Shown piece after piece: positions 1 through 64,000 of a DNA stretch of 64,000 nt. Location of the stretch: contig NZ_JACHIJ010000003.1 of NCBI RefSeq assembly GCF_014203115.1, forward strand, positions 186,001 to 250,000, given 5' to 3'. How positions within the stretch are numbered: the first letter of the stretch is position 1; every line of letters starts with the position of its first letter. This DNA is from Afipia massiliensis (GTDB lineage: Bacteria > Pseudomonadota > Alphaproteobacteria > Rhizobiales > Xanthobacteraceae). Position numbers and translations under genes: made by a program. The notes under the pieces are model-generated. The model was not told the DNA's origin and made no database searches. It was given only the letters and a program-made list of their open reading frames with translations.

Positions 1-217
1 CATGCTGGACGATCTGGTCGGGGAGGTAGTGGACATTGACCACCGCGGTGGTCACGCCCGCTTCCGCGAGCCGGTCGAGCACATGATCGAGCAGCGGCTT
101 GCCGGCAACCGGCACCAGCGGTTTCGGCATTTTGTCCGTTAGCGGCCGCATGCGGGTGCCGAGACCGGCTGCGAGAACCATGGCTGAAACGGGTTTGGTA
201 GGCATATTGCTGTGCAT
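1..217 (-). CDS. murU: Nucleotidyltransferase, MurU-like (N-terminal part, cut by window edge)
   Basis: Only the first 72 codons are present; the gene runs off the left end. The N-terminus has the sugar-nucleotidyltransferase signature [19 protein letters not shown] followed by the [12 protein letters not shown] stretch, so the fold (GT-A, NTP binding) is clear. In this family MurU transfers UMP to N-acetylmuramate-1-phosphate in peptidoglycan sugar recycling, while close relatives make GDP-mannose or dTDP-glucose. The MurU reading is an inference from the neighbour at 839-2362, whose kinase half resembles AmgK, the enzyme that acts just before MurU. The start at 217 is chosen; an in-frame ATG at 205 is an equal alternative. 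The 160 nt between this gene and the PilZ gene show nothing I can assign. Confidence 0.8.
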
Positions 218-376
218 CTCAACTGGCCCGCGACGATCCTTGGGCCGCTCGCGAAACTGGCGGATGCCGAGCATAGCATCCGAATCGGCGCCGCGCGCCG
301 GCGGCTCAGGCTGTAATGGCACTTTGTGACAGCGGTGCGACTGTGGGGCCGGAGAGGATTTTCGCCGGCCGCAGTG

Positions 377-700
377 TTAAATTTCCACGACCTGTGAGCC
401 TGAAGGGCGTCGGGCCGGCTTCTTTTTGGCATCGGGCTTCAGGAATCCTGCGCCGATTTGCTCGCCATTGACCCAGGCCAGTTCGCAGCGGCGGTAGGCC
501 AGACCCGTCGAGGATAGCAGCAGGAAAAATTCCTTGAGGTTCAGGCCTTCGACGGAGCCTTCGACGGTCAGCTTCGCGCCGGTCTCGGAAATATCCTCAA
601 CCAGACAATTGCGCCGCCAGGTCCCGTCAATGCCCATCAGGTGAGCTGCAAAACCGCGCTCGAAAACCACGCGGTCGCCCACACGTCGTTCAGCTGCCAT
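377..700 (-). CDS. PilZ domain protein
   Basis: A 107-residue single-domain PilZ protein, the cyclic-di-GMP receptor fold. Both ligand-binding signatures are visible: an RxxxR motif at residues 6-10 (RVGDR) and the DxSxxG motif (DISETG) near residue 37, so binding of c-di-GMP is plausible. The C-terminus is a short basic tail (KKKPARRPSG). A GGAG ribosome site lies about 9 nt before the ATG. It sits on the same strand between the TsaE/AmgK fusion (138 nt upstream) and murU, so it may be co-transcribed, but no overlap shows this. Proteins of this kind are numerous in Bradyrhizobium relatives and most have no known target. Confidence 0.82.
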   Translation of the reverse strand: MAAERRVGDRVVFERGFAAHLMGIDGTWRRNCLVEDISETGAKLTVEGSVEGLNLKEFFLLLSSTGLAYRRCELAWVNGEQIGAGFLKPDAKKKPARRPSGSQVVEI

Positions 701-838
701 AAAATGTCACTCCGCTCGCAATTTATCGATCGTCCGCGTTGCATCGCCGGGGCTGCGCTGCACAGTCGTCGGAACCCAAATTACCGGCTGGCTGGCTAAC
801 AACCGGTAAAGGCAACGCCGTCAAAACAGCCGCTTTGG

Positions 839-2362
839 TCAGGTCGCGGGCGGGGGGACGTGGGCGGTACACCACTCGCGGAATATTTCCAGCGACGGAT
901 GGGCGAGCGCACGATTGAGGTATATCCACACCCGCGGCTGATGCCGCAAGTATTGCGGCTTGCCGTCACGCCGGTTGAGGCGGGCAAAGGTACCGAGCAG
1001 CCGTGTATTCCGCTGCGCGGACATGATCGCATACTGCTGGACGAAGGCGGCGGGATCGAAAGCGGAATCGGCGGCTCGCCGTTCCTTGGCGTAGCGGGTC
1101 AGCATCGCGATCTCGATGCTTTCGGGCACGTCGATCCGTGCATCCTGCAGCAGCGAGACCAGATCGTAAGCGGCGGGACCCATCACCGCGTCCTGAAAAT
1201 CAAGCAGGCCGACGCGCCCGATGTCCCTGCGGTGCGCGAGCCAGATCAGATTGGGCGAGTGGAAGTCGCGCAACATCCAGGTCTTCGGCGTGTCCGCGAG
1301 CTTCGCAAACAGATCGCCCCAGATCAGCAGAAAATCCGCATGCATGTTGCTGGTCAGCGTCACGCCTTTGTCGGGCAGATACCATTCCGGCATCAGCCCG
1401 ACTTCGGTCATCATCGCGGCGTCGTCGAACGGCGGTACGATGTAGTCGAGGTGCGGCGCGAGCGGCAGCACGTCGGGCAGTTGTTCCTGATGGAAGGCTG
1501 CCAGCATATCCACCGCGGCCTGATAGCGTTCGGCGATAGGCTTCGGTGGATCGCCTTCGATGAAAAGATCGCCGCCGAAATCCTCCGTGATAAGGAAGCC
1601 GTCATCCAGATCGGCATGATGGATCGCCGGTGCGGAATAGCCGCGCTCGCGCAGTCCGTTGGCGATGGCGACGAACGGCCTGACATCCTCGGCGAGATGG
1701 ACCGCCTCGCTGTAGGATTTGCCGTCGTACAGCGCCGGCCCGTCGGGGCGGCGCGGCGAGTTCATCAGGATGGTCGTTTGATCGCCTTTGACCAGCCGCG
1801 CATACGACCGCGTCGAAGCATCACCCGGCATGCGCTGGCGTTTGGCCTCCAGGCTGCCTGCAAGTTCGAGGAAGCGCCGCAGCGATGCCAGCCGTTCGAC
1901 TTTCGCGGTCAGCTTGCCGTAGCCCGTGATCTCGGCGGCGCGCGCACCGGTGCCGAGCGACGGCCGATGGCTGAACGCGATATCGATCCGGTCCGGCGGC
2001 AGCATCTGCGGCGCGCGTTCCGGCCATTCGATCAGCGCCACGGTGCCGTCCGGCAGCGGCGACAATCCGATTTCTTCCAGTTCGTCCGGATCGTTGACGC
2101 GATAGAGATCGGCATGCAGCAGCGGGAACGACGGCAGATCGTAAGTCTGCGCCAGCGTGAACGTCGGACTCGGCACTTCCAGATCGTCGTCTTGCGCGAG
2201 ATAACGGATCAGCGCGCGTGCGGCAGCGGTTTTGCCGGCGCCGAGATCGCCCGACAGGGTGATGACGTCGCCCGCGCTCAGGAGCAGCGCGAGGTCGGCC
2301 ATCAACTGGCCGGTGGCGGTCTCATTCGCCAGTGCGGCATGGAATGTCGAGAGGTCGCTCAT
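839..2362 (-). CDS. tsaE: TsaE / aminoglycoside-phosphotransferase-like kinase (AmgK-type) fusion
   Basis: A 507-residue two-domain protein. Residues 1-150 are TsaE, the ATPase that drives the t6A37 tRNA-modification complex with TsaB and TsaD; the Walker A loop GDLGAGKT is at 38-45 and the TFTLAQ segment follows. Residues 165-507 are a phosphotransferase-family kinase with the catalytic loop LRDFHSPN (364-371) and the metal-binding LLDFQD (386-391). The kinase part resembles AmgK, the anomeric N-acetylmuramate/GlcNAc kinase, which fits a MurU-like gene downstream. Such fusions are annotated in other Hyphomicrobiales. Its ATG overlaps the divL stop codon (ATGA), so translation is coupled. Nothing in the sequence shows that the two halves work together; co-expression is enough to explain the fusion. 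Confidence 0.9.
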   Translation of the reverse strand: MSDLSTFHAALANETATGQLMADLALLLSAGDVITLSGDLGAGKTAAARALIRYLAQDDDLEVPSPTFTLAQTYDLPSFPLLHADLYRVNDPDELEEIGLSPLPDGTVALIEWPERAPQMLPPDRIDIAFSHRPSLGTGARAAEITGYGKLTAKVERLASLRRFLELAGSLEAKRQRMPGDASTRSYARLVKGDQTTILMNSPRRPDGPALYDGKSYSEAVHLAEDVRPFVAIANGLRERGYSAPAIHHADLDDGFLITEDFGGDLFIEGDPPKPIAERYQAAVDMLAAFHQEQLPDVLPLAPHLDYIVPPFDDAAMMTEVGLMPEWYLPDKGVTLTSNMHADFLLIWGDLFAKLADTPKTWMLRDFHSPNLIWLAHRRDIGRVGLLDFQDAVMGPAAYDLVSLLQDARIDVPESIEIAMLTRYAKERRAADSAFDPAAFVQQYAIMSAQRNTRLLGTFARLNRRDGKPQYLRHQPRVWIYLNRALAHPSLEIFREWCTAHVPPPAT

Positions 2363-4875
2363 TCAGCAGCATTGCGAAAGGACTGGTCGACGGGGAACTC
2401 GCAGGTCACAGTTGTGCCCTTGCCGACCACCGAGTCGACATGAACCTTGCCGCCGTGCAGTTCGACAAAGGATCGCACCAGCGACAGGCCAAGGCCTGCG
2501 CCGCGATGGCGCGATCCGTTGGCATGGCTCTCGAACCAGTCGAACACCTTGTCCTTGACCTCTTCCGGAATACCGGGGCCGGAATCGGACACGGAAAACA
2601 CCACGCTGGCGTTGCTGCGCCGCGCGCGCAGAGCCACCGCGCTGTTCGGCGGCGAGAAGCCGACGGCGTTGGCGAGCAGGTTGTAAAGCACCTGGACGAT
2701 GCGGCGTTCGTCGGCGACGAAATCGCCGATGGCGGGATCGATGTGGACATCGAGCCGGATATTCTCGCGGGCGAGACGATCCTGGATGCCTGCGGTCGCC
2801 TCATCGACGGTCTTGCGCAGATCCACCGGCCCGAGATTGAGCTTCATGGCGCCGGCATCGATGGTGGCGAGATCGAGAATGTTGTTGCTGATGGCGAGCA
2901 GCGCATCGGTCGAGGTGGTGATGTAGCTCAGATACTCGCTCTGCTTCGGCGTCATTGGCCCGGTCGACGGATCGCCGAGGAAATGCGCGAAGCCGATGAT
3001 CGACGTCAGCGGCGCGCGCAGCTCGTAGGACATGTGATGAACGAAGTCGATCTTCATCTGGTCGGCGGCTTCGAGCGCTTCGTTGCGCTCGCGCAGTGCT
3101 CGCTCGACGTTCACGGTGTCGGTGACGTCCTGGAAGGTCAGCATGGTCGCGCCGTCGGGCAGCGGCATGGTGGTGCAGTCGATGACGCTGCCGTCCTTGC
3201 GCTCGAGCTTGAGCGGAACCGAAATCCGGTCGTCGATGCCGGTGATGGCGGCGCGCAGGGTCTGCCAGGTTGCGTCGTCGTCGAACAACGGCCGGCACCA
3301 CTGCTCGATGGCTTCGATATGCGGCTGCTGCGCCAGCGCTTCCGGGGATAGTTTCCACATCCGCGCGAAGGGCGGATTGAACAGCTGTGCGCGACCGTTG
3401 CTGCCGAACACGGCGACCGCTTCCGCCAGATTGTCCAGCGTTTCGCGCTGGACGCGGATCAGGCCGTCGTTCTGCCGCGCGAGTTTCAGGCTTTCGGTAA
3501 CGTCGTCGAACAGGTAGGTGACGCCGCCTTCCGGATTGGGCGCGGTGACGACGCTGAGCGCGCGGCCGTCCGGCAGGTACCAGGTGTCCTTGGCGGGCTC
3601 GATAGCGCGGTAGGCCTCGAACAGTTTGTTCTTCCAGGCGCGGAAGTCCGGTTGTTCGGGAATCTTGCGGGCGACACGGAGCTTGTCGAGCACGCTGGAA
3701 TCATCAGGATTGTCATCGAGGAACGCGCGGTCGAAATCCCAAAGCCGACGGTAGGAATCGTTGTAGAATGTTAGCCGCCGGGATGCGTCGAACACGGCCA
3801 CGCCTGACGAGAGTTGGTCGAGCATGCGGCGATGGGCTTCCGCCATGCGTTCCAGCGCCGCGCGCAGGCTCGCGGCCTCGGTCGCATCGACGGCGATCCC
3901 GGCGCTGCCGCCCGCCACGTTGAGTGCATGAATGTCGAAGATGCGGCGCTGACCGCCGGTCACAATCGGAACGCGTGCTTCGAAGGCGGTTCTGTCCGCG
4001 AGCGCCCGCGCCATGTTGGCGCGATCGTCGTGATCGAGCAGTTCGAGATTGCGTTCGATGGCGTCGGAGACCGAGGCTGCATCGGTCGCCTGCGCGTAGG
4101 CGGCGTTGGCGAAGCTGAGCGCGCCGTTGCTGCGGCGGGCCCAGACCGGAAGCGGAACAGCCTCGGCGAAGGCGCGCAGTGCGCCGGTTTCTTCCAGCAG
4201 ATGATTGTGCCGGATGCTGAGTTCGGCGAGTTCCATCCGAACCCCGGAGAGTTCGCGGATCCGGACGATGGCCTGCCCGCCGATGGCGCGGCCCATCGCC
4301 TCGATGGTGCGCCCGGCGGCTGTCGACAGATTGAGCTGAAAGCCTTCGCCGGCCTCGCGCAGGTTGTCGATGGCGTGATCCATCGCAAGCGCCTGTTCCG
4401 GAAGCAGCCAGCTTCCGAAGGCGAGGAGCCGCTGCGGGTTGAACGGGTCAGCGCCTTGCGGCATCAGCATGGCCACATCGCCGCTGATGTCGGGACGGTC
4501 TTCGCCCGCGGCCCATGAGATCAGCACCTGCGGCTCGGCGAACAGCAGCGCGCGAAAGCGATCCGCCTCGAGCTGCAGCGCCTGATTATCCGACAGCAAA
4601 CGCGATTCGATGTGTGCAGCGCGCAGCCGGGTGCGCATCAGCAGGATCGCCGCGACTACGGAAAATCCAAGGACCGCAGCTGCGACGCTCAGTGCGGCAA
4701 CTTCCTGCCGGTCGATGGCTGCGAGGAGCGTCAGCGCGTTCTGGAAGACATCGTCGCGTGCAAAAGCGGGCGCGATGCCGAACAGGGCCGCCGCGCCAAG
4801 GCCGACCGCGCCTCCGCGCACAATCGAAGTGCACGACAGCAAGGTCCGCCGCATCCCCTCGATCACGCCTGACAT
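2359..4875 (-). CDS. divL: DivL-type tyrosine (pseudo)histidine kinase, PAS-rich
   Basis: An 838-residue membrane-anchored sensor kinase. A hydrophobic N-terminus (about 12-38) and a second segment at 58-80 anchor it; several PAS-like domains follow between about 100 and 590; then come HisKA (about 600-670) and HATPase_c (about 715-830). The H-box reads HHMSYELRAPL: the phospho-accepting histidine is replaced by Tyr617 (codon TAC at 3025-3027). That replacement is the hallmark of DivL, which in Caulobacter binds DivK and controls CckA and so CtrA. The ATP-binding N, G1 (DSGPGIP) and G2 (GAGLGLS) boxes look intact. Adjacency to tsaE also supports DivL. A GGGAT ribosome site precedes the chosen ATG. 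Confidence 0.9.
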   Translation of the reverse strand: MSGVIEGMRRTLLSCTSIVRGGAVGLGAAALFGIAPAFARDDVFQNALTLLAAIDRQEVAALSVAAAVLGFSVVAAILLMRTRLRAAHIESRLLSDNQALQLEADRFRALLFAEPQVLISWAAGEDRPDISGDVAMLMPQGADPFNPQRLLAFGSWLLPEQALAMDHAIDNLREAGEGFQLNLSTAAGRTIEAMGRAIGGQAIVRIRELSGVRMELAELSIRHNHLLEETGALRAFAEAVPLPVWARRSNGALSFANAAYAQATDAASVSDAIERNLELLDHDDRANMARALADRTAFEARVPIVTGGQRRIFDIHALNVAGGSAGIAVDATEAASLRAALERMAEAHRRMLDQLSSGVAVFDASRRLTFYNDSYRRLWDFDRAFLDDNPDDSSVLDKLRVARKIPEQPDFRAWKNKLFEAYRAIEPAKDTWYLPDGRALSVVTAPNPEGGVTYLFDDVTESLKLARQNDGLIRVQRETLDNLAEAVAVFGSNGRAQLFNPPFARMWKLSPEALAQQPHIEAIEQWCRPLFDDDATWQTLRAAITGIDDRISVPLKLERKDGSVIDCTTMPLPDGATMLTFQDVTDTVNVERALRERNEALEAADQMKIDFVHHMSYELRAPLTSIIGFAHFLGDPSTGPMTPKQSEYLSYITTSTDALLAISNNILDLATIDAGAMKLNLGPVDLRKTVDEATAGIQDRLARENIRLDVHIDPAIGDFVADERRIVQVLYNLLANAVGFSPPNSAVALRARRSNASVVFSVSDSGPGIPEEVKDKVFDWFESHANGSRHRGAGLGLSLVRSFVELHGGKVHVDSVVGKGTTVTCEFPVDQSFRNAAE

Positions 4876-5027
4876 GATCTATCCCAACTGCCGCACACGA
4901 ATCGAACGACAATATCCTCAACAGGAGTCGCCGGGTAAGAGTCCAGATCGTGAACGTGAATCGCGCTGCAAAATAATGGCTGCGTGAGCGATTGTGCGGT
5001 GCGATTCGAGCCTCCGCGAGGATCGAT

Positions 5028-5486
5028 CTACCGCCCGGTGGAACCAAACCCGCCGCTGCCACGATCGGTGGGCGACAGCGATGCAACTGTCACAAGATTT
5101 GCCTGCGTCACGGCAGCGATGACAAGCTGGGCGATGCGTTCCCCGCGCCTGATCGTGAATGGCTCGTCGCCATGATTGATCAAAAGCACTGAAACTTCGC
5201 CGCGATAATCGGCATCCACTGTGCCCGGCGAATTGAGAACGGTGACACCGTGCTTGAGTGCGAGTCCGGAGCGCGGCCGCACCTGCGCTTCATGGCCGGG
5301 CGGCACCGCGATCATCAGCCCGGTCGGCACCAGCGCGCGCTGCCCCGGTTGCATCGTCAGCGGCTTGTCCTCGGGAACCGCCGCCAGAAGATCAAGGCCC
5401 GCGGCATGCGCGGTCTGATACACCGGCAGCGCGAGGCCTTCGGCATGCGGCAGGCGCTGGATATCGACGGCAATGGCAGTCGTCAT
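5028..5486 (-). CDS. dut: Deoxyuridine 5'-triphosphate nucleotidohydrolase (dUTPase)
   Basis: A 152-residue trimeric dUTPase that hydrolyses dUTP to dUMP and pyrophosphate, keeping uracil out of DNA and feeding thymidylate synthesis. The five family motifs are recognisable: AGLDLLA (1), RPRSGLA (2), the uracil-pocket stretch [14 protein letters not shown] (3), RGERIAQLV (4) and the glycine-rich C-terminal arm [10 protein letters not shown] (5). Its ATG overlaps the coaBC stop codon (ATGA), so the two genes form a translationally coupled pair, an arrangement common in proteobacteria. Length is normal and nothing looks altered. Confidence 0.97.
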
Positions 5487-6901
5487 GAATTCTGTTGTCC
5501 TATCGTGCTGGCGATTTTTGCGACGAGCGCGTCGGCGACTTCCTCTTTGGTCATCACCGGCCAGGAATCAACCGCGACCTCGGCGTTATCCCGCGTGAGA
5601 ATGTGGACGGTGTTGCGGTCGCCGCCCATCACGCCGGACGCAGGCGACACATCGTTGGCGACGATCCAGTCGCAGCCCTTGCGCTTCAGCTTCGATGTCG
5701 CGTTCTCAATCAGATTCTGGGTTTCGGCGGCGAAGCCGATCACCAGTTGTGGCCGGTTTTGCTGGTGTTTTGAGATCGTGGCGAGAATGTCCGGGTTCTC
5801 CACCAATTGCAGCGGCGGCATGCCGCTCGCGGTCTTCTTGATTTTCTGCTCGCCGGCATTTGCGATGCGCCAGTCGGCCACGGCAGCGGCGAAGATCGCG
5901 ATATCTATAGGCAATGCGGCTTCCACTTGCGCCAGCATGTCGCGCGCGGACTCCACACGGATGACGCGGACGCCGGTGGGATCGTCCAGATCGACCGGAC
6001 CAGAAATAAGCGTCACGTCCGCACCGGCCTCGGCGGCGGAGGCAGCGATGGCATACCCCTGCTTGCCGGAGGAGCGGTTGGCGATATAGCGCACCGGATC
6101 GATCGGCTCGTGGGTCGGGCCAGCCGTGATCAGGATCTTCTTGCCTGCAAGCGGCCCCGTTTGCGGCGGGCGCAGCATCGCCTCTGCGGCGACGGCAATT
6201 TCGGTTGGTTCCGACATGCGGCCGACGCCGGCCTCGTTGGCTTCGGCCATCTCGCCGGAATTCGGACCAATGAAGCTGACGCCGTCGTGCGCGAGTTGCG
6301 CGACGTTGCGCTTGGTCGCGACGTTGGCCCACATCAGCGGGTTCATCGCAGGCGCCACCAGCACTGGACGGTTGGTCGCGAGCAGGATCGCGGTGGCAAG
6401 GTCATCGGCATGGCCCTGCGCCATCTTGGCCATCAGGTCGGCGGTGGCGGGTGCGACGATGATCAGGTCGGTATCGCGGGCGAGGCGGATATGTCCGGCG
6501 TCGAACTCGCTCTGGGCATCGAACAGATCCGTGTAGCAGCGCTCGTCGGCCAGCGCCCCGGCGGTGAGCGGGGTGACGAATTGCTGGGCGGCGCGGGTCA
6601 TGACGCAGCGGACATGGATGTCGCGCTCCTTCAGGCGGCGGATCAGATCGAGCGCCTTGTAGGCGGCGATGCCGCCGCCGATGATCAGCGTGACCCGTGG
6701 GAGATCGGTCGCGGACGAGGCGCGGGCCCGGTGCGGCTGGTTTCGCGCGGGGCCTGATGGAGGTTTGACGGCCTGAGGCTCGGCAGCCTCGCGCAAGATC
6801 ATCCGGACCTCATCCTCCACCGAGCGGCCGGCCTTGGCGGCGCGCAGCCGGAGGCTGGCTTTGAGGGCTTCATCGAGTTTGCGGACGGTCAGGCTGGCCA
6901 T
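5483..6901 (-). CDS. coaBC: CoaBC with an N-terminal FitA-like ribbon-helix-helix domain
   Basis: A 472-residue bifunctional enzyme of coenzyme A synthesis: CoaB couples 4'-phosphopantothenate to cysteine (CTP-dependent) and CoaC decarboxylates the product (FMN). CoaC spans about 68-245, with the active-site His in AGHIRLA and the PAMNPLMW motif; CoaB follows, with the KIKK signature (EQKIKK). The unusual part is residues 1-45 ([20 protein letters not shown]...), which read as a FitA/VapB-type ribbon-helix-helix antitoxin domain, joined by a 20-residue Pro/Arg-rich linker. No toxin gene is adjacent. An AGGAG site sits 6 nt before this ATG, so the extension is translated. A promoter with phased repeats lies directly upstream. 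Confidence 0.93.
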
Positions 6902-6924
6902 GACATGCTCCTAAACGAGCGTCA

Positions 6925-6953
6925 TTCATAGCAAACGATAGCATTGCAATCAA
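6925..6953 (-). promoter_or_regulatory. Predicted sigma70-type promoter of coaBC with internal phased repeats
   Basis: On the minus strand TTGATT (6948-6953) and TATGAA (6925-6930) are 17 nt apart, a good -35/-10 pair, followed 12 nt later by the AGGAG ribosome site (6908-6912) of coaBC. Inside the promoter the hexamer TGCTAT occurs twice, at 6938-6943 and 6928-6933, exactly 10 bp apart. Same-face hexamer repeats are the usual operator form for ribbon-helix-helix repressors. The promoter is predicted by eye only. Confidence 0.5.
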
Positions 6954-6969
6954 ATCATGACTGCAATGC
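6941..6969. promoter_or_regulatory. Inverted repeat upstream of coaBC
   Basis: GCATTGCA (6941-6948) and TGCAATGC (6962-6969) form perfect 8-bp arms around a 13-nt spacer. The repeat overlaps the distal end of the predicted coaBC promoter and lies in the 75-nt gap between ubiB and coaBC. It could be part of an operator; a weak ubiB transcript-end hairpin is the other reading, although there is no T tract. Confidence 0.4.
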
Positions 6970-6976
6970 CATCAAT

Positions 6977-8545
6977 TTATCGGATGCTCCAGAGAATGCC
7001 GAGGAAGGTCAACGCGATCACCCACAGCGCCGCTGTCTGCCAGCGGGTGCGTTTCGCCTCGGCCTTGCCGATGGCGGCGACGGTTTCAGGCGCCAGCACC
7101 AGCCCGTCGCGGGTCATCTGGTCGAACTGGTTCAGCACGGCGACCGATCGCGCGGCAATCGCTGGCAGGCCGGCCAGCACCTTGCCGAGGTCGCCGGCGC
7201 CGTGCACGACACCTTCGATCTGACCGAGCGGGCCGAGGTTGCGCGCGATCCATTCGCGCACCACGGGATCAGCGGTAGTCCAGATGTCGAGTTTGGGGTC
7301 GAAGCCGCGCGCCACGCCTTCCACCACCACCATGGTTTTCTGCAGCATGATCAGTTCAGGCCGCGTGCGCATGTCGAACAGGCCGGTGACTTCGAGCAGC
7401 AGCGACAGCAATTTCGCCATCGAGATTTCGTCGGCGGCGCGGTTGTGGATCGGCTCGCCGATGGCGCGGATGGCCTGCGCGAAATTCTCCACCGAATGAT
7501 GTGCGGGCACATAGCCCGCTTCGAAATGCACCTCGGCGACGCGGTGATAGTCGCGGGTGATGAAGCCCAGAAGAATCTCTGCGAGGAAGCGGCGCTCCTT
7601 CAGGCCGAGCCGTCCCATGATGCCGAAATCGACCGCGACCAGCCGCCCGGTGTCGTCGACGAACAGATTGCCGGGGTGCATGTCGGCGTGGAAGAAGCCG
7701 TCGCGCAACGCATGGCGCAGGAAGTTCTGGATCACCTTGCGGCCGAGATCCGGCAGATCGATCTGCGCGGCTTCAAGTTTGGCGCGATCGTTCAGCGCGA
7801 TGCCGTCGATCCATTCCATGGTCAGCACGTGATGGCTGGTGCGGTCCCAATCCACCGACGGCACGCGGAAATCATGATCGTCGCGGGTGTTCTCCGCCAT
7901 CTCGGACAGCGCGGCGGCTTCCAGCCGCAGGTCCATTTCCATCGCAACCGACCGCGACAACGTATCGACGATCTCGACCGGGCGCAGCCGCCGCGCTTCA
8001 GAGGAGATAGCTTCGATCTTGCGCGCAGCAAACATGAAGTCGCTAAGATCGTGGCGAAACCGGCCGCCGACATTCGGTCGCAGCACTTTCACGGCAACGG
8101 TCGTGCGGACGCCGTCCTTTTCCACTTCGGCGCGATGCACCTGCGCGATGGAGGCGGCGGCGACCGACTCGCCGAAGCTCGCAAACACCTCAGACACAGG
8201 CTTATCGAACGCAGTGACAACCACGGCCTCCGCCTGCGCCTGCGGAAACGGCGGCAGGCGGTCCTGCAGGTTCTCCAGATCGCGCGCCATCGTGATGCCG
8301 ACCACGTCGGGCCGGGTGGCGAGAAACTGGCCGAGCTTAACATACGTCGGACCGAGCCGCGTCAGCGCGCGGGATAGCCGCCCGCTGGTGGCGGCGCCGC
8401 GCCGTTCGATCAGCCGCGCCATGCGAACCGCGAACTGCGCCTGCGGCGGCATGGTGGAGGGATCGGCGAAGCCGAACACGCCTTCGCGCGCGAACACGTA
8501 GCCCGCGCGCGCCAGTCTCAGGGTATGAGTGAGAGCAGAAATCAC
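6977..8545 (-). CDS. ubiB: UbiB family protein kinase-like, ubiquinone biosynthesis
   Basis: A 522-residue member of the ABC1/UbiB atypical kinase family needed for ubiquinone synthesis, where it is thought to act as an ATPase that helps extract or organise quinone intermediates at the membrane. The family KxGQ motif is present as [11 protein letters not shown], the Ala-rich loop as [10 protein letters not shown], the catalytic-loop region as [10 protein letters not shown] and the metal motif as VDFGIMG. A C-terminal hydrophobic segment (about 500-520) matches the membrane anchor of the family. Its ATG overlaps the ubiE stop codon (ATGA), forming a ubiE-ubiB operon. Confidence 0.95.
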
Positions 8546-9303
8546 AAACGCCAGCCTGAATGGAGCGCGACAATGCCGCCGGACATGATGTCGTATTTGA
8601 CGCGCGAAAAACCGGCGGCACGCATCATGTCGGCGAAGGCGTTGGGTTTCGGAAATTGCCGGATCGATTCGACCAGATAGCGATAGGATTCGGCATCGCC
8701 GGTGACCGCGCGGCCAAGCTGCGGAATCACGTTGAACGAAAACAGGTCATAAATTCTGTCGAGGCCGGGCACATCGACGGATGAGAACTCCAGACACAAA
8801 AACCGCGAGCCGGGCTTCAGCACACGATAGGCCTCGCTGAGCGCAAGCGGGATGCGCGGCACATTGCGAATGCCGAAAGCGATGGTGTAGGCGTCGAAGC
8901 TCTTGTCCGGGAAGGCGAGCGCTTCCGCGTTGCCTTCGACGAACGACACCTGATGATCGAGATGCTGCGCTACCGCGCGCTCGCGGCCGACGGCGAGCAT
9001 CTCGGTGTTGATGTCGCAGACGGTAGCCTGGAATCCGTGGCCTGCGGCCTTGGCCGCGCGGAAAGAAATATCTCCGGTGCCGCCGGCCACATCGAGCAGC
9101 GCAAACGGCGCGTCTGTCCGCGGCGGGTTGAGCGCGGTGATCATCGCTTCTTTCCAGAGCCGGTGCATGCCGCCCGACATCAGGTCGTTCATCAGGTCGT
9201 AGCGCTTTGCCACGCTGTGAAACACCTCGTTCACCAGCGTCTGTTTCTCGCCAAGCTCCACATCCCGGAAACCGAAATGCGTCGTTCCGTCAGGCCGTTC
9301 CAT
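8542..9303 (-). CDS. ubiE: Demethylmenaquinone/demethoxybenzoquinol C-methyltransferase
   Basis: A 253-residue SAM-dependent C-methyltransferase of ubiquinone synthesis. SAM motif I is [15 protein letters not shown]; the family signatures [17 protein letters not shown] and AFGIRNV are present. The reading frame is open further upstream to 9438, but the family N-terminus ([15 protein letters not shown]) begins at 9303, where an AGG-type ribosome site precedes the ATG; the longer start would run into poorly conserved sequence next to the palindromic repeats, so 9303 is preferred. It is first in an operon with ubiB and diverges from the VOC-mutM pair. Confidence 0.96.
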
Positions 9304-9419
9304 ACTTTGCCTATCCAAGCGGCTTTTTGCGGCGGGACCATAGCCTGTCACGCCGGAGCGCGCTACATACCCTGTCGGAAAGCGCAGGCCTGAGGCGTCA
9401 AGGTTAATGCGCAAATTGC

Positions 9420-9496
9420 CTAGTGTGGTGGTTCGCAAGTCCGCATCGTGTCTTCGGCGCGTTCTTTTGCGGGCTTGCGAACCAAAACCACACTAG
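9420..9496. repeat. Palindromic element 1, CTAGTGTGG ends
   Basis: A 77-bp near-perfect inverted repeat. The left arm begins CTAGTGTGGTGGTTCGCAAG and the right arm is its complement with a 3-nt difference, separated by an unpaired middle of about 20 nt. It has no reading frame of note. It lies in the ubiE-VOC divergent region, 12 bp from a second palindrome. Confidence 0.85.
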
Positions 9497-9508
9497 AATC
9501 TATAGTTG

Positions 9509-9584
9509 CTAGTGTCCTGTTGAATCCGAAGTTCGCTCCAGCAGGTGCTGCAAAATGAAGCGAACTTCGGATTCAGGACACTAG
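9509..9584. repeat. Palindromic element 2, CTAGTGTCC ends
   Basis: A 76-bp inverted repeat with arms CTAGTGTCCTGTTGAATCCG... and ...CGGATTCAGGACACTAG; a short inner stem (AGCAGGTGCT) fills the centre. It shares the terminal CTAGTGT with the first palindrome but not the body. Its right end abuts the ribosome site (AGGGG) of the VOC gene, so an mRNA starting upstream would carry this hairpin immediately before the start codon. Confidence 0.85.
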
Positions 9585-9593
9585 GGGTTGCCC

Positions 9594-9971
9594 ATGCCCA
9601 TCGAGTTCAGCCGAGTCATTCCCACCCTGCGGATGTTCGATATCGCCAAGGCGCGCGAATTCTATTTCGATTATCTCGGCTTCAAGGTCGATTTCGAGCA
9701 CCGTTTTGAGCCGACACTGCCGCTGTTCATGGGGATTTCGCGCGGCGGGATCCAGCTTTACCTCAGTGAGCATCACGGCGACGGTTCGCCCGGTGTTCAT
9801 ATCACCATCGACACGGTCGGACTTGCCGATTACCACGCCGAACTCGCGGCGAAGGGCTACAACTACATGCGTCCGGGCCTCGAGAAGCAGCCTTGGGGCG
9901 CGACGACGATGACCGTGTACGATCCATTCTCAAATCACATCACCTTCTCAGAAGAGAACAAGCCGTCGTGA
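9594..9971 (+). CDS. Glyoxalase/bleomycin-resistance (VOC) superfamily protein
   Basis: A 125-residue single VOC domain with paired beta-alpha-beta-beta-beta modules: VIPTLRMFDIAKAREFYFDY starts the first and PGVHITIDTVGLADYHAEL the second. The bleomycin-resistance subgroup signature region DPFSNHITFSE ends the domain. The substrate cannot be told; members bind or modify small molecules, and many in this size class are annotated only as VOC proteins. ATG at 9594 is chosen over a TTG six bases earlier because AGGGG lies at good distance. It ends 15 nt before mutM and is probably co-transcribed with it. Confidence 0.8.
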   Translation: MPIEFSRVIPTLRMFDIAKAREFYFDYLGFKVDFEHRFEPTLPLFMGISRGGIQLYLSEHHGDGSPGVHITIDTVGLADYHAELAAKGYNYMRPGLEKQPWGATTMTVYDPFSNHITFSEENKPS

Positions 9972-9986
9972 TGACCGGGGTTGCCG

Positions 9987-10868
9987 ATGCCTGAACTACC
10001 CGAGGTCGAAACCGTCCGCCGCGGCTTGCAGCCGGTGATGGAGGGGCAGCGGATCGCGCGCGTCGAGACACGCCGCGACGGTCTGCGGTTTCCGTTCCAG
10101 AAGGATTTCGTCGCACGTCTCGAAGGCAGGATGGTCAGCGGCCTCGGCCGCCGTGCGAAATATCTGATGGCCGACATGGAAAGCGGCGACGTGCTGCTGA
10201 TGCATCTCGGCATGTCCGGCTCGTTCCGCGTGACGCTTCCCGAGGGCGAGAGCACGCCGGGCGACTTCCACTATCCGCGCAGCGAAAACCGGACCCACGA
10301 TCACGTGGTGTTCCACATGGCGTCCGGCGCCATGATCTCGTTCAACGATCCGCGCCGCTTCGGTTACATGAAGATCGTTCCGCGTTTGGAGATGGATGCC
10401 GAGCCGCTGCTGCGTGGCCTCGGGCCCGAACCTCTCGGCAACGAATTCGATGCTGCGATGCTGGCCCAGTCCTGTGCCGGCAAGAAAACGTCGTTGAAAG
10501 CTGCGTTGCTGGACCAGCGCGTGGTCGCGGGTCTCGGCAACATCTATGTCTGCGAGGCGTTGTTCCGCTCGCACCTGTCGCCGAAGCGGGAAGCCTCGAC
10601 GCTGGCGTCGCGCAGTGGCGCCGCTACCGATCATGCCAAACGCCTGGTCGGTTCGATCCACACCGTGCTGAACGCGGCAATCAAGGCGGGCGGCTCGTCG
10701 CTGCGCGATCATCGCCAGACCGATGGCGAGCTTGGATATTTCCAGCATTCGTTTCTGGTCTATGACCGCGAAGGCGAATCCTGCAAGACACCGAAATGCC
10801 GAGGGACCGTGAAGCGATTTACGCAAAACGGCCGGTCGACGTTCTGGTGCCAGACTTGCCAGAAGTAG
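9987..10868 (+). CDS. mutM: Formamidopyrimidine-DNA glycosylase (Fpg/MutM)
   Basis: A 293-residue base-excision repair enzyme that removes 8-oxoguanine and formamidopyrimidines and nicks the abasic site. The start is fixed at 9987 because the chain must begin [10 protein letters not shown]: Pro2 is the catalytic nucleophile and Glu3 the general acid. The helix-two-turn-helix region ([20 protein letters not shown]) and the C-terminal zinc finger are intact, with cysteines in SCKTPKCRG and FWCQTCQK. Adjacent to and divergent from ubiE, a common alphaproteobacterial arrangement. Confidence 0.98.
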
Positions 10869-11077
10869 ATCAGACCCTTCTGAACAACGCCTAGCATCCG
10901 CAACGTCTCAACACGTCGTCCCCACGCCGGCGGAAATCGCCGCGCGGACGAAATGGCAGAATGGTGACAGACTCCGGCGCATAAGGCGGCACGGTGACGA
11001 AACGGTGCATGCTATTTTCCCGCCTGGGCGCAAGGTGATTGCAGTGCAATCACACGTTCTCCGCCGCCAGCGCCGAG

Positions 11078-12475
11078 TTACTTCCGCACGCACACCAGCC
11101 GTAGCACCGATGCCTTGGCATCGGACGCACCTGAGGCGGGCGTGACGCCTTTCGCCTTCATGAAGTCGCGCACGGCTTCCGCGGACACGAGCAGAGCCTG
11201 AGACGGCAGCGGCGTGCCTACTGGCCCGGCGACGATCGCGGGTTTCAGCCGGGCAATGCCAGCGAACTTTCCGTCACTATCGAGCGCCGCCGCGCCGGAG
11301 AAGCCCAGCGCCGGCTCAGGTGAGAGCGTTGTGTCGGTAACCGCGAGCGTTGCAGTTGCAGTGACGGTTGTCACCGCATTGCGTCCGCCCTGATTTTGCG
11401 GATCGGCAATGCCAGTGACGTTGACATTGGGTTTCGTCGCGCCGTTGCCAGCCATCGCCAGCGGCTTCAATCCGCTCGCGCCGTAGATGCGCAGCAGCGC
11501 CAGTTCGCGCGACTCGTCGTCGGCGACGCGGGTGGCGTTGCCGTAACCCGGCACGGCGATGGTCATGCAGCCATCGGTGCTCTGACGATCCGCAACGATC
11601 GCGCCGTCGGTGCTGGCGACGATGCCGGTGGAGTACTCGACCTTCTTGCGCGGCGGCGGGCCAGCCTGCGCCACGTTGCCGGGGAACGGATTGTATGCAC
11701 TCGACATCGCCACCGTGACCGGGATCATGGTGCCTTCGGTGGCCTGATCGTAGAGGATGGTGAGAACGCGGACTTCATCGTTGCGCGTTTGCCCGCGGAT
11801 GTAGAATTTCTTCAGGCCCTGCGATCCAGACAGTACGAAGAAATCCGGTTTCACCACGCTGTAGTCGGCCTTGCGCGCGTTCAGCTTCTTCTCGCTGGCG
11901 GCGACGGTTGCGGTGGTTGCGCCAGCTTCCTTGCGGCGCAGGAATTCGATCTGGATAGTGCCGGTGGCGGAAGACCATTTGGTGCCGTTGACGTCGCTGA
12001 CGATCAGCGGCACCAGTTTCGACGGCAGGCCGATACGCGCGCCGCTGGTGGCGTCGCTGACGATCTTCCAGCCGACATTGTCCTGCAATTTCTTTGCGGC
12101 CGCTGTGAGCGCACCGCGCTCCTGCGCGTTCAGCACGCCGGTTTCCTTGGCGCCGTGGTCTTTCTGAAAAGCCTTAATGGCGGACACCATCCGGTCGCTG
12201 GCCTCGCCGTTGATGACGCCGTTGTAGAGGCTGACCCAGGCCAGGTCCGACTGGATGGCAAGACGCTCGGCCTGCTCCATCGCCTTGGCGGTATCGACCG
12301 GGGTTTGCACCGCCGGGCGGATCGGCACTGTCGTTACCGGCTTGGGCTTGATCTGCGCCGGCGCCTGCTTGGGCTGCGGCGGCTGCTTGGCGGCCGGCGT
12401 CTGCGCCACGGCGGTGCCGAGCGTGGCAGCCATCATCAGCGTGAGGGCGAACGGCAGTTTCATGAACGGTCTCAT
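11078..12475 (-). CDS. Exported peptidoglycan-binding protein with a degenerate trypsin-like protease domain
   Basis: A 465-residue secreted protein. A signal peptide (MRPFMKLPFALTLMMAATLG, cleaved after AVA) is followed by a Pro/Lys-rich linker, a PG_binding_1-like module at about 67-132, an unassigned middle, and a trypsin-like fold at about 280-440. In that fold the catalytic triad is altered: the expected His in TNAHVV-type sequence is Gln298 (ADRQSTDG), the Asp of DLALL is Glu324 (RELALL), and only Ser393 (GFSGAA) remains. It is therefore probably not an active HtrA-type protease. The start could also be 12463. The 209 nt between it and mutM look empty. Confidence 0.72.
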   Translation of the reverse strand: MRPFMKLPFALTLMMAATLGTAVAQTPAAKQPPQPKQAPAQIKPKPVTTVPIRPAVQTPVDTAKAMEQAERLAIQSDLAWVSLYNGVINGEASDRMVSAIKAFQKDHGAKETGVLNAQERGALTAAAKKLQDNVGWKIVSDATSGARIGLPSKLVPLIVSDVNGTKWSSATGTIQIEFLRRKEAGATTATVAASEKKLNARKADYSVVKPDFFVLSGSQGLKKFYIRGQTRNDEVRVLTILYDQATEGTMIPVTVAMSSAYNPFPGNVAQAGPPPRKKVEYSTGIVASTDGAIVADRQSTDGCMTIAVPGYGNATRVADDESRELALLRIYGASGLKPLAMAGNGATKPNVNVTGIADPQNQGGRNAVTTVTATATLAVTDTTLSPEPALGFSGAAALDSDGKFAGIARLKPAIVAGPVGTPLPSQALLVSAEAVRDFMKAKGVTPASGASDAKASVLRLVCVRK

Positions 12476-12501
12476 TGCTGGTAATAAGCGCATCCGAGCA
12501 T

Positions 12502-12546
12502 AGAGCATGATCCCGAAAAACGGATACCGGTTTTCGGGCATCAGGC
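12502..12546. repeat. Dispersed palindrome, CCGAAAA...TTTTCGG type
   Basis: The block AGCATGATCCCGAAAA, a short GGATACCGG core and TTTTCGGGCATC form an imperfect inverted repeat. A related copy with the same GAACCGGTTTTCGG core occurs at 35087-35157. Sequences of this form are very frequent intergenic repeats in Bradyrhizobium relatives. Confidence 0.7.
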
Positions 12547-12632
12547 TGGAGTAGCGATCGTTTGTCCACGACATCAGTGCTGTGGTTCGACCGATGCGGA
12601 AAAATAGCTGACGCGAGAGTGATGAAACCGGG

Positions 12633-13433
12633 ATGCTGACATCTGAAGAGCTGGAACGCTATGCGCGCCATATCGTGTTGCGGGAGGTCGGCGGCCCCGG
12701 TCAGGCGGCGCTGAAGGCGTCGCGCGTGCTGGTGATCGGGGCAGGCGGACTCGGCGCGCCAGCGCTGATGTATCTCGCTGCGGCGGGCATCGGAACCCTT
12801 GGGGTGGTCGATGACGATGCCGTGTCGCTGTCCAATCTGCAGCGCCAGATCATTCACGCCACACCGGATGTCGGCCGTCCGAAAGTGGATAGCGCGGGCG
12901 ACAGGATTCTGGCGCTCAATCCGCACGTCACGCTACGCACCCATGCGGTGCGGCTGAATGCGGCGAATGCACTGGACCTGATCGGAAACTACGATGTCGT
13001 TGTCGATGGCTCCGACAATTTCGCCACGCGCTATCTGGTGTCGGACGCCTGCTATCTGGCGAAGAAAACGCTGATCGCCGGTGCGCTCGGCGTGTTCGAC
13101 GCGTCGCTGACCACGATCCGCGCGCACGGGACGGATGCGAACGGCAACATGAATCCGACCTATCGCTGCCTGTTTCCGGAAGCGCCGCCGCCGGGCACCA
13201 CGCCGACCTGCGAGGAAGCGGGCGTGCTCGGCGCGCTGGCCGGCGTGCTCGGCTCGATGATGGCGTTGGAGGCGATCCGCGAGATCGTCGGTTTCGGTGA
13301 AAGTCTCGTGGGGCGCCTGGTGATGATCGACGCCCGCGCGATGCGCTTCGAGACGCTGCGTTACGCCCGCGATCCGTCAAATCCGCTCAACGGCGACACG
13401 CCGACGATTACGGATTTGAGCGGGCATAAGTAA
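12633..13433 (+). CDS. moeB: HesA/MoeB/ThiF family adenylyltransferase
   Basis: A 266-residue E1-like enzyme that adenylates the C-terminal glycine of a sulfur-carrier protein (MoaD for molybdopterin, ThiS for thiamine). The ATP-binding glycine loop GAGGLGAP, the LSNLQRQI arginine segment and VVDGSDNFATRY are all present. The zinc site of classical MoeB is not: the first cysteine of the CYRC pair is Thr (TYRCLFPE) and the C-terminal CxxC pair is missing; the Cys in TPTCEEAG remains. MoeB is the likeliest role; ThiF is possible. It diverges from the pseudo-protease gene; no operon partner is seen. Confidence 0.88.
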   Translation: MLTSEELERYARHIVLREVGGPGQAALKASRVLVIGAGGLGAPALMYLAAAGIGTLGVVDDDAVSLSNLQRQIIHATPDVGRPKVDSAGDRILALNPHVTLRTHAVRLNAANALDLIGNYDVVVDGSDNFATRYLVSDACYLAKKTLIAGALGVFDASLTTIRAHGTDANGNMNPTYRCLFPEAPPPGTTPTCEEAGVLGALAGVLGSMMALEAIREIVGFGESLVGRLVMIDARAMRFETLRYARDPSNPLNGDTPTITDLSGHK

Positions 13434-13446
13434 CGTAACGATCACA

Positions 13447-13549
13447 CGTCATCCTGAGGTGCGAGCCGTCTTCGGCGAGCCTCGAAGGATGCGTGTTCGC
13501 CGTCGCCCTTCGAGGCGCGGCAAGCGCCGCGCACCTCAGGATGACGGCG
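13447..13549. repeat. Dispersed inverted repeat, CGTCATCCTGAGG ends
   Basis: CGTCATCCTGAGGTGCG (13447 on) is mirrored by CGCACCTCAGGATGACG (to about 13547), with an inner stem around CCTCGAAGGATG and CCCTTCGAGGCG. It fills the convergent gap between moeB and the 2-hydroxyacid dehydrogenase. Elements of this type are common intergenic repeats in Bradyrhizobium and Rhodopseudomonas genomes; the hairpin may also end both transcripts. Confidence 0.8.
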
Positions 13550-13567
13550 TTCAGAACATCGTGCGCT

Positions 13568-14572
13568 CTACGCCACGCCGGGCAGGACGCGGTCCGGCGG
13601 CTTGTGGCCATCGAGAAAGGTGCGGATGTTGATCATCACCTTCTCGCCCATCTCAACGCGGCCTTCGAGTGTCGCCGAGCCCATGTGCGGCAGCAGCACG
13701 ACCTTGCCGGCCTTGGCGAGCCGCACCAGTTTCGGATTCACCGCAGGCTCGTTTTCGAACACATCGAGCGCGGCGCCCGCGATCTCACCGTCCTCGATCA
13801 GCTTGGTTAGCGTCGCTTCGTCGATCACCTCACCGCGCGCGGTGTTGATGACGTAGGCGTCCTTGCGGATCAGCTTCAGCCGCCGCGCCGACAGCAAATG
13901 AAACGTTGCGGGTGTGTGCGGGCAGTTCACCGAGATGAAATCCATCCGCGCCAGCATCTGGTCGAGGCTGTCCCAATAGGTTGCGCCCAACTCTTCCTCG
14001 ATCTGCGGGGCGACCGGGCGGCGGTTGTGATAGTGGATCTGCAGCCCGAAGGCGTGGGCGCGGCGCGCCAGCGCCTGACCGATGCGGCCCATGCCGATGA
14101 TGCCGAGGCGTTTGCCGCCGATGCGGTGACCCAGCATCCAGGTCGGCGACCAGCCCGGCCAGTCCTTGCCTTCAGTCAGGATCGAGGCGCCCTCGATCAG
14201 GCGGCGCGGCACGGCGAGAAGCAGCGCCATGGTCATGTCGGCGGTGTCTTCGGTCAGAACCTTTGGCGTGTTGGTGACCATGATGCCGCGCGCAAGCGCC
14301 GCAGCCACATCGATGTTGTCGACGCCGTTGCCGAAATTCGCGATCAGCTTGAGGCGGACATCGGGCTGGTCGAGAATCTCGGCGGTGATCTCGTCGGAGA
14401 CGGTCGGCACCAGGATGTCTGCGGTGCGAACAGCTTCGGCGAGCTGCGCCGGGGTCATGGGAGTGTCATCGAGGTTGAGCCGGGTATCGAAAAGCTCGCG
14501 CATGCGCGTTTCAGTGCTGTCAGGCAGCTTTCGCGTGACCACCACCAGCGGCTTTTTCTTACCCGAAACCAT
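13568..14572 (-). CDS. D-isomer-specific 2-hydroxyacid dehydrogenase (glyoxylate/hydroxypyruvate reductase type)
   Basis: A 334-residue NAD(P)-dependent dehydrogenase. The nucleotide loop is GIIGMGRIGQ; the catalytic Arg (NTARGEVID), Glu (ALDVFENEP) and His (LLPHMGSAT) are all present, so it should be active. The insertion WPGWSPTWMLGHRI and overall pattern resemble D-glycerate dehydrogenases/glyoxylate reductases, but substrate use in this family is hard to predict. The start at 14572 has GGAG just before it; the frame stays open 66 nt further upstream without a better site. Confidence 0.88.
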   Translation of the reverse strand: MVSGKKKPLVVVTRKLPDSTETRMRELFDTRLNLDDTPMTPAQLAEAVRTADILVPTVSDEITAEILDQPDVRLKLIANFGNGVDNIDVAAALARGIMVTNTPKVLTEDTADMTMALLLAVPRRLIEGASILTEGKDWPGWSPTWMLGHRIGGKRLGIIGMGRIGQALARRAHAFGLQIHYHNRRPVAPQIEEELGATYWDSLDQMLARMDFISVNCPHTPATFHLLSARRLKLIRKDAYVINTARGEVIDEATLTKLIEDGEIAGAALDVFENEPAVNPKLVRLAKAGKVVLLPHMGSATLEGRVEMGEKVMINIRTFLDGHKPPDRVLPGVA

Positions 14573-14877
14573 TCTCCAGAAGCCCTTCGATCGTAAGCGG
14601 GGTTTGCCGTTCCCGGACGCTAGGGCCCGGCCGTTCAATTCACATTAACCGACTTGCTCGAAGGTAGGAATTCGTTGCCGGTCCGGTGAGCTTTTCGCAG
14701 CTTTTCAGGCGCTTGGCCCGTGGTCCCTCTCTAGCAGAAGGCCGCGCCAAGACAAGAACCCAAGGGTTTCCAAGGCCCTCCAAGGTTCCTGAAAGCGCGG
14801 TCAGCGGTGGTCAGGATGCGAGAGCGCATCACGGATGGCAGGGAGCGGCACTGGGGACCGCACGAAGGAACGTTGTT
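14573..14877. promoter_or_regulatory. Divergent control region with phased direct repeats
   Basis: This 305-nt gene-free stretch separates the dehydrogenase (minus) from the SH3 gene (plus). Two sets of short direct repeats with a 10-bp period are visible: AGCTTTTC at 14689 and 14699, and CCAAGG at 14760, 14770 and 14780. One-helical-turn spacing is what response regulators and similar activators often bind. No convincing -35/-10 pair was identified, and no RNA gene is apparent. Confidence 0.45.
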
Positions 14878-15411
14878 ATGGGATTTGTTCGAATTTTCGC
14901 GTCGCTTGCGGTGGGGTTGGCGATCTGGGTCGTGTCATGCGCGACGGGTCTTGCCGCCAAGGACAAGGATGCGGTGGCGACGGCGAGCGGCCTGCCGGTG
15001 CCGCGGTATGTCAGCCTGAAGTCCGACCACGTCAATGTCCGCGCCGGTCCCACCAAGGATCAGGACGTCACCTGGATCTACACGCGATCCGGTCTGCCTG
15101 TGGAAATCACCGCCGAGTTCGAGAACTGGCGGCGCGTGCGCGATTCGGAAGGGGCAGAAGGCTGGGTCTACCATTCGCTGCTGTCGGGCAGACGTACGGC
15201 GGTCATTACCATGAAGAAGAAGGACGATCTGGCGCCGATCTACGACCGCGCCGATGCAACCAGCGCTGTCGCGGCCAAGCTCCAGGCCGGCGTCGTCGCC
15301 ACAGTGAGGCGCTGCAACGACGGCTGGTGCCGCATCACCGGCAACGGCTTCGATGGCTGGATCGAGCAGCAGCGGCTCTGGGGCGTCTATGCCGACGAGA
15401 AGGTGAACTGA
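14878..15411 (+). CDS. Exported protein with tandem bacterial SH3 domains
   Basis: A 177-residue secreted protein. Residues 1-30 form a signal peptide (MGFVRIFASLAVGLAIWVVS...) and the mature part begins near AAKDKD. Two SH3_3/SH3_4-like repeats follow: the first holds VNVRAGPTKDQDVTWIY and ENWRRVRD...GWVY, the second IYDRADATSAVAAKLQAG and GWCRITGNGFDGWI. Such domains usually bind peptidoglycan or a protein partner; no enzyme domain is attached. AAGGA lies about 9 nt before the ATG at 14878; a frame open from 14686 lacks a signal-like N-terminus and is not preferred. Confidence 0.85.
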   Translation: MGFVRIFASLAVGLAIWVVSCATGLAAKDKDAVATASGLPVPRYVSLKSDHVNVRAGPTKDQDVTWIYTRSGLPVEITAEFENWRRVRDSEGAEGWVYHSLLSGRRTAVITMKKKDDLAPIYDRADATSAVAAKLQAGVVATVRRCNDGWCRITGNGFDGWIEQQRLWGVYADEKVN

Positions 15412-15443
15412 GCGACACGCTGTAGGTCGCGCAAAATGAAAAT

Positions 15444-15472
15444 AAAAAAGGCCGGGCTAGCCCGGCCTTTTT
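15444..15472. terminator. Bidirectional intrinsic terminator
   Basis: A GC stem GGCCGGG/CCCGGCC with a CTAG loop is flanked by six A on the left and five T on the right, so it can stop both the SH3 transcript (plus) and the irr transcript (minus). Confidence 0.92.
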
Positions 15473-15498
15473 ATCTTGAATGACGAAACTCGATGTCT

Positions 15499-15999
15499 TC
15501 AGCGCTTCTTGCGCAGGCGCACGACCATGTCGATGCGGCTGATCTCGTAACCTTCCGGCACGTCGGGCATCTTCTGCAGCACGAGATTTGGATCTGGAAT
15601 ATCGACCAGCTCGTGATTGCCTTCCATGTAGAAGTGATGATGCGCGCTGGTGTTGGTATCGAAATAGGTCTTGGTGCCGTCGACACTGACCTGACGCAGC
15701 AGGCCGGCTTCGGTGAGCTGGTTCAGTGTGTTGTAGACGGTCGCGAGCGAGACCGGCACCTTGGCGTGGGTCGCCTCTTCGTAGAGCATTTCCGCGGTCA
15801 GATGACGCCCGCCCTTGCCGAACAGCAGCCAGCCCAGCGCCATGCGCTGACGGGTCGGACGCAGACCGACTGACTGCAACATTTCGTTGACGTCATGCCA
15901 CGGACATCCGGTAAGCGCCGGTGCGTGCCCATGGGGGTGGGCATGCAGTTCGTCGCGCTTGCTCTCAGTGGTTACAACGTCATCCATCAGGTCACTCAT
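15499..15999 (-). CDS. irr: Iron response regulator Irr (Fur family, heme-sensing)
   Basis: A 166-residue Fur-family regulator matching Irr of Bradyrhizobium. Irr controls heme synthesis and iron-transport genes by binding ICE sites when heme is low and is degraded when heme binds. Both heme-binding elements are visible: the regulatory motif GCPWHDVN near Cys32 and the HHHFY histidine cluster. The DNA-binding helix region (RPTRQRMAL...VPVSLATVYNTLNQL) is intact. The short N-terminus is unusually His-rich (HAHPHGHAP), possibly an extra metal or heme contact. An in-frame ATG at 16005 is an alternative start; no strong ribosome site separates them. Divergent from fabA, as in B. japonicum. Confidence 0.95.
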   Translation of the reverse strand: MSDLMDDVVTTESKRDELHAHPHGHAPALTGCPWHDVNEMLQSVGLRPTRQRMALGWLLFGKGGRHLTAEMLYEEATHAKVPVSLATVYNTLNQLTEAGLLRQVSVDGTKTYFDTNTSAHHHFYMEGNHELVDIPDPNLVLQKMPDVPEGYEISRIDMVVRLRKKR

Positions 16000-16005
16000 A
16001 CGCAT

Positions 16006-16220
16006 AGGGGCGGCACAGGTCCGCCCGCTGAAAAGGGACTGTTGCCAAGACTATAGGAAAGCATGCAGTTACATGCAAGTTTTTCGCAACTGGCTGGCAT
16101 CATTCTAGGTTAAAAACGGCCCCGAATCGGGCTGTTCCGGCCACTTTGACCCTCGATGGGCCTATGTTAGAGGTCCGGCAAGGTAGCCGCAGGACCGGCA
16201 TGCCAAAATAAGGGATCCAG
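16006..16220. promoter_or_regulatory. irr-fabA divergent control region
   Basis: The 215 nt between irr and fabA must hold both promoters. I see a half-match to an Irr/ICE-like TAGAAT core (minus strand, in CCTAGAATGATG near 16098-16109) and the repeated ATGCA words at 16062-16076, but no complete known operator. Assignment of sites is speculative. Confidence 0.35.
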
Positions 16221-16751
16221 ATGAAAGACCGCCGGAACAGCTATGCCTACGAAGAGCTCCTGGCCTGTGGCCGGGGCGAGCTGTTCGGAGCTGGCAATGC
16301 CCAATTGCCCCTGCCGCCCATGCTGATGTTCGACCGGATCACGGAGATCAACGACACCGGCGGCGAGTACGGCAAGGGCCTGATCCGTGCCGAACTCGAG
16401 GTCAAACCGGATTTGTGGTTTTTCGGGTGCCATTTTAAAGGCGATCCGGTGATGCCGGGCTGCCTCGGGCTTGATGCGCTGTGGCAAATGGTCGGCTTTT
16501 TTCTTGGCTGGTCCGGTGGTCTTGGTCGTGGCCGGGCGCTTGGCCTGAGCGAACTGAAGTTTTCGGGGCAGGTTCTGCCGCATGTCACCAAGGTCGTGTA
16601 CAACATCGACATCAAGCGCGTGATGCGTTCGAAGCTGGTGTTGGGCGTCGCGGATGGGACTCTGTCGGCAGACGGCGAGATCATCTATCGCGCCAAGGAT
16701 CTGAAGGTCGGGTTATTCCAGCAGGACGCCCCAATGCAGCCGGGAACGTGA
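16221..16751 (+). CDS. fabA: 3-hydroxydecanoyl-ACP dehydratase/isomerase
   Basis: A 176-residue bifunctional dehydratase/isomerase that introduces the cis double bond at C10 in unsaturated fatty-acid synthesis. The active-site His and Asp are in [26 protein letters not shown] sequence (GCHFKGD and GLDALWQ). Length and the N-terminal [12 protein letters not shown] are typical. AAGGGA lies 6 nt before the ATG. It leads the fabA-fabB-fabI series. Confidence 0.98.
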
Positions 16752-16862
16752 TGCAAGGTTGATAGGCTCACGAGGATAGAGCTTCACATTTGCCGGATAC
16801 AGAACCGGCGCGGGCAGTCGAAGGCGCGGACATCAAAGCGCAGCAACTAAAGGCGAGGGATC

Positions 16863-18086
16863 ATGAGGCGAGTTGTGGTCACGGGGATGGGCATTGTCTC
16901 TTCCATCGGAAACAACACTCAGGAAGTGCTTGCGAGTCTCTACGAGGCGAAGTCCGGCATCACGCGCGCGGAAGAATACGCGAAGCTCGGCTTCCGGTCG
17001 CAGGTCCAGGGCGCGCCGACGCTCAATCCTGCCGATGTCATCGACCGCCGTGCCATGCGGTTTCTGGGCGAAGGTGCCGCCTGGAATCACATTGCGATGG
17101 AGCAGGCGATCCAGGATTCGGGCCTTGAGGCTTCCGACGTGTCCAACGAGCGCACCGGAATCATCATGGGCTCCGGCGGCCCGTCAGCCCGCACTATCGT
17201 CGAGGCTGCTGATATTACCCGCAGCAAGGGACCCAAGCGCGTCGGCCCGTTCGCGGTGCCCAAGGCGATGTCGTCGACGGCATCCGCGACGCTGGCGACC
17301 TGGTTCAAGATCAAGGGCGTGAACTACTCGATCTCGTCGGCTTGCGCCACGTCGAACCACTGCATCGGCAATGCCTACGAGACCATCCAGATCGGCAAAC
17401 AGGATGTCATCTTCGCCGGCGGCTGCGAGGAGCTCGACTGGTCGCTCTCGGTGCTGTTCGACGCGATGGGCGCGATGTCCTCGAAGTACAACGATACGCC
17501 GGCCACGGCTTCGCGCGCCTATGACGTCAGCCGCGATGGTTTCGTGATCGCCGGCGGCGCGGGCGTCGTCGTGCTCGAAGAGCTTGAACATGCCAAGGCG
17601 CGCGGCGCGCGTATTTACGGCGAGATCGTCGGCTACGGCGCGACCTCCGATGGCTACGACATGGTTGCGCCATCGGGCGAAGGCGCCGAACGCTGCATGA
17701 AAATGGCGCTCTCCACCGTCAACACCAAGATCGACTACATTAATCCGCACGCAACATCGACGCCGGCAGGTGATCCGCCGGAAATCAATGCCATCCGCAA
17801 TGTGTTCGGCACGGGCGACAAGTGTCCGCCGATCTCTGCGACCAAGTCGCTGACCGGACACTCGCTGGGTGCGACCGGCGTGCAGGAAGCAATCTATTCG
17901 CTGCTGATGATGAACAACGGTTTTATCTGCGAAAGCGCGAACATCACGGAGCTCGATCCGGTGTTCGCCGATATGCCGATCGTGCGCAAGCGCATCGACG
18001 GCGCCAAGATCGGTGCTGTGCTGTCGAACTCCTTCGGCTTCGGCGGCACCAATGCGACGCTGGTGTTCAAGCGGCTCGACGCGTGA
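16863..18086 (+). CDS. fabB: 3-oxoacyl-ACP synthase I
   Basis: A 407-residue condensing enzyme that elongates the cis-3 product of FabA. The Cys-His-His triad is present: Cys in [12 protein letters not shown], His in [11 protein letters not shown] and His in [12 protein letters not shown], followed by the Gly-rich [11 protein letters not shown]. It follows fabA by 111 nt with its own GAGGGAT ribosome site. FabA plus FabB indicates the anaerobic, oxygen-independent route to unsaturated fatty acids. Confidence 0.98.
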
Positions 18087-18118
18087 GTTTGATTGTCGAT
18101 ATTTTGTTTATCCGATGA

Positions 18119-18206
18119 CCGTCATGCCCGGGCTTGTCCCGGGCATCCACGTCTTCAGGATCGTTCTTTAAGGCGTGGATGGCCGGGACAAGCCCGGCCA
18201 TGACGA
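18119..18206. repeat. Dispersed inverted repeat, GTCATGCCCGGGCTTGTCCC type
   Basis: A compound palindrome in the fabB-fabI gap: an inner hairpin ATGCCCGGGCTTGTCCCGGGCAT, then CACGTCTT, and its complement ending GGCCGGGACAAGCCCGGCCATGAC. Near-identical copies lie at 45030-45123, with a divergent one at 27607-27722. Very common in Bradyrhizobium-type genomes. In the mRNA it would form a strong stem between fabB and fabI. Confidence 0.88.
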
Positions 18207-18222
18207 TAGAGGAAATCCGAAC

Positions 18223-19035
18223 ATGTCTGGACTGATGCAAGGCAAGCGCGGGCTCATCATGGGCGTCGCCAACGATCACTCGATCGCATGGGGCATCGCG
18301 AAAGCGCTTCATGCCCAGGGCGCAGAGCTTGCCTTCACCTATCAGGGCGACGCACTCGGCAAACGGGTCAAGCCGCTGGCGGAATCTCTGAACGCGCCGC
18401 TGATCCTGCCTTGCGACGTCGAGGACATCGCCAGCGTCGATGCGACCTTCGCCGCGATGAAGGAGAAGTGGGGATCGATCGATTTCCTGGTTCATGCCAT
18501 CGGCTTCTCCGACAAGAATGAACTCAAGGGCCGCTACGCCGACACCACCCGCGCGAATTTTTCGCGCACCATGGTGATCTCGTGTTTCTCGTTCACCGAA
18601 GTGGCGAAGCGCGCATCGGAAATGATGCCGAACGGCGGCTCGATCGTGACGCTCACCTTCGGTGGATCGACCCGCGTCATGCCGAACTACAACGTAATGG
18701 GTGTCGCCAAGGCGGCGCTGGAGGCATCGACGCGGTATCTCGCGGCGGATTTCGGACGCAACGGAATTCGCGTCAATGCGATCTCCGCAGGCCCGGTGCG
18801 CACGCTCGCCGGCTCGGGCATTGGCGATTCGCGCGCGATGTTTGCGTTCCAGCAGAAGCATTCGCCGCTGGGGCGGGGCGTTACGCTCGACGAACTCGGC
18901 GGCACGGCCCTCTATCTGCTGTCGGACCTGTCCGGCGGCGTGACCGGCGAAATCCACTTCGTCGATTCCGGTTACAACATCATCTCGATGCCGCATCCCG
19001 ATGCGCTGAAGGCCTCCGGCGAGACGGAAGGCTGA
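18223..19035 (+). CDS. fabI: Enoyl-ACP reductase (NADH)
   Basis: A 270-residue short-chain-fold reductase that completes each elongation cycle by reducing enoyl-ACP; the target of triclosan-type inhibitors. The FabI-type nucleotide site is GVANDHSIAWGIA, and the catalytic Tyr and Lys appear in PNYNVMGVAKAALEA (Y-x6-K). The start at 18223 has AGAGGA upstream; a start at 18175 would lie inside the repeat. It ends 28 nt from the convergent GST gene. Confidence 0.97.
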   Translation: MSGLMQGKRGLIMGVANDHSIAWGIAKALHAQGAELAFTYQGDALGKRVKPLAESLNAPLILPCDVEDIASVDATFAAMKEKWGSIDFLVHAIGFSDKNELKGRYADTTRANFSRTMVISCFSFTEVAKRASEMMPNGGSIVTLTFGGSTRVMPNYNVMGVAKAALEASTRYLAADFGRNGIRVNAISAGPVRTLAGSGIGDSRAMFAFQQKHSPLGRGVTLDELGGTALYLLSDLSGGVTGEIHFVDSGYNIISMPHPDALKASGETEG

Positions 19036-19063
19036 AGCCGACGCCCGCAGCGGCGGAAGCCAA

Positions 19064-19660
19064 TTAACCCGCGGCAATCACCGTCGCTCGCTGAAATGCC
19101 GGACGCGCCGAACAGGCGTCGAGGTAGCGGTCGAATGATGGCCGGGTCGGCACCATCTTGAACAGTCTGATCGCGAAATTGAGCCCGGAGCCGATAGTGA
19201 TGTCGGCGGCGGAGAACATGTCGCCCAGCAGGAACGGACCCCTTTCCAGCGCAGCGTCGAGCACGTCGAATACCTGCGTGGCGCTGCCCCAGGCTGCGGT
19301 CGAGGTCGGCACCTCGATCTTGGTGAAGATCTGGATGATCGCCGGCTCGATGCAACTGGGTCCGAAAAACAGCCATTGCAGATACTTTGCGCGGCGCGGG
19401 TCGCCGATGGGCGGCGCCAGCTTGGCTTCAGGATAGCGATCCGCAACATAGGCGCAGATTGCGGAAGCTTCCGCGATGGACACATCGCCGTCCTTCAGCG
19501 CGGGCACTTTTCCCATGGGATTGACTGCGAGAAATTCCGGGGTCTTCTGCGCGCCGGTTGAAATGTCCGTCAGCACGCGCTCATAGGGCTGTCCGGTCTC
19601 TTCCATCAGCCAGAGACCCGAGAACGAGCGCGAGCGCGGCGACCAGTAGAGCTTCATCAT
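19064..19660 (-). CDS. Glutathione S-transferase family protein
   Basis: A 198-residue cytosolic GST. The N-terminal thioredoxin fold (MMKLYWSPRSRSFSGLWLMEE) carries the serine-type active-site region, with the glutathione-holding cis-Pro in GKVPALKDGDVSIAEASAIC; the C-terminal all-helical domain follows (DMFSAADITIGSGL). The subfamily and substrate are not clear. AGGGAGGA lies 5 nt before the ATG at 19660, fixing the start. No operon partner. Confidence 0.9.
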   Translation of the reverse strand: MMKLYWSPRSRSFSGLWLMEETGQPYERVLTDISTGAQKTPEFLAVNPMGKVPALKDGDVSIAEASAICAYVADRYPEAKLAPPIGDPRRAKYLQWLFFGPSCIEPAIIQIFTKIEVPTSTAAWGSATQVFDVLDAALERGPFLLGDMFSAADITIGSGLNFAIRLFKMVPTRPSFDRYLDACSARPAFQRATVIAAG

Positions 19661-19737
19661 TCGATCCTCCCTTTTTTGCGATGTTATAGCCAATTCGGAC
19701 CAAGATTGTCTTCCGGCAACGATTTGACGATTTAATG

Positions 19738-19772
19738 AAAAAGGCCCCCGCGATGCGATCGCGGGGGGCTTG
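19738..19772 (-). terminator. Intrinsic terminator of katG
   Basis: A GC-rich hairpin with arms GGCCCCCGCGAT and ATCGCGGGGGGC, flanked on the left by five A, which read as a U tract on the minus strand, about 30 nt past the katG stop codon. Confidence 0.9.
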
Positions 19773-19798
19773 TTCGTCCTGTCGTCAAGCGGAACGGA

Positions 19799-22051
<2,253 letters not shown>

Positions 22052-22240
22052 TCAGTGTTGATTTGGGCGCGCTATCGCTGCCGCAGTTTGCTCAGGCGGC
22101 GCAATCTGGCGCGCCGATCCGGCGAAACTTTGGAAGAATTCCAACATCAGGTCCAGTCGGATTTTCTTTGCCAAGTAATAAGTTTTTCTGATCAATCTGT
22201 CGATTCCCAAATCGGATCAACCCGTGGAACGACCAGATAA

Positions 22241-22262
22241 AGGGCGGCTGAAAAGCCGCCCT
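22241..22262 (-). terminator. Terminator hairpin after the superoxide dismutase gene
   Basis: Perfect 9-bp arms AGGGCGGCT/AGCCGCCCT around a 4-nt loop, 22 nt past the dismutase stop. The downstream U run on the minus strand is short, so termination may be modest. Confidence 0.72.
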
Positions 22263-22284
22263 TGTTTTCGAGATTGTATGATTT

Positions 22285-23043
22285 TCAGATCGTGAGCGTG
22301 CCGGCCTTCGCGGCTGCATAGCGCTCGGAAATCTTCGCCCAGTTCACCGTATTCCACCACGCCTTGAGATAGTCGGCGCGGCGATTTTGATAGTTGAGAT
22401 AATAGGCGTGCTCCCACACGTCGTTGCCCATCAGCACGCGCTTGCCGTCCATGATCGGCGAATCCTGATTGGGGCGGGTCTCGATGGCGAGCTTGCCGGC
22501 CTTGGTCACGGTGACGAACACCCAGCCGGAGCCGAACTGGCGCCCGCCGGCGGCGTTGAAGTCGTTCTGAAACTTCTCCAGGCCGCCAAGATCGCTGGTG
22601 ATCGCTGCCAGCACCTCGCCTTCCGGCTTGCCGCCGTTCGCGCCCATGATCTCCCAGAACATGGTGTGATTGGCATGGCCGCCGAGATTGTTGCGCACGG
22701 TGAACTTGATGTCGTCGTTCAGCGCGTTGATGTTGCCGAGAATGTTTTCGATCGGAGTCGTGCCGAGTTGCGGATTGGTCTTGGCGACGTTGTTCATGTT
22801 GGCGACATAGGCCGCGTGATGTTTGCCGTGGTGGATTTCCATGGTCTTGGCATCGATATGCGGCTCGAACGCATTCGTTGCATAGGTCAGCGGCGGCAGA
22901 ACGAACGGGCCAGCCGCCGGAGCGGCAGCAGGGGCTGCTGCAGGCGCGGGGGCAGCCTGCGCGAAAAGGACACGGGGCGCGGCGGCAACCGCCGCCATAC
23001 CCGCGGCTGCGGTGAAGAGATGACGGCGAGAGATCGATGACAT
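22285..23043 (-). CDS. Fe/Mn superoxide dismutase with a Tat signal peptide
   Basis: A 252-residue superoxide dismutase. The N-terminus MSSISRRHLFTAAAGMAA has the twin-arginine SRRxLF motif followed by a hydrophobic stretch, so the enzyme should be exported folded to the periplasm; an Ala/Pro-rich linker follows to about residue 45. The metal ligands are all present: His in HHGKHHAAYV and in GGHANHTMFW, and Asp plus His in GNDVWEHAYYLNY. Fe or Mn specificity cannot be decided here. GAGGAGA precedes the ATG at 23043. It is oriented the same way as katG, each with its own terminator. Confidence 0.93.
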   Translation of the reverse strand: MSSISRRHLFTAAAGMAAVAAAPRVLFAQAAPAPAAAPAAAPAAGPFVLPPLTYATNAFEPHIDAKTMEIHHGKHHAAYVANMNNVAKTNPQLGTTPIENILGNINALNDDIKFTVRNNLGGHANHTMFWEIMGANGGKPEGEVLAAITSDLGGLEKFQNDFNAAGGRQFGSGWVFVTVTKAGKLAIETRPNQDSPIMDGKRVLMGNDVWEHAYYLNYQNRRADYLKAWWNTVNWAKISERYAAAKAGTLTI

Positions 23044-23262
23044 GAGATTTCTCCTCGGTTCAATGTGGCGGTGCTCAAGAAATCCGGTTGGTCGGCAACA
23101 GGCAGAAGGCGAATCCGTTGGCGGACCCGGCCCCAATAAACTACGCCACCCGAGCCATGTTGTTTCATGAGATTGTTTTAGCGCAGCAACTTGACGCGGC
23201 GTTGTTGCGATTTAGTTGCAACTGGTGCCGGAAAATCGAGGCCGGAGCATCCTCGCGCAAAT

Positions 23263-23290
23263 AAAAAAGGGCGGCTGTGAAGCCGCCCTT
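23263..23290 (-). terminator. Intrinsic terminator of pnp
   Basis: Perfect 10-bp arms AAGGGCGGCT/AGCCGCCCTT with loop GTGA, then a run of six A on the left (U tract on the minus strand), about 20 nt past the pnp stop. Confidence 0.92.
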
Positions 23291-23311
23291 TGTAGCGATT
23301 TTTCCGATGTT

Positions 23312-25456
23312 TTACTCGGCTGCGGAAACGCCTTCGGCCTTCTGCTTGGCCTCGAGGTCTTCGCCGGTTTCCTGATCGACCACCTTCATCGACAGGCGAA
23401 CCTTGCCGCGATCGTCGAGGCCGAGCAGCTTGACCTTGACCTTGTCGCCTTCCTTGACGACGTCGGAGGTCTTCTGCACGCGGTTGGCGGCGAGCTGGCT
23501 GATGTGAACCAGACCGTCCTTCGGTCCGAAGAAGTTCACGAACGCGCCGAACTCCATGACCTTGACGATGGTGCCGTCATAGATCTGGCCGACTTCCGGA
23601 TCGGAGGTGATCGACTTGATCCATTTGATCGCCGCGCGGATCGATTCGCCGTTGGCGGATGCGACCTTCACGGTGCCGTCGTCCTCGATGTTGATCTTGG
23701 CGCCGGTCTTTTCGACGATTTCGCGGATGATCTTGCCGCCGGTGCCGATCACGTCACGGATCTTGTCGGTCGGAATCTGCAGCACTTCGATGCGTGGTGC
23801 ATGTTCGCCGAGCTCGGCGCGGGCATTGGTCAATGCCTTCGCCATTTCGCCGAGGATATGAATGCGTCCGTCCTTCGCCTGGGCGAGCGCGATCTTCATG
23901 ATCTCTTCGGTGATGCCGGCAATCTTGATGTCCATCTGCAGCGACGTGATACCGGTTTCGGTACCGGCCACCTTGAAGTCCATGTCGCCGAGATGATCCT
24001 CGTCGCCGAGAATGTCAGAGAGAACCGCGAACTTCTTGCCTTCGAGGATCAGGCCCATCGCGATACCTGCCGTCGGACGCTTCAACGGCACGCCGGCATC
24101 CATCAGTGCGAGCGATGCGCCGCAGACCGAAGCCATCGATGACGAGCCGTTCGATTCGGTGATCTCGGAGACGACGCGCAGCGTGTACGGGAATTCGTGC
24201 GCCGCCGGGAGAACCGGATGCAACGCGCGCCAGGCGAGCTTGCCGTGGCCGATTTCACGACGCTTGGTGCCGCCGAGACGACCGGTTTCGCCGACCGAGT
24301 AGGGAGGGAAGTTGTAATGGAGCAGGAAGCGCTCCTTGTACGTTCCCGACAGCGAGTCGATGTACTGCTCGTCTTCGCCGGTGCCGAGGGTGGTGACCAC
24401 CAGCGCCTGGGTTTCACCGCGGGTGAACAGCGCCGAGCCGTGGGCGCGGGGCAGCACGCCGACTTCGGCGACGATCGGGCGAACTGTGCTCGCATCACGT
24501 CCGTCGATGCGCTTGCCGGTGTCGAGGATGTTGTTGCGAACCACGTTCGCCTCAAGCTCCTTGAACACGCCCGCAACGCGCAGCTTGTCGTACTTCGGCT
24601 CCTGACCTTCCGGGAAGAAATGGTCCATGACCTTCTTCTTCACCGCGCCGACCGCTGCGTAGCGATCCTGCTTGATCGGAATGGCATAGGCCGTGCGCAA
24701 TTCGGCTTCGCCGACGCTGCGCATTTCGGTGTCGATGGCGCCGTTGTCCACGGAAGAAACCTCGCGCGGCTCCTTCGCGGCCTTCTCGGCCAGTTCGATG
24801 ATCGCCTGGATCACCGGCTGGAAATGCCGGTGACCGAACATCACCGCGCCGAGCATAATGTCTTCGTTCAGTTCCTTGGCTTCCGATTCCACCATCAGAA
24901 CGGCATCGGCGGTGCCGGCGACGACGAGATCGAGATTGGTGTCGGCCATCTCGTCGAGCGTCGGGTTGAGAACGTATTCGTCGTTGATGAAGCCGACGCG
25001 GGCTGCGCCGATCGGACCCTGGAACGGTGCGCCGGAGATGGTCAGCGCGGCGGATGATGCCACCAGCGCGAGAATGTCCGGATCGTTCTCCATGTCATGC
25101 GACAGCACCGTGACGATGACCTGGGTTTCGTTGCGCCAGCCATCGACGAACAGCGGACGGATCGGGCGATCGATCAGGCGGGAAACCAGCGTTTCCTTTT
25201 CGGTCGGGCGGCCTTCGCGCTTGAAGTAGCCGCCGGGAATGCGGCCGGCTGCGTAGGTCTTTTCCTGATAGTCGACGGTGAGCGGCAGGAAATCGACGCC
25301 TTCGCGCGGAGACTTCGCAGCGACGACGGTGGCGAGCACGATGGTCTCGCCGTAGGTGGCAACCACCGCGCCGTCGGCCTGGCGCGCGATCTTGCCGGTT
25401 TCGAGTTTGAGTGGACGTCCACCCCAGTCGATCTCGACTGAATGAGCTTTAAACAT
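23312..25456 (-). CDS. pnp: Polyribonucleotide nucleotidyltransferase (PNPase)
   Basis: A 714-residue 3'-5' exoribonuclease that degrades RNA with phosphate and is a core part of the degradosome. Two RNase PH domains (about 10-145 and 325-460) surround an all-alpha linker; the KH domain (about 555-615, with the [11 protein letters not shown] loop) and S1 domain (about 622-690) close the chain. The active-site region [20 protein letters not shown] is intact. It is last in the rpsO-pnp series, separated from rpsO by a terminator and a structured leader, so it probably also has its own promoter. Confidence 0.98.
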
Positions 25457-25737
25457 TGTCTTCGTCTTTCATGGGTTCACGAAAGAACGGACGCCTGAAA
25501 CACAAAAACCATGCGCAAGATTGCGGGACACTGAGCGTGCGCGAATGCGGCGTCAGCGTCCGGCGATCCTGCCATGGTTCTTGAATTTCGAATGGCGTCC
25601 ATCCTTTCGATGGTACGGGCATATTACCCGTTATCGCCCAGCTGCCGGATTGCTGCTGGACACGCCGCGCGGACATTTCAGAGGTCCGCGCGTTGGAATT
25701 GCGTGACGTATTTTCTTGGGAAACACCCACGCCACGC
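25457..25737 (-). promoter_or_regulatory. pnp leader region with a 9-bp hairpin
   Basis: The gene-free region between the rpsO terminator and pnp. On the RNA it can form a perfect stem of CGCGCGGAC with GTCCGCGCG (25666-25692, loop 9 nt) and a small CCATC/GATGG stem (25603-25617). In enterobacteria the pnp leader has a hairpin cut by RNase III and used for autoregulation; the position here is comparable, but conservation is unknown. No coding frame of credible composition is seen. Confidence 0.45.
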
Positions 25738-25764
25738 AAAAACGCGCGCAAGAATTGCGCGCGT
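25738..25764 (-). terminator. Intrinsic terminator of rpsO
   Basis: Perfect 10-bp arms ACGCGCGCAA/TTGCGCGCGT with a 3-nt loop and an A run on the left (U tract on the minus strand), just past the rpsO stop codon. Read-through would be needed for rpsO-pnp co-transcription. Confidence 0.92.
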
Positions 25765-25771
25765 GGATTTC

Positions 25772-26041
25772 TTAGCGGCGAATGTTGTGCTTCTCGAGAA
25801 GCGACTTGTAGCGCGCCTCGTCCTTCCGCTTCACATAATCGAGAAGCGAACGGCGCGTGGACACCAGCTTCAACAGGCCGCGGCGGGAATGGTTATCCTT
25901 GCCGTGGGTCTTGAAGTGCTCGGTGAGGTTGGCGATGCGTTCCGACAGGATCGCGACCTGAACCTCAGGCGAACCGGTGTCACCGGTCTTGGTTGCATTC
26001 TTCTTGATGACTTCCGCTTTGCGTTCTGCGGCAATCGACAT
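25772..26041 (-). CDS. rpsO: 30S ribosomal protein S15
   Basis: An 89-residue S15, the standard length, which binds 16S rRNA early in 30S assembly. The family block [21 protein letters not shown] and the C-terminal [21 protein letters not shown] are present. The start at 26041 gives the expected N-terminus MSIAAERK; a TTG six bases upstream is ignored. Its AAGAAGG ribosome site lies inside the end of truB, whose stop is 2 nt before the ATG, so translation is likely coupled to truB. Confidence 0.98.
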
Positions 26042-26043
26042 CG

Positions 26044-27159
26044 TCAAACACCTTCTTTGCGGCCGGAACTGGCAGTCAGTCCGGTCAGGTTGAACACACG
26101 CTTGGGGATGAGTTCGCCATTGCCAATCTCGGCGAGGGCCAGAAGCCTTCCTCCGACGGTGGCATAGACTGTGCCGTTTGAAATTGGCGCATCCCGTCCG
26201 CGCAACAAAACCGCCTGGCCCCTGTGGAGCCTTGCGGCATCCGCCCGTGTGACGGCCAGTGCCGGGATGTCGTCCAGCGCGGTCTCAACGGGCAAAAGCG
26301 CGTCGGCGAGGCTTCCCTCGCCAGACGCGGCTCTATCGCACAAAGCCTCCAGATCTGCCAGCGGAATCATGTCCGCTTCGGTGAAAGGCCCGCAAATCGT
26401 GCGCCGAAGCGCGCAAATATGGCCGTATGAGCCCAGAATCCGGCCCATATCGCGGGCCAGCGCCCGGACATAGGTGCCCTTGCCGCATTCGGCCTCAAAC
26501 ACCGATTTGTCGGTATCTATCTGTTCGACAAGGGTTAATTCGTGAATCTCCACCGGCCGGGGGGCCAGCGGCACGACTTCGCCGTCGCGGGCGAGGTCAT
26601 AGGCCCGCTCGCCCTGGATCTTGATCGCCGAGTACTGCGGCGGGGTCTGCTCGATGGTTCCGGTAAACTGCGGCAGCAGGGCCCGGATCGCGTCCACCGA
26701 CGGCCGGGCATTGCTGGTCTGGGTGACCTTGCCCTCGGTGTCGTCGGTGTCGCGTTCCTCGCCCCAGCAAACCGTGAAGCGGTAGCGCTTGCGGCCGTCC
26801 ATCACGAAGGGGACGGTCTTGGTGGCTTCGCCCAGTGCAATAGGCAATCCGCCGGAGGCCAGTGGGTCGAGGGTGCCGGCATGACCGGCGCGCTTGGCAT
26901 TGAACAGGCGCTTGAGAACGGCGACGGCGTGCGTCGACGTCATGCCGATGGGTTTATCAAGAATCACCCAGCCGTGGACGTCGCGGCGATCGCGCTTTTG
27001 CTGACCGCCCTGCTGACGCTGTTGCTTGCCGCCTTGCTGCTGGCGCGGATCGTTGTGCCGCGTGCCGCTCGCCGCAGCATCGGAAGATTTATTTTCAGCA
27101 GGCGCGTTCGAATCGGTTGTTTGCGGTTCGATCGCGCTGTCTGGGCTAGTCACATTCAT
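26044..27159 (-). CDS. truB: tRNA pseudouridine(55) synthase
   Basis: A 371-residue pseudouridine synthase acting on U55 of the T-loop of tRNAs. The catalytic Asp is in [12 protein letters not shown], and the [16 protein letters not shown] and [10 protein letters not shown] motifs are present. About 60 N-terminal residues form a low-complexity Gln/Arg/Gly-rich extension (for example [17 protein letters not shown]) before the enzyme begins at [10 protein letters not shown]; this is probably disordered and may add RNA contact. Its ATG overlaps the rbfA stop codon (ATGA). Confidence 0.97.
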
Positions 27160-27584
27160 CAGTCTTGGTCCGAATCTGTCTTGAGGTCTTTTTGAACCGC
27201 AGGTGTTCTCAGTAATTTCTCGATCCGTTCTGCTTCGTCGAATCGTTCGTCAACGCGGAAGCGAAGATCAGGCGCAAATTTTAAGTTAACGCGATGCGCA
27301 ACCTCGCCGCGCAGAAACTTCTTGTTGCGGTCGAGCGCGGCAACGACCTCCGCGAGACCGCGACCGCCGAGTGGCATCACGTAGATGGTGGCGAGCTTGA
27401 GGTCCGGCGACATCCGCACTTCGGGCACAGTGATGATGTGCCCTTCGAGCGCCGGATCGTGCACGCCGCCAGCGCTGAGAATGTCCGCAATCGCGTGGCG
27501 GATGATTTCGCCGACGCGCAACTGTCGCTGCGAGGCGCCGGTCGTGCCGCCGCGAGGGTCGCTGTCCTTTTTGCGTGTGGCCAT
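27159..27584 (-). CDS. rbfA: 30S ribosome-binding factor RbfA
   Basis: A 141-residue late 30S maturation factor with a KH-like fold that binds near the 5' end of 16S rRNA helix 1. The family core begins at [16 protein letters not shown] and includes [14 protein letters not shown] and [29 protein letters not shown] lies before the ATG. It is separated from infB upstream by a 183-nt gap containing a dispersed repeat, and is coupled to truB downstream. Confidence 0.97.
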
Positions 27585-27606
27585 GATGGTCCTTGCCGAA
27601 AATCAA

Positions 27607-27722
27607 TCGTCATGCCCGCGCGTATCGCGGGCATGCATGTCGTTCCTGATGTTGCTGGCAAGACGTGGATGGCCGGAACTCTATTCGCGAAGACGCGCTT
27701 CGCGCTTTAGTCCGGCCATGCC
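27607..27722. repeat. Dispersed inverted repeat (divergent copy) in the infB-rbfA gap
   Basis: CGTCATGCCCGCG...CGCGGGCATGCATGTC begins the element and GACGTGGATGGCCGGAAC...AGTCCGGCCATGCCG ends it; it is related to the copies at 18119 and 45030 but has an extra stem (GAAGACGCGCTTCGCGCTTT). It interrupts the otherwise tight nusA-infB-rbfA-truB series and might cut or pause the transcript. Confidence 0.75.
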
Positions 27723-27767
27723 GCCTTGGCTTTCTTAAAAAACCCAGTGCGCCTGTAAGACTTGGAC

Positions 27768-30380
<2,613 letters not shown>

Positions 30381-30433
30381 TCAACAGTCCCAATCTCGTT
30401 CGTTGCTCGCATGCCGCGTCTGACGGCAATGCC

Positions 30434-31117
30434 CTAATTGTTCTGGTCGATCCCGCCATCGTGACCGCCACCCGTCCCCCGAAATCGGGTGAGCGTTTGG
30501 CAACGTGCGAGAAAGGTCTTGCTTGCCGGGCCCGCGAGCAGGGCAGCATGTACCACATTTGCCCGCCCGAGTGCCAAATCCAATTCATCGGTGGTCAGGA
30601 CGCTGATAACGGGGAAATTCCCCGATTCCGTGCTGTTTTCCCGCCTTACGGCGGCCAGTTTGGCATTCAGCTTGCGGATTCCGTCCGGAGCGCCGTCTGT
30701 GGCGTGGATCAGGGCGATCGCCTGCCGCCCCTCGATCGCGCCTTCGACCTTGGAAAATCCCGAAATGACCTGACCGGCCTTCGCGATCATGGCGAGGGCT
30801 TCGGACACCCCCCGGACCATCATGCGCTCGACGTCGTCGGCCAGGGTTTTCGACACCTGGACGTCGCGCTTGAAACTGCGCGCGAACACGTTGCGCCGGG
30901 CGGCTTCCGCCACGGTGGCATGAGACAGCGAAACCCACAGTCCGCGTCCCGGCAGCTTGCGCTTCAGGTCGGGGACGGTTTCACCGGAGGGGGAGAGGAC
31001 GAAGCGGATCAGGTCGTCGATCGGCGCAACTTGCCGCGTGACGGCGCACATCCGCTCGGTCCCGGATTTTGTCCGGGGTCCGTTGTCGAGATCTGCGTGA
31101 TCAGCGATGGCAAGCAT
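30434..31117 (-). CDS. ylxR: YlxR-type RNA-binding protein with an L7Ae-like C-terminal half
   Basis: A 227-residue protein found between nusA and infB in many alphaproteobacteria. Residues about 15-95 are the YlxR (DUF448) domain with the signature ERMCAVTRQ and the GRGLWVSLS loop; the second half (about 100-200) resembles the L7Ae/ribosomal L30e-like fold that binds kinked RNA (AMIAKAGQVISGFSKVEGAI). The role is probably in ribosome or RNase P-related RNA binding; it is not firmly established in this group. A GAAGGAA sits rather far (about 14 nt) from the ATG. Confidence 0.88.
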   Translation of the reverse strand: MLAIADHADLDNGPRTKSGTERMCAVTRQVAPIDDLIRFVLSPSGETVPDLKRKLPGRGLWVSLSHATVAEAARRNVFARSFKRDVQVSKTLADDVERMMVRGVSEALAMIAKAGQVISGFSKVEGAIEGRQAIALIHATDGAPDGIRKLNAKLAAVRRENSTESGNFPVISVLTTDELDLALGRANVVHAALLAGPASKTFLARCQTLTRFRGTGGGHDGGIDQNN

Positions 31118-31189
31118 GCGCGGGTCATTTCCTTCAACTCTTGCGGAGCATGGTGTTGTCCGAAAGTCGCTTCATGGGTTTAGGCCTGC

Positions 31190-32794
31190 TTAAGCCGGGT
31201 TTTCTTCAGAGGCCGCCGCTTCTTCCGACGGCTTGGCAAGATCGGCTTCGCTGATCCAGCCGGCGACGACGCGCGCCTGCATGATCAGGGCTTCGGCGTC
31301 TTCGCGCGAAATTTCATTCGGGTCGAGGATGCCCGGATGCTTGGTGGTTTCGCCGTCCTTGCGCTCGACCCAGCCGACCAGATCGTCCGTGGCGCAGCCA
31401 GCCAGATCCTCAACGGTCTTGATGTCGTTCTCGCCGAACTTCACCAGCATCTTGGCGGTCACACCCGGTACGGTCGTCAAAGCGTCTTCCACGCCCAATT
31501 CCTTTCGCTTCGCTTCGAGTTCTGCCTCGAGCTGTTCAAGATATTCGCGGGCACGGCTTTGCAGCTCGTTGGCGGTTTCCTCGTCGAAACCTTCAATGCT
31601 GGTGAGTTCCCGTGGATCCACCAGCGCCAGATCTTCGACCGAACCGAAGCCTTCGGAGGCCAGCAACTGGCCGACAACTTCGTCGACGTTGAGGGCTTCC
31701 ATGAAGACGCGGGTGGAATTCTCGAAGTCGGCCTGACGACGCTCCGATTCTTCCTGCTCGGTGAGAATGTCGATGTCCCAGCCGGTCAGCTGCGAAGCGA
31801 GACGCACGTTCTGCCCGCGCCGTCCGATCGCAAGGGACAATTGGGTATCCGGAACCACAACTTCAATGCGTTCGCGGTCTTCATCGATGACGACTTTCGC
31901 GACTTCTGCGGGCGCCAGCGCGTTGACGACGAAGGTCGCGATGTCCGGCGACCACGGAATGATGTCGATCTTTTCGCCCTGCAGTTCGTTCACCACGGCC
32001 TGCACGCGCGAGCCGCGCATACCGACGCAGGCGCCAACCGGATCGACCGAGGAATCGCGGGAAATCACGCCGATTTTCGCGCGCGAACCCGGATCGCGGG
32101 CCACGGCCTTGATCTCGACGATGCCGTCATAGATTTCAGGAACTTCCTGCGCGAACAGCTTCGCCATGAACTGCGGATGAGTGCGGGACAGGAAAATCTG
32201 CGGTCCGCGGGTTTCGCGGCGGACATCGAAGATATAGGAGCGCACGCGGTCGCCGTTGCGGAACACTTCGCGCGGCAGCATTTCGTCGCGGCGGACAATG
32301 GCTTCGCCGCGGCCCAGATCGACAATGACGCTGCCGTATTCGACGCGCTTGACCACGCCGTTGACGATCTCGCCGATGCGGTCCTTGAATTCCTGATACT
32401 GCCGGTCACGCTCGGCCTCGCGCACCTTCTGCACGATGACCTGCTTGGCGCTTTGTGCGGCGATGCGGCCGTATTCCAGCGGCGGCAGCGTGTCGGCGAT
32501 GGTGTCGCCGATCTGCGCGCCGGGGTTGGCGCGCTGCGCGTCCTTCAGCGAAATCTGATTGGAGGAATTTTCGACCTGCTCGACCACCAGCATGTGGCGC
32601 GACAGCCGCAATTCGCCCTTCTTGGCGTCGATTTCGGCGTGAACGTCGGTCTCGGAGCCGTAGCGGGCGCGGGCCGCCTTGGCGATGGCGTCCTCCATCG
32701 CTGCGATCACGATTGAGCGGTCGATCGACTTTTCTCGCGCGACGGCGTCGGCGATCTGCAGCAGTTCGAGTTTATTGGCGCTGACAGCGGCCAT
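31190..32794 (-). CDS. nusA: Transcription termination/antitermination factor NusA
   Basis: A 534-residue RNA polymerase elongation factor that promotes pausing, intrinsic termination and rRNA antitermination. Domains in order: N-terminal polymerase-binding domain (1-125), S1 (about 130-200), KH1-KH2 (about 230-345, [14 protein letters not shown] and [12 protein letters not shown]), then helix-hairpin-helix AR repeats at about 365-500, and a short acidic Ala/Glu tail. GAAGGAGA lies before the ATG. It begins 3 nt after the rimP stop, so the pair is coupled. Confidence 0.98.
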
Positions 32795-32797
32795 GGC

Positions 32798-33571
32798 TCA
32801 GTCTCCTTCGTGGGGATCGGATATGCCTGCGCGCTTTTTCTTCTCGGCGGCGAGGCGATGTTCCTTGGTGTTCTTAGGCGCGGCTTTCGGCTTTGGTTTG
32901 GGCTTGAAACTTTTTGAAATAGGAAGTTCGGCGCGTGCCTTCTTCGCGTGCTCGGGCGGAGGCGGCTCGATGCCGAGGTCTTCACGGATCTCGCGGGCCG
33001 CCGATTTCCCCCGGCGCATGGATTCCGCGATCAACTCGTCGGTCAGAACAAGATTTGCACTGGCGATGTCTTCCATCGTCAGCAGCACGTCTGGATCCTG
33101 ATCGGCCCGAACGTCGTCGCGAATAATTCTGATGCCGTCGCCCTCGACGCCATTGAGTTTGCCGCGAAACCGCTTGCGGCCTTCGTGGGCCACAGCCATC
33201 TCGATCTTCACCAGATGGCCGGCGTAGCGCTCGAAATCGGTACGCCGCACCAGCGGCCGGTCGATGCCGGGCGATGAAATTTCCAGCCGATAGGCGCGCT
33301 GGATCGGATCGGCGATGTCCATGACCGGCGACAGCGCCTTCGAGATCGCTTCGCAATCCTCGATCAGCATGGTGCCGTCGGGCCGCTCCGCCATGATCTG
33401 CACCGTACAACCGGCGTCGCCCGACACCTTGATCCGCACCAGCCGGTAGCCCATGCCCTGCAGCACCGGAGTGGCGACCGCGGAAACGCGCGCGGCCACG
33501 CCTGGCTCGACCACGAGGCGCGGTTCGGCGAGCAGTTCGGCGTCTACGGCAACGTCGGTTGGGTCGGTCAT
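32798..33571 (-). CDS. rimP: Ribosome maturation factor RimP
   Basis: A 257-residue RimP, required for 30S maturation. The N-terminal domain ([21 protein letters not shown]...DCEAISKAL) and central SSPGIDRPL motif are typical; the C-terminal extension is long, basic and Lys/Pro-rich ([15 protein letters not shown]) and likely disordered. ATG at 33571 (MTDPTDVAV) is chosen over a TTG 12 nt upstream; neither has a good ribosome site. It is first of the rimP-nusA-ylxR-infB series and is preceded by an intrinsic terminator at 33641-33670. Confidence 0.95.
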
Positions 33572-33640
33572 GTCGAGGATCAAGAGTGCTCTTAATCGTT
33601 TAACGCCCGCCGCGGCATGCAGTGCGGGCCATCAGGTAAT

Positions 33641-33670
33641 AAAAAAGAGCGGGTCCCGGGGGGCCCACTC
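33641..33670 (-). terminator. Intrinsic terminator/possible attenuator 70 nt upstream of rimP
   Basis: Arms GAGCGGGTCC and GGGCCCACTC (one mismatch, loop CGGG) are followed on the minus strand by six U and UAUU. The end of the hairpin is only about 70 nt from the rimP start, leaving little room for a separate promoter, so it either ends a small upstream transcript or attenuates the rimP-nusA operon. Confidence 0.7.
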
Positions 33671-33783
33671 TCCTACGTGTGCGTATGAGAATTTATCAGT
33701 TGCGGCGGATATAGACGTTTTCGGCCTGTGCGGCAAGGGCTTCCCGCAGATCGGCGAGTGGGATGGAACTGGCTTTGCGGCCG

Positions 33784-33915
33784 CTAGAGCGCCAATTTGT
33801 TGAAAGGGCGCAGGATCTTGCAGCCAAATTGCGGTATTTCGGACACCTCTGCGTAACCTTGTCTCTGCCTCGGACAAGCCAGGCATTCGCGGCTAACTGT
33901 TGATTCACTCGTCAT
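33784..33915 (-). CDS. Possible small cysteine-containing protein (43 codons)
   Basis: A short frame starting ATG at 33915 and ending TAG at 33784, on the strand of rimP. The product begins MTSESTVSRECLACPRQ and holds three cysteines, two as CLAC. A weak AGTAGGT-like site precedes it. Its third-position GC is lower than that of neighbouring genes, so it may be non-coding leader or a remnant. A different-frame continuation (IPLADLREALAAQAENVYIR) follows immediately, which could mean a frameshifted small gene. I do not recognise either part. Confidence 0.25.
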   Translation of the reverse strand: MTSESTVSRECLACPRQRQGYAEVSEIPQFGCKILRPFNKLAL

Positions 33916-33993
33916 ACCTACTGTCCCGGAAGCTCCTGGGCGGAGCGCGCCGCCTGCCGGTGAACCGCCGCGCCAGCGGTGACAGAGATACGC

Positions 33994-35085
33994 ATGGCCG
34001 CTGCCTTTTCGCTAATTCCGGAACTCGATGAGATCGTCAAGAACGGCACCGCTGAGAAGCGGGCGGAGGCGATCGAGCGCATTTCAGGCCTGTTTCTGCA
34101 AGGCGCCGCGCATTTCGAAACCCAGCATGTCGCGCTGTTCGACGACATTCTGGTCGGACTGGTGCCGGCAACCGAAATCGAGACGCGCGTGGAGCTTGCG
34201 GAGCGGTTGTCCAAACTGGACAACGCGCCGCCGACGCTGGTGAAGCAACTGGCGCGCGAAAGCGAAATCAGCATCGCCGGTCCGATTCTAAGCCGCTCGC
34301 CGCTGCTCGACGATCCCACCCTGGTCGATATCGCGCGCGGAAAGGGCCAGGAACATCTGGCGGCGATTTCCGGCCGGCCGACGCTTTCACCGTCCGTGAC
34401 CGACGTGATCGTGCGCCGCGGCGACCGCGAAGTGGTGCGCAGCGTGGCGGCCAACGCCGGCGCGCAATTTTCCGAATTTGGCTATTCCGGATTGGTCAAG
34501 CGCGCGACCGACGACGGAATGCTGGCGCTGACTGTCGGGCAACGCGAGGATCTTCCGACTGCGACGCTCAAGCAACTGCTGGCGAAGTCGGTCGATCTCG
34601 TTCGCCGCCGCCTGTTCGACATGGCGAAGCCGAAACAGAAGGCGGCGATCAATCAGGCGATGATCGAGCTGTCCGGTGCGCCGAAGTCGCAGCCGCAGAC
34701 ACGAGATTTCGAGCCGGCCCAGCGCGCCATCCTGGCGCTGCATCAGGCAGGTGAACTGGATGAAGCCGCACTGCTCGGGTTTGCAAAACAGCACAAGTAC
34801 GAGGAATCGGTCGCCGCGCTCGCCGCGCTGACCGGCATGCGGATCTCGGTGGTCCACCAGCTGGTGCTGGGCGATCGTTACGACCCCGTCCTCCTGCTCG
34901 GAAAATCGATCGGGCTGGAATGGGCCACGGTGCGCGCGCTCGTGGTGTTGCGTCTCGGCCCGGGCCGTGTGCCGTCCGGTCCCGACATTGAGGAAGCGCG
35001 CATCAACTACGATCGGCTGTCACCGGCGACCGCGCAGCGCGTGCTCACCTTCTGGCGGCTGCGCGACAAGGGCAAGCCGGCTTAG
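33994..35085 (+). CDS. DUF2336 domain protein
   Basis: A 363-residue protein of the alphaproteobacterial DUF2336 family, an all-helical repeat protein without known enzymatic motifs. Repeated helix pairs of about 35 residues, such as LPTATLKQLLAKSVDLVRRRLFDMA, suggest a HEAT-like scaffold. The second half (about 240-360) ends with RLSPATAQRVLTFWRLRDKGK. No signal peptide or membrane segment. ATG at 33994 is chosen; a GTG 15 nt upstream is in frame. Divergent from the rimP operon and convergent with trmB; function unknown. Confidence 0.82.
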   Translation: MAAAFSLIPELDEIVKNGTAEKRAEAIERISGLFLQGAAHFETQHVALFDDILVGLVPATEIETRVELAERLSKLDNAPPTLVKQLARESEISIAGPILSRSPLLDDPTLVDIARGKGQEHLAAISGRPTLSPSVTDVIVRRGDREVVRSVAANAGAQFSEFGYSGLVKRATDDGMLALTVGQREDLPTATLKQLLAKSVDLVRRRLFDMAKPKQKAAINQAMIELSGAPKSQPQTRDFEPAQRAILALHQAGELDEAALLGFAKQHKYEESVAALAALTGMRISVVHQLVLGDRYDPVLLLGKSIGLEWATVRALVVLRLGPGRVPSGPDIEEARINYDRLSPATAQRVLTFWRLRDKGKPA

Positions 35086-35086
35086 G

Positions 35087-35157
35087 ACATGACCCCGAAA
35101 AGCATGTCGTTGGGCTCGACCCGAGGGTGGGAACCGGTTTTCGGAAAAGATCATGCC
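35087..35157. repeat. Dispersed repeat with GAACCGGTTTTCGG core
   Basis: ACATGACCCCGAAAAGCATG and GGGAACCGGTTTTCGGAAAA...ATCATGC form an imperfect palindrome at the 3' end of the DUF2336 gene, starting 2 nt past its stop. It is the longer relative of the element at 12502-12546 and could serve as a transcript end between the convergent DUF2336 and trmB genes. Confidence 0.75.
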
Positions 35158-35197
35158 CAGGAATGAGCGGCACGCAATTTAACCGGGCTGAATCGCG

Positions 35198-35932
35198 CTA
35201 AGAGTTCGTTCGCTTGAAAATCAGATAGGCGGCCTTGCGCCCCTCGCGGTCGGCCTTCCGGCCGTAACGCGTCATCGTGTAATGCGGCCACGGCATGCGC
35301 CAGTCGTCAGCCCGCTCCGCTATCCATGCGAAGTCCTTCGATCGCTGCATATGCATCAATGTCCACGAGCAGTAGTCGTCGATGTCGCTGACAAAGCGAA
35401 ACTCGCCGGCGGGATCGATGATGCGCGACATCTGGCCGATCGTCGCATCCTGCACGAAGCGGCGCTTCCAGTGTCGCCGCTTCGGCCACGGATCGGGATG
35501 AATGAGGTCGATGCGCTTGAAGCTCGACGTTGGCGCCCATGCAAGAAGCTCGGCGGCATCGCCCGCAAACAGCCGGATGTTCGGGATGTTGTGCGCTTCG
35601 ATCTGCGACAGGATTTTGGCCATGCCGTTGACGTAAGGTTCGCAGCCGATGAAGCCGGTCTGCGGAAACGCGAGCGCTTCCGCTATCAGATGCTCGCCGC
35701 CGCCGAATCCGATTTCAAGCCGCAGCTCGTTGACGGGCGTGTCAAACAGCGAGCCTGGATCGGATGCGTCGGCGCTGTCGAGATCCAGTGCCAGTCGCGG
35801 CAGCAGATGTTCGATCAGGTCGGACTGATGATGGCGGAGCTTGTGTCCCTTGCGCCGTCCGAAAAACGAGCCGTGGCCGTGGTCGTTACCTTGCTGACCT
35901 GATGAAGCGATGTCGTCCGCTGACTTGGTCAT
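35198..35932 (-). CDS. trmB: tRNA (guanine-N7-)-methyltransferase
   Basis: A 244-residue SAM-dependent enzyme forming m7G46 in tRNA variable loops. The SAM-binding motif is LEIGFGGGEHLI; the catalytic Asp region HPDPWPKRRHWKRRFVQ and the C-terminal RYGRKADREGR are typical. The N-terminal 25 residues are poorly conserved and His/Gly-rich. In several Rhizobiales metK lies immediately upstream; here the next gene upstream is the XRE regulator, 107 nt away. Confidence 0.97.
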   Translation of the reverse strand: MTKSADDIASSGQQGNDHGHGSFFGRRKGHKLRHHQSDLIEHLLPRLALDLDSADASDPGSLFDTPVNELRLEIGFGGGEHLIAEALAFPQTGFIGCEPYVNGMAKILSQIEAHNIPNIRLFAGDAAELLAWAPTSSFKRIDLIHPDPWPKRRHWKRRFVQDATIGQMSRIIDPAGEFRFVSDIDDYCSWTLMHMQRSKDFAWIAERADDWRMPWPHYTMTRYGRKADREGRKAAYLIFKRTNS

Positions 35933-36039
35933 CTACAGGCCCTGACGATCCGTCGGATGGTGTCTGTGTGAAATCTGGAATCGATCTAAGCCGCGCACCG
36001 CGACGTCTGCGCTGCCAGTGAGCGGCTGTGCTTGCGAAC

Positions 36040-36456
36040 TTAACTGGGGTCGGATTGCTCGCGCGCCGCCATCTGTTCGACGAGTTCGACGATGCTGCGC
36101 CGAAGCTTGGCGTCAGTGATCCGCGTGAATGCGCGGGTGAGCGCCAGCCCTTCGGAGGTGGCGAGAAAATCCGAAACGTAGGCAGGCGACTGTGCCTCGC
36201 TCAATCCCGCGAGTGCATTCGGGCCGGCCGGTCCGCCCTCGAACAGAAACGAGACCGGCACTTGAAGAATATCGGAAATCTGCTGCAGACGGCTCGCACC
36301 GATGCGGTTGGTGCCCTTCTCGTATTTCTGAACCTGCTGGAATGTCAGGCCGAGCGCTTCGCCGAGTTTTTCCTGGCTCATGCCGAGCATGATGCGGCGC
36401 ATGCGCACGCGGCTGCCGACATACTTGTCAACGGGATTTGGGGCCTTGGTCGTCAT
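36040..36456 (-). CDS. XRE-type helix-turn-helix transcriptional regulator
   Basis: A 138-residue regulator with an N-terminal Cro/C1 HTH: RVRMRRIMLGMSQEKLGEAL followed by the recognition helix TFQQVQKYEKGTNRIGASRL. A C-terminal helical region (DAKLRRSIVELVEQMAA) probably dimerises. The start at 36456 has GGAG 7 nt upstream; the frame is open to 36525 but lacks a site. Proteins of this type sit between lnt and metK in many Rhizobiales. The 196 nt upstream contain no clear operator. Confidence 0.92.
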   Translation of the reverse strand: MTTKAPNPVDKYVGSRVRMRRIMLGMSQEKLGEALGLTFQQVQKYEKGTNRIGASRLQQISDILQVPVSFLFEGGPAGPNALAGLSEAQSPAYVSDFLATSEGLALTRAFTRITDAKLRRSIVELVEQMAAREQSDPS

Positions 36457-36652
36457 CTCAAGCTCCACGCCACCGGCATACTGAATACAACCAACCGAAC
36501 CGAAATGCGGCGTTTTAACCGGCATACGCTGCCGACCGCGGGATCGTCAAACATTAGTCATGCACTTGCTGAAGAATTTAGGTTACGGCGGCGCTCTGTC
36601 GCCGGTTCCTTCATGCAGATACGTGCTGTCGCCCGGTGAAGGTACGTTCGCT

Positions 36653-38254
36653 TCAGGGCTTTTGTTTCACGCGCCGGCGAATAACGATAACGGTCGACAA
36701 TGCTACCGCCAGTGCTGCGGGAATATCCCGAACCCGCGAGAAAAGCGGCGCAGGTACGGGTTTTGGCAAGGCTGAATCGAGCACGCCCTCGGCGCCAAGT
36801 TCCAGCTGCGCAATGATGCGGCCGAGCGGATCGATCACGGCGGAGATGCCGGTGTTCGCGGAGCGGACCAAGGGAAGCCCCTCCTCGACAGCCCGCAATC
36901 GCGCCTGCTGCAGGTGTTGGTAGGGGCCGGTCGAGATTCCGAACCACCCGTCGTTGGTCAGGTTGACGATCCAGCCGGGGCGGTCGTCGCCCGACACAAG
37001 GTCGCCCGGAAAGATCGCTTCATAACAAATCAGCGGCAGCATGCGGGGCGCATTCGGTATCGTCATGGTCCGCCGCCGGTCGCCCGGAATGAAGCCGCCG
37101 CGCACCTTGGTAATCTGGACGAAGCCGAGTTTTTCCATCGCCGACTGGAATGGAAGATACTCACCGAACGGCACGAGATGCAGCTTGTCGTACATCGACA
37201 GGATCGTTCCGTCGTGATCAATGACGTAGATCGAATTATAGGCGCGCGTGACCTGCGTTCCGGCGGGCTGGTCGGGCGGGCGGATCGCGCCGGTGACCAG
37301 CACGGTCCCTTGCGGCAACAGGTTGGCGATCTGCGCCATCGCCTCGGCTTCGCGCGTCAAGAAAAACGGAAACGCGGACTCGGGCCAGATCAGGATGGTG
37401 GCGTCGCGGACACCGCTCGACTGCGGTCCGGTCGCGCGGTCCGACAGCGACAGATACTTGTCCATCACCATCTGCCGGGCTGAATAATTGAACTTCACGT
37501 CCTGCTGCAGGTTCGGCTGCATCAGGCGCAGCTTGACCTTGTCGACGAACTGCGTCGGGTGGCTGGCAAGGCGTAGCGCGCCATAGATGCCCATCGCACA
37601 AAGAAGGAGAAGAGAGGCGATGAGCGCAATCCAGGGGCGTCGCGTGACGACACGGTCGTCAGCCAGCACGGCGGGGCTTGCGAACACAACGACCGCGATG
37701 AATGTCAAACCCCACAGCCCGACCAGCGAGGCGCTCTGCGCCAGCGCGAGCGGCTCGGTCAGTGCGTAGCCGAAAGCATTCCAGGGGAAGCCGGTCAGGA
37801 CATGTCCGCGCAACCACTCGCTGGCCGTGAGCGCGCTGGCGAGGCTGAGAATACGAAATGCGTCCGGCGTCCAGATCAGGCGCGCCAGCGCAAAGCCGAA
37901 GGCCATGAACAGCGCGAGTCCCGCGGGCAGGCCCATCACCGCGAACGGAAGCAGCCACGCAAACGTCTCGGCATCGACGAGAAATGCGTAGCCGACCCAA
38001 TAGAGTCCCGCGAGGAAGTAGCCGAAACCGAACCACCATCCGCTGAGCGCCGCAGCCGGAATGCCGCCGAGCCGTCCGGCGCCCGCGCCGTCGATCAGCC
38101 AGACCGCCACCGGGATCGTCAGAAACAGGATCGGCCATGCGTTGAACGGCGCCATCGCCAGCGCCGACAACGCGCCCGCGACCAGCGCGATCATCGCGCG
38201 CTTCCATCCCCACGACAGGATGATGCCGGCGATAAGAGCGCGGAAGGATGTCAT
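36653..38254 (-). CDS. lnt: Apolipoprotein N-acyltransferase
   Basis: A 533-residue inner-membrane enzyme that adds the third acyl chain to lipoproteins before Lol sorting. Six or so membrane segments occupy about 15-215, and the periplasmic nitrilase-like domain follows. The Glu-Lys-Cys catalytic triad is visible: Glu in IWPESAFPFF, Lys in MYDKLHLVPFGEYLP and Cys in LICYEAIFPGD. A last hydrophobic segment lies near the C-terminus. Its ATG overlaps the corC-like stop (ATGA), so the two are coupled. Confidence 0.97.
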   Translation of the reverse strand: MTSFRALIAGIILSWGWKRAMIALVAGALSALAMAPFNAWPILFLTIPVAVWLIDGAGAGRLGGIPAAALSGWWFGFGYFLAGLYWVGYAFLVDAETFAWLLPFAVMGLPAGLALFMAFGFALARLIWTPDAFRILSLASALTASEWLRGHVLTGFPWNAFGYALTEPLALAQSASLVGLWGLTFIAVVVFASPAVLADDRVVTRRPWIALIASLLLLCAMGIYGALRLASHPTQFVDKVKLRLMQPNLQQDVKFNYSARQMVMDKYLSLSDRATGPQSSGVRDATILIWPESAFPFFLTREAEAMAQIANLLPQGTVLVTGAIRPPDQPAGTQVTRAYNSIYVIDHDGTILSMYDKLHLVPFGEYLPFQSAMEKLGFVQITKVRGGFIPGDRRRTMTIPNAPRMLPLICYEAIFPGDLVSGDDRPGWIVNLTNDGWFGISTGPYQHLQQARLRAVEEGLPLVRSANTGISAVIDPLGRIIAQLELGAEGVLDSALPKPVPAPLFSRVRDIPAALAVALSTVIVIRRRVKQKP

Positions 38255-39381
38255 CGGCTGCCGGCGCCGTCGCTGGATGGCGCCGGATTGGCTGGATCGC
38301 CGGACTGAGCCTGCGCGGCATCGTTCGCCGCCTCGCGGCGGCGCAATTCCCGGTGGCGCAGGTTGGAGCGGTCCTTGTGCGTCCCGATGCGCACACGCTT
38401 GACGCGGCGCGGATCGGCGTCGAGCACTTCGATCTCGAACTCCCCCGGCCCGGAAATGATTTCACCACGCACCGGCAGGCGGCCGACCTGCGTCACCAGA
38501 TAGCCGCCGAGCGTATCGACCTCTTCACCCGCTTCACCGGTGTCGAATTCCTCGCCGACCACGGATTGCACATCCTCAAGGCTGGCGCGCGCGTCGGCGA
38601 TAAACGATCCGTCGGACTGCCGCACCACGGACGCCGGCTCGTCGCTGTCGTGCTCGTCATCGATTTCGCCGACCACCAGTTCGACAATGTCCTCGATCGA
38701 GACCAGGCCGTCGGTTCCGCCATACTCATCGACCACCAGCGCGAGATGGATGCGGGTTGCCTGCATCTGCGCCAGCAGATCGATGGCGGGCATCGAGGGC
38801 GGAACATAGATCAGCTTGCGCATAATGTCGGCGCTGGAGAGCGGCATGCGCAGATCGACCGAGCGCAGATCGAGGCCCGCTGGGAACGGCTTCTTGCGCT
38901 TGGCGTTGACCTCGTCCGCGACCTTCGCCTTCGACGTCATGAACGCAAGCAGGTCGCGGATATGGACGAAGCCTTCCGGGTCGTCGAGCGTGTCATTATA
39001 AACCACGAGTCGCGAATGGGCGGCGCTTTCGAACAAACTCATCAACTCGCCGAGCGAGATATCCCGTTTGACCGCGACGATGTCGCCGCGCGGCACCATG
39101 ACGTCGGCGATGCGCCGTTCGTGCAGCCCCAGGATGTTGCGCAGCATGGTGCGCTCGACCGTGGTGAAGCTGGTTTCGTCAGGGGTGGTGGCGTCGAGGA
39201 CAACCTGGAGGTCGGCGCGCGCGGAGCCTGCCTTCCATCCAAACAGCGTACGTAGCGCGCGCATCAACCACAGTTCGGACGACGGGCGCAGCACCTCGCC
39301 TTGTTGCACAGGGACCGGCAGATTGCCCGATGGTTGCGGATCGGGGCGATCGTCGGATTTTTCGGCAAGAGAGTCGGGCAC
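38251..39381 (-). CDS. corC: CorC/HlyC-type protein with tandem CBS domains
   Basis: A 376-residue cytoplasmic protein of the CorC/TlyC family. Paired CBS domains cover about 88-225 ([14 protein letters not shown]... and [17 protein letters not shown]...[20 protein letters not shown]), and the CorC_HlyC transporter-associated domain covers about 265-350. Related proteins are linked to magnesium/cobalt efflux or toxin resistance; unlike larger homologues it lacks the DUF21 membrane domain. The start is GTG at 39381, directly next to the ybeY stop. It is part of ybeY-corC-lnt. Confidence 0.94.
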
Positions 39382-39888
39382 TTATTTCACCTGGTCGTCG
39401 TGCGCGTAAGGATCGGGAATCCCGAGCTGCGCAAGAATGTCCCGCTCGAGACCTTCCATGATCTCGGCATCGTCGTCGTTTTCGTGATCGTAGCCTATCA
39501 GATGCAGGAAGCCGTGCACCGCCAGATGGCTGAGGTGGTGATCGAACGGCTTGTGCTCGGTGTCGGCCTCGCTGCGCGTGGTCTCGTAGGCAATGGCGAT
39601 GTCACCGAGCATCCGCGGCGCATCTCCGTCGGGCGCGCGCTCCGGCTGCAGCGCCGGAAACGACAGGACGTTCGTGGGCTTGTCGATGCCCCGCCAGTTC
39701 TTGTTGAGGGTACGAATTCCGGCATCGTCGGTCAGCATGACCGCGATCTCGGCGTCGCCGGTGTCGGCATCGACCATGGAAGCCGCCGTTTCGATGGCGC
39801 GGTGGATGATGGTTTCCGCGCCGCTCTCACGGACCCAGCAGTCAGCCGTCACAAGCACTTCGGTCGCGGGAATGTCGGCGGACGTCAT
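39382..39888 (-). CDS. ybeY: rRNA maturation RNase YbeY
   Basis: A 168-residue zinc-dependent endoribonuclease involved in 16S rRNA 3' maturation and ribosome quality control. The metal-binding motif HGFLHLIGYDH (H-x3-H-x5-H) is intact, preceded by TNVLSFP and LGDIAIA. No ribosome site is obvious before the ATG. It lies 54 nt after phoH and abuts the corC-like gene, the usual order phoH-ybeY-corC-lnt. Confidence 0.97.
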   Translation of the reverse strand: MTSADIPATEVLVTADCWVRESGAETIIHRAIETAASMVDADTGDAEIAVMLTDDAGIRTLNKNWRGIDKPTNVLSFPALQPERAPDGDAPRMLGDIAIAYETTRSEADTEHKPFDHHLSHLAVHGFLHLIGYDHENDDDAEIMEGLERDILAQLGIPDPYAHDDQVK

Positions 39889-39942
39889 GTCGGTAATCTT
39901 GGTTGCAACTGTCGATCAACTCGGTTGGCCATCATCGATGCA

Positions 39943-40992
39943 TCAGGGCTTGCCAGTGCCGGGCTGCTTCGGCGCGCCTTCGTAGGCGGCGACGATCCGC
40001 GCCACGAGTTCATGGCGGATCACGTCCTGAGCGGTGAATTTCACCTGTGTGATGCCTTCGACCCCGTCAAGCAGCTTGGCTGCTTCCGCGAGTCCCGATG
40101 GCTGGCCGTTGGGCAGATCGACCTGGCTCGGATCGCCGGTGATGATCATGCGGCTGTTCTCGCCAAGCCGCGTCAGGAACATTTTCATCTGCATCGACGT
40201 GGTGTTCTGCGCCTCGTCGAGAATGATCGCCGCGTTGGTCAGGGTGCGGCCACGCATGAACGCCAGCGGCGCGATTTCGATCTCACCGCTTTGCAGGCCG
40301 CGCTCGACGATCCGTGAATCCATCAGGTCGTACAGCGCATCGTAGATCGGCCTCAAATAAGGATCGACCTTTTCGCGCATGTCGCCCGGCAGAAACCCGA
40401 GGCGTTCTCCGGCCTCAACCGCAGGGCGCGACAGGATGATGCGATCGACTTCCTTGCGCTCAAACAACTGGCAGGCCTGCGCCACGGCGAGCCATGTTTT
40501 GCCGGTGCCGGCGGGGCCGATGCCGAACACCAGTTCATGACGCTTCAGCGCGCGGATGTAGGCATCCTGCGCTGCGGTTCGTGCGCGCACCGGGCGCTTG
40601 CGTAGATTGATTTCCTCGAACTGCGATTTCGCTGTCTTCGGATCGAACTCGAACAGCGAGCCTTGGGCAATGACGGCGCGGATTGCGCCTTCGACATCGC
40701 CCTGCGCGATATCCTGGCTGCGCACCGCCTGCTCGTAGAGCATTTCGAGCACCCGCCGTGCAGCGTCGCAGCCGTCGCGCGATCCGGCGATGGTGATGTG
40801 ATTGCCGCGCGAGTCGGCGACCACGCCGAGCCGGCGTTCGATCAAAGCGAGATTTTGTCCGTAGGGACCGACCAGGGCGGAGGCCGCGCCATTATCGTCA
40901 AAGGCAACGACGATCTGGGCTTCGTGCGGGGTCTGAACGTCGTGCTTGCGGCTGGGGGCGAGTGTCGGCGAATCCGATGCGCTTTTTGGCAA
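39943..40992 (-). CDS. phoH: PhoH-like ATPase
   Basis: A 349-residue P-loop protein of the PhoH/YbeZ family, linked to RNA metabolism and usually next to ybeY. Residues about 25-110 form a KH-like RNA-binding region (LVGPYGQNLALIERRLG); the Walker A motif GPAGTGKT is at 159-166, and Walker B is IILDEAQNTT. The start is a TTG at 40992, 4 nt past the miaB stop; no in-frame ATG exists nearby, and the N-terminus MPKSASDSPT is plausible for this family. Confidence 0.94.
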   Translation of the reverse strand: MPKSASDSPTLAPSRKHDVQTPHEAQIVVAFDDNGAASALVGPYGQNLALIERRLGVVADSRGNHITIAGSRDGCDAARRVLEMLYEQAVRSQDIAQGDVEGAIRAVIAQGSLFEFDPKTAKSQFEEINLRKRPVRARTAAQDAYIRALKRHELVFGIGPAGTGKTWLAVAQACQLFERKEVDRIILSRPAVEAGERLGFLPGDMREKVDPYLRPIYDALYDLMDSRIVERGLQSGEIEIAPLAFMRGRTLTNAAIILDEAQNTTSMQMKMFLTRLGENSRMIITGDPSQVDLPNGQPSGLAEAAKLLDGVEGITQVKFTAQDVIRHELVARIVAAYEGAPKQPGTGKP

Positions 40993-40996
40993 GGGT

Positions 40997-42412
40997 TCAG
41001 GCTCCGGTGGTCATAGCGGGCGGGGAAGTATTGGCGGGCTGGGAAAATGACGCGACGTGCGCGGGATCGGCAAGCGCGCCGATCAAGCTATAGCGTTCGA
41101 GGCTGTCGATGGTGACAGGGAGCACCTGGCCGATGATGTCGGGCGAGGCCATGACGTGGGCAGGTTGCAGGTAGGCGGTACGTCCGACGATCTGACCCGG
41201 GTTGCGCGCGGCGCGCTCGAACAGCACATCGACCGTCTTGCCGATCGCCGCCGCATTGAAAGCGGCCTGCTGGCTATCGATCAACTCCTGAAGCCGCGCC
41301 AATCGCTCGTCCATCACCGTGGTCGTGACCGTCTCCTGCATGTCCGCGGCCGGTGTTCCGGGGCGGGGGGAATACTTGAACGAATAGGCGCCAGCGTAGC
41401 TGATTTGGCGGACCAGCGCGAGTGTTGCCGAAAAGTCTTCCGCGGTTTCACCGGGAAATCCGACGATAAAATCTGATGAAAATGCAATGTCTTCGCGCAC
41501 CTTGCGGAACCGCTCGACGGTGCGGGCATAATCGGCGGCGGTATGTTTGCGGTTCATCGCCTCCAGAATGCGGTCGGAGCCGGATTGCACCGGCAGGTGC
41601 ACGAACGGCATCACGGCGGGAATGTCGCGGTGGGCCTCGATCAGCGCGTCATCGACGTCGCGGGGATGGCTGGTCGAGTAACGCAGCCGAACGATGCCGG
41701 GAATGTCGGCGAGACGATACAGCAGCCGGCCGAGCGACCATGGCTTGCCGTCGTCACCGTCGCCGTGAAATGCGTTGACGTTCTGGCCGATCAGCGTGAT
41801 CTCGCGCACACCGTTGTCGGCGAGGCGCTGCACGTCATCGATGATGCGCGCAACCGGACGCGACATTTCCATCCCGCGCGTATAAGGCACCACGCAGAAG
41901 GTGCAGAATTTGTCGCAACCTTCCTGCACGGTGACGAAAGAGGAGATGCCACGCGCGCGGATCACCGCCGGTTTCGGATCGGGCAGTGATGCGAATTTGT
42001 CTTCGACCGGGAATTCGGTCTCGATGGCGCGGCCATCGGTCTTCGCCTTCGCGAGCAGTTGCGGAAGATGATGATAGCTCTGCGGGCCGACCACGATGTC
42101 GACGGCGCGTTCGCGTCGAATGATCTCGCTGCCCTCCGCCTGCGCGACGCAGCCTGCAACCGCGATCCGCATCTCGCGGCCGTTGCGGGCAGCCTCGTCC
42201 TTGACGGTGCGCAGGCGTCCGAGTTCCGAGTAAACCTTTTCGGACGCCTTTTCGCGGATGTGACAGGTGTTGAGGATCACGAGGTCCGCGTCATCGACGC
42301 TGACCGTTTCAACGAATCCCTCAGGCGCCAGCGTATCCACCATGCGTTGTGCATCGTAGACATTCATCTGACAGCCGTATGACTTGATGTGCACCTTGCG
42401 CGGCGTGGTCAT
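40997..42412 (-). CDS. miaB: tRNA-2-methylthio-N6-dimethylallyladenosine synthase
   Basis: A 471-residue radical-SAM methylthiotransferase that makes ms2i6A37. Three cysteines of the auxiliary cluster are at 14, 50 and 88 ([21 protein letters not shown]); the radical-SAM CxxxCxxC is at 166-173 (CDKFCTFC). The TRAM domain is C-terminal ([22 protein letters not shown]). AGGAT precedes the ATG. The 173 nt upstream hold no gene. It begins the miaB-phoH-ybeY-corC-lnt run. Confidence 0.98.
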
Positions 42413-42585
42413 CGAAATCCTGAATGGCGGCGCTTCAGGCCGCTCTCTGGCGCTTCAAATATAGATAAAGGACCACGAAATCCAGCGATGGGGTCACTCC
42501 CGGATCGCTCGAAAAAACGCCTATCTTGTTGTTTAGACGTGATTTTTCCGAAAGTCGTGTATTCACGGGTTGGCGGCGCGCGCCC

Positions 42586-43284
42586 TTAAACGACGGCTAT
42601 TTCATCGCGATTGAGGCTTTGTGCAATCAGGGCGGGTAACGCCCGCATGTCGTCGATGACGATGTTGGCGCCCGCCGCACGCAACCGGTCTGCGTCGCCG
42701 GGCCGACAGTGAGCGCCGCCGGTAAATCCGATGACGGTCATTTTCGCGGCGCGGGCAGCGGTGACGCCGGGCACGCTGTCCTCGACCACGACGCATCGCG
42801 CCGGCGGCGTATTCATCTGCGCGGCGGCAAACAGAAACAGATCCGGCGCTGGCTTGCCGCGCTCGACCTGCATCGCGGAGAACAGATGCGGCGCAAAGCG
42901 GTCGAGCAGTCCGGTGGTGCCGAGGCTGCTGCGAATTCGAGTCGGTGTGCCGGATGACGCCACGCAGATGCGCTGGGACAATCTGCCGAGCGTATCGGCG
43001 ATGTATGGAACAGGCTGGAGCTGCTCGCCGAACACGCGGTCAATCGTAGCTCTCAATTGCGCTGTATAGGCGTCGGGAAAGGCGCGGCCGAGTTCGGTCT
43101 CGACTTCCAGTCTTGCCTCACGCGCTGAACGCCCGAGGAAACGATCGTGCACCTGCTCGGCGGAGATTGCGTAGCCGTGCTGCGTCAGCACGTCGGCGTG
43201 AACCACGCAGGCCAGCGCCTCGCTGTCGACGAGCACGCCGTCGCAATCGAAGATGATAAGGTCGTAGAGAGAGGAAGTGCTCAA
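42586..43284 (-). CDS. HAD-IA family phosphatase (phosphoglycolate-phosphatase-like)
   Basis: A 232-residue haloacid-dehalogenase hydrolase. Motif I is IFDCDGVLVDSE (nucleophile and acid/base Asp), motif II VASSGTPTRI, motif III Lys in ERGKPAPDLF, motif IV VVEDSVPGVTAA; the cap is the helical C1 type between motifs I and II. Substrate unknown; phosphoglycolate or a hexose phosphate is typical. Its ATG overlaps the fur stop (ATGA), so it is translated with fur, which is not the usual partner in this region. Confidence 0.9.
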   Translation of the reverse strand: MSTSSLYDLIIFDCDGVLVDSEALACVVHADVLTQHGYAISAEQVHDRFLGRSAREARLEVETELGRAFPDAYTAQLRATIDRVFGEQLQPVPYIADTLGRLSQRICVASSGTPTRIRSSLGTTGLLDRFAPHLFSAMQVERGKPAPDLFLFAAAQMNTPPARCVVVEDSVPGVTAARAAKMTVIGFTGGAHCRPGDADRLRAAGANIVIDDMRALPALIAQSLNRDEIAVV

Positions 43285-43745
43285 GTCTTGTCGTCGTCCC
43301 GAGTCTTTTCGTCCAATGGCACGCAGTAAAGCTCGAGCCGGTGATCGACCAGCTTGTAGCCCAGCTTGCGCGCGATCTCGGTCTGAAGTTTCTCGATCTC
43401 CTCGGAGGTGAACTCGATCACCTTGCCGTCGCGCAGATTGATGAGATGGTCGTGATGGCTTTCGGGCACCTGCTCGTAGCGGGCGCGGCCCTCGCGGAAA
43501 TCGTGACGCTCGATAATGCCGGCGTCTTCGAACAGCTTCACAGTGCGGTAGACCGTCGAGATCGAGATCTTGTCATCGACCGCGACGCAGCGCCGATAGA
43601 GTTCCTCGACGTCGGGATGGTCCATGGCTTCCGCCAGCACGCGCGCGATAACGCGGCGCTGCTCGGTCATGCGCATGCCCGCCGCAGCGCAGCGTTTCTC
43701 GATATCCGTATGTTTGCCTGTCGGCATGGATTTGAGGGACGTCAT
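43281..43745 (-). CDS. fur: Fur-family metal-responsive regulator (Fur/Mur)
   Basis: A 154-residue Fur-family protein. The winged-helix N-domain (MRMTEQRRVIARVLAEAM...SISTVYRTVKLFEDAGI) is followed by the metal site region ESHHDHLINLRDGKVIEF. It lacks the C-terminal zinc CxxC pairs of enterobacterial Fur, as in the rhizobial proteins that respond mainly to manganese and are called Mur. It is distinct from irr in this window and has no heme motif. M7 at 43727 is an alternative start; neither has a strong ribosome site. Confidence 0.93.
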   Translation of the reverse strand: MTSLKSMPTGKHTDIEKRCAAAGMRMTEQRRVIARVLAEAMDHPDVEELYRRCVAVDDKISISTVYRTVKLFEDAGIIERHDFREGRARYEQVPESHHDHLINLRDGKVIEFTSEEIEKLQTEIARKLGYKLVDHRLELYCVPLDEKTRDDDKT

Positions 43746-43793
43746 AACGCGAGGTTCCGATGGGTAGAGCCGTGTTTTGCCACCGCAGGGAGC

Positions 43794-44300
43794 TTACAAC
43801 AAGTCTCGTTGCATCACCACCGCATTCAATTGTTCGCCGCTTGCGTCCTTGTAATACCGTTCGCGGCGGCCAACGACGCGGAATCCGGCGCGTTCATAAA
43901 GCGCGCGGGCAGGGCGGTTGTTTTCCTCGACTTCGAGAAAAACGGTTTTCAAGCCGAGTCCAGCGAGATGTCCAAGATGCGTACGCAGCAGGTCACGTGA
44001 AAAGCCGTGGCCGCGATGCTTTTGTGCAACTGCGACAGAGAGGATTTCCGCTTCGTCTGCCGCAGTGCGCGACACGATAAAGCCGATGGTCGATCCGCCA
44101 AGCCGCAGCCGATGTGCAAGCGCATTGCGCTCGATCAGAATCTGCTCGAATTCTTCCGTACCCCAGCCGCGATGAAACGAGGCGCGGTGCAGTTGCGACA
44201 GCCGCGGCGCATCGCGCAGGTTCGCGGGCTCGACCGTGGCATCGGGCCGCTTGAAGAGTTGTGGCAGAAGTCCGGTGAGAAATGCAGGAAAGCGCGGCAT
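43794..44300 (-). CDS. rimI: Ribosomal-protein-alanine N-acetyltransferase (RimI-like)
   Basis: A 168-residue GNAT acetyltransferase. Acetyl-CoA-binding motif A is VAVAQKHRGHGFSRDLLRTH (R/QxxGxG/A form), then the FLEVEENNRPARALYERAGF block typical of RimI, which acetylates the N-terminus of S18. The same frame is open through the whole of tsaB, but only the part from 44300 reads as RimI. It follows tsaB by 2 nt; tsaB-rimI is the standard arrangement. Confidence 0.94.
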   Translation of the reverse strand: MPRFPAFLTGLLPQLFKRPDATVEPANLRDAPRLSQLHRASFHRGWGTEEFEQILIERNALAHRLRLGGSTIGFIVSRTAADEAEILSVAVAQKHRGHGFSRDLLRTHLGHLAGLGLKTVFLEVEENNRPARALYERAGFRVVGRRERYYKDASGEQLNAVVMQRDLL

Positions 44301-44302
44301 GC

Positions 44303-44992
44303 TTAAGACCGCGCGTCCGGCATAGAGAAGCCGGCCTTCGGCTTGGCGTCGGGTAGGCGCAAATAGAAGGGCTTGGGCGGCGATGCATCCGGTTCGGTCG
44401 CGGCTCCGATCCATGCGACCCACGCGATGTCCGGGCCAGGTTTGGGATCGACCAGAGAAGGCGCGGGCACGTTGCGCGGCCAGCGATCCGCAAGGATGCG
44501 CGCGGCATTGCCGACCATGCGCAGCGCACCGAAACGTGACGCCGTGAAGGTGTCCTCGATCGGCACGACGGCCGGCCGCATCAAGGCTGAACCGTTGCCT
44601 GCGACGACCTGAAAGTAAACATGGTCGTGTCGCGCGTCGATCGCGGCGATGATCGGCTGCTCGCCTTGTTCGGCGACCAGCGGCGCGACATAGGCCGACA
44701 GGGTGGTGAGACCGATCACCGGCTTGTCGGCGGCAAGGCCAATGCCGCGCGCCGCCGAGATGCCGACACGCAATCCCGTAAAGCTGCCGGGCCCGGTGGT
44801 GACGGCGACGCGATCGAGGTCGAGATAACGCTGGCCGGAAGCATTCATGACGCGCGCGATCAGCGGCATCAGCGCCTCGGCGTGGCCGCGCTTCATTTCC
44901 AGCGTTTCGTGCGCGATCATGGTCCGCGCGCTGGCATCCAGCACGGCGGCGGCGCAGTAGTCCAGCGCGGTATCTATGGCAAGAACGATCAT
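44303..44992 (-). CDS. tsaB: tRNA t6A37 threonylcarbamoyltransferase subunit TsaB
   Basis: A 229-residue ASKHA-fold partner of TsaD in the t6A complex; it scaffolds TsaD and TsaE. The N-terminal IVLAIDTALDYCAAAVLD strand and the conserved TGPGSFTGLRVGISAARGI motif are clear. TsaE of the same complex is encoded at 839-2362 in fusion with a kinase. The gene lies after a dispersed repeat, so it probably begins its own transcript leading into rimI and fur. Confidence 0.95.
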   Translation of the reverse strand: MIVLAIDTALDYCAAAVLDASARTMIAHETLEMKRGHAEALMPLIARVMNASGQRYLDLDRVAVTTGPGSFTGLRVGISAARGIGLAADKPVIGLTTLSAYVAPLVAEQGEQPIIAAIDARHDHVYFQVVAGNGSALMRPAVVPIEDTFTASRFGALRMVGNAARILADRWPRNVPAPSLVDPKPGPDIAWVAWIGAATEPDASPPKPFYLRLPDAKPKAGFSMPDARS

Positions 44993-45029
44993 GGGGTGGT
45001 TGTAACACTGATGGCAGCAGAAGAAACGT

Positions 45030-45123
45030 TGTCATGGCCGGGCTTGTCCCGGCCATCCACGTCTTAACTGCTTTGAGCTCACTCAAAAACGTGGATGGCC
45101 GGGACAAGCCCGGCCATGACGTC
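45030..45123. repeat. Dispersed inverted repeat, GTCATGGCCGGGCTTGTCCC type
   Basis: GTCATGGCCGGGCTTGTCCC...CATCCACGTC and its exact complement GACGTGGATGGCCGGGACAAGCCCGGCCATGAC-like arm surround a short AT-richer middle with a GAGCTCACTC word. It is the best-preserved copy of this family in the window and fills the gap between nfuA and tsaB. Confidence 0.9.
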
Positions 45124-45150
45124 TTTACATCGACTGATTAAGCCGGCCGA

Positions 45151-45717
45151 TTACATCGGCCGGACTTCGACCACGTCCGGAATGAAGTGCTTCAGCAGAT
45201 TCTGGATGCCGTGCTTCAGCGTCGCGGTCGATGACGGACAGCCGGCGCAGGAGCCCTTCATGTCGAGATAGACGATACCGTCCTTGAAGCCGCGGAAGGT
45301 GATGTCGCCGCCGTCACTGGCGACCGCCGGGCGAATCCGCGTCTCGAGCAGGTCCTTGATGACTGCGACCGTCTCGGTGTCAGCCTCGCTGAAGAATTCC
45401 TCGGCATGCGGCGCGTCGCCGTCTGCGACCTGGCCGTCGGCGAGCAGCGGCGCGCCGGACATATAGTGTTCCATGATGACGCCAAGGATCGCCGGCTTGA
45501 GGTGCTGCCAGTCGCTGTCGTCCTTGGTGACGGTCACGAAATCGGAGCCGTAGAACACCCCGGTGACGCCCGGCACGGCGAACAGCCGTTCGGCCAGCGG
45601 CGAGCGGGTGGCGGAGTCGCGGTCGGTGAATTCCATGGTCCCGGTGTCGAGCACGGCACGGCCGGGAATGAACTTCAGGGTCGCGGGATTGGGTGTCGCT
45701 TCGGTCTGGATAAACAT
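45151..45717 (-). CDS. nfuA: NfuA/NifU-like iron-sulfur cluster carrier
   Basis: A 188-residue Fe-S scaffold/carrier. The N-terminal Nfu_N domain starts MFIQTEATPNPATLKFIPG; the C-terminal NifU domain carries the cluster-binding CAGC (SCAGCPSSTATLKHGI). The CxxC is intact, so cluster transfer is expected. GGAG lies before the ATG. Same strand as uspA and trpS upstream. Confidence 0.96.
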   Translation of the reverse strand: MFIQTEATPNPATLKFIPGRAVLDTGTMEFTDRDSATRSPLAERLFAVPGVTGVFYGSDFVTVTKDDSDWQHLKPAILGVIMEHYMSGAPLLADGQVADGDAPHAEEFFSEADTETVAVIKDLLETRIRPAVASDGGDITFRGFKDGIVYLDMKGSCAGCPSSTATLKHGIQNLLKHFIPDVVEVRPM

Positions 45718-45839
45718 TGAAATCTCCGGCGCATCGCCGGTTCAAGGCCGGCGCGAACGGGTTAAGTGAGGGGGTCCCTATAGCACAGATAGCGGCTGAA
45801 AAAGCCCGATCAAGGGTGCGTGGCGGGTGTTCGCGGCCT

Positions 45840-46334
45840 TTATGACAGCGCGTCGAGGTCGATGTCGCTGAGATTCCCGGGCACCACGGTGATCGGGATC
45901 GGGAAGGTTCCGGCAGATTTTGCCAGCAGGGTGATAATCGGGCCCGGCCCCTCCGCGCCTGCGCTCGCCGCCAGAACGAGCATCGCAATGTCGACGTCCT
46001 TGTCGATGACGTCGAGAATCTGCTCGCCGGGATCGCCTTCGCGGATCACGCGTTCCGGTGTGATGGCCGCGATGCCGTTGGCGCGGCCCGAGGCGCGGTC
46101 GAGCGCCGCATTGGCAATCTCCTCGGCCTCCGCGCGCATGATGTCAGCCACGCCAAGCCATTGCTGATTACGGTCGCCGGTGTCGATGACACGCAGCATC
46201 ACTACGCCGCCGCCGACACGGACCGCCCAGCGGCTTGCATAATACACCGCGCGGTCGCCCTCCGCGGTGTCGTCAACGACGACCAGACATTTCGGTTTGT
46301 GGCCTTGCTCGTAGCTTCGTCGCTGGCTGCTCAT
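45840..46334 (-). CDS. Universal stress protein family
   Basis: A 164-residue single UspA domain. The N-terminal strand (KCLVVVDDTAEGDRAVYYASRWA) and the C-terminal nucleotide-site region are recognisable, but the usual G-x2-G-x9-G(S/T) loop reads ASAGAEGPGPIITLLAKSAG, so ATP binding is uncertain. The start at 46334 is chosen; the frame extends to 46436 through sequence with no homology signal. It lies between trpS and nfuA on the same strand. Confidence 0.85.
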   Translation of the reverse strand: MSSQRRSYEQGHKPKCLVVVDDTAEGDRAVYYASRWAVRVGGGVVMLRVIDTGDRNQQWLGVADIMRAEAEEIANAALDRASGRANGIAAITPERVIREGDPGEQILDVIDKDVDIAMLVLAASAGAEGPGPIITLLAKSAGTFPIPITVVPGNLSDIDLDALS

Positions 46335-46473
46335 GCATGTCCCGGATGATGAACCGGCGTCATGCTGCCACGCGCGAGGGCGCGCCGACAAGGCGAGAAG
46401 AGACTTGACGGAACTTGATTCGCGCCTTCGCGGCATCCGTCCCGCGATGACTTCACATCGATGGTGAGCGAGA

Positions 46474-47511
46474 CTACTTCTTGCGGATCAAGCCGACGAT
46501 GTCCTTCACCGCGTTCATGGTCTCAGAGGCGATGACGCGGGCGCGATCCGCGCCGTCGATCAGTACCGCGTCCACGTAGGCGGTATCTTGCGTCAGTTTC
46601 TTCATCTCCGCGCCAATCGGCCCGAGCTTGGAAACCGCAAGATCGACCAGCGTCGACTTGAAGCCCGAGAACTGTCCGCCGCCGAATTCTCGCAGCACAT
46701 CCGGTCGGGGCTGTCCCGACAATGCAGCATAGATGCCGACCAGATTGTCGGCTTCGGGACGGTTCTTCAGGCCCTCTTCCTCGCTCGGCAACGGCTCCGG
46801 ATCGGTTTTTGCCTTGCGGACTTTTTGCGCAATGCTGTCGGCGTCGTCGGTGAGGTTGATGCGCGAATAATCGGAGGGATCCGACTTCGACATTTTCTTG
46901 GTGCCGTCACGCAGCGACATCACGCGCGTGGCGGGGCCGGTGATCAGCGGCTCAGGCATCGGGAAGAATTTTTCGCCGAAATTGTGCGCGCGGATCGAGT
47001 CAGAAAAGTCGTTGTTGAATTTTTGCGCGATGTCGCGCGCCAGCTCCAGATGCTGCTTCTGGTCTTCACCAACCGGCACATGGGTCGCGCGATAGACGAG
47101 AATGTCCGCAGCCATCAGGTTCGGATAGGCGTAGAGGCCGACCGATGCGTTCTCGCGGTCCTTGCCGGCCTTCTCCTTGAACTGGGTCATGCGGTTCAGC
47201 CAGCCGAGCCGCGCCACGCAGTTGAACACCCAGGCGAGTTCAGCGTGTTCGGAAACCTGGCTCTGGTTGAACACGATGTGCTTCTTCGGATCGATGCCGC
47301 TGGCGATGAAGGCCGCGGTGACCTCGCGAATCGTGCGCGTCAGTTCGGCGGGATCCTGCCAGACGGTAATGGCATGCAGGTCCACCACGCAATAGATGCA
47401 GTTATGGGTGTCCTGGAGTTTGACGAAGTTGACGATAGCGCCGAGATAGTTGCCGAGGTGCAGATTGCCCGTCGGCTGGACGCCCGAAAAAACCAGTTCT
47501 TTTGCAGCCAT
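46474..47511 (-). CDS. trpS: Tryptophan--tRNA ligase
   Basis: A 345-residue class I aminoacyl-tRNA synthetase. The HIGH-like motif is [11 protein letters not shown] and the KMSKS loop KKMSKSDPS. The family sequence FSGVQPTG opens the chain. AGGAACGAG is placed before the ATG. It follows murJ, with an intervening dispersed repeat at 47567-47616. Confidence 0.98.
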
Positions 47512-47566
47512 TTTTACTCGTTCCTGTGCCGCCGCCCGGCAGCCGTCCTTTGAATGCGCGTCTTTA

Positions 47567-47616
47567 TAGCGTTTTCGAGCGAAGTGGATACCGGTTCGCG
47601 TAAAGAAAACGCGTCA
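47567..47616. repeat. Dispersed palindrome, GCGTTTTCGAGCGAAGTGG...GAAAACGC type
   Basis: AGCGTTTTCGAGCGAAG, GGATACCGGTTCGC and GAAAACGCGTCA make an imperfect inverted repeat in the trpS-murJ gap. This word order is a very frequent intergenic repeat in Hyphomicrobiales; a related GGATACCGG core also occurs at 12521-12529. Confidence 0.75.
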
Positions 47617-47638
47617 AAATAGCCGAGCCGTGCGAGCG

Positions 47639-49195
47639 CTACCCGCGCAAGCCGCCATCGCGCAAATTGCTGATGGCTTCGCCCCAGCTCACCACGCCGA
47701 ACAGGTCCAGCAGCAGGCCGTAGAACGAAACGCCGGCCGCCACCAGCCCGCCGAGAATGGTGATCTGGGCCGCAAAGCCTGCCGTGGCTGTCACCGGCGA
47801 CACGAAGGATTCGGCAAGGAAAAGCATCGCGCCCATCGCCGCGGCACACATCGCAATGCGCGGCAGCCGCCGCCGCGCGGTGGCATCGATGGAAAAGCCG
47901 AAGGTCGCCGCACCGCGCCAGGCCAGCACGGCGGCGCAGAACCATGCACCGAGCGAGATGCTGGCAGCGACGCCGCTCGCGCCATAGGCGTGCCCGAAGA
48001 ACAGTCCGCAGACCACCGCAGTTGCGATACCGAGCAGCGTTGCAGCCAGCGGAGTCTTGGTGTCCTCGCGCGCGAAGAACGCCGGTGCCAGCACCTTGAC
48101 CAGAACGTGGGCGGGCAGGCCAAGAGCGAGAATCGAGAGCGCCTGCGCGGTGGCAACGGTGTCCGCCGGCGTGAATGCACCACGCTCGAACAGCACGCGG
48201 ATGATCGGTTCACTAAGCAGGATCAGGCCGAGCGTCGCCGGCAAGACCAGCGCGGTCGCGAGTTCGGCCCCGCGGGATTCGGCCTGCATCAAAGCTTTCC
48301 GATCACCGCTGCGGATAGCGCGGGTGAGTTCCGGCACCAGCACCGTGCCCATCGCCACGCCGACCATGCCGAGCGGCAATTCGATCAGGCGGTTGGCGAA
48401 ATAGAGCCACGACACCGCAGCGGGCGTGCTTGAAGCGATGATGGCGCCGGCGACGATCAGGAATTGCGGTCCGGCATTGGCCACCATGCCGGGGATACCC
48501 TTGCGCAGAAATCCGCGAATTTGCGGGTCAAATGAAATCCGTATCGGCGTGGCGATGCCGTCGCGCCACGGCCTGCGCTGAATCAGGATCAGCATTTGCA
48601 GACATCCGGCGACGCCGACTGCGCCCGCGATCACGGTGGCCGAGAACAGCGGGTCGCGCCGCCAGACCAGCAGCACGACCAGTACGACGATCATGGTGAC
48701 GTTGAACAGCACCGGCGAGAACGCGGTGAGCATGAAACGGTGTTCGGCGTTCAGGACACCGATCATCACGATGGAGGGACCGACAAACGCGAAATAGGGC
48801 ATCATCAGCCGTGCGTCGTCGATGGCGAACTGCAGCGTTTCACGGCCGACGAATCCCGGCGCAAGCACCGTGATGACGAGCGGCATCAGCAGGGTCAGCA
48901 CCAGCGCGATGCCGATCAGAATGAGACTGACGCTGCCGAGCACGCGTCCCGCGAAGGCCGCTGCGGCGACCGCGCCTTCGGATTCCCGCACGCGCAGATA
49001 ATGCGGCACCAGCGCCGCGTTCAGCGCGCCCTCGGTGAAGGAGCGGCGCGTTACGTTGATGAACTGGAAGGCGACCAGAAATGCGTCCGCGATCGGACCT
49101 GCGCCGAGCAGCGCCGCGATCAGGGCATCGCGGATGAACCCCAGCGTGCGCGACGCCAGCGTTCCGGTCGATACGGTGAGGATGTGACGGATCAT
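47639..49195 (-). CDS. murJ: Lipid II flippase MurJ
   Basis: A 518-residue MOP-superfamily membrane protein with about 14 membrane segments that flips lipid II for peptidoglycan synthesis. The MurJ signatures GFIRDALIAALLGAGPIADAF and RRSFTEGALNAALVP are present. It is divergent from the adenosine kinase gene, with 126 nt between starts for both promoters. Confidence 0.95.
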   Translation of the reverse strand: MIRHILTVSTGTLASRTLGFIRDALIAALLGAGPIADAFLVAFQFINVTRRSFTEGALNAALVPHYLRVRESEGAVAAAAFAGRVLGSVSLILIGIALVLTLLMPLVITVLAPGFVGRETLQFAIDDARLMMPYFAFVGPSIVMIGVLNAEHRFMLTAFSPVLFNVTMIVVLVVLLVWRRDPLFSATVIAGAVGVAGCLQMLILIQRRPWRDGIATPIRISFDPQIRGFLRKGIPGMVANAGPQFLIVAGAIIASSTPAAVSWLYFANRLIELPLGMVGVAMGTVLVPELTRAIRSGDRKALMQAESRGAELATALVLPATLGLILLSEPIIRVLFERGAFTPADTVATAQALSILALGLPAHVLVKVLAPAFFAREDTKTPLAATLLGIATAVVCGLFFGHAYGASGVAASISLGAWFCAAVLAWRGAATFGFSIDATARRRLPRIAMCAAAMGAMLFLAESFVSPVTATAGFAAQITILGGLVAAGVSFYGLLLDLFGVVSWGEAISNLRDGGLRG

Positions 49196-49321
49196 CGAAC
49201 TATTCTGCGGATCACATGCTTGCTGGCGGGCGCATTGTCGTGATAGGTCGCCGGACCTTCATGGCCCCATGAATTATCAGCTTTTGCCGGTTCCGGCCCC
49301 CGCCCAGCAGGATTATCATTA

Positions 49322-50323
49322 ATGACCGCAGCGACATACGACGTTCTCGGGATCGGCAACGCCATCTTCGATATTCTGGTGCAGACCGACGATGCCTTTC
49401 TCGGCCAGCACGGCATGGCCAAGGGCTCGATGTCGCTGATCGACGAGGCGCGCGCCGCCGCGATCTACGCGGCGATGGGTCCGGCCATCGAGATGTCGGG
49501 CGGCTCGGCCGCGAACACGATTTTCGGCGTGGCCGGTTTTGGCGCGAAGGCTGCGTATGTCGGCAAGGTCAAGGACGACCAGATCGGCCGCATGTACAGC
49601 CACGACATCCGCGCGGCGAACGTCGCGTTCACGACGGCGGCTGCGACGGACGGCCCGGCGACCGGATGCTCTTATATCCTGGTGACGCCGGACGGTGAGC
49701 GCACCATGAACACCTATCTCGGCGCGGCGCAGGACCTGTCGCCCGCCGACATCGATCCGGCGCAGATCGCGGCATCTTCGATTGTCTATCTGGAAGGCTA
49801 CCTGTGGGATCCGGCCAATGCGAAAGAGGCATTTCTCAAGGCCTCGAAAATCGCTCACGACAACAAGCGCAGCGTGGCGCTGACGCTGTCGGACGCCTTT
49901 TGCGTCGGCCGTTACCGCGACGAATTCCTAGATCTGATCCGAACCAAAACGGTCGATCTGGTGTTCGCCAACGAGGCTGAATTGACTTCGCTCTATCAGA
50001 CCGACGATTTCGACAAGGCGCTGGCGCAATTGCGCAACGATGCGGAGCTCGCTGTCGTCACCCGCAGCGAAAAGGGCTGCGTGGTTGCTGCGAAAGACAA
50101 GGTCACGCCGGTCCCGGCATTCCCCGTGAAACAGGTGGTGGACACCACTGGTGCTGGCGACCTGTTCGCCGCCGGATTTCTGTTCGGCATCGTGCGCGGT
50201 CTCAGCCATGAGCAGTGCGGAAAGCTCGGGGCGCTCGCCGCCGCTGAGGTGATCCAGCATATCGGCGCGCGGCCGCAGGCGTCGCTGAAGGCGCTGGCGC
50301 AGGCAGCGGGCCTGCCGGTCTAG
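49322..50323 (+). CDS. Adenosine kinase (PfkB family)
   Basis: A 333-residue PfkB-fold sugar kinase whose closest recognisable class is bacterial adenosine kinase (adenosine salvage to AMP). The first PfkB signature (GGSAANTIFGVAGFGAKAAYVG) and the second (DTTGAGDLFAAGFLFG, with the catalytic Asp and anion-hole GAGD) are intact. AGGAT lies before the ATG. Ribokinase-like substrates are the alternative. The 230 nt downstream contain only short hairpins and the leader of the next gene. Confidence 0.88.
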   Translation: MTAATYDVLGIGNAIFDILVQTDDAFLGQHGMAKGSMSLIDEARAAAIYAAMGPAIEMSGGSAANTIFGVAGFGAKAAYVGKVKDDQIGRMYSHDIRAANVAFTTAAATDGPATGCSYILVTPDGERTMNTYLGAAQDLSPADIDPAQIAASSIVYLEGYLWDPANAKEAFLKASKIAHDNKRSVALTLSDAFCVGRYRDEFLDLIRTKTVDLVFANEAELTSLYQTDDFDKALAQLRNDAELAVVTRSEKGCVVAAKDKVTPVPAFPVKQVVDTTGAGDLFAAGFLFGIVRGLSHEQCGKLGALAAAEVIQHIGARPQASLKALAQAAGLPV

Positions 50324-50553
50324 ACCGGCCGATCACCATGGCCGGGACCGCATCGATGCGCCAATCGTTCACGATTGGGTGAGCTTCCGTTAACCGCGAT
50401 GGTTCTTGAAGCCCCCGTCCCCGCATCCATATGGGGGATGACACTTTTGGGCTGGAACCATTTGCCCGCCACGGTCGTTGGAATTTTCCGCGCTGTGCGG
50501 GCAACGAATAGTTATGTGCAGGAGTACCGCGCACGGCGCGGCGGAAGGACACC

Positions 50554-50883
50554 ATGATTACGACCTGGAGCGAATGGAAACGTTATCCGAAGGCCGTGCG
50601 GGGCGAGAGGCTGGAAGCGCCGATCGGGCCGGGGATCTTCGAGGTCAGGCACGCATCGTCCGGTGCGCTGTTCGCATTCGAGGCTGCCGACAACATCGCT
50701 CACGCGCTGTCGTCGATTACCTCGGGACCCAAATCATTCACCTCGTGGTTCGGCAAGCGCGATCCGGTGACGTCGCTCGATCTGGAGTACCGCACCTTCG
50801 CAACGTCGACCCGCGAGGAGGCCAAGGTTGCCGCAGAGCGCATGCTTGGCCGACGGGAAACCTATTTGAGCCACGTGGCCTGA
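50554..50883 (+). CDS. Conserved hypothetical protein, possible divergent GIY-YIG fold
   Basis: A 109-residue basic soluble protein with a good ribosome site (GGAAGGA, 6 nt before ATG). The pattern PGIFEVRHASSGALFAFEAADNIAHALSSI, then WF-x-RR/KR and LEYRTFATSTREEAKVAAERML, has the order of elements of a GIY-YIG domain, but the GIY and YIG words are changed to GIF and AFE, so nuclease activity is doubtful. I do not recognise it with certainty. It is convergent with the SulP gene, with 15 nt between them. Confidence 0.6.
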   Translation: MITTWSEWKRYPKAVRGERLEAPIGPGIFEVRHASSGALFAFEAADNIAHALSSITSGPKSFTSWFGKRDPVTSLDLEYRTFATSTREEAKVAAERMLGRRETYLSHVA

Positions 50884-50898
50884 TTAAGAACTGCGGTG

Positions 50899-53118
50899 TT
50901 AACGGCGTAGCGCGCCGATCATGCGGCTCGCGAAAGCCAGCCGCTCGGCCATCACCGACATGAAGTAGGTTAAGAGCTTCTGGCCGAGTTGCGGGTTGCC
51001 GGCCGTCAATGCATTGAAGGCGTCGGCGCGCAGCACATAAAGAACGCTGTCGATTTCGGCCTGGATCGTGGCACTTCGCGGTTGACGTGAAACCAACCCC
51101 ATTTCCCCGACTGTGGTTCGCCGTCCCAGGCTTCGCACCCGCGTGGTGCGGCCGTCGCCGGCATCGATCGTCACGCCGATCCGGCCGTTCAGAATAAACA
51201 ACATCGAGTCGGCCGGTTCACCCGCGCGGGCGATGATCTCAAACGCGCCGACCTCGATGCGCTCACAGCGCCGGGCCAGTTCAGCGGCATCATGCTCGTT
51301 GCCGAGAATCCTTGTGAACCAGCTTTGCAGATCGCCTTCTTCCTGCTCAAGCCCGCTGTGCCGGGCGATGATCTCGTTCTCACACCACTCCAGCGCATGG
51401 TCGAGCTCCGGCATCACCAGGATGTCGCCGGACAGAAACTCTCCCGAGCGCAGCATTTTCTCGGTTGTCCGCGGCAGATTGACGAGAACCAGTTTGACGC
51501 CGCTTTCGAGCGCCGAGCGCCGGATCTGGGCGAAGCTGTAGGCAGCGGATGAATCGATGCCGGTCACGAGTTTGAAATCGAACACCAGATACCGGCACTC
51601 GGGATGGTGCAGCAGCAGCGCCCGGACGTGCTGGTACAGCCGGTTGGCCGAACCGAAGAACAAATAGCTTTGCAGGTTGAGTCCGTGAATTTCCTTGCCG
51701 TGAGCGCTCAACAGCGCGAGATCATGCCGCGAGCGATCGAGCGAGCTGCGATACTCCGCTCCGTTGAAACCGAACTTGATGGAGCTGATGCGCGACGCAC
51801 TCAGGGCGAATGTCGCGCAGCCGATCACGATTCCGATCAGAACGCCGGCGATGAATCCCCACGTCATGATGATGACAATGATTGCGAGCAGCGACATGTA
51901 TTCCAGAGTGGAAAGCCGGCGGCGCGATTCCACGATCCAGCGATTGAGCTGATCTACGCCGAGATAGATCAGCAGGCCGCCGAGGATGAATTTGGGCATG
52001 TAGCTCAGCAGCGCAGGGTCGGCCACCAGCATGATCACCGCGACGGCGGCGACAGCGAGCCCCGAGATGCGGCCCGTCGCGCCGCCGCTGACATTGAGCA
52101 GCGACCGGCTGAGGGAGAGGCATCCCGCATAGCCGCCGAAAAGTCCGGACAGGATATTGGCTGTTCCCGCCACGGTTAGCTCACGCTCGAGATTCGCCTC
52201 GCGGCCGGTCGCAACCTCAAGGCCCGTGGTGTTGAACAGGGTGCTGATCGCGGTGACGAAAATGACCGCAATGAGATTGCCGACCAGCCCTGGCAGCGCC
52301 TGCCAGGGGAAATTCTGAATGTCGCTCAGATGCCATGGCGTGGTCAGGCTGGCGCGCGGCGGCGACTGAAACGTCCAGCCGAGTGCCTGAGCCTGCTCCA
52401 TCGAAATACCAGCGACATGGAAGGCGATGTGAGCCACCACAATGCCGCCGACCAGGATGGCCGGAAGCGCGAGGGGATTACGGGAGCGATGCCACATCAG
52501 GTAGATCATGAACGCCAGCGCGGCTCCTGCGAGGAGCTGGTACATCGTCATGGGATCTGCGAGCGAGGTGAGCGTGTCGAATCGCAGAGGACGATTGGCA
52601 ATGACCCGGACGCCCCCGAGTGCGATCAGAAGCGCCGTCGCGCCGAGAAATCCGCCGATCACCGGATAAGGCACGTACCGGATTGCGCGGCCGATCCGGG
52701 TGAGGCCCATGCTGCACAGCACGAGCCCGGTGATGATGGTGGCGGCGGACAGCGTCAGCAGCACCGGGCCGAGAAGTTGCGCCGAGGGGTCGGCCGCCGC
52801 GATGTGTTCGATCAGCGATGCCGCCAGGATGCCTGTTACTGCGGCCGTGGAGGTTTCAGGGGCGCCGACGGCGAAGGGAAACGTGCTGCCCAGCGCGACC
52901 ACCACGGCGATGATCGCAGTCGCCGTGAATGTCGCTGCGATACCGTAGGGCAGGTACGGCACCAGCGGACCACTGAAGATCAGCACCGAATAGGACAGTC
53001 CGAAGGACACCGTCAGAACAGCAGGCGCTGCGCTGGCGAAGATATCGTTCAGCCACTGGCGTAGCTTCACGTTGGGGCTGGAAACGGAGTTAGCGGAGGG
53101 GAAGGCCACGCGGGACAT
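50899..53118 (-). CDS. SulP/SLC26 transporter with STAS and cyclic-nucleotide-binding domains
   Basis: A 739-residue membrane protein. Residues about 25-440 are the SulP transporter core with 12-14 membrane segments (anion or bicarbonate exchange in the family); about 470-570 is a STAS domain (VFDFKLVTGIDSSAAYSFAQ); about 610-735 is a cNMP-binding domain with the phosphate cassette GEMGLVSRQPRSATI. The third domain implies gating by cAMP or cGMP, or is a structural relic. Substrate cannot be given. Start at 53118; no strong ribosome site. Stop is 15 nt from the convergent small gene. Confidence 0.9.
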   Translation of the reverse strand: MSRVAFPSANSVSSPNVKLRQWLNDIFASAAPAVLTVSFGLSYSVLIFSGPLVPYLPYGIAATFTATAIIAVVVALGSTFPFAVGAPETSTAAVTGILAASLIEHIAAADPSAQLLGPVLLTLSAATIITGLVLCSMGLTRIGRAIRYVPYPVIGGFLGATALLIALGGVRVIANRPLRFDTLTSLADPMTMYQLLAGAALAFMIYLMWHRSRNPLALPAILVGGIVVAHIAFHVAGISMEQAQALGWTFQSPPRASLTTPWHLSDIQNFPWQALPGLVGNLIAVIFVTAISTLFNTTGLEVATGREANLERELTVAGTANILSGLFGGYAGCLSLSRSLLNVSGGATGRISGLAVAAVAVIMLVADPALLSYMPKFILGGLLIYLGVDQLNRWIVESRRRLSTLEYMSLLAIIVIIMTWGFIAGVLIGIVIGCATFALSASRISSIKFGFNGAEYRSSLDRSRHDLALLSAHGKEIHGLNLQSYLFFGSANRLYQHVRALLLHHPECRYLVFDFKLVTGIDSSAAYSFAQIRRSALESGVKLVLVNLPRTTEKMLRSGEFLSGDILVMPELDHALEWCENEIIARHSGLEQEEGDLQSWFTRILGNEHDAAELARRCERIEVGAFEIIARAGEPADSMLFILNGRIGVTIDAGDGRTTRVRSLGRRTTVGEMGLVSRQPRSATIQAEIDSVLYVLRADAFNALTAGNPQLGQKLLTYFMSVMAERLAFASRMIGALRR

Positions 53119-53260
53119 CCATCGATGGAGGCCCGATTGTCCTAGACGACGGCAATGCAGACGTAAAAGAGATTTTTGTGACAGTCGCTCAGTTGGAGGG
53201 TGTTTGCGCGGAATGAGAATTGCGGTGCCGCTTGGTAGGGTCGTTCGCTGGTCAATCGTT

Positions 53261-53295
53261 GAAAAGAAGAAGCCGCGTCGTTTCCGGCGCGGCTT
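53261..53295 (-). terminator. Terminator of the enoyl-CoA hydratase gene
   Basis: Arms AAGCCGCG/CGCGGCTT with a 10-nt loop, followed on the minus strand by CTTCTTTTC, 33 nt past the hydratase stop codon. Confidence 0.75.
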
Positions 53296-53327
53296 TCATC
53301 TTGCAGACAGCAGAGTTGCGAGGGCTC

Positions 53328-54119
53328 TCAGCGCCCCTTGAACTTGGCCGGGCGCTTTTCGAGAAACGCGCCGACACCTTCCTTGAAGTCTTCGCTGCGG
53401 CCGGCGACGCGCTGGAATTGCTGCTCGAGATCGAGCTGCTCCTCGAACGAGTTGTTCTCGCTCTCCCAATACAGACGGCGGATCAGCGACAGCGCCACTG
53501 TGGGACCGTTGGCCAGATCATGCGCAAGCTTCTTGGTTTCCTCGGCCAGCGCCGCATCGTCCACCACGCGGTTGACCAATCCCCATTCCAGCGCCTTCTC
53601 GGCGGGGAGCCGTTCGCCCATCAATGACAATTCGACCGAGCGGGCCTTGCCGATCAGGCGCGGCAGGATCCAGGTCGATCCGCAGTCCGGCACCAGGCCG
53701 ATGCGCCGGAACGCCTGCAGAAAATACGATGACCGCGCGCACACGATGAGGTCGCCCATTAATGCGAAGCTCATGCCCGCACCGGCCGCGGGGCCGTTCA
53801 CCGAACTGACGATCGGACAATGCAGATTGCGCAGGCGGCGCAGGAACGGATGGAATCCGGTTTCCAGCGAGGTGCCGGCACTCTGTCGCTTGCCGCTGGT
53901 ATCGTTGCGGCCCTGCAGATTGGCGCCGGTGCAGAATGCCTTGCCCGCACCGGTGATGACGAGGCAGCGGACCTCGTCGCGTTTCTCGTCGATTGCATCC
54001 ATTGCCTCAGTGAGGCCCGCGAGCATGTCCATCGACACCGCGTTCATGACTTCCTGATGGTCGAGCACAAGGGTTGCGACGGGGCCGTCGAATTCCAGCC
54101 GGCAATGTTTGAACTGCAT
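53328..54119 (-). CDS. Enoyl-CoA hydratase/isomerase family protein
   Basis: A 263-residue crotonase-fold protein. The oxyanion-hole residues lie in GKAFCTGANLQGR (first Gly-rich loop) and in NGPAAGAGMSFALMGDLIVCARSS; the second conserved acidic residue is in GLVPDCGSTWILPRL. This places it among enoyl-CoA hydratases of beta-oxidation-like routes. GAGGAA lies 5 nt before the ATG at 54119; the longer frame to 54269 is rejected. Divergent from the SDR gene. Confidence 0.92.
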   Translation of the reverse strand: MQFKHCRLEFDGPVATLVLDHQEVMNAVSMDMLAGLTEAMDAIDEKRDEVRCLVITGAGKAFCTGANLQGRNDTSGKRQSAGTSLETGFHPFLRRLRNLHCPIVSSVNGPAAGAGMSFALMGDLIVCARSSYFLQAFRRIGLVPDCGSTWILPRLIGKARSVELSLMGERLPAEKALEWGLVNRVVDDAALAEETKKLAHDLANGPTVALSLIRRLYWESENNSFEEQLDLEQQFQRVAGRSEDFKEGVGAFLEKRPAKFKGR

Positions 54120-54378
54120 GCGTTCCTCACTTGATGGGGTTGATTGACCGCCGCGTCCGGCAGGTTCTGCCGCGTGCGTTTCACGGCGACTATTCCGGAA
54201 ACCGAATGGGCTGTAAACGGCGCGCGATAACGCCGTCACAATTTCGGGGCTGCCATGCGCTGCGAACATTTATTCCGCATGGCGAAAGAGCTGTGTGAGC
54301 AGCGGCGGAACGTTTGATTTTGCGAGGCCGATTGGCCAATGTCGCGGCCAACAATACGCAACAGGAGATGAAACGGGC

Positions 54379-55158
54379 ATGAGCATTTTCGATCTGAGCG
54401 GCCGTGTGGCGGTGGTGACCGGCGGCAATGGCGGCATTGGTCTTGGCATCGCACAGGCATTGGCGGAGGCGGGCGGCACGGTGTCGATCTGGGGTCGCAA
54501 TGCCGACAAGAATGCGCAGGCCGTTGCTTCGATCGCCAGCAAGGGCGGCAAGGCCGAGGCCCGTGTCTGCGATGTCACCGACGCTGCATCGGTGAAGGCT
54601 GCGATGAAAGCCACCCTCGATACATTCGGCCGCGTCGACGGCTGTTTCGCCAATGCCGGGATCGGCGGCGGCGGACGGCACGCCTTCATCGATCGCACCG
54701 AAGAAGACTGGCGCAAGATGTTCGCCACCAATCTCGACGGCGTGTTCCACGTGTTTCAGGCGGCAGCGCGGCACATGACCGAGCGCGCGGCGGGCGGCGA
54801 TGCATTCGGGCGGCTGGTGGCGACGTCAAGCCTCGCTTCGCTGTTCGGCACCGCGCGCAACGAGCATTACGCTGCAACCAAGTCGGCCATCAACGCGCTG
54901 GTGCGGGCGCTTGCGGTCGAACTTGCGCGCCACGGCGTCACCGCGAATGCCATCCTGCCGGGCTGGATCAAGAGCGATATGACGTCGGGCATCATGGCCA
55001 ACGACAAGTTCGTCGCCAACGTGATGCCGCGCATTCCGGTGCGCCGTTTCGGGGAGCCGTCGGACTTCGGCGGCATCGCCGTCTACCTGATGAGCAAGGC
55101 ATCGTCGTACCACACCGCCGACACCATTCTGATTGACGGCGGTTACACGGCGTTCTGA
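54379..55158 (+). CDS. SDR family oxidoreductase
   Basis: A 259-residue classical short-chain dehydrogenase/reductase. The nucleotide motif is VTGGNGGIGLGIA, then NAG in CFANAGIGGGG; the catalytic Ser, Tyr and Lys are in SSLASLFG and HYAATKSAINAL (YxxxK). A final IDGGYTAF is typical. Substrate unknown. AGGAG is placed before the ATG at 54379. The divergent 259-nt region to the hydratase contains the GGCCGATTGGCC near-palindrome as a possible operator. Confidence 0.92.
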   Translation: MSIFDLSGRVAVVTGGNGGIGLGIAQALAEAGGTVSIWGRNADKNAQAVASIASKGGKAEARVCDVTDAASVKAAMKATLDTFGRVDGCFANAGIGGGGRHAFIDRTEEDWRKMFATNLDGVFHVFQAAARHMTERAAGGDAFGRLVATSSLASLFGTARNEHYAATKSAINALVRALAVELARHGVTANAILPGWIKSDMTSGIMANDKFVANVMPRIPVRRFGEPSDFGGIAVYLMSKASSYHTADTILIDGGYTAF

Positions 55159-55168
55159 CACTATGGAA

Positions 55169-55191
55169 ATGCGCGGGCTTGACCCGCGCAT
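55169..55191. terminator. Hairpin between convergent SDR and pirin genes
   Basis: Perfect 9-bp arms ATGCGCGGG/CCCGCGCAT with a 5-nt loop; it is half of the GTCATGCCCGGGC-type repeat and lies in the 38-nt gap, so it may stop both transcripts. No U tract on either side. Confidence 0.6.
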
Positions 55192-55196
55192 CCACT

Positions 55197-56114
55197 TTAC
55201 TCCGGCAGTGGAATGAACTCGTGCTCGTTCGGCACATGGGCGAAACGGCCCGCCTTCCAGTCGGCCTTGGCCTCCTCGATGCGCTCCTTGCTCGACGAGA
55301 CGAAATTCCACCAGATGTGGCGCGGGCCTTCCAGCGCGGCGCCGCCTAAGAACATCATTCGAGCGCGCCGCGTCGCCTTCACGGTGATGCGGTCGCCGGG
55401 GCGGAAAATCAGCAGCCGCGGGCCTTCGAACTTCTCGCCGGCAATTTCAATCTCGCCGTCGACGACATAGATCGCGCGCTCTTCGTGATCGGCATCGAGC
55501 GGAACGCGCATGCCCTCGTCCAGCGCCACTTCTGTGTAGAACCATTCCGACACCATATCGACCGGCGATTTCACGCCGAACGATGACCCTGCGATGATGC
55601 GCGCCTTGAAGCCGGTGTCGTGGACTTCCGGCAGCGTGGCGGCGGCAAAATGCTGGAACGACGGGGCGATCTCCTCCTTGCCGACCGGCAGCGCGATCCA
55701 GCTTTGCAGGCCGAGCATCTGCTGGCCATTGGCGCGCTGTACATCGGGTGTGCGTTCGGAATGGGCGATGCCGCGTCCGGCGGTCATCAGGTTCATGGCA
55801 CCGGGCTGAATTTCCTGAATGTTGCCTTCGCTGTCACGGTGCATGATGCTGCCGTCGAAAAGATACGTGACGGTGGCGAGCCCGATATGCGGATGCGGGC
55901 GCACGTCCATGCCCTTGCCGGCGACGAACTGCACCGGGCCGAAGTGGTCGAAGAAGATGAAAGGTCCGACCATCTGCCGCTTGCCGTGGGGCAAGGCACG
56001 GCGAACCGCAAAGCCGTCACCCAGATCGCGGGTGCGCGGCACGATGATGAGTTCAAGCGCGTCGCAGGTCTGCGGGTCGCCGAGGATCGGATCGTTTGAT
56101 GGCATCCAGCTCAT
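55197..56114 (-). CDS. Pirin family protein
   Basis: A 305-residue bicupin of the pirin family. Metal ligands are visible in the N-terminal cupin: RPHPHIGLATVTYLFDG (two His) and GIAHSERT (His and Glu). Some members are quercetin dioxygenases, others bind enzymes or act as redox sensors; the role here is unknown. GGGAG precedes the ATG. It follows malonyl-CoA decarboxylase by 30 nt on the same strand. Confidence 0.9.
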   Translation of the reverse strand: MSWMPSNDPILGDPQTCDALELIIVPRTRDLGDGFAVRRALPHGKRQMVGPFIFFDHFGPVQFVAGKGMDVRPHPHIGLATVTYLFDGSIMHRDSEGNIQEIQPGAMNLMTAGRGIAHSERTPDVQRANGQQMLGLQSWIALPVGKEEIAPSFQHFAAATLPEVHDTGFKARIIAGSSFGVKSPVDMVSEWFYTEVALDEGMRVPLDADHEERAIYVVDGEIEIAGEKFEGPRLLIFRPGDRITVKATRRARMMFLGGAALEGPRHIWWNFVSSSKERIEEAKADWKAGRFAHVPNEHEFIPLPE

Positions 56115-56144
56115 GGCGCGTCTCCCGACTTGATGGAAGGATGT

Positions 56145-57521
56145 TTACGCGCTCGCCGATGTCTCCGTGAGCGCGCGGACGGGAAGTATCTTACGAATCG
56201 CTGACGACGATGCAACCTGACCCTTTTCGGCATAGGCTTCGTGGTTCGCCTCGATCTTGTCGAGCGCGTAGAGATAGTTGACCATCAGCCCGTGCGATTG
56301 CTGCATGCCCTTTTCGGAACGGTCGCCGAGGAAATTCAGCCGTTCCAGTTGCGCGCCGTTGCCGAGATGAAAACGCGCGACCGGATCGAGCGGGTGGCCG
56401 CGCGAACCCTTGGCTTCGATGAAGTAATACGATGCCAGCGGCAGCAGCTCGGCCTTGACCTGTTCAGCGAGATCAGGATCGTCGGCCCAGCCCGGCGTAT
56501 CCAGCGCTTCAAGTGCGGCGCGTGACGCTGCATCGAGCAGCGGCGAGGTCTCGGACGCGCGTTCGCGCTTCAGCCAGGCAGCGAATCCCGGAACCGGCGA
56601 AAGCGTCACGAAGGTGTGAACGTTCGGCAGTTCGCGCTTGATGTCCTCGACCACCTGCTTGATCAGGAAATTGCCGAAGGAAATGCCGCCGAGGCCTTTC
56701 TGGGTGTTCGAAATCGAATAGAACACCGCTGTTGTGGCGTCGGTCGCCGCAATCGGGGCGCGCGTCAGATCAAGCAGCGGCGCGATCGCCGCCGGGCTCT
56801 CGCGGGTGAGCGCTACCTCGACGAAGATCAGCGGCTCATCGACAAGCTGCGGATGGAAGAAGCCGTAGCACCGGCGATCCGACGGTGCGAGGCGGCTGCG
56901 CAGATCGTCCCAATTGGAGATGGCATGCACCTGCTCGTAGCGGATGATCTTTTCCAGAATGTTCGCGGGCGTGGTCCAGTCGATCCGTTGCAGCACGAGA
57001 AAACCCCTGTTGAACCACGACGCGAACAGATGCACGAAATCGCTGTCGACATGCTTGAGCGCCGGATGATCCTTGATATGTGCCAGCAAGGCCTCGCGCA
57101 TCCGCACCAGCGAGGCGGTGCCGCCCGGCGCAAGATTGAGCCGCCGGATCAGTTCCTGCCTGCGCGGCTCGGCCGCCTTCAAAAGCTTGCTGACGGCGTC
57201 AGGTGAGGTGCCATTGTCGCGCACCGCGGCCAGCGCCCCGTTCAACTCCTCCATGTCTGGCCCGAACAGGTCGGCGAGGGCATTGAGGAACGCAAGCTGG
57301 TCGGCTTCGCTCGCAGCGGAATAGCCGGCCAGCAAGGTGTTGGCGAGCGCGACGCCGGTGGCTTCGCCGCGCCGCGACAGCAGGGTTTCGCTGAGCCCGA
57401 TCAGTTCGGCCTGCGACATCGCGCGTGCGCCGTTCGACAGGCCAAGCAGGCTTCGGCCCCGCGCGGTCAGCGTGGTCAGAAGATTACTCAGGGAGGCGCG
57501 GTCCAGTCCGAGTGTCGGCAT
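56145..57521 (-). CDS. mcd: Malonyl-CoA decarboxylase
   Basis: A 458-residue enzyme turning malonyl-CoA into acetyl-CoA and CO2. Helical N-domain (about 1-170) and the GNAT-like catalytic domain follow; the catalytic His and Ser are in the FHLGNGAQLERLN region and the upstream SNTQKGLGGISFGNFLIKQV is characteristic. In relatives it serves malonate use and prevents malonyl-CoA accumulation. The upstream GTG in frame is less likely than ATG at 57521; AGGAG lies at about 10 nt. The 121 nt to MmgE/PrpD hold no gene. Confidence 0.94.
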   Translation of the reverse strand: MPTLGLDRASLSNLLTTLTARGRSLLGLSNGARAMSQAELIGLSETLLSRRGEATGVALANTLLAGYSAASEADQLAFLNALADLFGPDMEELNGALAAVRDNGTSPDAVSKLLKAAEPRRQELIRRLNLAPGGTASLVRMREALLAHIKDHPALKHVDSDFVHLFASWFNRGFLVLQRIDWTTPANILEKIIRYEQVHAISNWDDLRSRLAPSDRRCYGFFHPQLVDEPLIFVEVALTRESPAAIAPLLDLTRAPIAATDATTAVFYSISNTQKGLGGISFGNFLIKQVVEDIKRELPNVHTFVTLSPVPGFAAWLKRERASETSPLLDAASRAALEALDTPGWADDPDLAEQVKAELLPLASYYFIEAKGSRGHPLDPVARFHLGNGAQLERLNFLGDRSEKGMQQSHGLMVNYLYALDKIEANHEAYAEKGQVASSSAIRKILPVRALTETSASA

Positions 57522-57646
57522 CACGTCAGCTTGCTCCTGCGCAGTCGGCGTTGTTCACAGATGATAGACAGTGAATGCGACCGATTCCAGACGGTTCGGC
57601 CCCGACTTTCGTTTGGGAATGTCTGATCCGCAGGCGTCGGTGCGGC

Positions 57647-59014
57647 TTAGAGCCGCGCGAGCGAGGTGACGCGGTCGATGCGATCGAACTTGTCGAGCGA
57701 CAAAATGGCATCGGCGAAACGGTCGGCGCGCTCCTTGAGCACGGGCCGGGCAAGTTGCAGGAATTTCTGCTGCATCGCCGCCGCGTCGGGGAACGACGAC
57801 GGCTCGCCCGACGGATCGGGGATCAGGCGCTCCAGCGTGCCTTCACCGCTTTCGATGCTGACGCGCGCGCCGAATGGATGGCTGCGGCCTTCGAGCCTGT
57901 CGTCCTGCACGACCTCGATCCTGTCGGCGAGCGCTTCGATGGCCGGATCACCGAGCCGCTTGTAGTCGTCCCAGCCGAACGAGCCCTGATCGAGCGCCAG
58001 CGCGCCGGTGAAGAACATCGAGAACTGTCCGCCCACCACGCTGCGCGCGTGGCGCTTGGTGGCGGCGTCGCCGGTCAGGGTGATGCCGTTGCGGTGCAGG
58101 CCGATCTCCACGCTCTTGATGTTTTCCGGCGTGAGATTGTGCTCGCGGCGCATGGCGATCAGCGCATCGATAGCGGCGTGGGTATAGCGGCAGCTGGGAT
58201 ACGGCTTCACGCCGATCTTCATGGTCTCGTAGACGCTGCCGAGACCGGCGATGGCCTTGTCGGGATGCGCGTCGTCGCTGTAGCCGACCAGCAGGCCATG
58301 CTTGCCTTCGACCGATTCCGTCGCGCCGATGAATCCCTCGCGCGCCAGTGACGCGGCGACGACGCCGTTCATCGCAGCGGCACCGACCTGATAGCGCTTG
58401 TTCCAGGCGCCGTTGACAAGAAACTGCAGCGAGCCCGCGGCCTGGCTGCCCGACACGCCGAATGCGGCGACAATCTGCTCCGCACTGAGTTTGTAAAGCT
58501 TCGCCGCCGCGGCCGCTGCGCCATAGGTGCCGGCGGTGGCGGTGGGGTGAAAGCCCTTGGCGTAATGTGATGTCGGATCGAGCGCGTTGCCGAGCCGGCA
58601 GCACACTTCATAGCCGGCGACGATGGCGGTCAGCACGTCACGACCGCTGGCCTTGACGATCTCACCGACCGCGAAGGCGGCAGGCACGACGGGAGCGCTG
58701 GGATGTAGCGAGGAATCCGCATGGGTGTCGTCGAAGTCGAGCGAGTGGCCGAGCGCGCCGTTCAGCAGCGCCGCAATCGCCGGGGTGTAGGTTCTGGCAT
58801 CGCCGCAGACGGTCGCCTCGCCCTTGCCGTCGAGGCCGAGGGTGGCCAGCATCGCCAGCAGCGACGGCGTCGATTCAGCTTCGCTGCGCGCACGCACAGC
58901 GCTGCCCAGAAAATCGAGCGTCAGCGCCTTGGCGCGCTCCAGCACGTCCGCGGGAATGTCCTCATACTTGAGATTCGCGACGTAAGCGGCCAGCGTTGCG
59001 GTTTCATTCGCCAT
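57647..59014 (-). CDS. MmgE/PrpD family protein
   Basis: A 455-residue protein of the 2-methylcitrate dehydratase/iminodisuccinate epimerase family. The conserved LTLDFLGSAVRA, GALGHSLDFDDTHADSSLHPSAP and HPTATAGTYGAAAAAAKL blocks are intact. The members act on tricarboxylates or related acids; the exact substrate is not clear and no prpB/prpC are adjacent. AGGGAAGA precedes the ATG at 59014. Same strand as malonyl-CoA decarboxylase and pirin downstream. Confidence 0.9.
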   Translation of the reverse strand: MANETATLAAYVANLKYEDIPADVLERAKALTLDFLGSAVRARSEAESTPSLLAMLATLGLDGKGEATVCGDARTYTPAIAALLNGALGHSLDFDDTHADSSLHPSAPVVPAAFAVGEIVKASGRDVLTAIVAGYEVCCRLGNALDPTSHYAKGFHPTATAGTYGAAAAAAKLYKLSAEQIVAAFGVSGSQAAGSLQFLVNGAWNKRYQVGAAAMNGVVAASLAREGFIGATESVEGKHGLLVGYSDDAHPDKAIAGLGSVYETMKIGVKPYPSCRYTHAAIDALIAMRREHNLTPENIKSVEIGLHRNGITLTGDAATKRHARSVVGGQFSMFFTGALALDQGSFGWDDYKRLGDPAIEALADRIEVVQDDRLEGRSHPFGARVSIESGEGTLERLIPDPSGEPSSFPDAAAMQQKFLQLARPVLKERADRFADAILSLDKFDRIDRVTSLARL

Positions 59015-59167
59015 TGTTTTTCTTCCCTGTTCGTCGGGCGGCACACTAGGCATCCCGTGGTGCTTGTTCAACCCGCCGCGTGTCATGCCTGCCTTCTTGA
59101 CATCCGGGAGGTGGCAGGATGACCTGTGAGGCAGCGGTCGGCTTCCATTTCATCAGTTGATACGGCC

Positions 59168-59923
59168 ATGTTTACTGGCGTCGGTTTGATCGCGTTCATC
59201 TGTATTTTTGGCGCGGGGCTGTTGGGCTTCGCGCTTCGCGGCTTTCTGCCTGAGCATCACCGAACAGATGAAACAGGCAAGACGGTGCACAACGTCATGG
59301 GCGTCGTCGCGCTGCTTGCGGCGCTTGTGCTCGGCCTTCTGGTTGCCAATACGAAATCGAGTTTCGATCTACGAAGTCAGGAAGTCCAGCAGTTCAGCGC
59401 CAACCTGACGCTGCTCGACCGTGAGCTGGTGCATTTCGGTCAGGACGCTGTAAAGATGCGCGAGATGCTGCGTGCATTCACGGCACATAAGATCGCGCAG
59501 TTATGGACCGATCGCGGCGCCGAGCCAGCGAAGGACGCCGCTGAATCGGTGCAGCTGCTCGATGAGATCGAGAGCAACCTTCGCCTGTTCGCACCGAAGA
59601 ACGAAGTTCATATCGAAGGTCGAAAGAATGCGCTCGACATCATCCGGGAGTTGAAGCGGACCAGTCGCCTTTTGTCCGTCCAGCAAATCAACGCGACCCC
59701 GCGTCCGTTTCTGATCGTCGCCATTTTCTGGCTCAGCGTGCTGTTCCTGTGCCGCGCGATATTCGCTCCGTTCCACGGCACCGTAATCGCCGCATTCTTT
59801 CTCGCCGCACTGTCGGTGTCGGTGGCGATCAATCTGATCTTCGATATGGACCGGCCGTTTACGGGCTTCATCAAGGTGTCGCCTGTGCCGATGCAGCAGG
59901 CGCTGGACTGGATGAAGTCTTAA
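59168..59923 (+). CDS. DUF4239 membrane protein
   Basis: A 251-residue protein with four likely membrane segments: about 5-27, 48-68, 175-195 and 200-222, and a central soluble part (about 75-170). The N-terminus VGLIAFICIFGAGLLGFALRG and the middle VHNVMGVVALLAALVLGLLVA match the bestrophin-like DUF4239 family of unknown function. The start is uncertain (GTG at 59126 is possible). Its stop codon overlaps that of the convergent flavoprotein gene on the palindrome TTAA. Confidence 0.8.
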   Translation: MFTGVGLIAFICIFGAGLLGFALRGFLPEHHRTDETGKTVHNVMGVVALLAALVLGLLVANTKSSFDLRSQEVQQFSANLTLLDRELVHFGQDAVKMREMLRAFTAHKIAQLWTDRGAEPAKDAAESVQLLDEIESNLRLFAPKNEVHIEGRKNALDIIRELKRTSRLLSVQQINATPRPFLIVAIFWLSVLFLCRAIFAPFHGTVIAAFFLAALSVSVAINLIFDMDRPFTGFIKVSPVPMQQALDWMKS

Positions 59924-60828
59924 GCCGCGACGGCCTGCATAACCGACGCGCGATGCAGTGAAACGCCAGCGGTCACCCCGTCCGCGACCGCCCACGCGAC
60001 GCTATGGGGCACGCGCGCGGCGTCACCGGCGGCATACACGCCCAGAACGCTGGTCTGCTTGTCAGGCCCGGTGCGGATGATCGAACCCATCGGCGTCTCG
60101 TCAAACGCGCAACCGAGCTGATGCGCCAGGGGGCTCGCCATCCGGATCGGAGCGCCAACGAAGAGGGCAGCAACCGGCACCACCCGCCCGTTCTCAAGGC
60201 GGACGCCCGTGAGATTAGGGGCCGCGCCCTCAAGCCCGGCGACCTTCCCCGGCTCGATCACGACATGACGTCGTGCGAGTTGCGCGCGGGCAGCGTCGTC
60301 GAGATCGGTGGTCTTGTTGGTGAAGAACGTCACCGGACCCCAGTCGGGAACCAGCTCAGCCTGATGAAGCGACATCGGCGAGGTCGCGAGCACGCCCAGC
60401 GGCGCGCCATTGAACTCGAAGCCGTGACAGTAAGGGCAATGGATCACTGTCTTGCCCCAGCGCTCGCGCAATCCGGGAAAATCCGGCAGGTCATCGACAA
60501 CGCCGGTCGCGAGCACGATCCGCGTTGCATGTGCCGATTGGCCGGTGTCCAGTGTGATCTCGAATCCATTGGGACCCTGCGCCGCGCTGAAGGCTTCTCC
60601 CGCGACGAAGGTGACGTTCGGATAGGACAGCAATTGAGCGCGCGCATTGGCGATCATCGCGGCGGGCGCATTGCCGTCGTGACCGAAGAAGCCGTGAGAT
60701 GCCTCGGCGAAACGATTGCGGGGTTTGCCGGCGTCGATCACCAGAACCTTCTGCCGGGCGCGGGCGATATAGGTGGCGGCGGAAATGCCGGCGAAACTCC
60801 CGCCGACAACGATGGCGTCATACTGCAT
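59920..60828 (-). CDS. Thioredoxin-reductase-like flavoprotein lacking the usual NADPH site
   Basis: A 302-residue FAD-dependent disulfide oxidoreductase. The FAD loop (VVGGSFAGISAATY) and the redox CPYC (HCPYCHGFEF) are present, as are TGVVDDLPDFPGL and YAAGDAAR. The second nucleotide site is changed: where thioredoxin reductases have GGGxxA and then HRRxxxR, this protein reads GVLATSPMSLHQAEL and no arginine pair follows. It may use another donor or act as a dithiol oxidase. AAGGAC lies before the ATG at 60828, and the gene overlaps the Rrf2 gene by 11 nt, so they are co-expressed. Confidence 0.88.
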   Translation of the reverse strand: MQYDAIVVGGSFAGISAATYIARARQKVLVIDAGKPRNRFAEASHGFFGHDGNAPAAMIANARAQLLSYPNVTFVAGEAFSAAQGPNGFEITLDTGQSAHATRIVLATGVVDDLPDFPGLRERWGKTVIHCPYCHGFEFNGAPLGVLATSPMSLHQAELVPDWGPVTFFTNKTTDLDDAARAQLARRHVVIEPGKVAGLEGAAPNLTGVRLENGRVVPVAALFVGAPIRMASPLAHQLGCAFDETPMGSIIRTGPDKQTSVLGVYAAGDAARVPHSVAWAVADGVTAGVSLHRASVMQAVAA

Positions 60829-61276
60829 TTCTGTGTCCTTGCCTGGCTTTGTAGTCCGCGAAGCGCCGGTGAAAATCAGCGGCAAGATCCGCGAGCGTGA
60901 TGCGGCCCAGCCGCTCCATCAGCAATGCTTCGGCCTCGCGGAATCCCTCGCTCATGGCGGCGTTGACCGCCTGCTCGACAAGGCAACCCGGACTTTCGGT
61001 CCGGTTGCCGATAGCGAAGAGGGAGGGCGTGCCGAGCGCTTCATGGATGTCACGCATCGTGACCTTGGTGAGGTCGCACGCGATCACCCAGCCGCCGCCA
61101 TGGCCCTTCTCGGACCGGACAAAACCGGCCTCGCGCAGGCTCGCCATGGTGCGGCGGATCACGACGGGATTGGTGGCGAGAAAGGTCGCCAGGGTTTCCG
61201 AGGTGAGAGGTTCGTTCTTCTCTGCCATGTGCAAAAGCACATGGAGAATCGAGGACAACCGGCTATCGCGTTTCAT
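60818..61276 (-). CDS. Rrf2 family transcriptional regulator
   Basis: A 152-residue winged-helix regulator of the Rrf2 family. The recognition region LATFLATNPVVIRRTMASLREAGFVRSEKGHGGGW is typical. It has only a single conserved-area cysteine (SPGCLVEQAV), not the three needed for an Fe-S cluster as in IscR/NsrR, so a thiol-based or ligand-free mechanism is more likely. Start at 61276; the longer frame to 61312 begins with TTG. A perfect palindrome covers its start codon, implying autoregulation. It leads the flavoprotein gene. Confidence 0.9.
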   Translation of the reverse strand: MKRDSRLSSILHVLLHMAEKNEPLTSETLATFLATNPVVIRRTMASLREAGFVRSEKGHGGGWVIACDLTKVTMRDIHEALGTPSLFAIGNRTESPGCLVEQAVNAAMSEGFREAEALLMERLGRITLADLAADFHRRFADYKARQGHRNAV

Positions 61277-61300
61277 GTAACTTTGTATGTTACATGAAAC
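61270..61300. promoter_or_regulatory. Perfect 12-7-12 palindrome, predicted Rrf2 operator
   Basis: GTTTCATGTAAC (61270-61281) and GTTACATGAAAC (61289-61300) are exact complements around the 7-nt spacer TTTGTAT. The site covers the start codon of the Rrf2 gene (61274-61276). Its position and symmetry fit an autoregulatory operator for a dimeric regulator; no other gene starts here. Confidence 0.8.
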
Positions 61301-61316
61301 GGAGAGAGTCAACCGC

Positions 61317-61805
61317 TTAGTTTGGGACCTGCCGCAGCATGGCCGGAACGATGATCCGGTGGAACGGCGTGATGGTCGCGAGATAGATCCGGCCGAGCAG
61401 GTTGTGCGTCATCACCAGCGTCGTGGCGGTGACCTGACGATTGGGACCATTGCCGGTGACGTCCACGATCACACGGAAGTCGAGATGCTTGTCGTCGAAT
61501 CCCGCCACCAGCCGCTGCGGCGTGTCGCTGATCACGGGAAACGGTCCGATGGAATCTGCGACAATGGTTTTCCTGTGGGTCGGTGTCTTGAGGCCGAGCG
61601 GTGCCACGACAAGATTCCGCAGCTTCATCAGGCCGCTGATCCATCCGGGGCCGCGCAGGAACATCCGTTCCGCCGCCTGCCGTGCGTCGAGGGTGTCGTC
61701 GTTCACCGCGACACGAAACGAATCGCCGAACTGTGCGCCGGGCAGCAGTCCTTTCATCCCGGTGTCTGGTTCAAAGTCTTGAACGTGAAACGCCTGAACG
61801 CTCAT
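61317..61805 (-). CDS. DUF2867 domain protein
   Basis: A 162-residue soluble protein of the DUF2867 family. The conserved aromatic/basic blocks FLRGPGWISGLMKLRNLVVAPLGLK and the C-terminal TLVMTHNLLGRIYLATITPFHRIIVPAML are present. Function unknown; it is often found near transport or redox genes. Its ATG overlaps the MATE transporter stop (ATGA), so the two are coupled. The 40 nt between its stop and the Rrf2 gene hold the operator palindrome. Confidence 0.85.
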   Translation of the reverse strand: MSVQAFHVQDFEPDTGMKGLLPGAQFGDSFRVAVNDDTLDARQAAERMFLRGPGWISGLMKLRNLVVAPLGLKTPTHRKTIVADSIGPFPVISDTPQRLVAGFDDKHLDFRVIVDVTGNGPNRQVTATTLVMTHNLLGRIYLATITPFHRIIVPAMLRQVPN

Positions 61806-63223
61806 GTTGCAAGCCTCAGCCGCTGCGTCAGGGCATGGAAGCGCAGCACCAGCAGGATGGCATAGATGCCGGTGCCGATCGACAGGCCGGTCCAGACGCC
61901 GATTGCGCCGAGACCGATCCAGAACGCGAGACCGTAGGCGGCGGTGAAGCCGATGGCCCAGTAACTGATGGCGGCGAGCAGCAGCGGAATGCGCGTGTCG
62001 CTGAGGCCGCGAAGCGCGCCGGCGGCTACGGTCTGAATGCCGTCGGCGATAAAGAACGTCGCGCCGACCAGCATCAGCGTCGCGGCGAGTTCGACGGCAG
62101 TCATGCCCTGCTGCGTATCGCCGAAGAAAAGCCGCGCGAGATCAAACCGCACGACAATGACGGCGAGCGTCATGGTCGTCATGAATACAATACCGAGAAT
62201 CGTCGCAACGGCTCCAGCGCGCCGGATCGCAGCCGTGTCGCCGCGCCCGAACGCCTGTCCGACGCGCACGGTGGCGGCCATGCCGATGCCGAACGGCACC
62301 ATGAACAGGATGGCTGCGATCTGCAGCGCGATCTGATGCGCCGCAAGGGCGCTCGTGCTGATCAGGCCCATCAGAAGACCCGCGCCGGAGAACAATCCGT
62401 ATTCGAGCAGGAACGACAGCGCGATCGGCGCGCCGATCACGACAAGCTGCCGCATCAGCGGCCAGTCGAACCGCCAGAAGCGGCCGAGCACGTGAAACTT
62501 CTTGAACGGCCGCTGGCTGTAGGTGAACCACAGCGCTGCTGCGCACATGCCGAAGTTCACGCTGGTGGTGGCGACGCCCGCGCCCAGTAGTTCCAGCTTT
62601 GGCATGCCCCAGTGGCCGTGGATCAGCGCGTAGCCGAGCACGGCATTGGCCGGAATCGCGGCCAGCGTGATCCACAGACCAGGTTCGGGTCGGTTGACCG
62701 CGCCCATGAAATTGCGGATCGCCATGAAGCACAATGCGGGCGCCATGCCGGGCGCGAGCCCCAGCAGATAACGCTGCGCAAGGCGTGCATTCTCCGGCGC
62801 CTGACCGAGCAGGATCAGGATCTGCTCACCGAACAGCGGCAGCATCATCATCGGTACACACAGCAGCAGCGCGGCCCACAGGCCGACGCGGAGCGCACGG
62901 CGGACTGTACGCGGCTGACGCGCGCCCAGCGCCTGTGCCGCGAGCGGCGCCACGGCCGACACCAGCCCCATGCCGATCACGAAGGCAACGAAGAACACCG
63001 TATGCGCCAGCGACGCGGCGGCGACCGCAGTGTCGCCGAGGCGTCCGATCAGCGCGAGATCGGTGGTCATCATGGCGATCTGGCCCAGTTGCGTCAGAGC
63101 AATGGGCATTGCCAGCTTGATCGTTTCGATGAATTCGGTCGCAGTGGCGCTTCTGGCGAAGCTGGCCACACCGGTCGCGGAGCCGGACTCGGCTTTGTCG
63201 AGGGATGTCATGGGCACAGCCAT
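61802..63223 (-). CDS. MATE family efflux transporter
   Basis: A 473-residue 12-segment membrane antiporter of the MATE (MOP) superfamily that exports drugs or organic cations with H+ or Na+. Two repeated halves start near ETIKLAMPIALTQLGQIAMM and near PIALSFLLEYGLFSGAGLLM. No acidic-motif analysis was possible. The start may be 63223 or 63211 (MTSLDKAESG); neither has a clear ribosome site. It leads the MATE-DUF2867 unit. Confidence 0.92.
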   Translation of the reverse strand: MAVPMTSLDKAESGSATGVASFARSATATEFIETIKLAMPIALTQLGQIAMMTTDLALIGRLGDTAVAAASLAHTVFFVAFVIGMGLVSAVAPLAAQALGARQPRTVRRALRVGLWAALLLCVPMMMLPLFGEQILILLGQAPENARLAQRYLLGLAPGMAPALCFMAIRNFMGAVNRPEPGLWITLAAIPANAVLGYALIHGHWGMPKLELLGAGVATTSVNFGMCAAALWFTYSQRPFKKFHVLGRFWRFDWPLMRQLVVIGAPIALSFLLEYGLFSGAGLLMGLISTSALAAHQIALQIAAILFMVPFGIGMAATVRVGQAFGRGDTAAIRRAGAVATILGIVFMTTMTLAVIVVRFDLARLFFGDTQQGMTAVELAATLMLVGATFFIADGIQTVAAGALRGLSDTRIPLLLAAISYWAIGFTAAYGLAFWIGLGAIGVWTGLSIGTGIYAILLVLRFHALTQRLRLAT

Positions 63224-63293
63224 ATCACAGCGGTCGGCCAAATCATGGCCGGTGATGCATCGCAGCTAGTCGAATGTGAAGCTGCCGCCCCGC

Positions 63294-64000
<707 letters not shown>

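What the first reader, a model, noticed from the sequence alone, without database searches (positions are those of the whole stretch)
5483..6969. Antitoxin-like DNA-binding domain fused to CoaBC, with phased repeats in its own promoter
Residues 1-45 of CoaBC read as a FitA/VapB-type ribbon-helix-helix domain, followed by a flexible linker and the complete enzyme. No toxin gene lies nearby. Upstream, the hexamer TGCTAT occurs twice at a 10-bp interval inside a predicted -35/-10 promoter (17-nt spacer), and 8-bp inverted repeats (GCATTGCA/TGCAATGC) are next to it. This is what one expects if a coenzyme A synthesis enzyme acts as its own repressor, possibly sensing flux or CoA levels. If so, the domain has been taken from a toxin-antitoxin system for metabolic control. 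Fusion and repeats are seen; the regulatory role is inferred.
Basis: partly seen in the sequence, partly recalled or inferred. Interest (0 to 1): 0.72.

Follow-up and report, generated by a model that had tools for sequence, protein, structure and literature searches.

The report
CoA enzyme with an antitoxin-derived repressor domain
In Afipia, Bradyrhizobium and relatives, an enzyme that makes coenzyme A carries the DNA-binding half of a toxin-antitoxin pair, and matching DNA sites sit in its own promoter region; some relatives still have the whole pair in that spot, so the enzyme probably inherited the pair's self-repression switch.

Summary
CoaBC (window 5483-6901, -) has a FitA-like ribbon-helix-helix (RHH) domain at residues 2-40 (PF22513, E=1.8e-15). 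Just upstream lie two 17-bp pseudo-palindromes of the half-site TGATNGCA/TGCNATCA (6936-6952, 6958-6974). In 229 genomes examined, one locus each, such a site (2 mismatches or fewer, up to 1250 bp upstream) occurs in 121 of 141 with an RHH, fused or free-standing, and 0 of 88 without. In 27 genomes coaBC instead follows a free RHH gene plus a PIN toxin match, apparently as third gene of a toxin-antitoxin operon. Intermediates exist: a fusion keeping a whole antitoxin (L220), an antitoxin with a toxin stub before coaBC (L142), TA plus fusion in tandem (L261). The window's genome shows no PIN match and no other FitA-like match. Best explanation: the autorepression of a FitAB-type module was captured by CoaBC, which now represses its own promoter, as PutA does. 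DNA binding and CoA sensing are untested. New variant of a known kind; my searches of open-access papers found no report.

The parts
5483..6901 (-). coaBC with N-terminal RHH domain, 472 aa
6767..6901 (-). FitA-like ribbon-helix-helix domain (about residues 1-45; Pfam match 2-40)
   Evidence: PF22513 E=1.8e-15; FitA chains 2h1o/2bsq E about 1e-4
6698..6766 (-). variable linker (residues 46-68)
   Evidence: alignment consensus of 41 sequences
6206..6697 (-). CoaC (flavoprotein) domain, residues 69-232
   Evidence: PF02441
5597..6151 (-). CoaB (DFP) domain, residues 251-435
   Evidence: PF04127
6936..6952 (-). operator-like palindrome nearer to coaBC: TGATTGCAATGCTATCG (1 mismatch)
   Evidence: conserved in relatives
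6958..6974 (-). operator-like palindrome farther from coaBC: TGATGGCATTGCAGTCA (1 mismatch), 22 bp centre to centre from the other
6928..6943 (-). TGCTAT direct repeat, 10-bp interval; first copy lies inside the nearer palindrome, second may be a -10 element or a fifth half-site
6977..8545 (-). upstream ORF, ubiB-type (name recalled from sequence, not tested); ends 75 bp before coaBC
5028..5486 (-). downstream ORF, dut-type (name recalled, not tested), overlapping the coaBC stop by 4 nt
11036..11052 (+). third genomic copy of the palindrome (0 mismatches), intergenic; kept at 0-1 mismatches in 3 of 6 near relatives examined

Best explanation
The first 45 residues of CoaBC are the DNA-binding half of a FitA-type antitoxin. 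They descend from a FitAB-type toxin-antitoxin operon that sat directly before coaBC, with coaBC as its third gene. The toxin gene, and usually the toxin-binding tail, were lost, joining the RHH domain in frame to CoaBC and leaving the module's operator in front. The fused protein pairs its RHH domains, binds the half-site array (TGATNGCA at 9-bp pitch) next to the coaBC promoter and represses its own transcription; the oligomeric CoaBC core takes over the clamp role that FitB plays for FitA. Shown: the fusion, its conservation and selection, the half-site array, its link to the RHH domain, the RHH-PIN-coaBC loci and intermediates at the same address. Inferred: DNA binding, repression, the direction TA to fusion in most lineages, the oligomer as clamp. 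Speculative: that CoA, acyl-CoA or substrate occupancy tunes binding.
For: Domain: PF22513, FitA structures. Operator and RHH, one locus per genome, up to 1250 bp: site at 2 mismatches or fewer in 121 of 141 with RHH, 0 of 88 without. Near the start: 98 of 111 fused rows, 0 of 90 rows without RHH; reversed-pattern control 0 in every class. Independent pairs on supported branches: 8, on average 5.1 agree, 0.0 disagree, 2.9 tie. Half-site steps in f1 are mostly 9 bp. Selection: pairwise dN/dS 0.14 for the domain against 0.09-0.10 for two CoaC segments in 25 genus-mates. R7 in 112 of 112 and T5 in 111 of 112 fused genomes by profile alignment. Origin: 27 unfused genomes with RHH then PIN match before coaBC, Pfam-confirmed in the seven proteins tested; an ORF of toxin size ends within 20 nt of the inferred coaBC start in 25 of 27. 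Intermediates L220, L142, L261, L260.
Against: No DNA-binding or expression data. The relatedness-corrected test is small: median p 0.0625 (range 0.03-0.25) for any RHH, 0.125 for fused against none. 20 of 141 RHH genomes have no site at 2 mismatches or fewer: 10 fused, 10 TA. No sigma-70 consensus promoter. Deep branches of family f24 are already fused, so the direction TA to fusion is supported mainly by L220; elsewhere TA re-invasion is possible. The own genome has 16 further two-mismatch sites against 2 for the reversed control, unexplained. FitA binding is helped by FitB (PMC3920265, passages); whether CoaBC can replace it is unknown. ATG at codon 34 and TTG at codon 36 lie inside the domain, so a truncated, RHH-less product is not excluded.
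Confidence: 0.8

Rival explanations
1. The inverted repeat between ubiB and coaBC is an intrinsic terminator or attenuator hairpin, not an operator.
For: flags 6974-6936 as terminator-like: 17 pairs, loop 5, followed by TTTGCTATGA; mean of shuffles 0.1.
Against: Only 6 of 17 pairs are G-C. In other genera the array is arranged differently, e.g. two direct half-sites plus one inverted (>9>9<); the constant is the 8-bp half-site at 9-bp pitch. Sites also precede the free antitoxin gene in 17 of 27 TA loci and are absent from 88 of 88 genomes without RHH.
Confidence: 0.06
2. The domain is a retained antitoxin that still neutralises a PIN toxin encoded elsewhere.
For: It descends from an antitoxin.
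Against: The own genome has no PIN match at E<=0.001. Two tail patterns that hit 20 of 29 free antitoxin ORFs occur in only 2 of 113 fused extensions.
Confidence: 0.03
3. Domain and repeats are inert relics of a decayed TA module.
For: Decay products exist: L142 has an antitoxin plus a toxin stub, L103 a PIN match reduced to 17 residues.
Against: dN/dS of 0.14 on the domain, R7 in 112 of 112 fused genomes, half-sites kept through changes of arrangement, and no sites in genomes without RHH.
Confidence: 0.06
4. The RHH domain mainly oligomerises or localises CoaBC; DNA binding is secondary or lost.
For: CoaBC is a dodecamer in mycobacteria (PMC7794376, abstract and passages); RHH domains dimerise (general knowledge).
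Against: Strand residues T5 and R7, expected to face DNA (inference from the RHH fold), are nearly invariant, and operator-like sites co-occur.
Confidence: 0.05

Closest known systems
PutA (trifunctional proline utilization A)
   Same: N-terminal RHH on a metabolic flavoenzyme that moonlights as autogenous repressor (PMC5293562, abstract).
   Different: Different enzyme and pathway; here the RHH is FitA-type and relatives show a toxin-antitoxin pair at the same address; repression and ligand switching are not shown here.
FitAB / VapBC-type toxin-antitoxin modules (N. gonorrhoeae FitAB; PDB 2h1o, 2bsq)
   Same: FitA-like RHH and paired half-sites upstream of its own gene. I recall the gonococcal operator half-site as having the same core, but searches did not show its letters.
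   Different: No toxin and no recognised toxin-binding tail in the window protein; the RHH is attached to an enzyme.
CoaBC of other bacteria (e.g. mycobacteria, PMC7794376)
   Same: Same two enzymatic domains in full length.
   Different: No N-terminal DNA-binding domain; outside families f1 and f24 none of the listed matches starts at residue 1 or 2 of the query (lists 10 and 36 are truncated).

Membership tests
CoaBC (TIGR00521) | Full-length match over curated cut-off | tested here: met
   401.8 bits, cut-off 219.7, profile positions 5-391 of 392
FitA-like RHH (PF22513) | Match over gathering score | tested here: met
   57 bits, cut-off 27, residues 2-40
FitAB toxin-antitoxin module | Adjacent PIN toxin gene | tested here: not met
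   Locus classed FUSED, no PIN hit within 1500 bp upstream; no PIN match in the genome
FitAB toxin-antitoxin module | Toxin-binding C-terminal tail on the antitoxin | tested here: not met
   Neither tail pattern present; 2 of 113 fused extensions have one, against 20 of 29 free antitoxin ORFs. Other tail types would be missed.
FitAB toxin-antitoxin module | Inverted half-sites upstream of its own gene | tested here: met
   Two palindromes at 6936-6974
RHH-fused autorepressing enzyme (PutA-like) | RHH domain N-terminal to a complete metabolic enzyme | tested here: met
RHH-fused autorepressing enzyme (PutA-like) | Binds operator and represses own promoter | not testable with these tools
   Comparative evidence only
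RHH-fused autorepressing enzyme (PutA-like) | Ligand or redox switch of DNA binding | not testable with these tools
   CoA thioesters inhibit mycobacterial CoaB (PMC7794376, passages); no evidence here

The most novel reading that the evidence does not exclude
An enzyme of coenzyme A synthesis has domesticated the autorepression circuit of a toxin-antitoxin module. In one set of relatives coaBC is the third, translationally coupled gene of an antitoxin-toxin operon; in others the toxin is gone and CoaBC is itself the repressor, its oligomeric core doing the clamping the toxin did and CoA or acyl-CoA occupancy setting repression. The fusion arose more than once. TA modules may persist by holding an essential gene in their operon, and domestication frees the host.
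Probability: 0.4. Interest if true: 0.88.

Novelty: new variant of a known kind. Interest (0 to 1): 0.76.

Why it matters
It offers an extant series from toxin-antitoxin operon, through decay intermediates, to a fused metabolic autorepressor, all at one chromosomal address. That makes the old question of what chromosomal TA modules turn into directly testable. It predicts a transcriptional control of CoA synthesis at the CoaBC step in a large group of bacteria that includes Bradyrhizobium and Afipia; my searches found no description of one. It is also a natural experiment on whether an enzyme oligomer can replace a toxin as co-repressor scaffold.

Tried and rejected
Gene-model error: rejected. 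CoaBC regulon: in this genome no further site with 1 mismatch or fewer besides coaBC and 11036; the 16 two-mismatch sites (reversed control 2) were not followed, so weak targets are not excluded. Antitoxin in trans: unlikely. Internal start in the linker: none between codons 36 and 101, but ATG 34 and TTG 36 lie inside the domain. Literature on the fusion or on TA-coaBC: searches returned no paper; one search returned two and one, which by their listings concern other subjects and were not opened; some searches were background. Only open-access papers were searchable. Makarova 2009 (PMC2701414, passages only) has 0 occurrences of 'phosphopantothen'.

Limits and dropped rows. The f24 loci were taken from the best matches to a fused protein, so proportions there are not frequencies. 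One search dropped loci whose core alignment began after core residue 15 or gave under 380 aa, and identical cores; its 235 rows still held three genomes twice (G012, G016, G037, all fused), removed. One search left out L108, L118 and L242 (under 300 bp upstream, or contig edge); 18 rows have under 1250 bp upstream. One search left out L104 and L278 (start not recognised) and L108, and took a wrong start for L247; L104 shows a site by eye. L103 counts as TA although its PIN match is 17 residues. Conservation of R7 was circular (my selection pattern required it); I redid it by profile alignment.

Full report
WHAT IS THERE. The gene at 5483-6901 (-) is one open frame of 472 aa. Its core is a complete CoaBC: TIGR00521, 401.8 bits over residues 69-463. 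Residues 2-40 match Pfam's FitA-like RHH at E=1.8e-15, and the closest solved structures by sequence are FitA chains 2h1o and 2bsq (E about 1e-4). Residues 46-68 are a variable linker. There is no in-frame ATG, GTG or TTG between codons 36 and 101, but ATG 34 and TTG 36 lie within the domain, so a truncated product is possible. The nearest named relatives are Afipia. The neighbours (ubiB-type upstream, dut-type downstream; names recalled, not tested) lie on the same strand, and the gap before coaBC is 75 bp.

DISTRIBUTION. In the window's family (code f1), 291 of 296 genomes have a CoaBC match. The list is truncated to the best; every listed match starts at query residue 1 or 2 except G229, where a frame break separates domain and core (L017). 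In a second look at 80 f1 genomes that I chose from lower in that ranking, 75 have a match, some starting at residue 1-2 and others at residue 32 or later. In the order sample (144 of 150 with a match) the listed matches that start at 1 or 2 belong to f1 and f24 (list truncated). In the class sample only the window's own does (104 of 142 with a match). In the phylum sample the listed ones again lie in f1 and f24 (365 of 398 with a match, list truncated).

THE OPERATOR. In the window they are at 6936-6952 and 6958-6974, one mismatch each. Genome-wide, three places have 1 mismatch or fewer: these two and window 11036-11052. At 2 mismatches there are 16 more, against 2 for the reversed control; I did not follow them. 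In f1 promoters half-sites follow each other mostly at 9 bp (123 steps; next 13 bp, 23), against 0-2 half-sites per 150 bp in a control stretch farther upstream. The arrangement differs between genera (two palindromes, or two direct plus one inverted), which argues for protein binding rather than an RNA hairpin.

ASSOCIATION. First set: 69 of 72 fused loci had a site at 2 mismatches or fewer within 150 bp, and 0 of 84 unfused loci within 300 bp (one of 85 was too short); two of the three misses had it farther up. Larger set of 235 rows (113 fused, 2 fused with an extra RHH, 27 TA, 2 RHH only, 91 none), near the start: 98 of 111 fused, 2 of 2 fused-plus, 17 of 27 TA, 2 of 2 RHH only, 0 of 90 none; the reversed pattern gave 0 at that threshold in every class. 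Of the 13 fused misses, six (L244, L252, L253, L256, L259, L267) show tandem half-sites by eye, L160 has a site farther up, and L247's start was misassigned. One row per genome and one common span of up to 1250 bp: 100 of 110 fused, 2 of 2 fused-plus, 17 of 27 TA, 2 of 2 RHH only, 0 of 88 none; so 121 of 141 with RHH and 0 of 88 without. Relatedness matters: on supported branches there are 8 independent pairs, on average 5.1 agreeing, 0 disagreeing, 2.9 tied (median p 0.0625); fused against none gives 4 pairs, 3.8 agreeing (median p 0.125). In a separate named set, partly the same species, 52 of 54 fused loci have a site and 0 of 23 loci without RHH or PIN do (79 of 80 loci usable).

SELECTION. 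Among 25 fused loci of the genus, pairwise dN/dS is 0.14 for the domain and 0.09-0.10 for two CoaC segments; in 11 of genus g25 it is 0.12 against 0.11. By profile alignment R7 is present in 112 of 112 fused genomes and T5 in 111 of 112; that they face DNA is inferred from the RHH fold.

ORIGIN. 27 unfused genomes have an RHH gene followed by a PIN match before coaBC: 24 in f24, 2 in f1 and 1 in f35. Pfam confirms FitA-like RHH or PIN in the seven proteins tested. An ORF of toxin size ends within 20 nt of the inferred coaBC start in 25 of 27, ten with a 4-nt overlap (the script's choice of ORF and start is loose). So coaBC there looks like the third gene of a toxin-antitoxin operon; co-transcription is inferred. 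Intermediates: in L220 the fused protein keeps a whole antitoxin, 65% identical over 81 residues to the free antitoxin of L231, tail pattern included, while its sister L226 has the TA pair. In L260 the fusion also keeps a tail. In L142 a free antitoxin with tail is followed by a few codons like the start of the toxin of L109 and then coaBC (my reading). In L261 an RHH-PIN pair precedes a fused RHH-CoaBC. Core trees need at least 26 state changes in 235 rows and 17 in 73 rows, with TA/fused sister pairs inside single genera (g108, g338, g356, g369). Deep f24 branches are fused, so which state is older there is open, as is whether f1 and f24 fusions are separate events.

MECHANISM. FitA binds DNA by its RHH, and FitB promotes binding without touching DNA (PMC3920265, passages); FitAB is a hetero-octamer on 36 bp (PMC5086665, passages). 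CoaBC is a dodecamer in mycobacteria and its CoaB step is inhibited by CoA and acyl-CoAs (PMC7794376, abstract and passages). The simplest reading is that the oligomeric core replaces FitB as clamp and the fused protein shuts its own promoter when abundant. Whether CoA occupancy adjusts this is a guess. PutA is the known precedent for an RHH enzyme that represses its own operon (PMC5293562, abstract).

WINDOW GENOME. No PIN match at E<=0.001 (the control search rang in 10 of 14 known genomes) and one FitA-like match, coaBC itself. Neither toxin neutralisation nor cross-talk with another FitA is likely here.

NOT DONE. No structure model. No binding or expression data. Of ten searches of open-access papers, searches were aimed at the fusion or a TA-coaBC link and turned up no report of either.

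Recounting lowered the association figures slightly (121 of 141 genomes instead of 124 of 144 rows) and showed one circular statistic, redone; the truncated-start caveat and the two-mismatch sites were added, and I lowered confidence from 0.82 to 0.80 for these.

Noticed in passing
window 11036-11052: A perfect copy of the palindrome lies between the 3' ends of a mutM-type and a protease-type gene (names recalled), on the - strand ahead of a small ORF (within 10891-11049). It is kept at 0-1 mismatches in 3 of 6 near relatives (L372, L373, L374). Possibly a second target of the repressor or a relic.
   Followed up: partly
L261 (G713) upstream of coaBC: An RHH-PIN pair stands directly before a coaBC that already carries a fused RHH domain.
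   Followed up: partly
L136 and L235, about 570-910 bp upstream of the coaBC core: Two different FitA-like RHH genes in a row before one PIN gene and coaBC; the address seems to collect modules of different types.
   Followed up: no
L362 (Kaistia dalseonensis), 437-23 bp upstream of the coaBC core: A PIN match stands directly before coaBC without an RHH match at my threshold; perhaps a module with another antitoxin type.
   Followed up: no
L017 / L304 (Afipia MAG): Domain and CoaBC core are in different frames; either an assembly error or a broken fusion.
   Followed up: no
G000 genome, 16 places listed: Two-mismatch copies of the palindrome outnumber the reversed control 16 to 2; no cause was looked for.
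   Followed up: no
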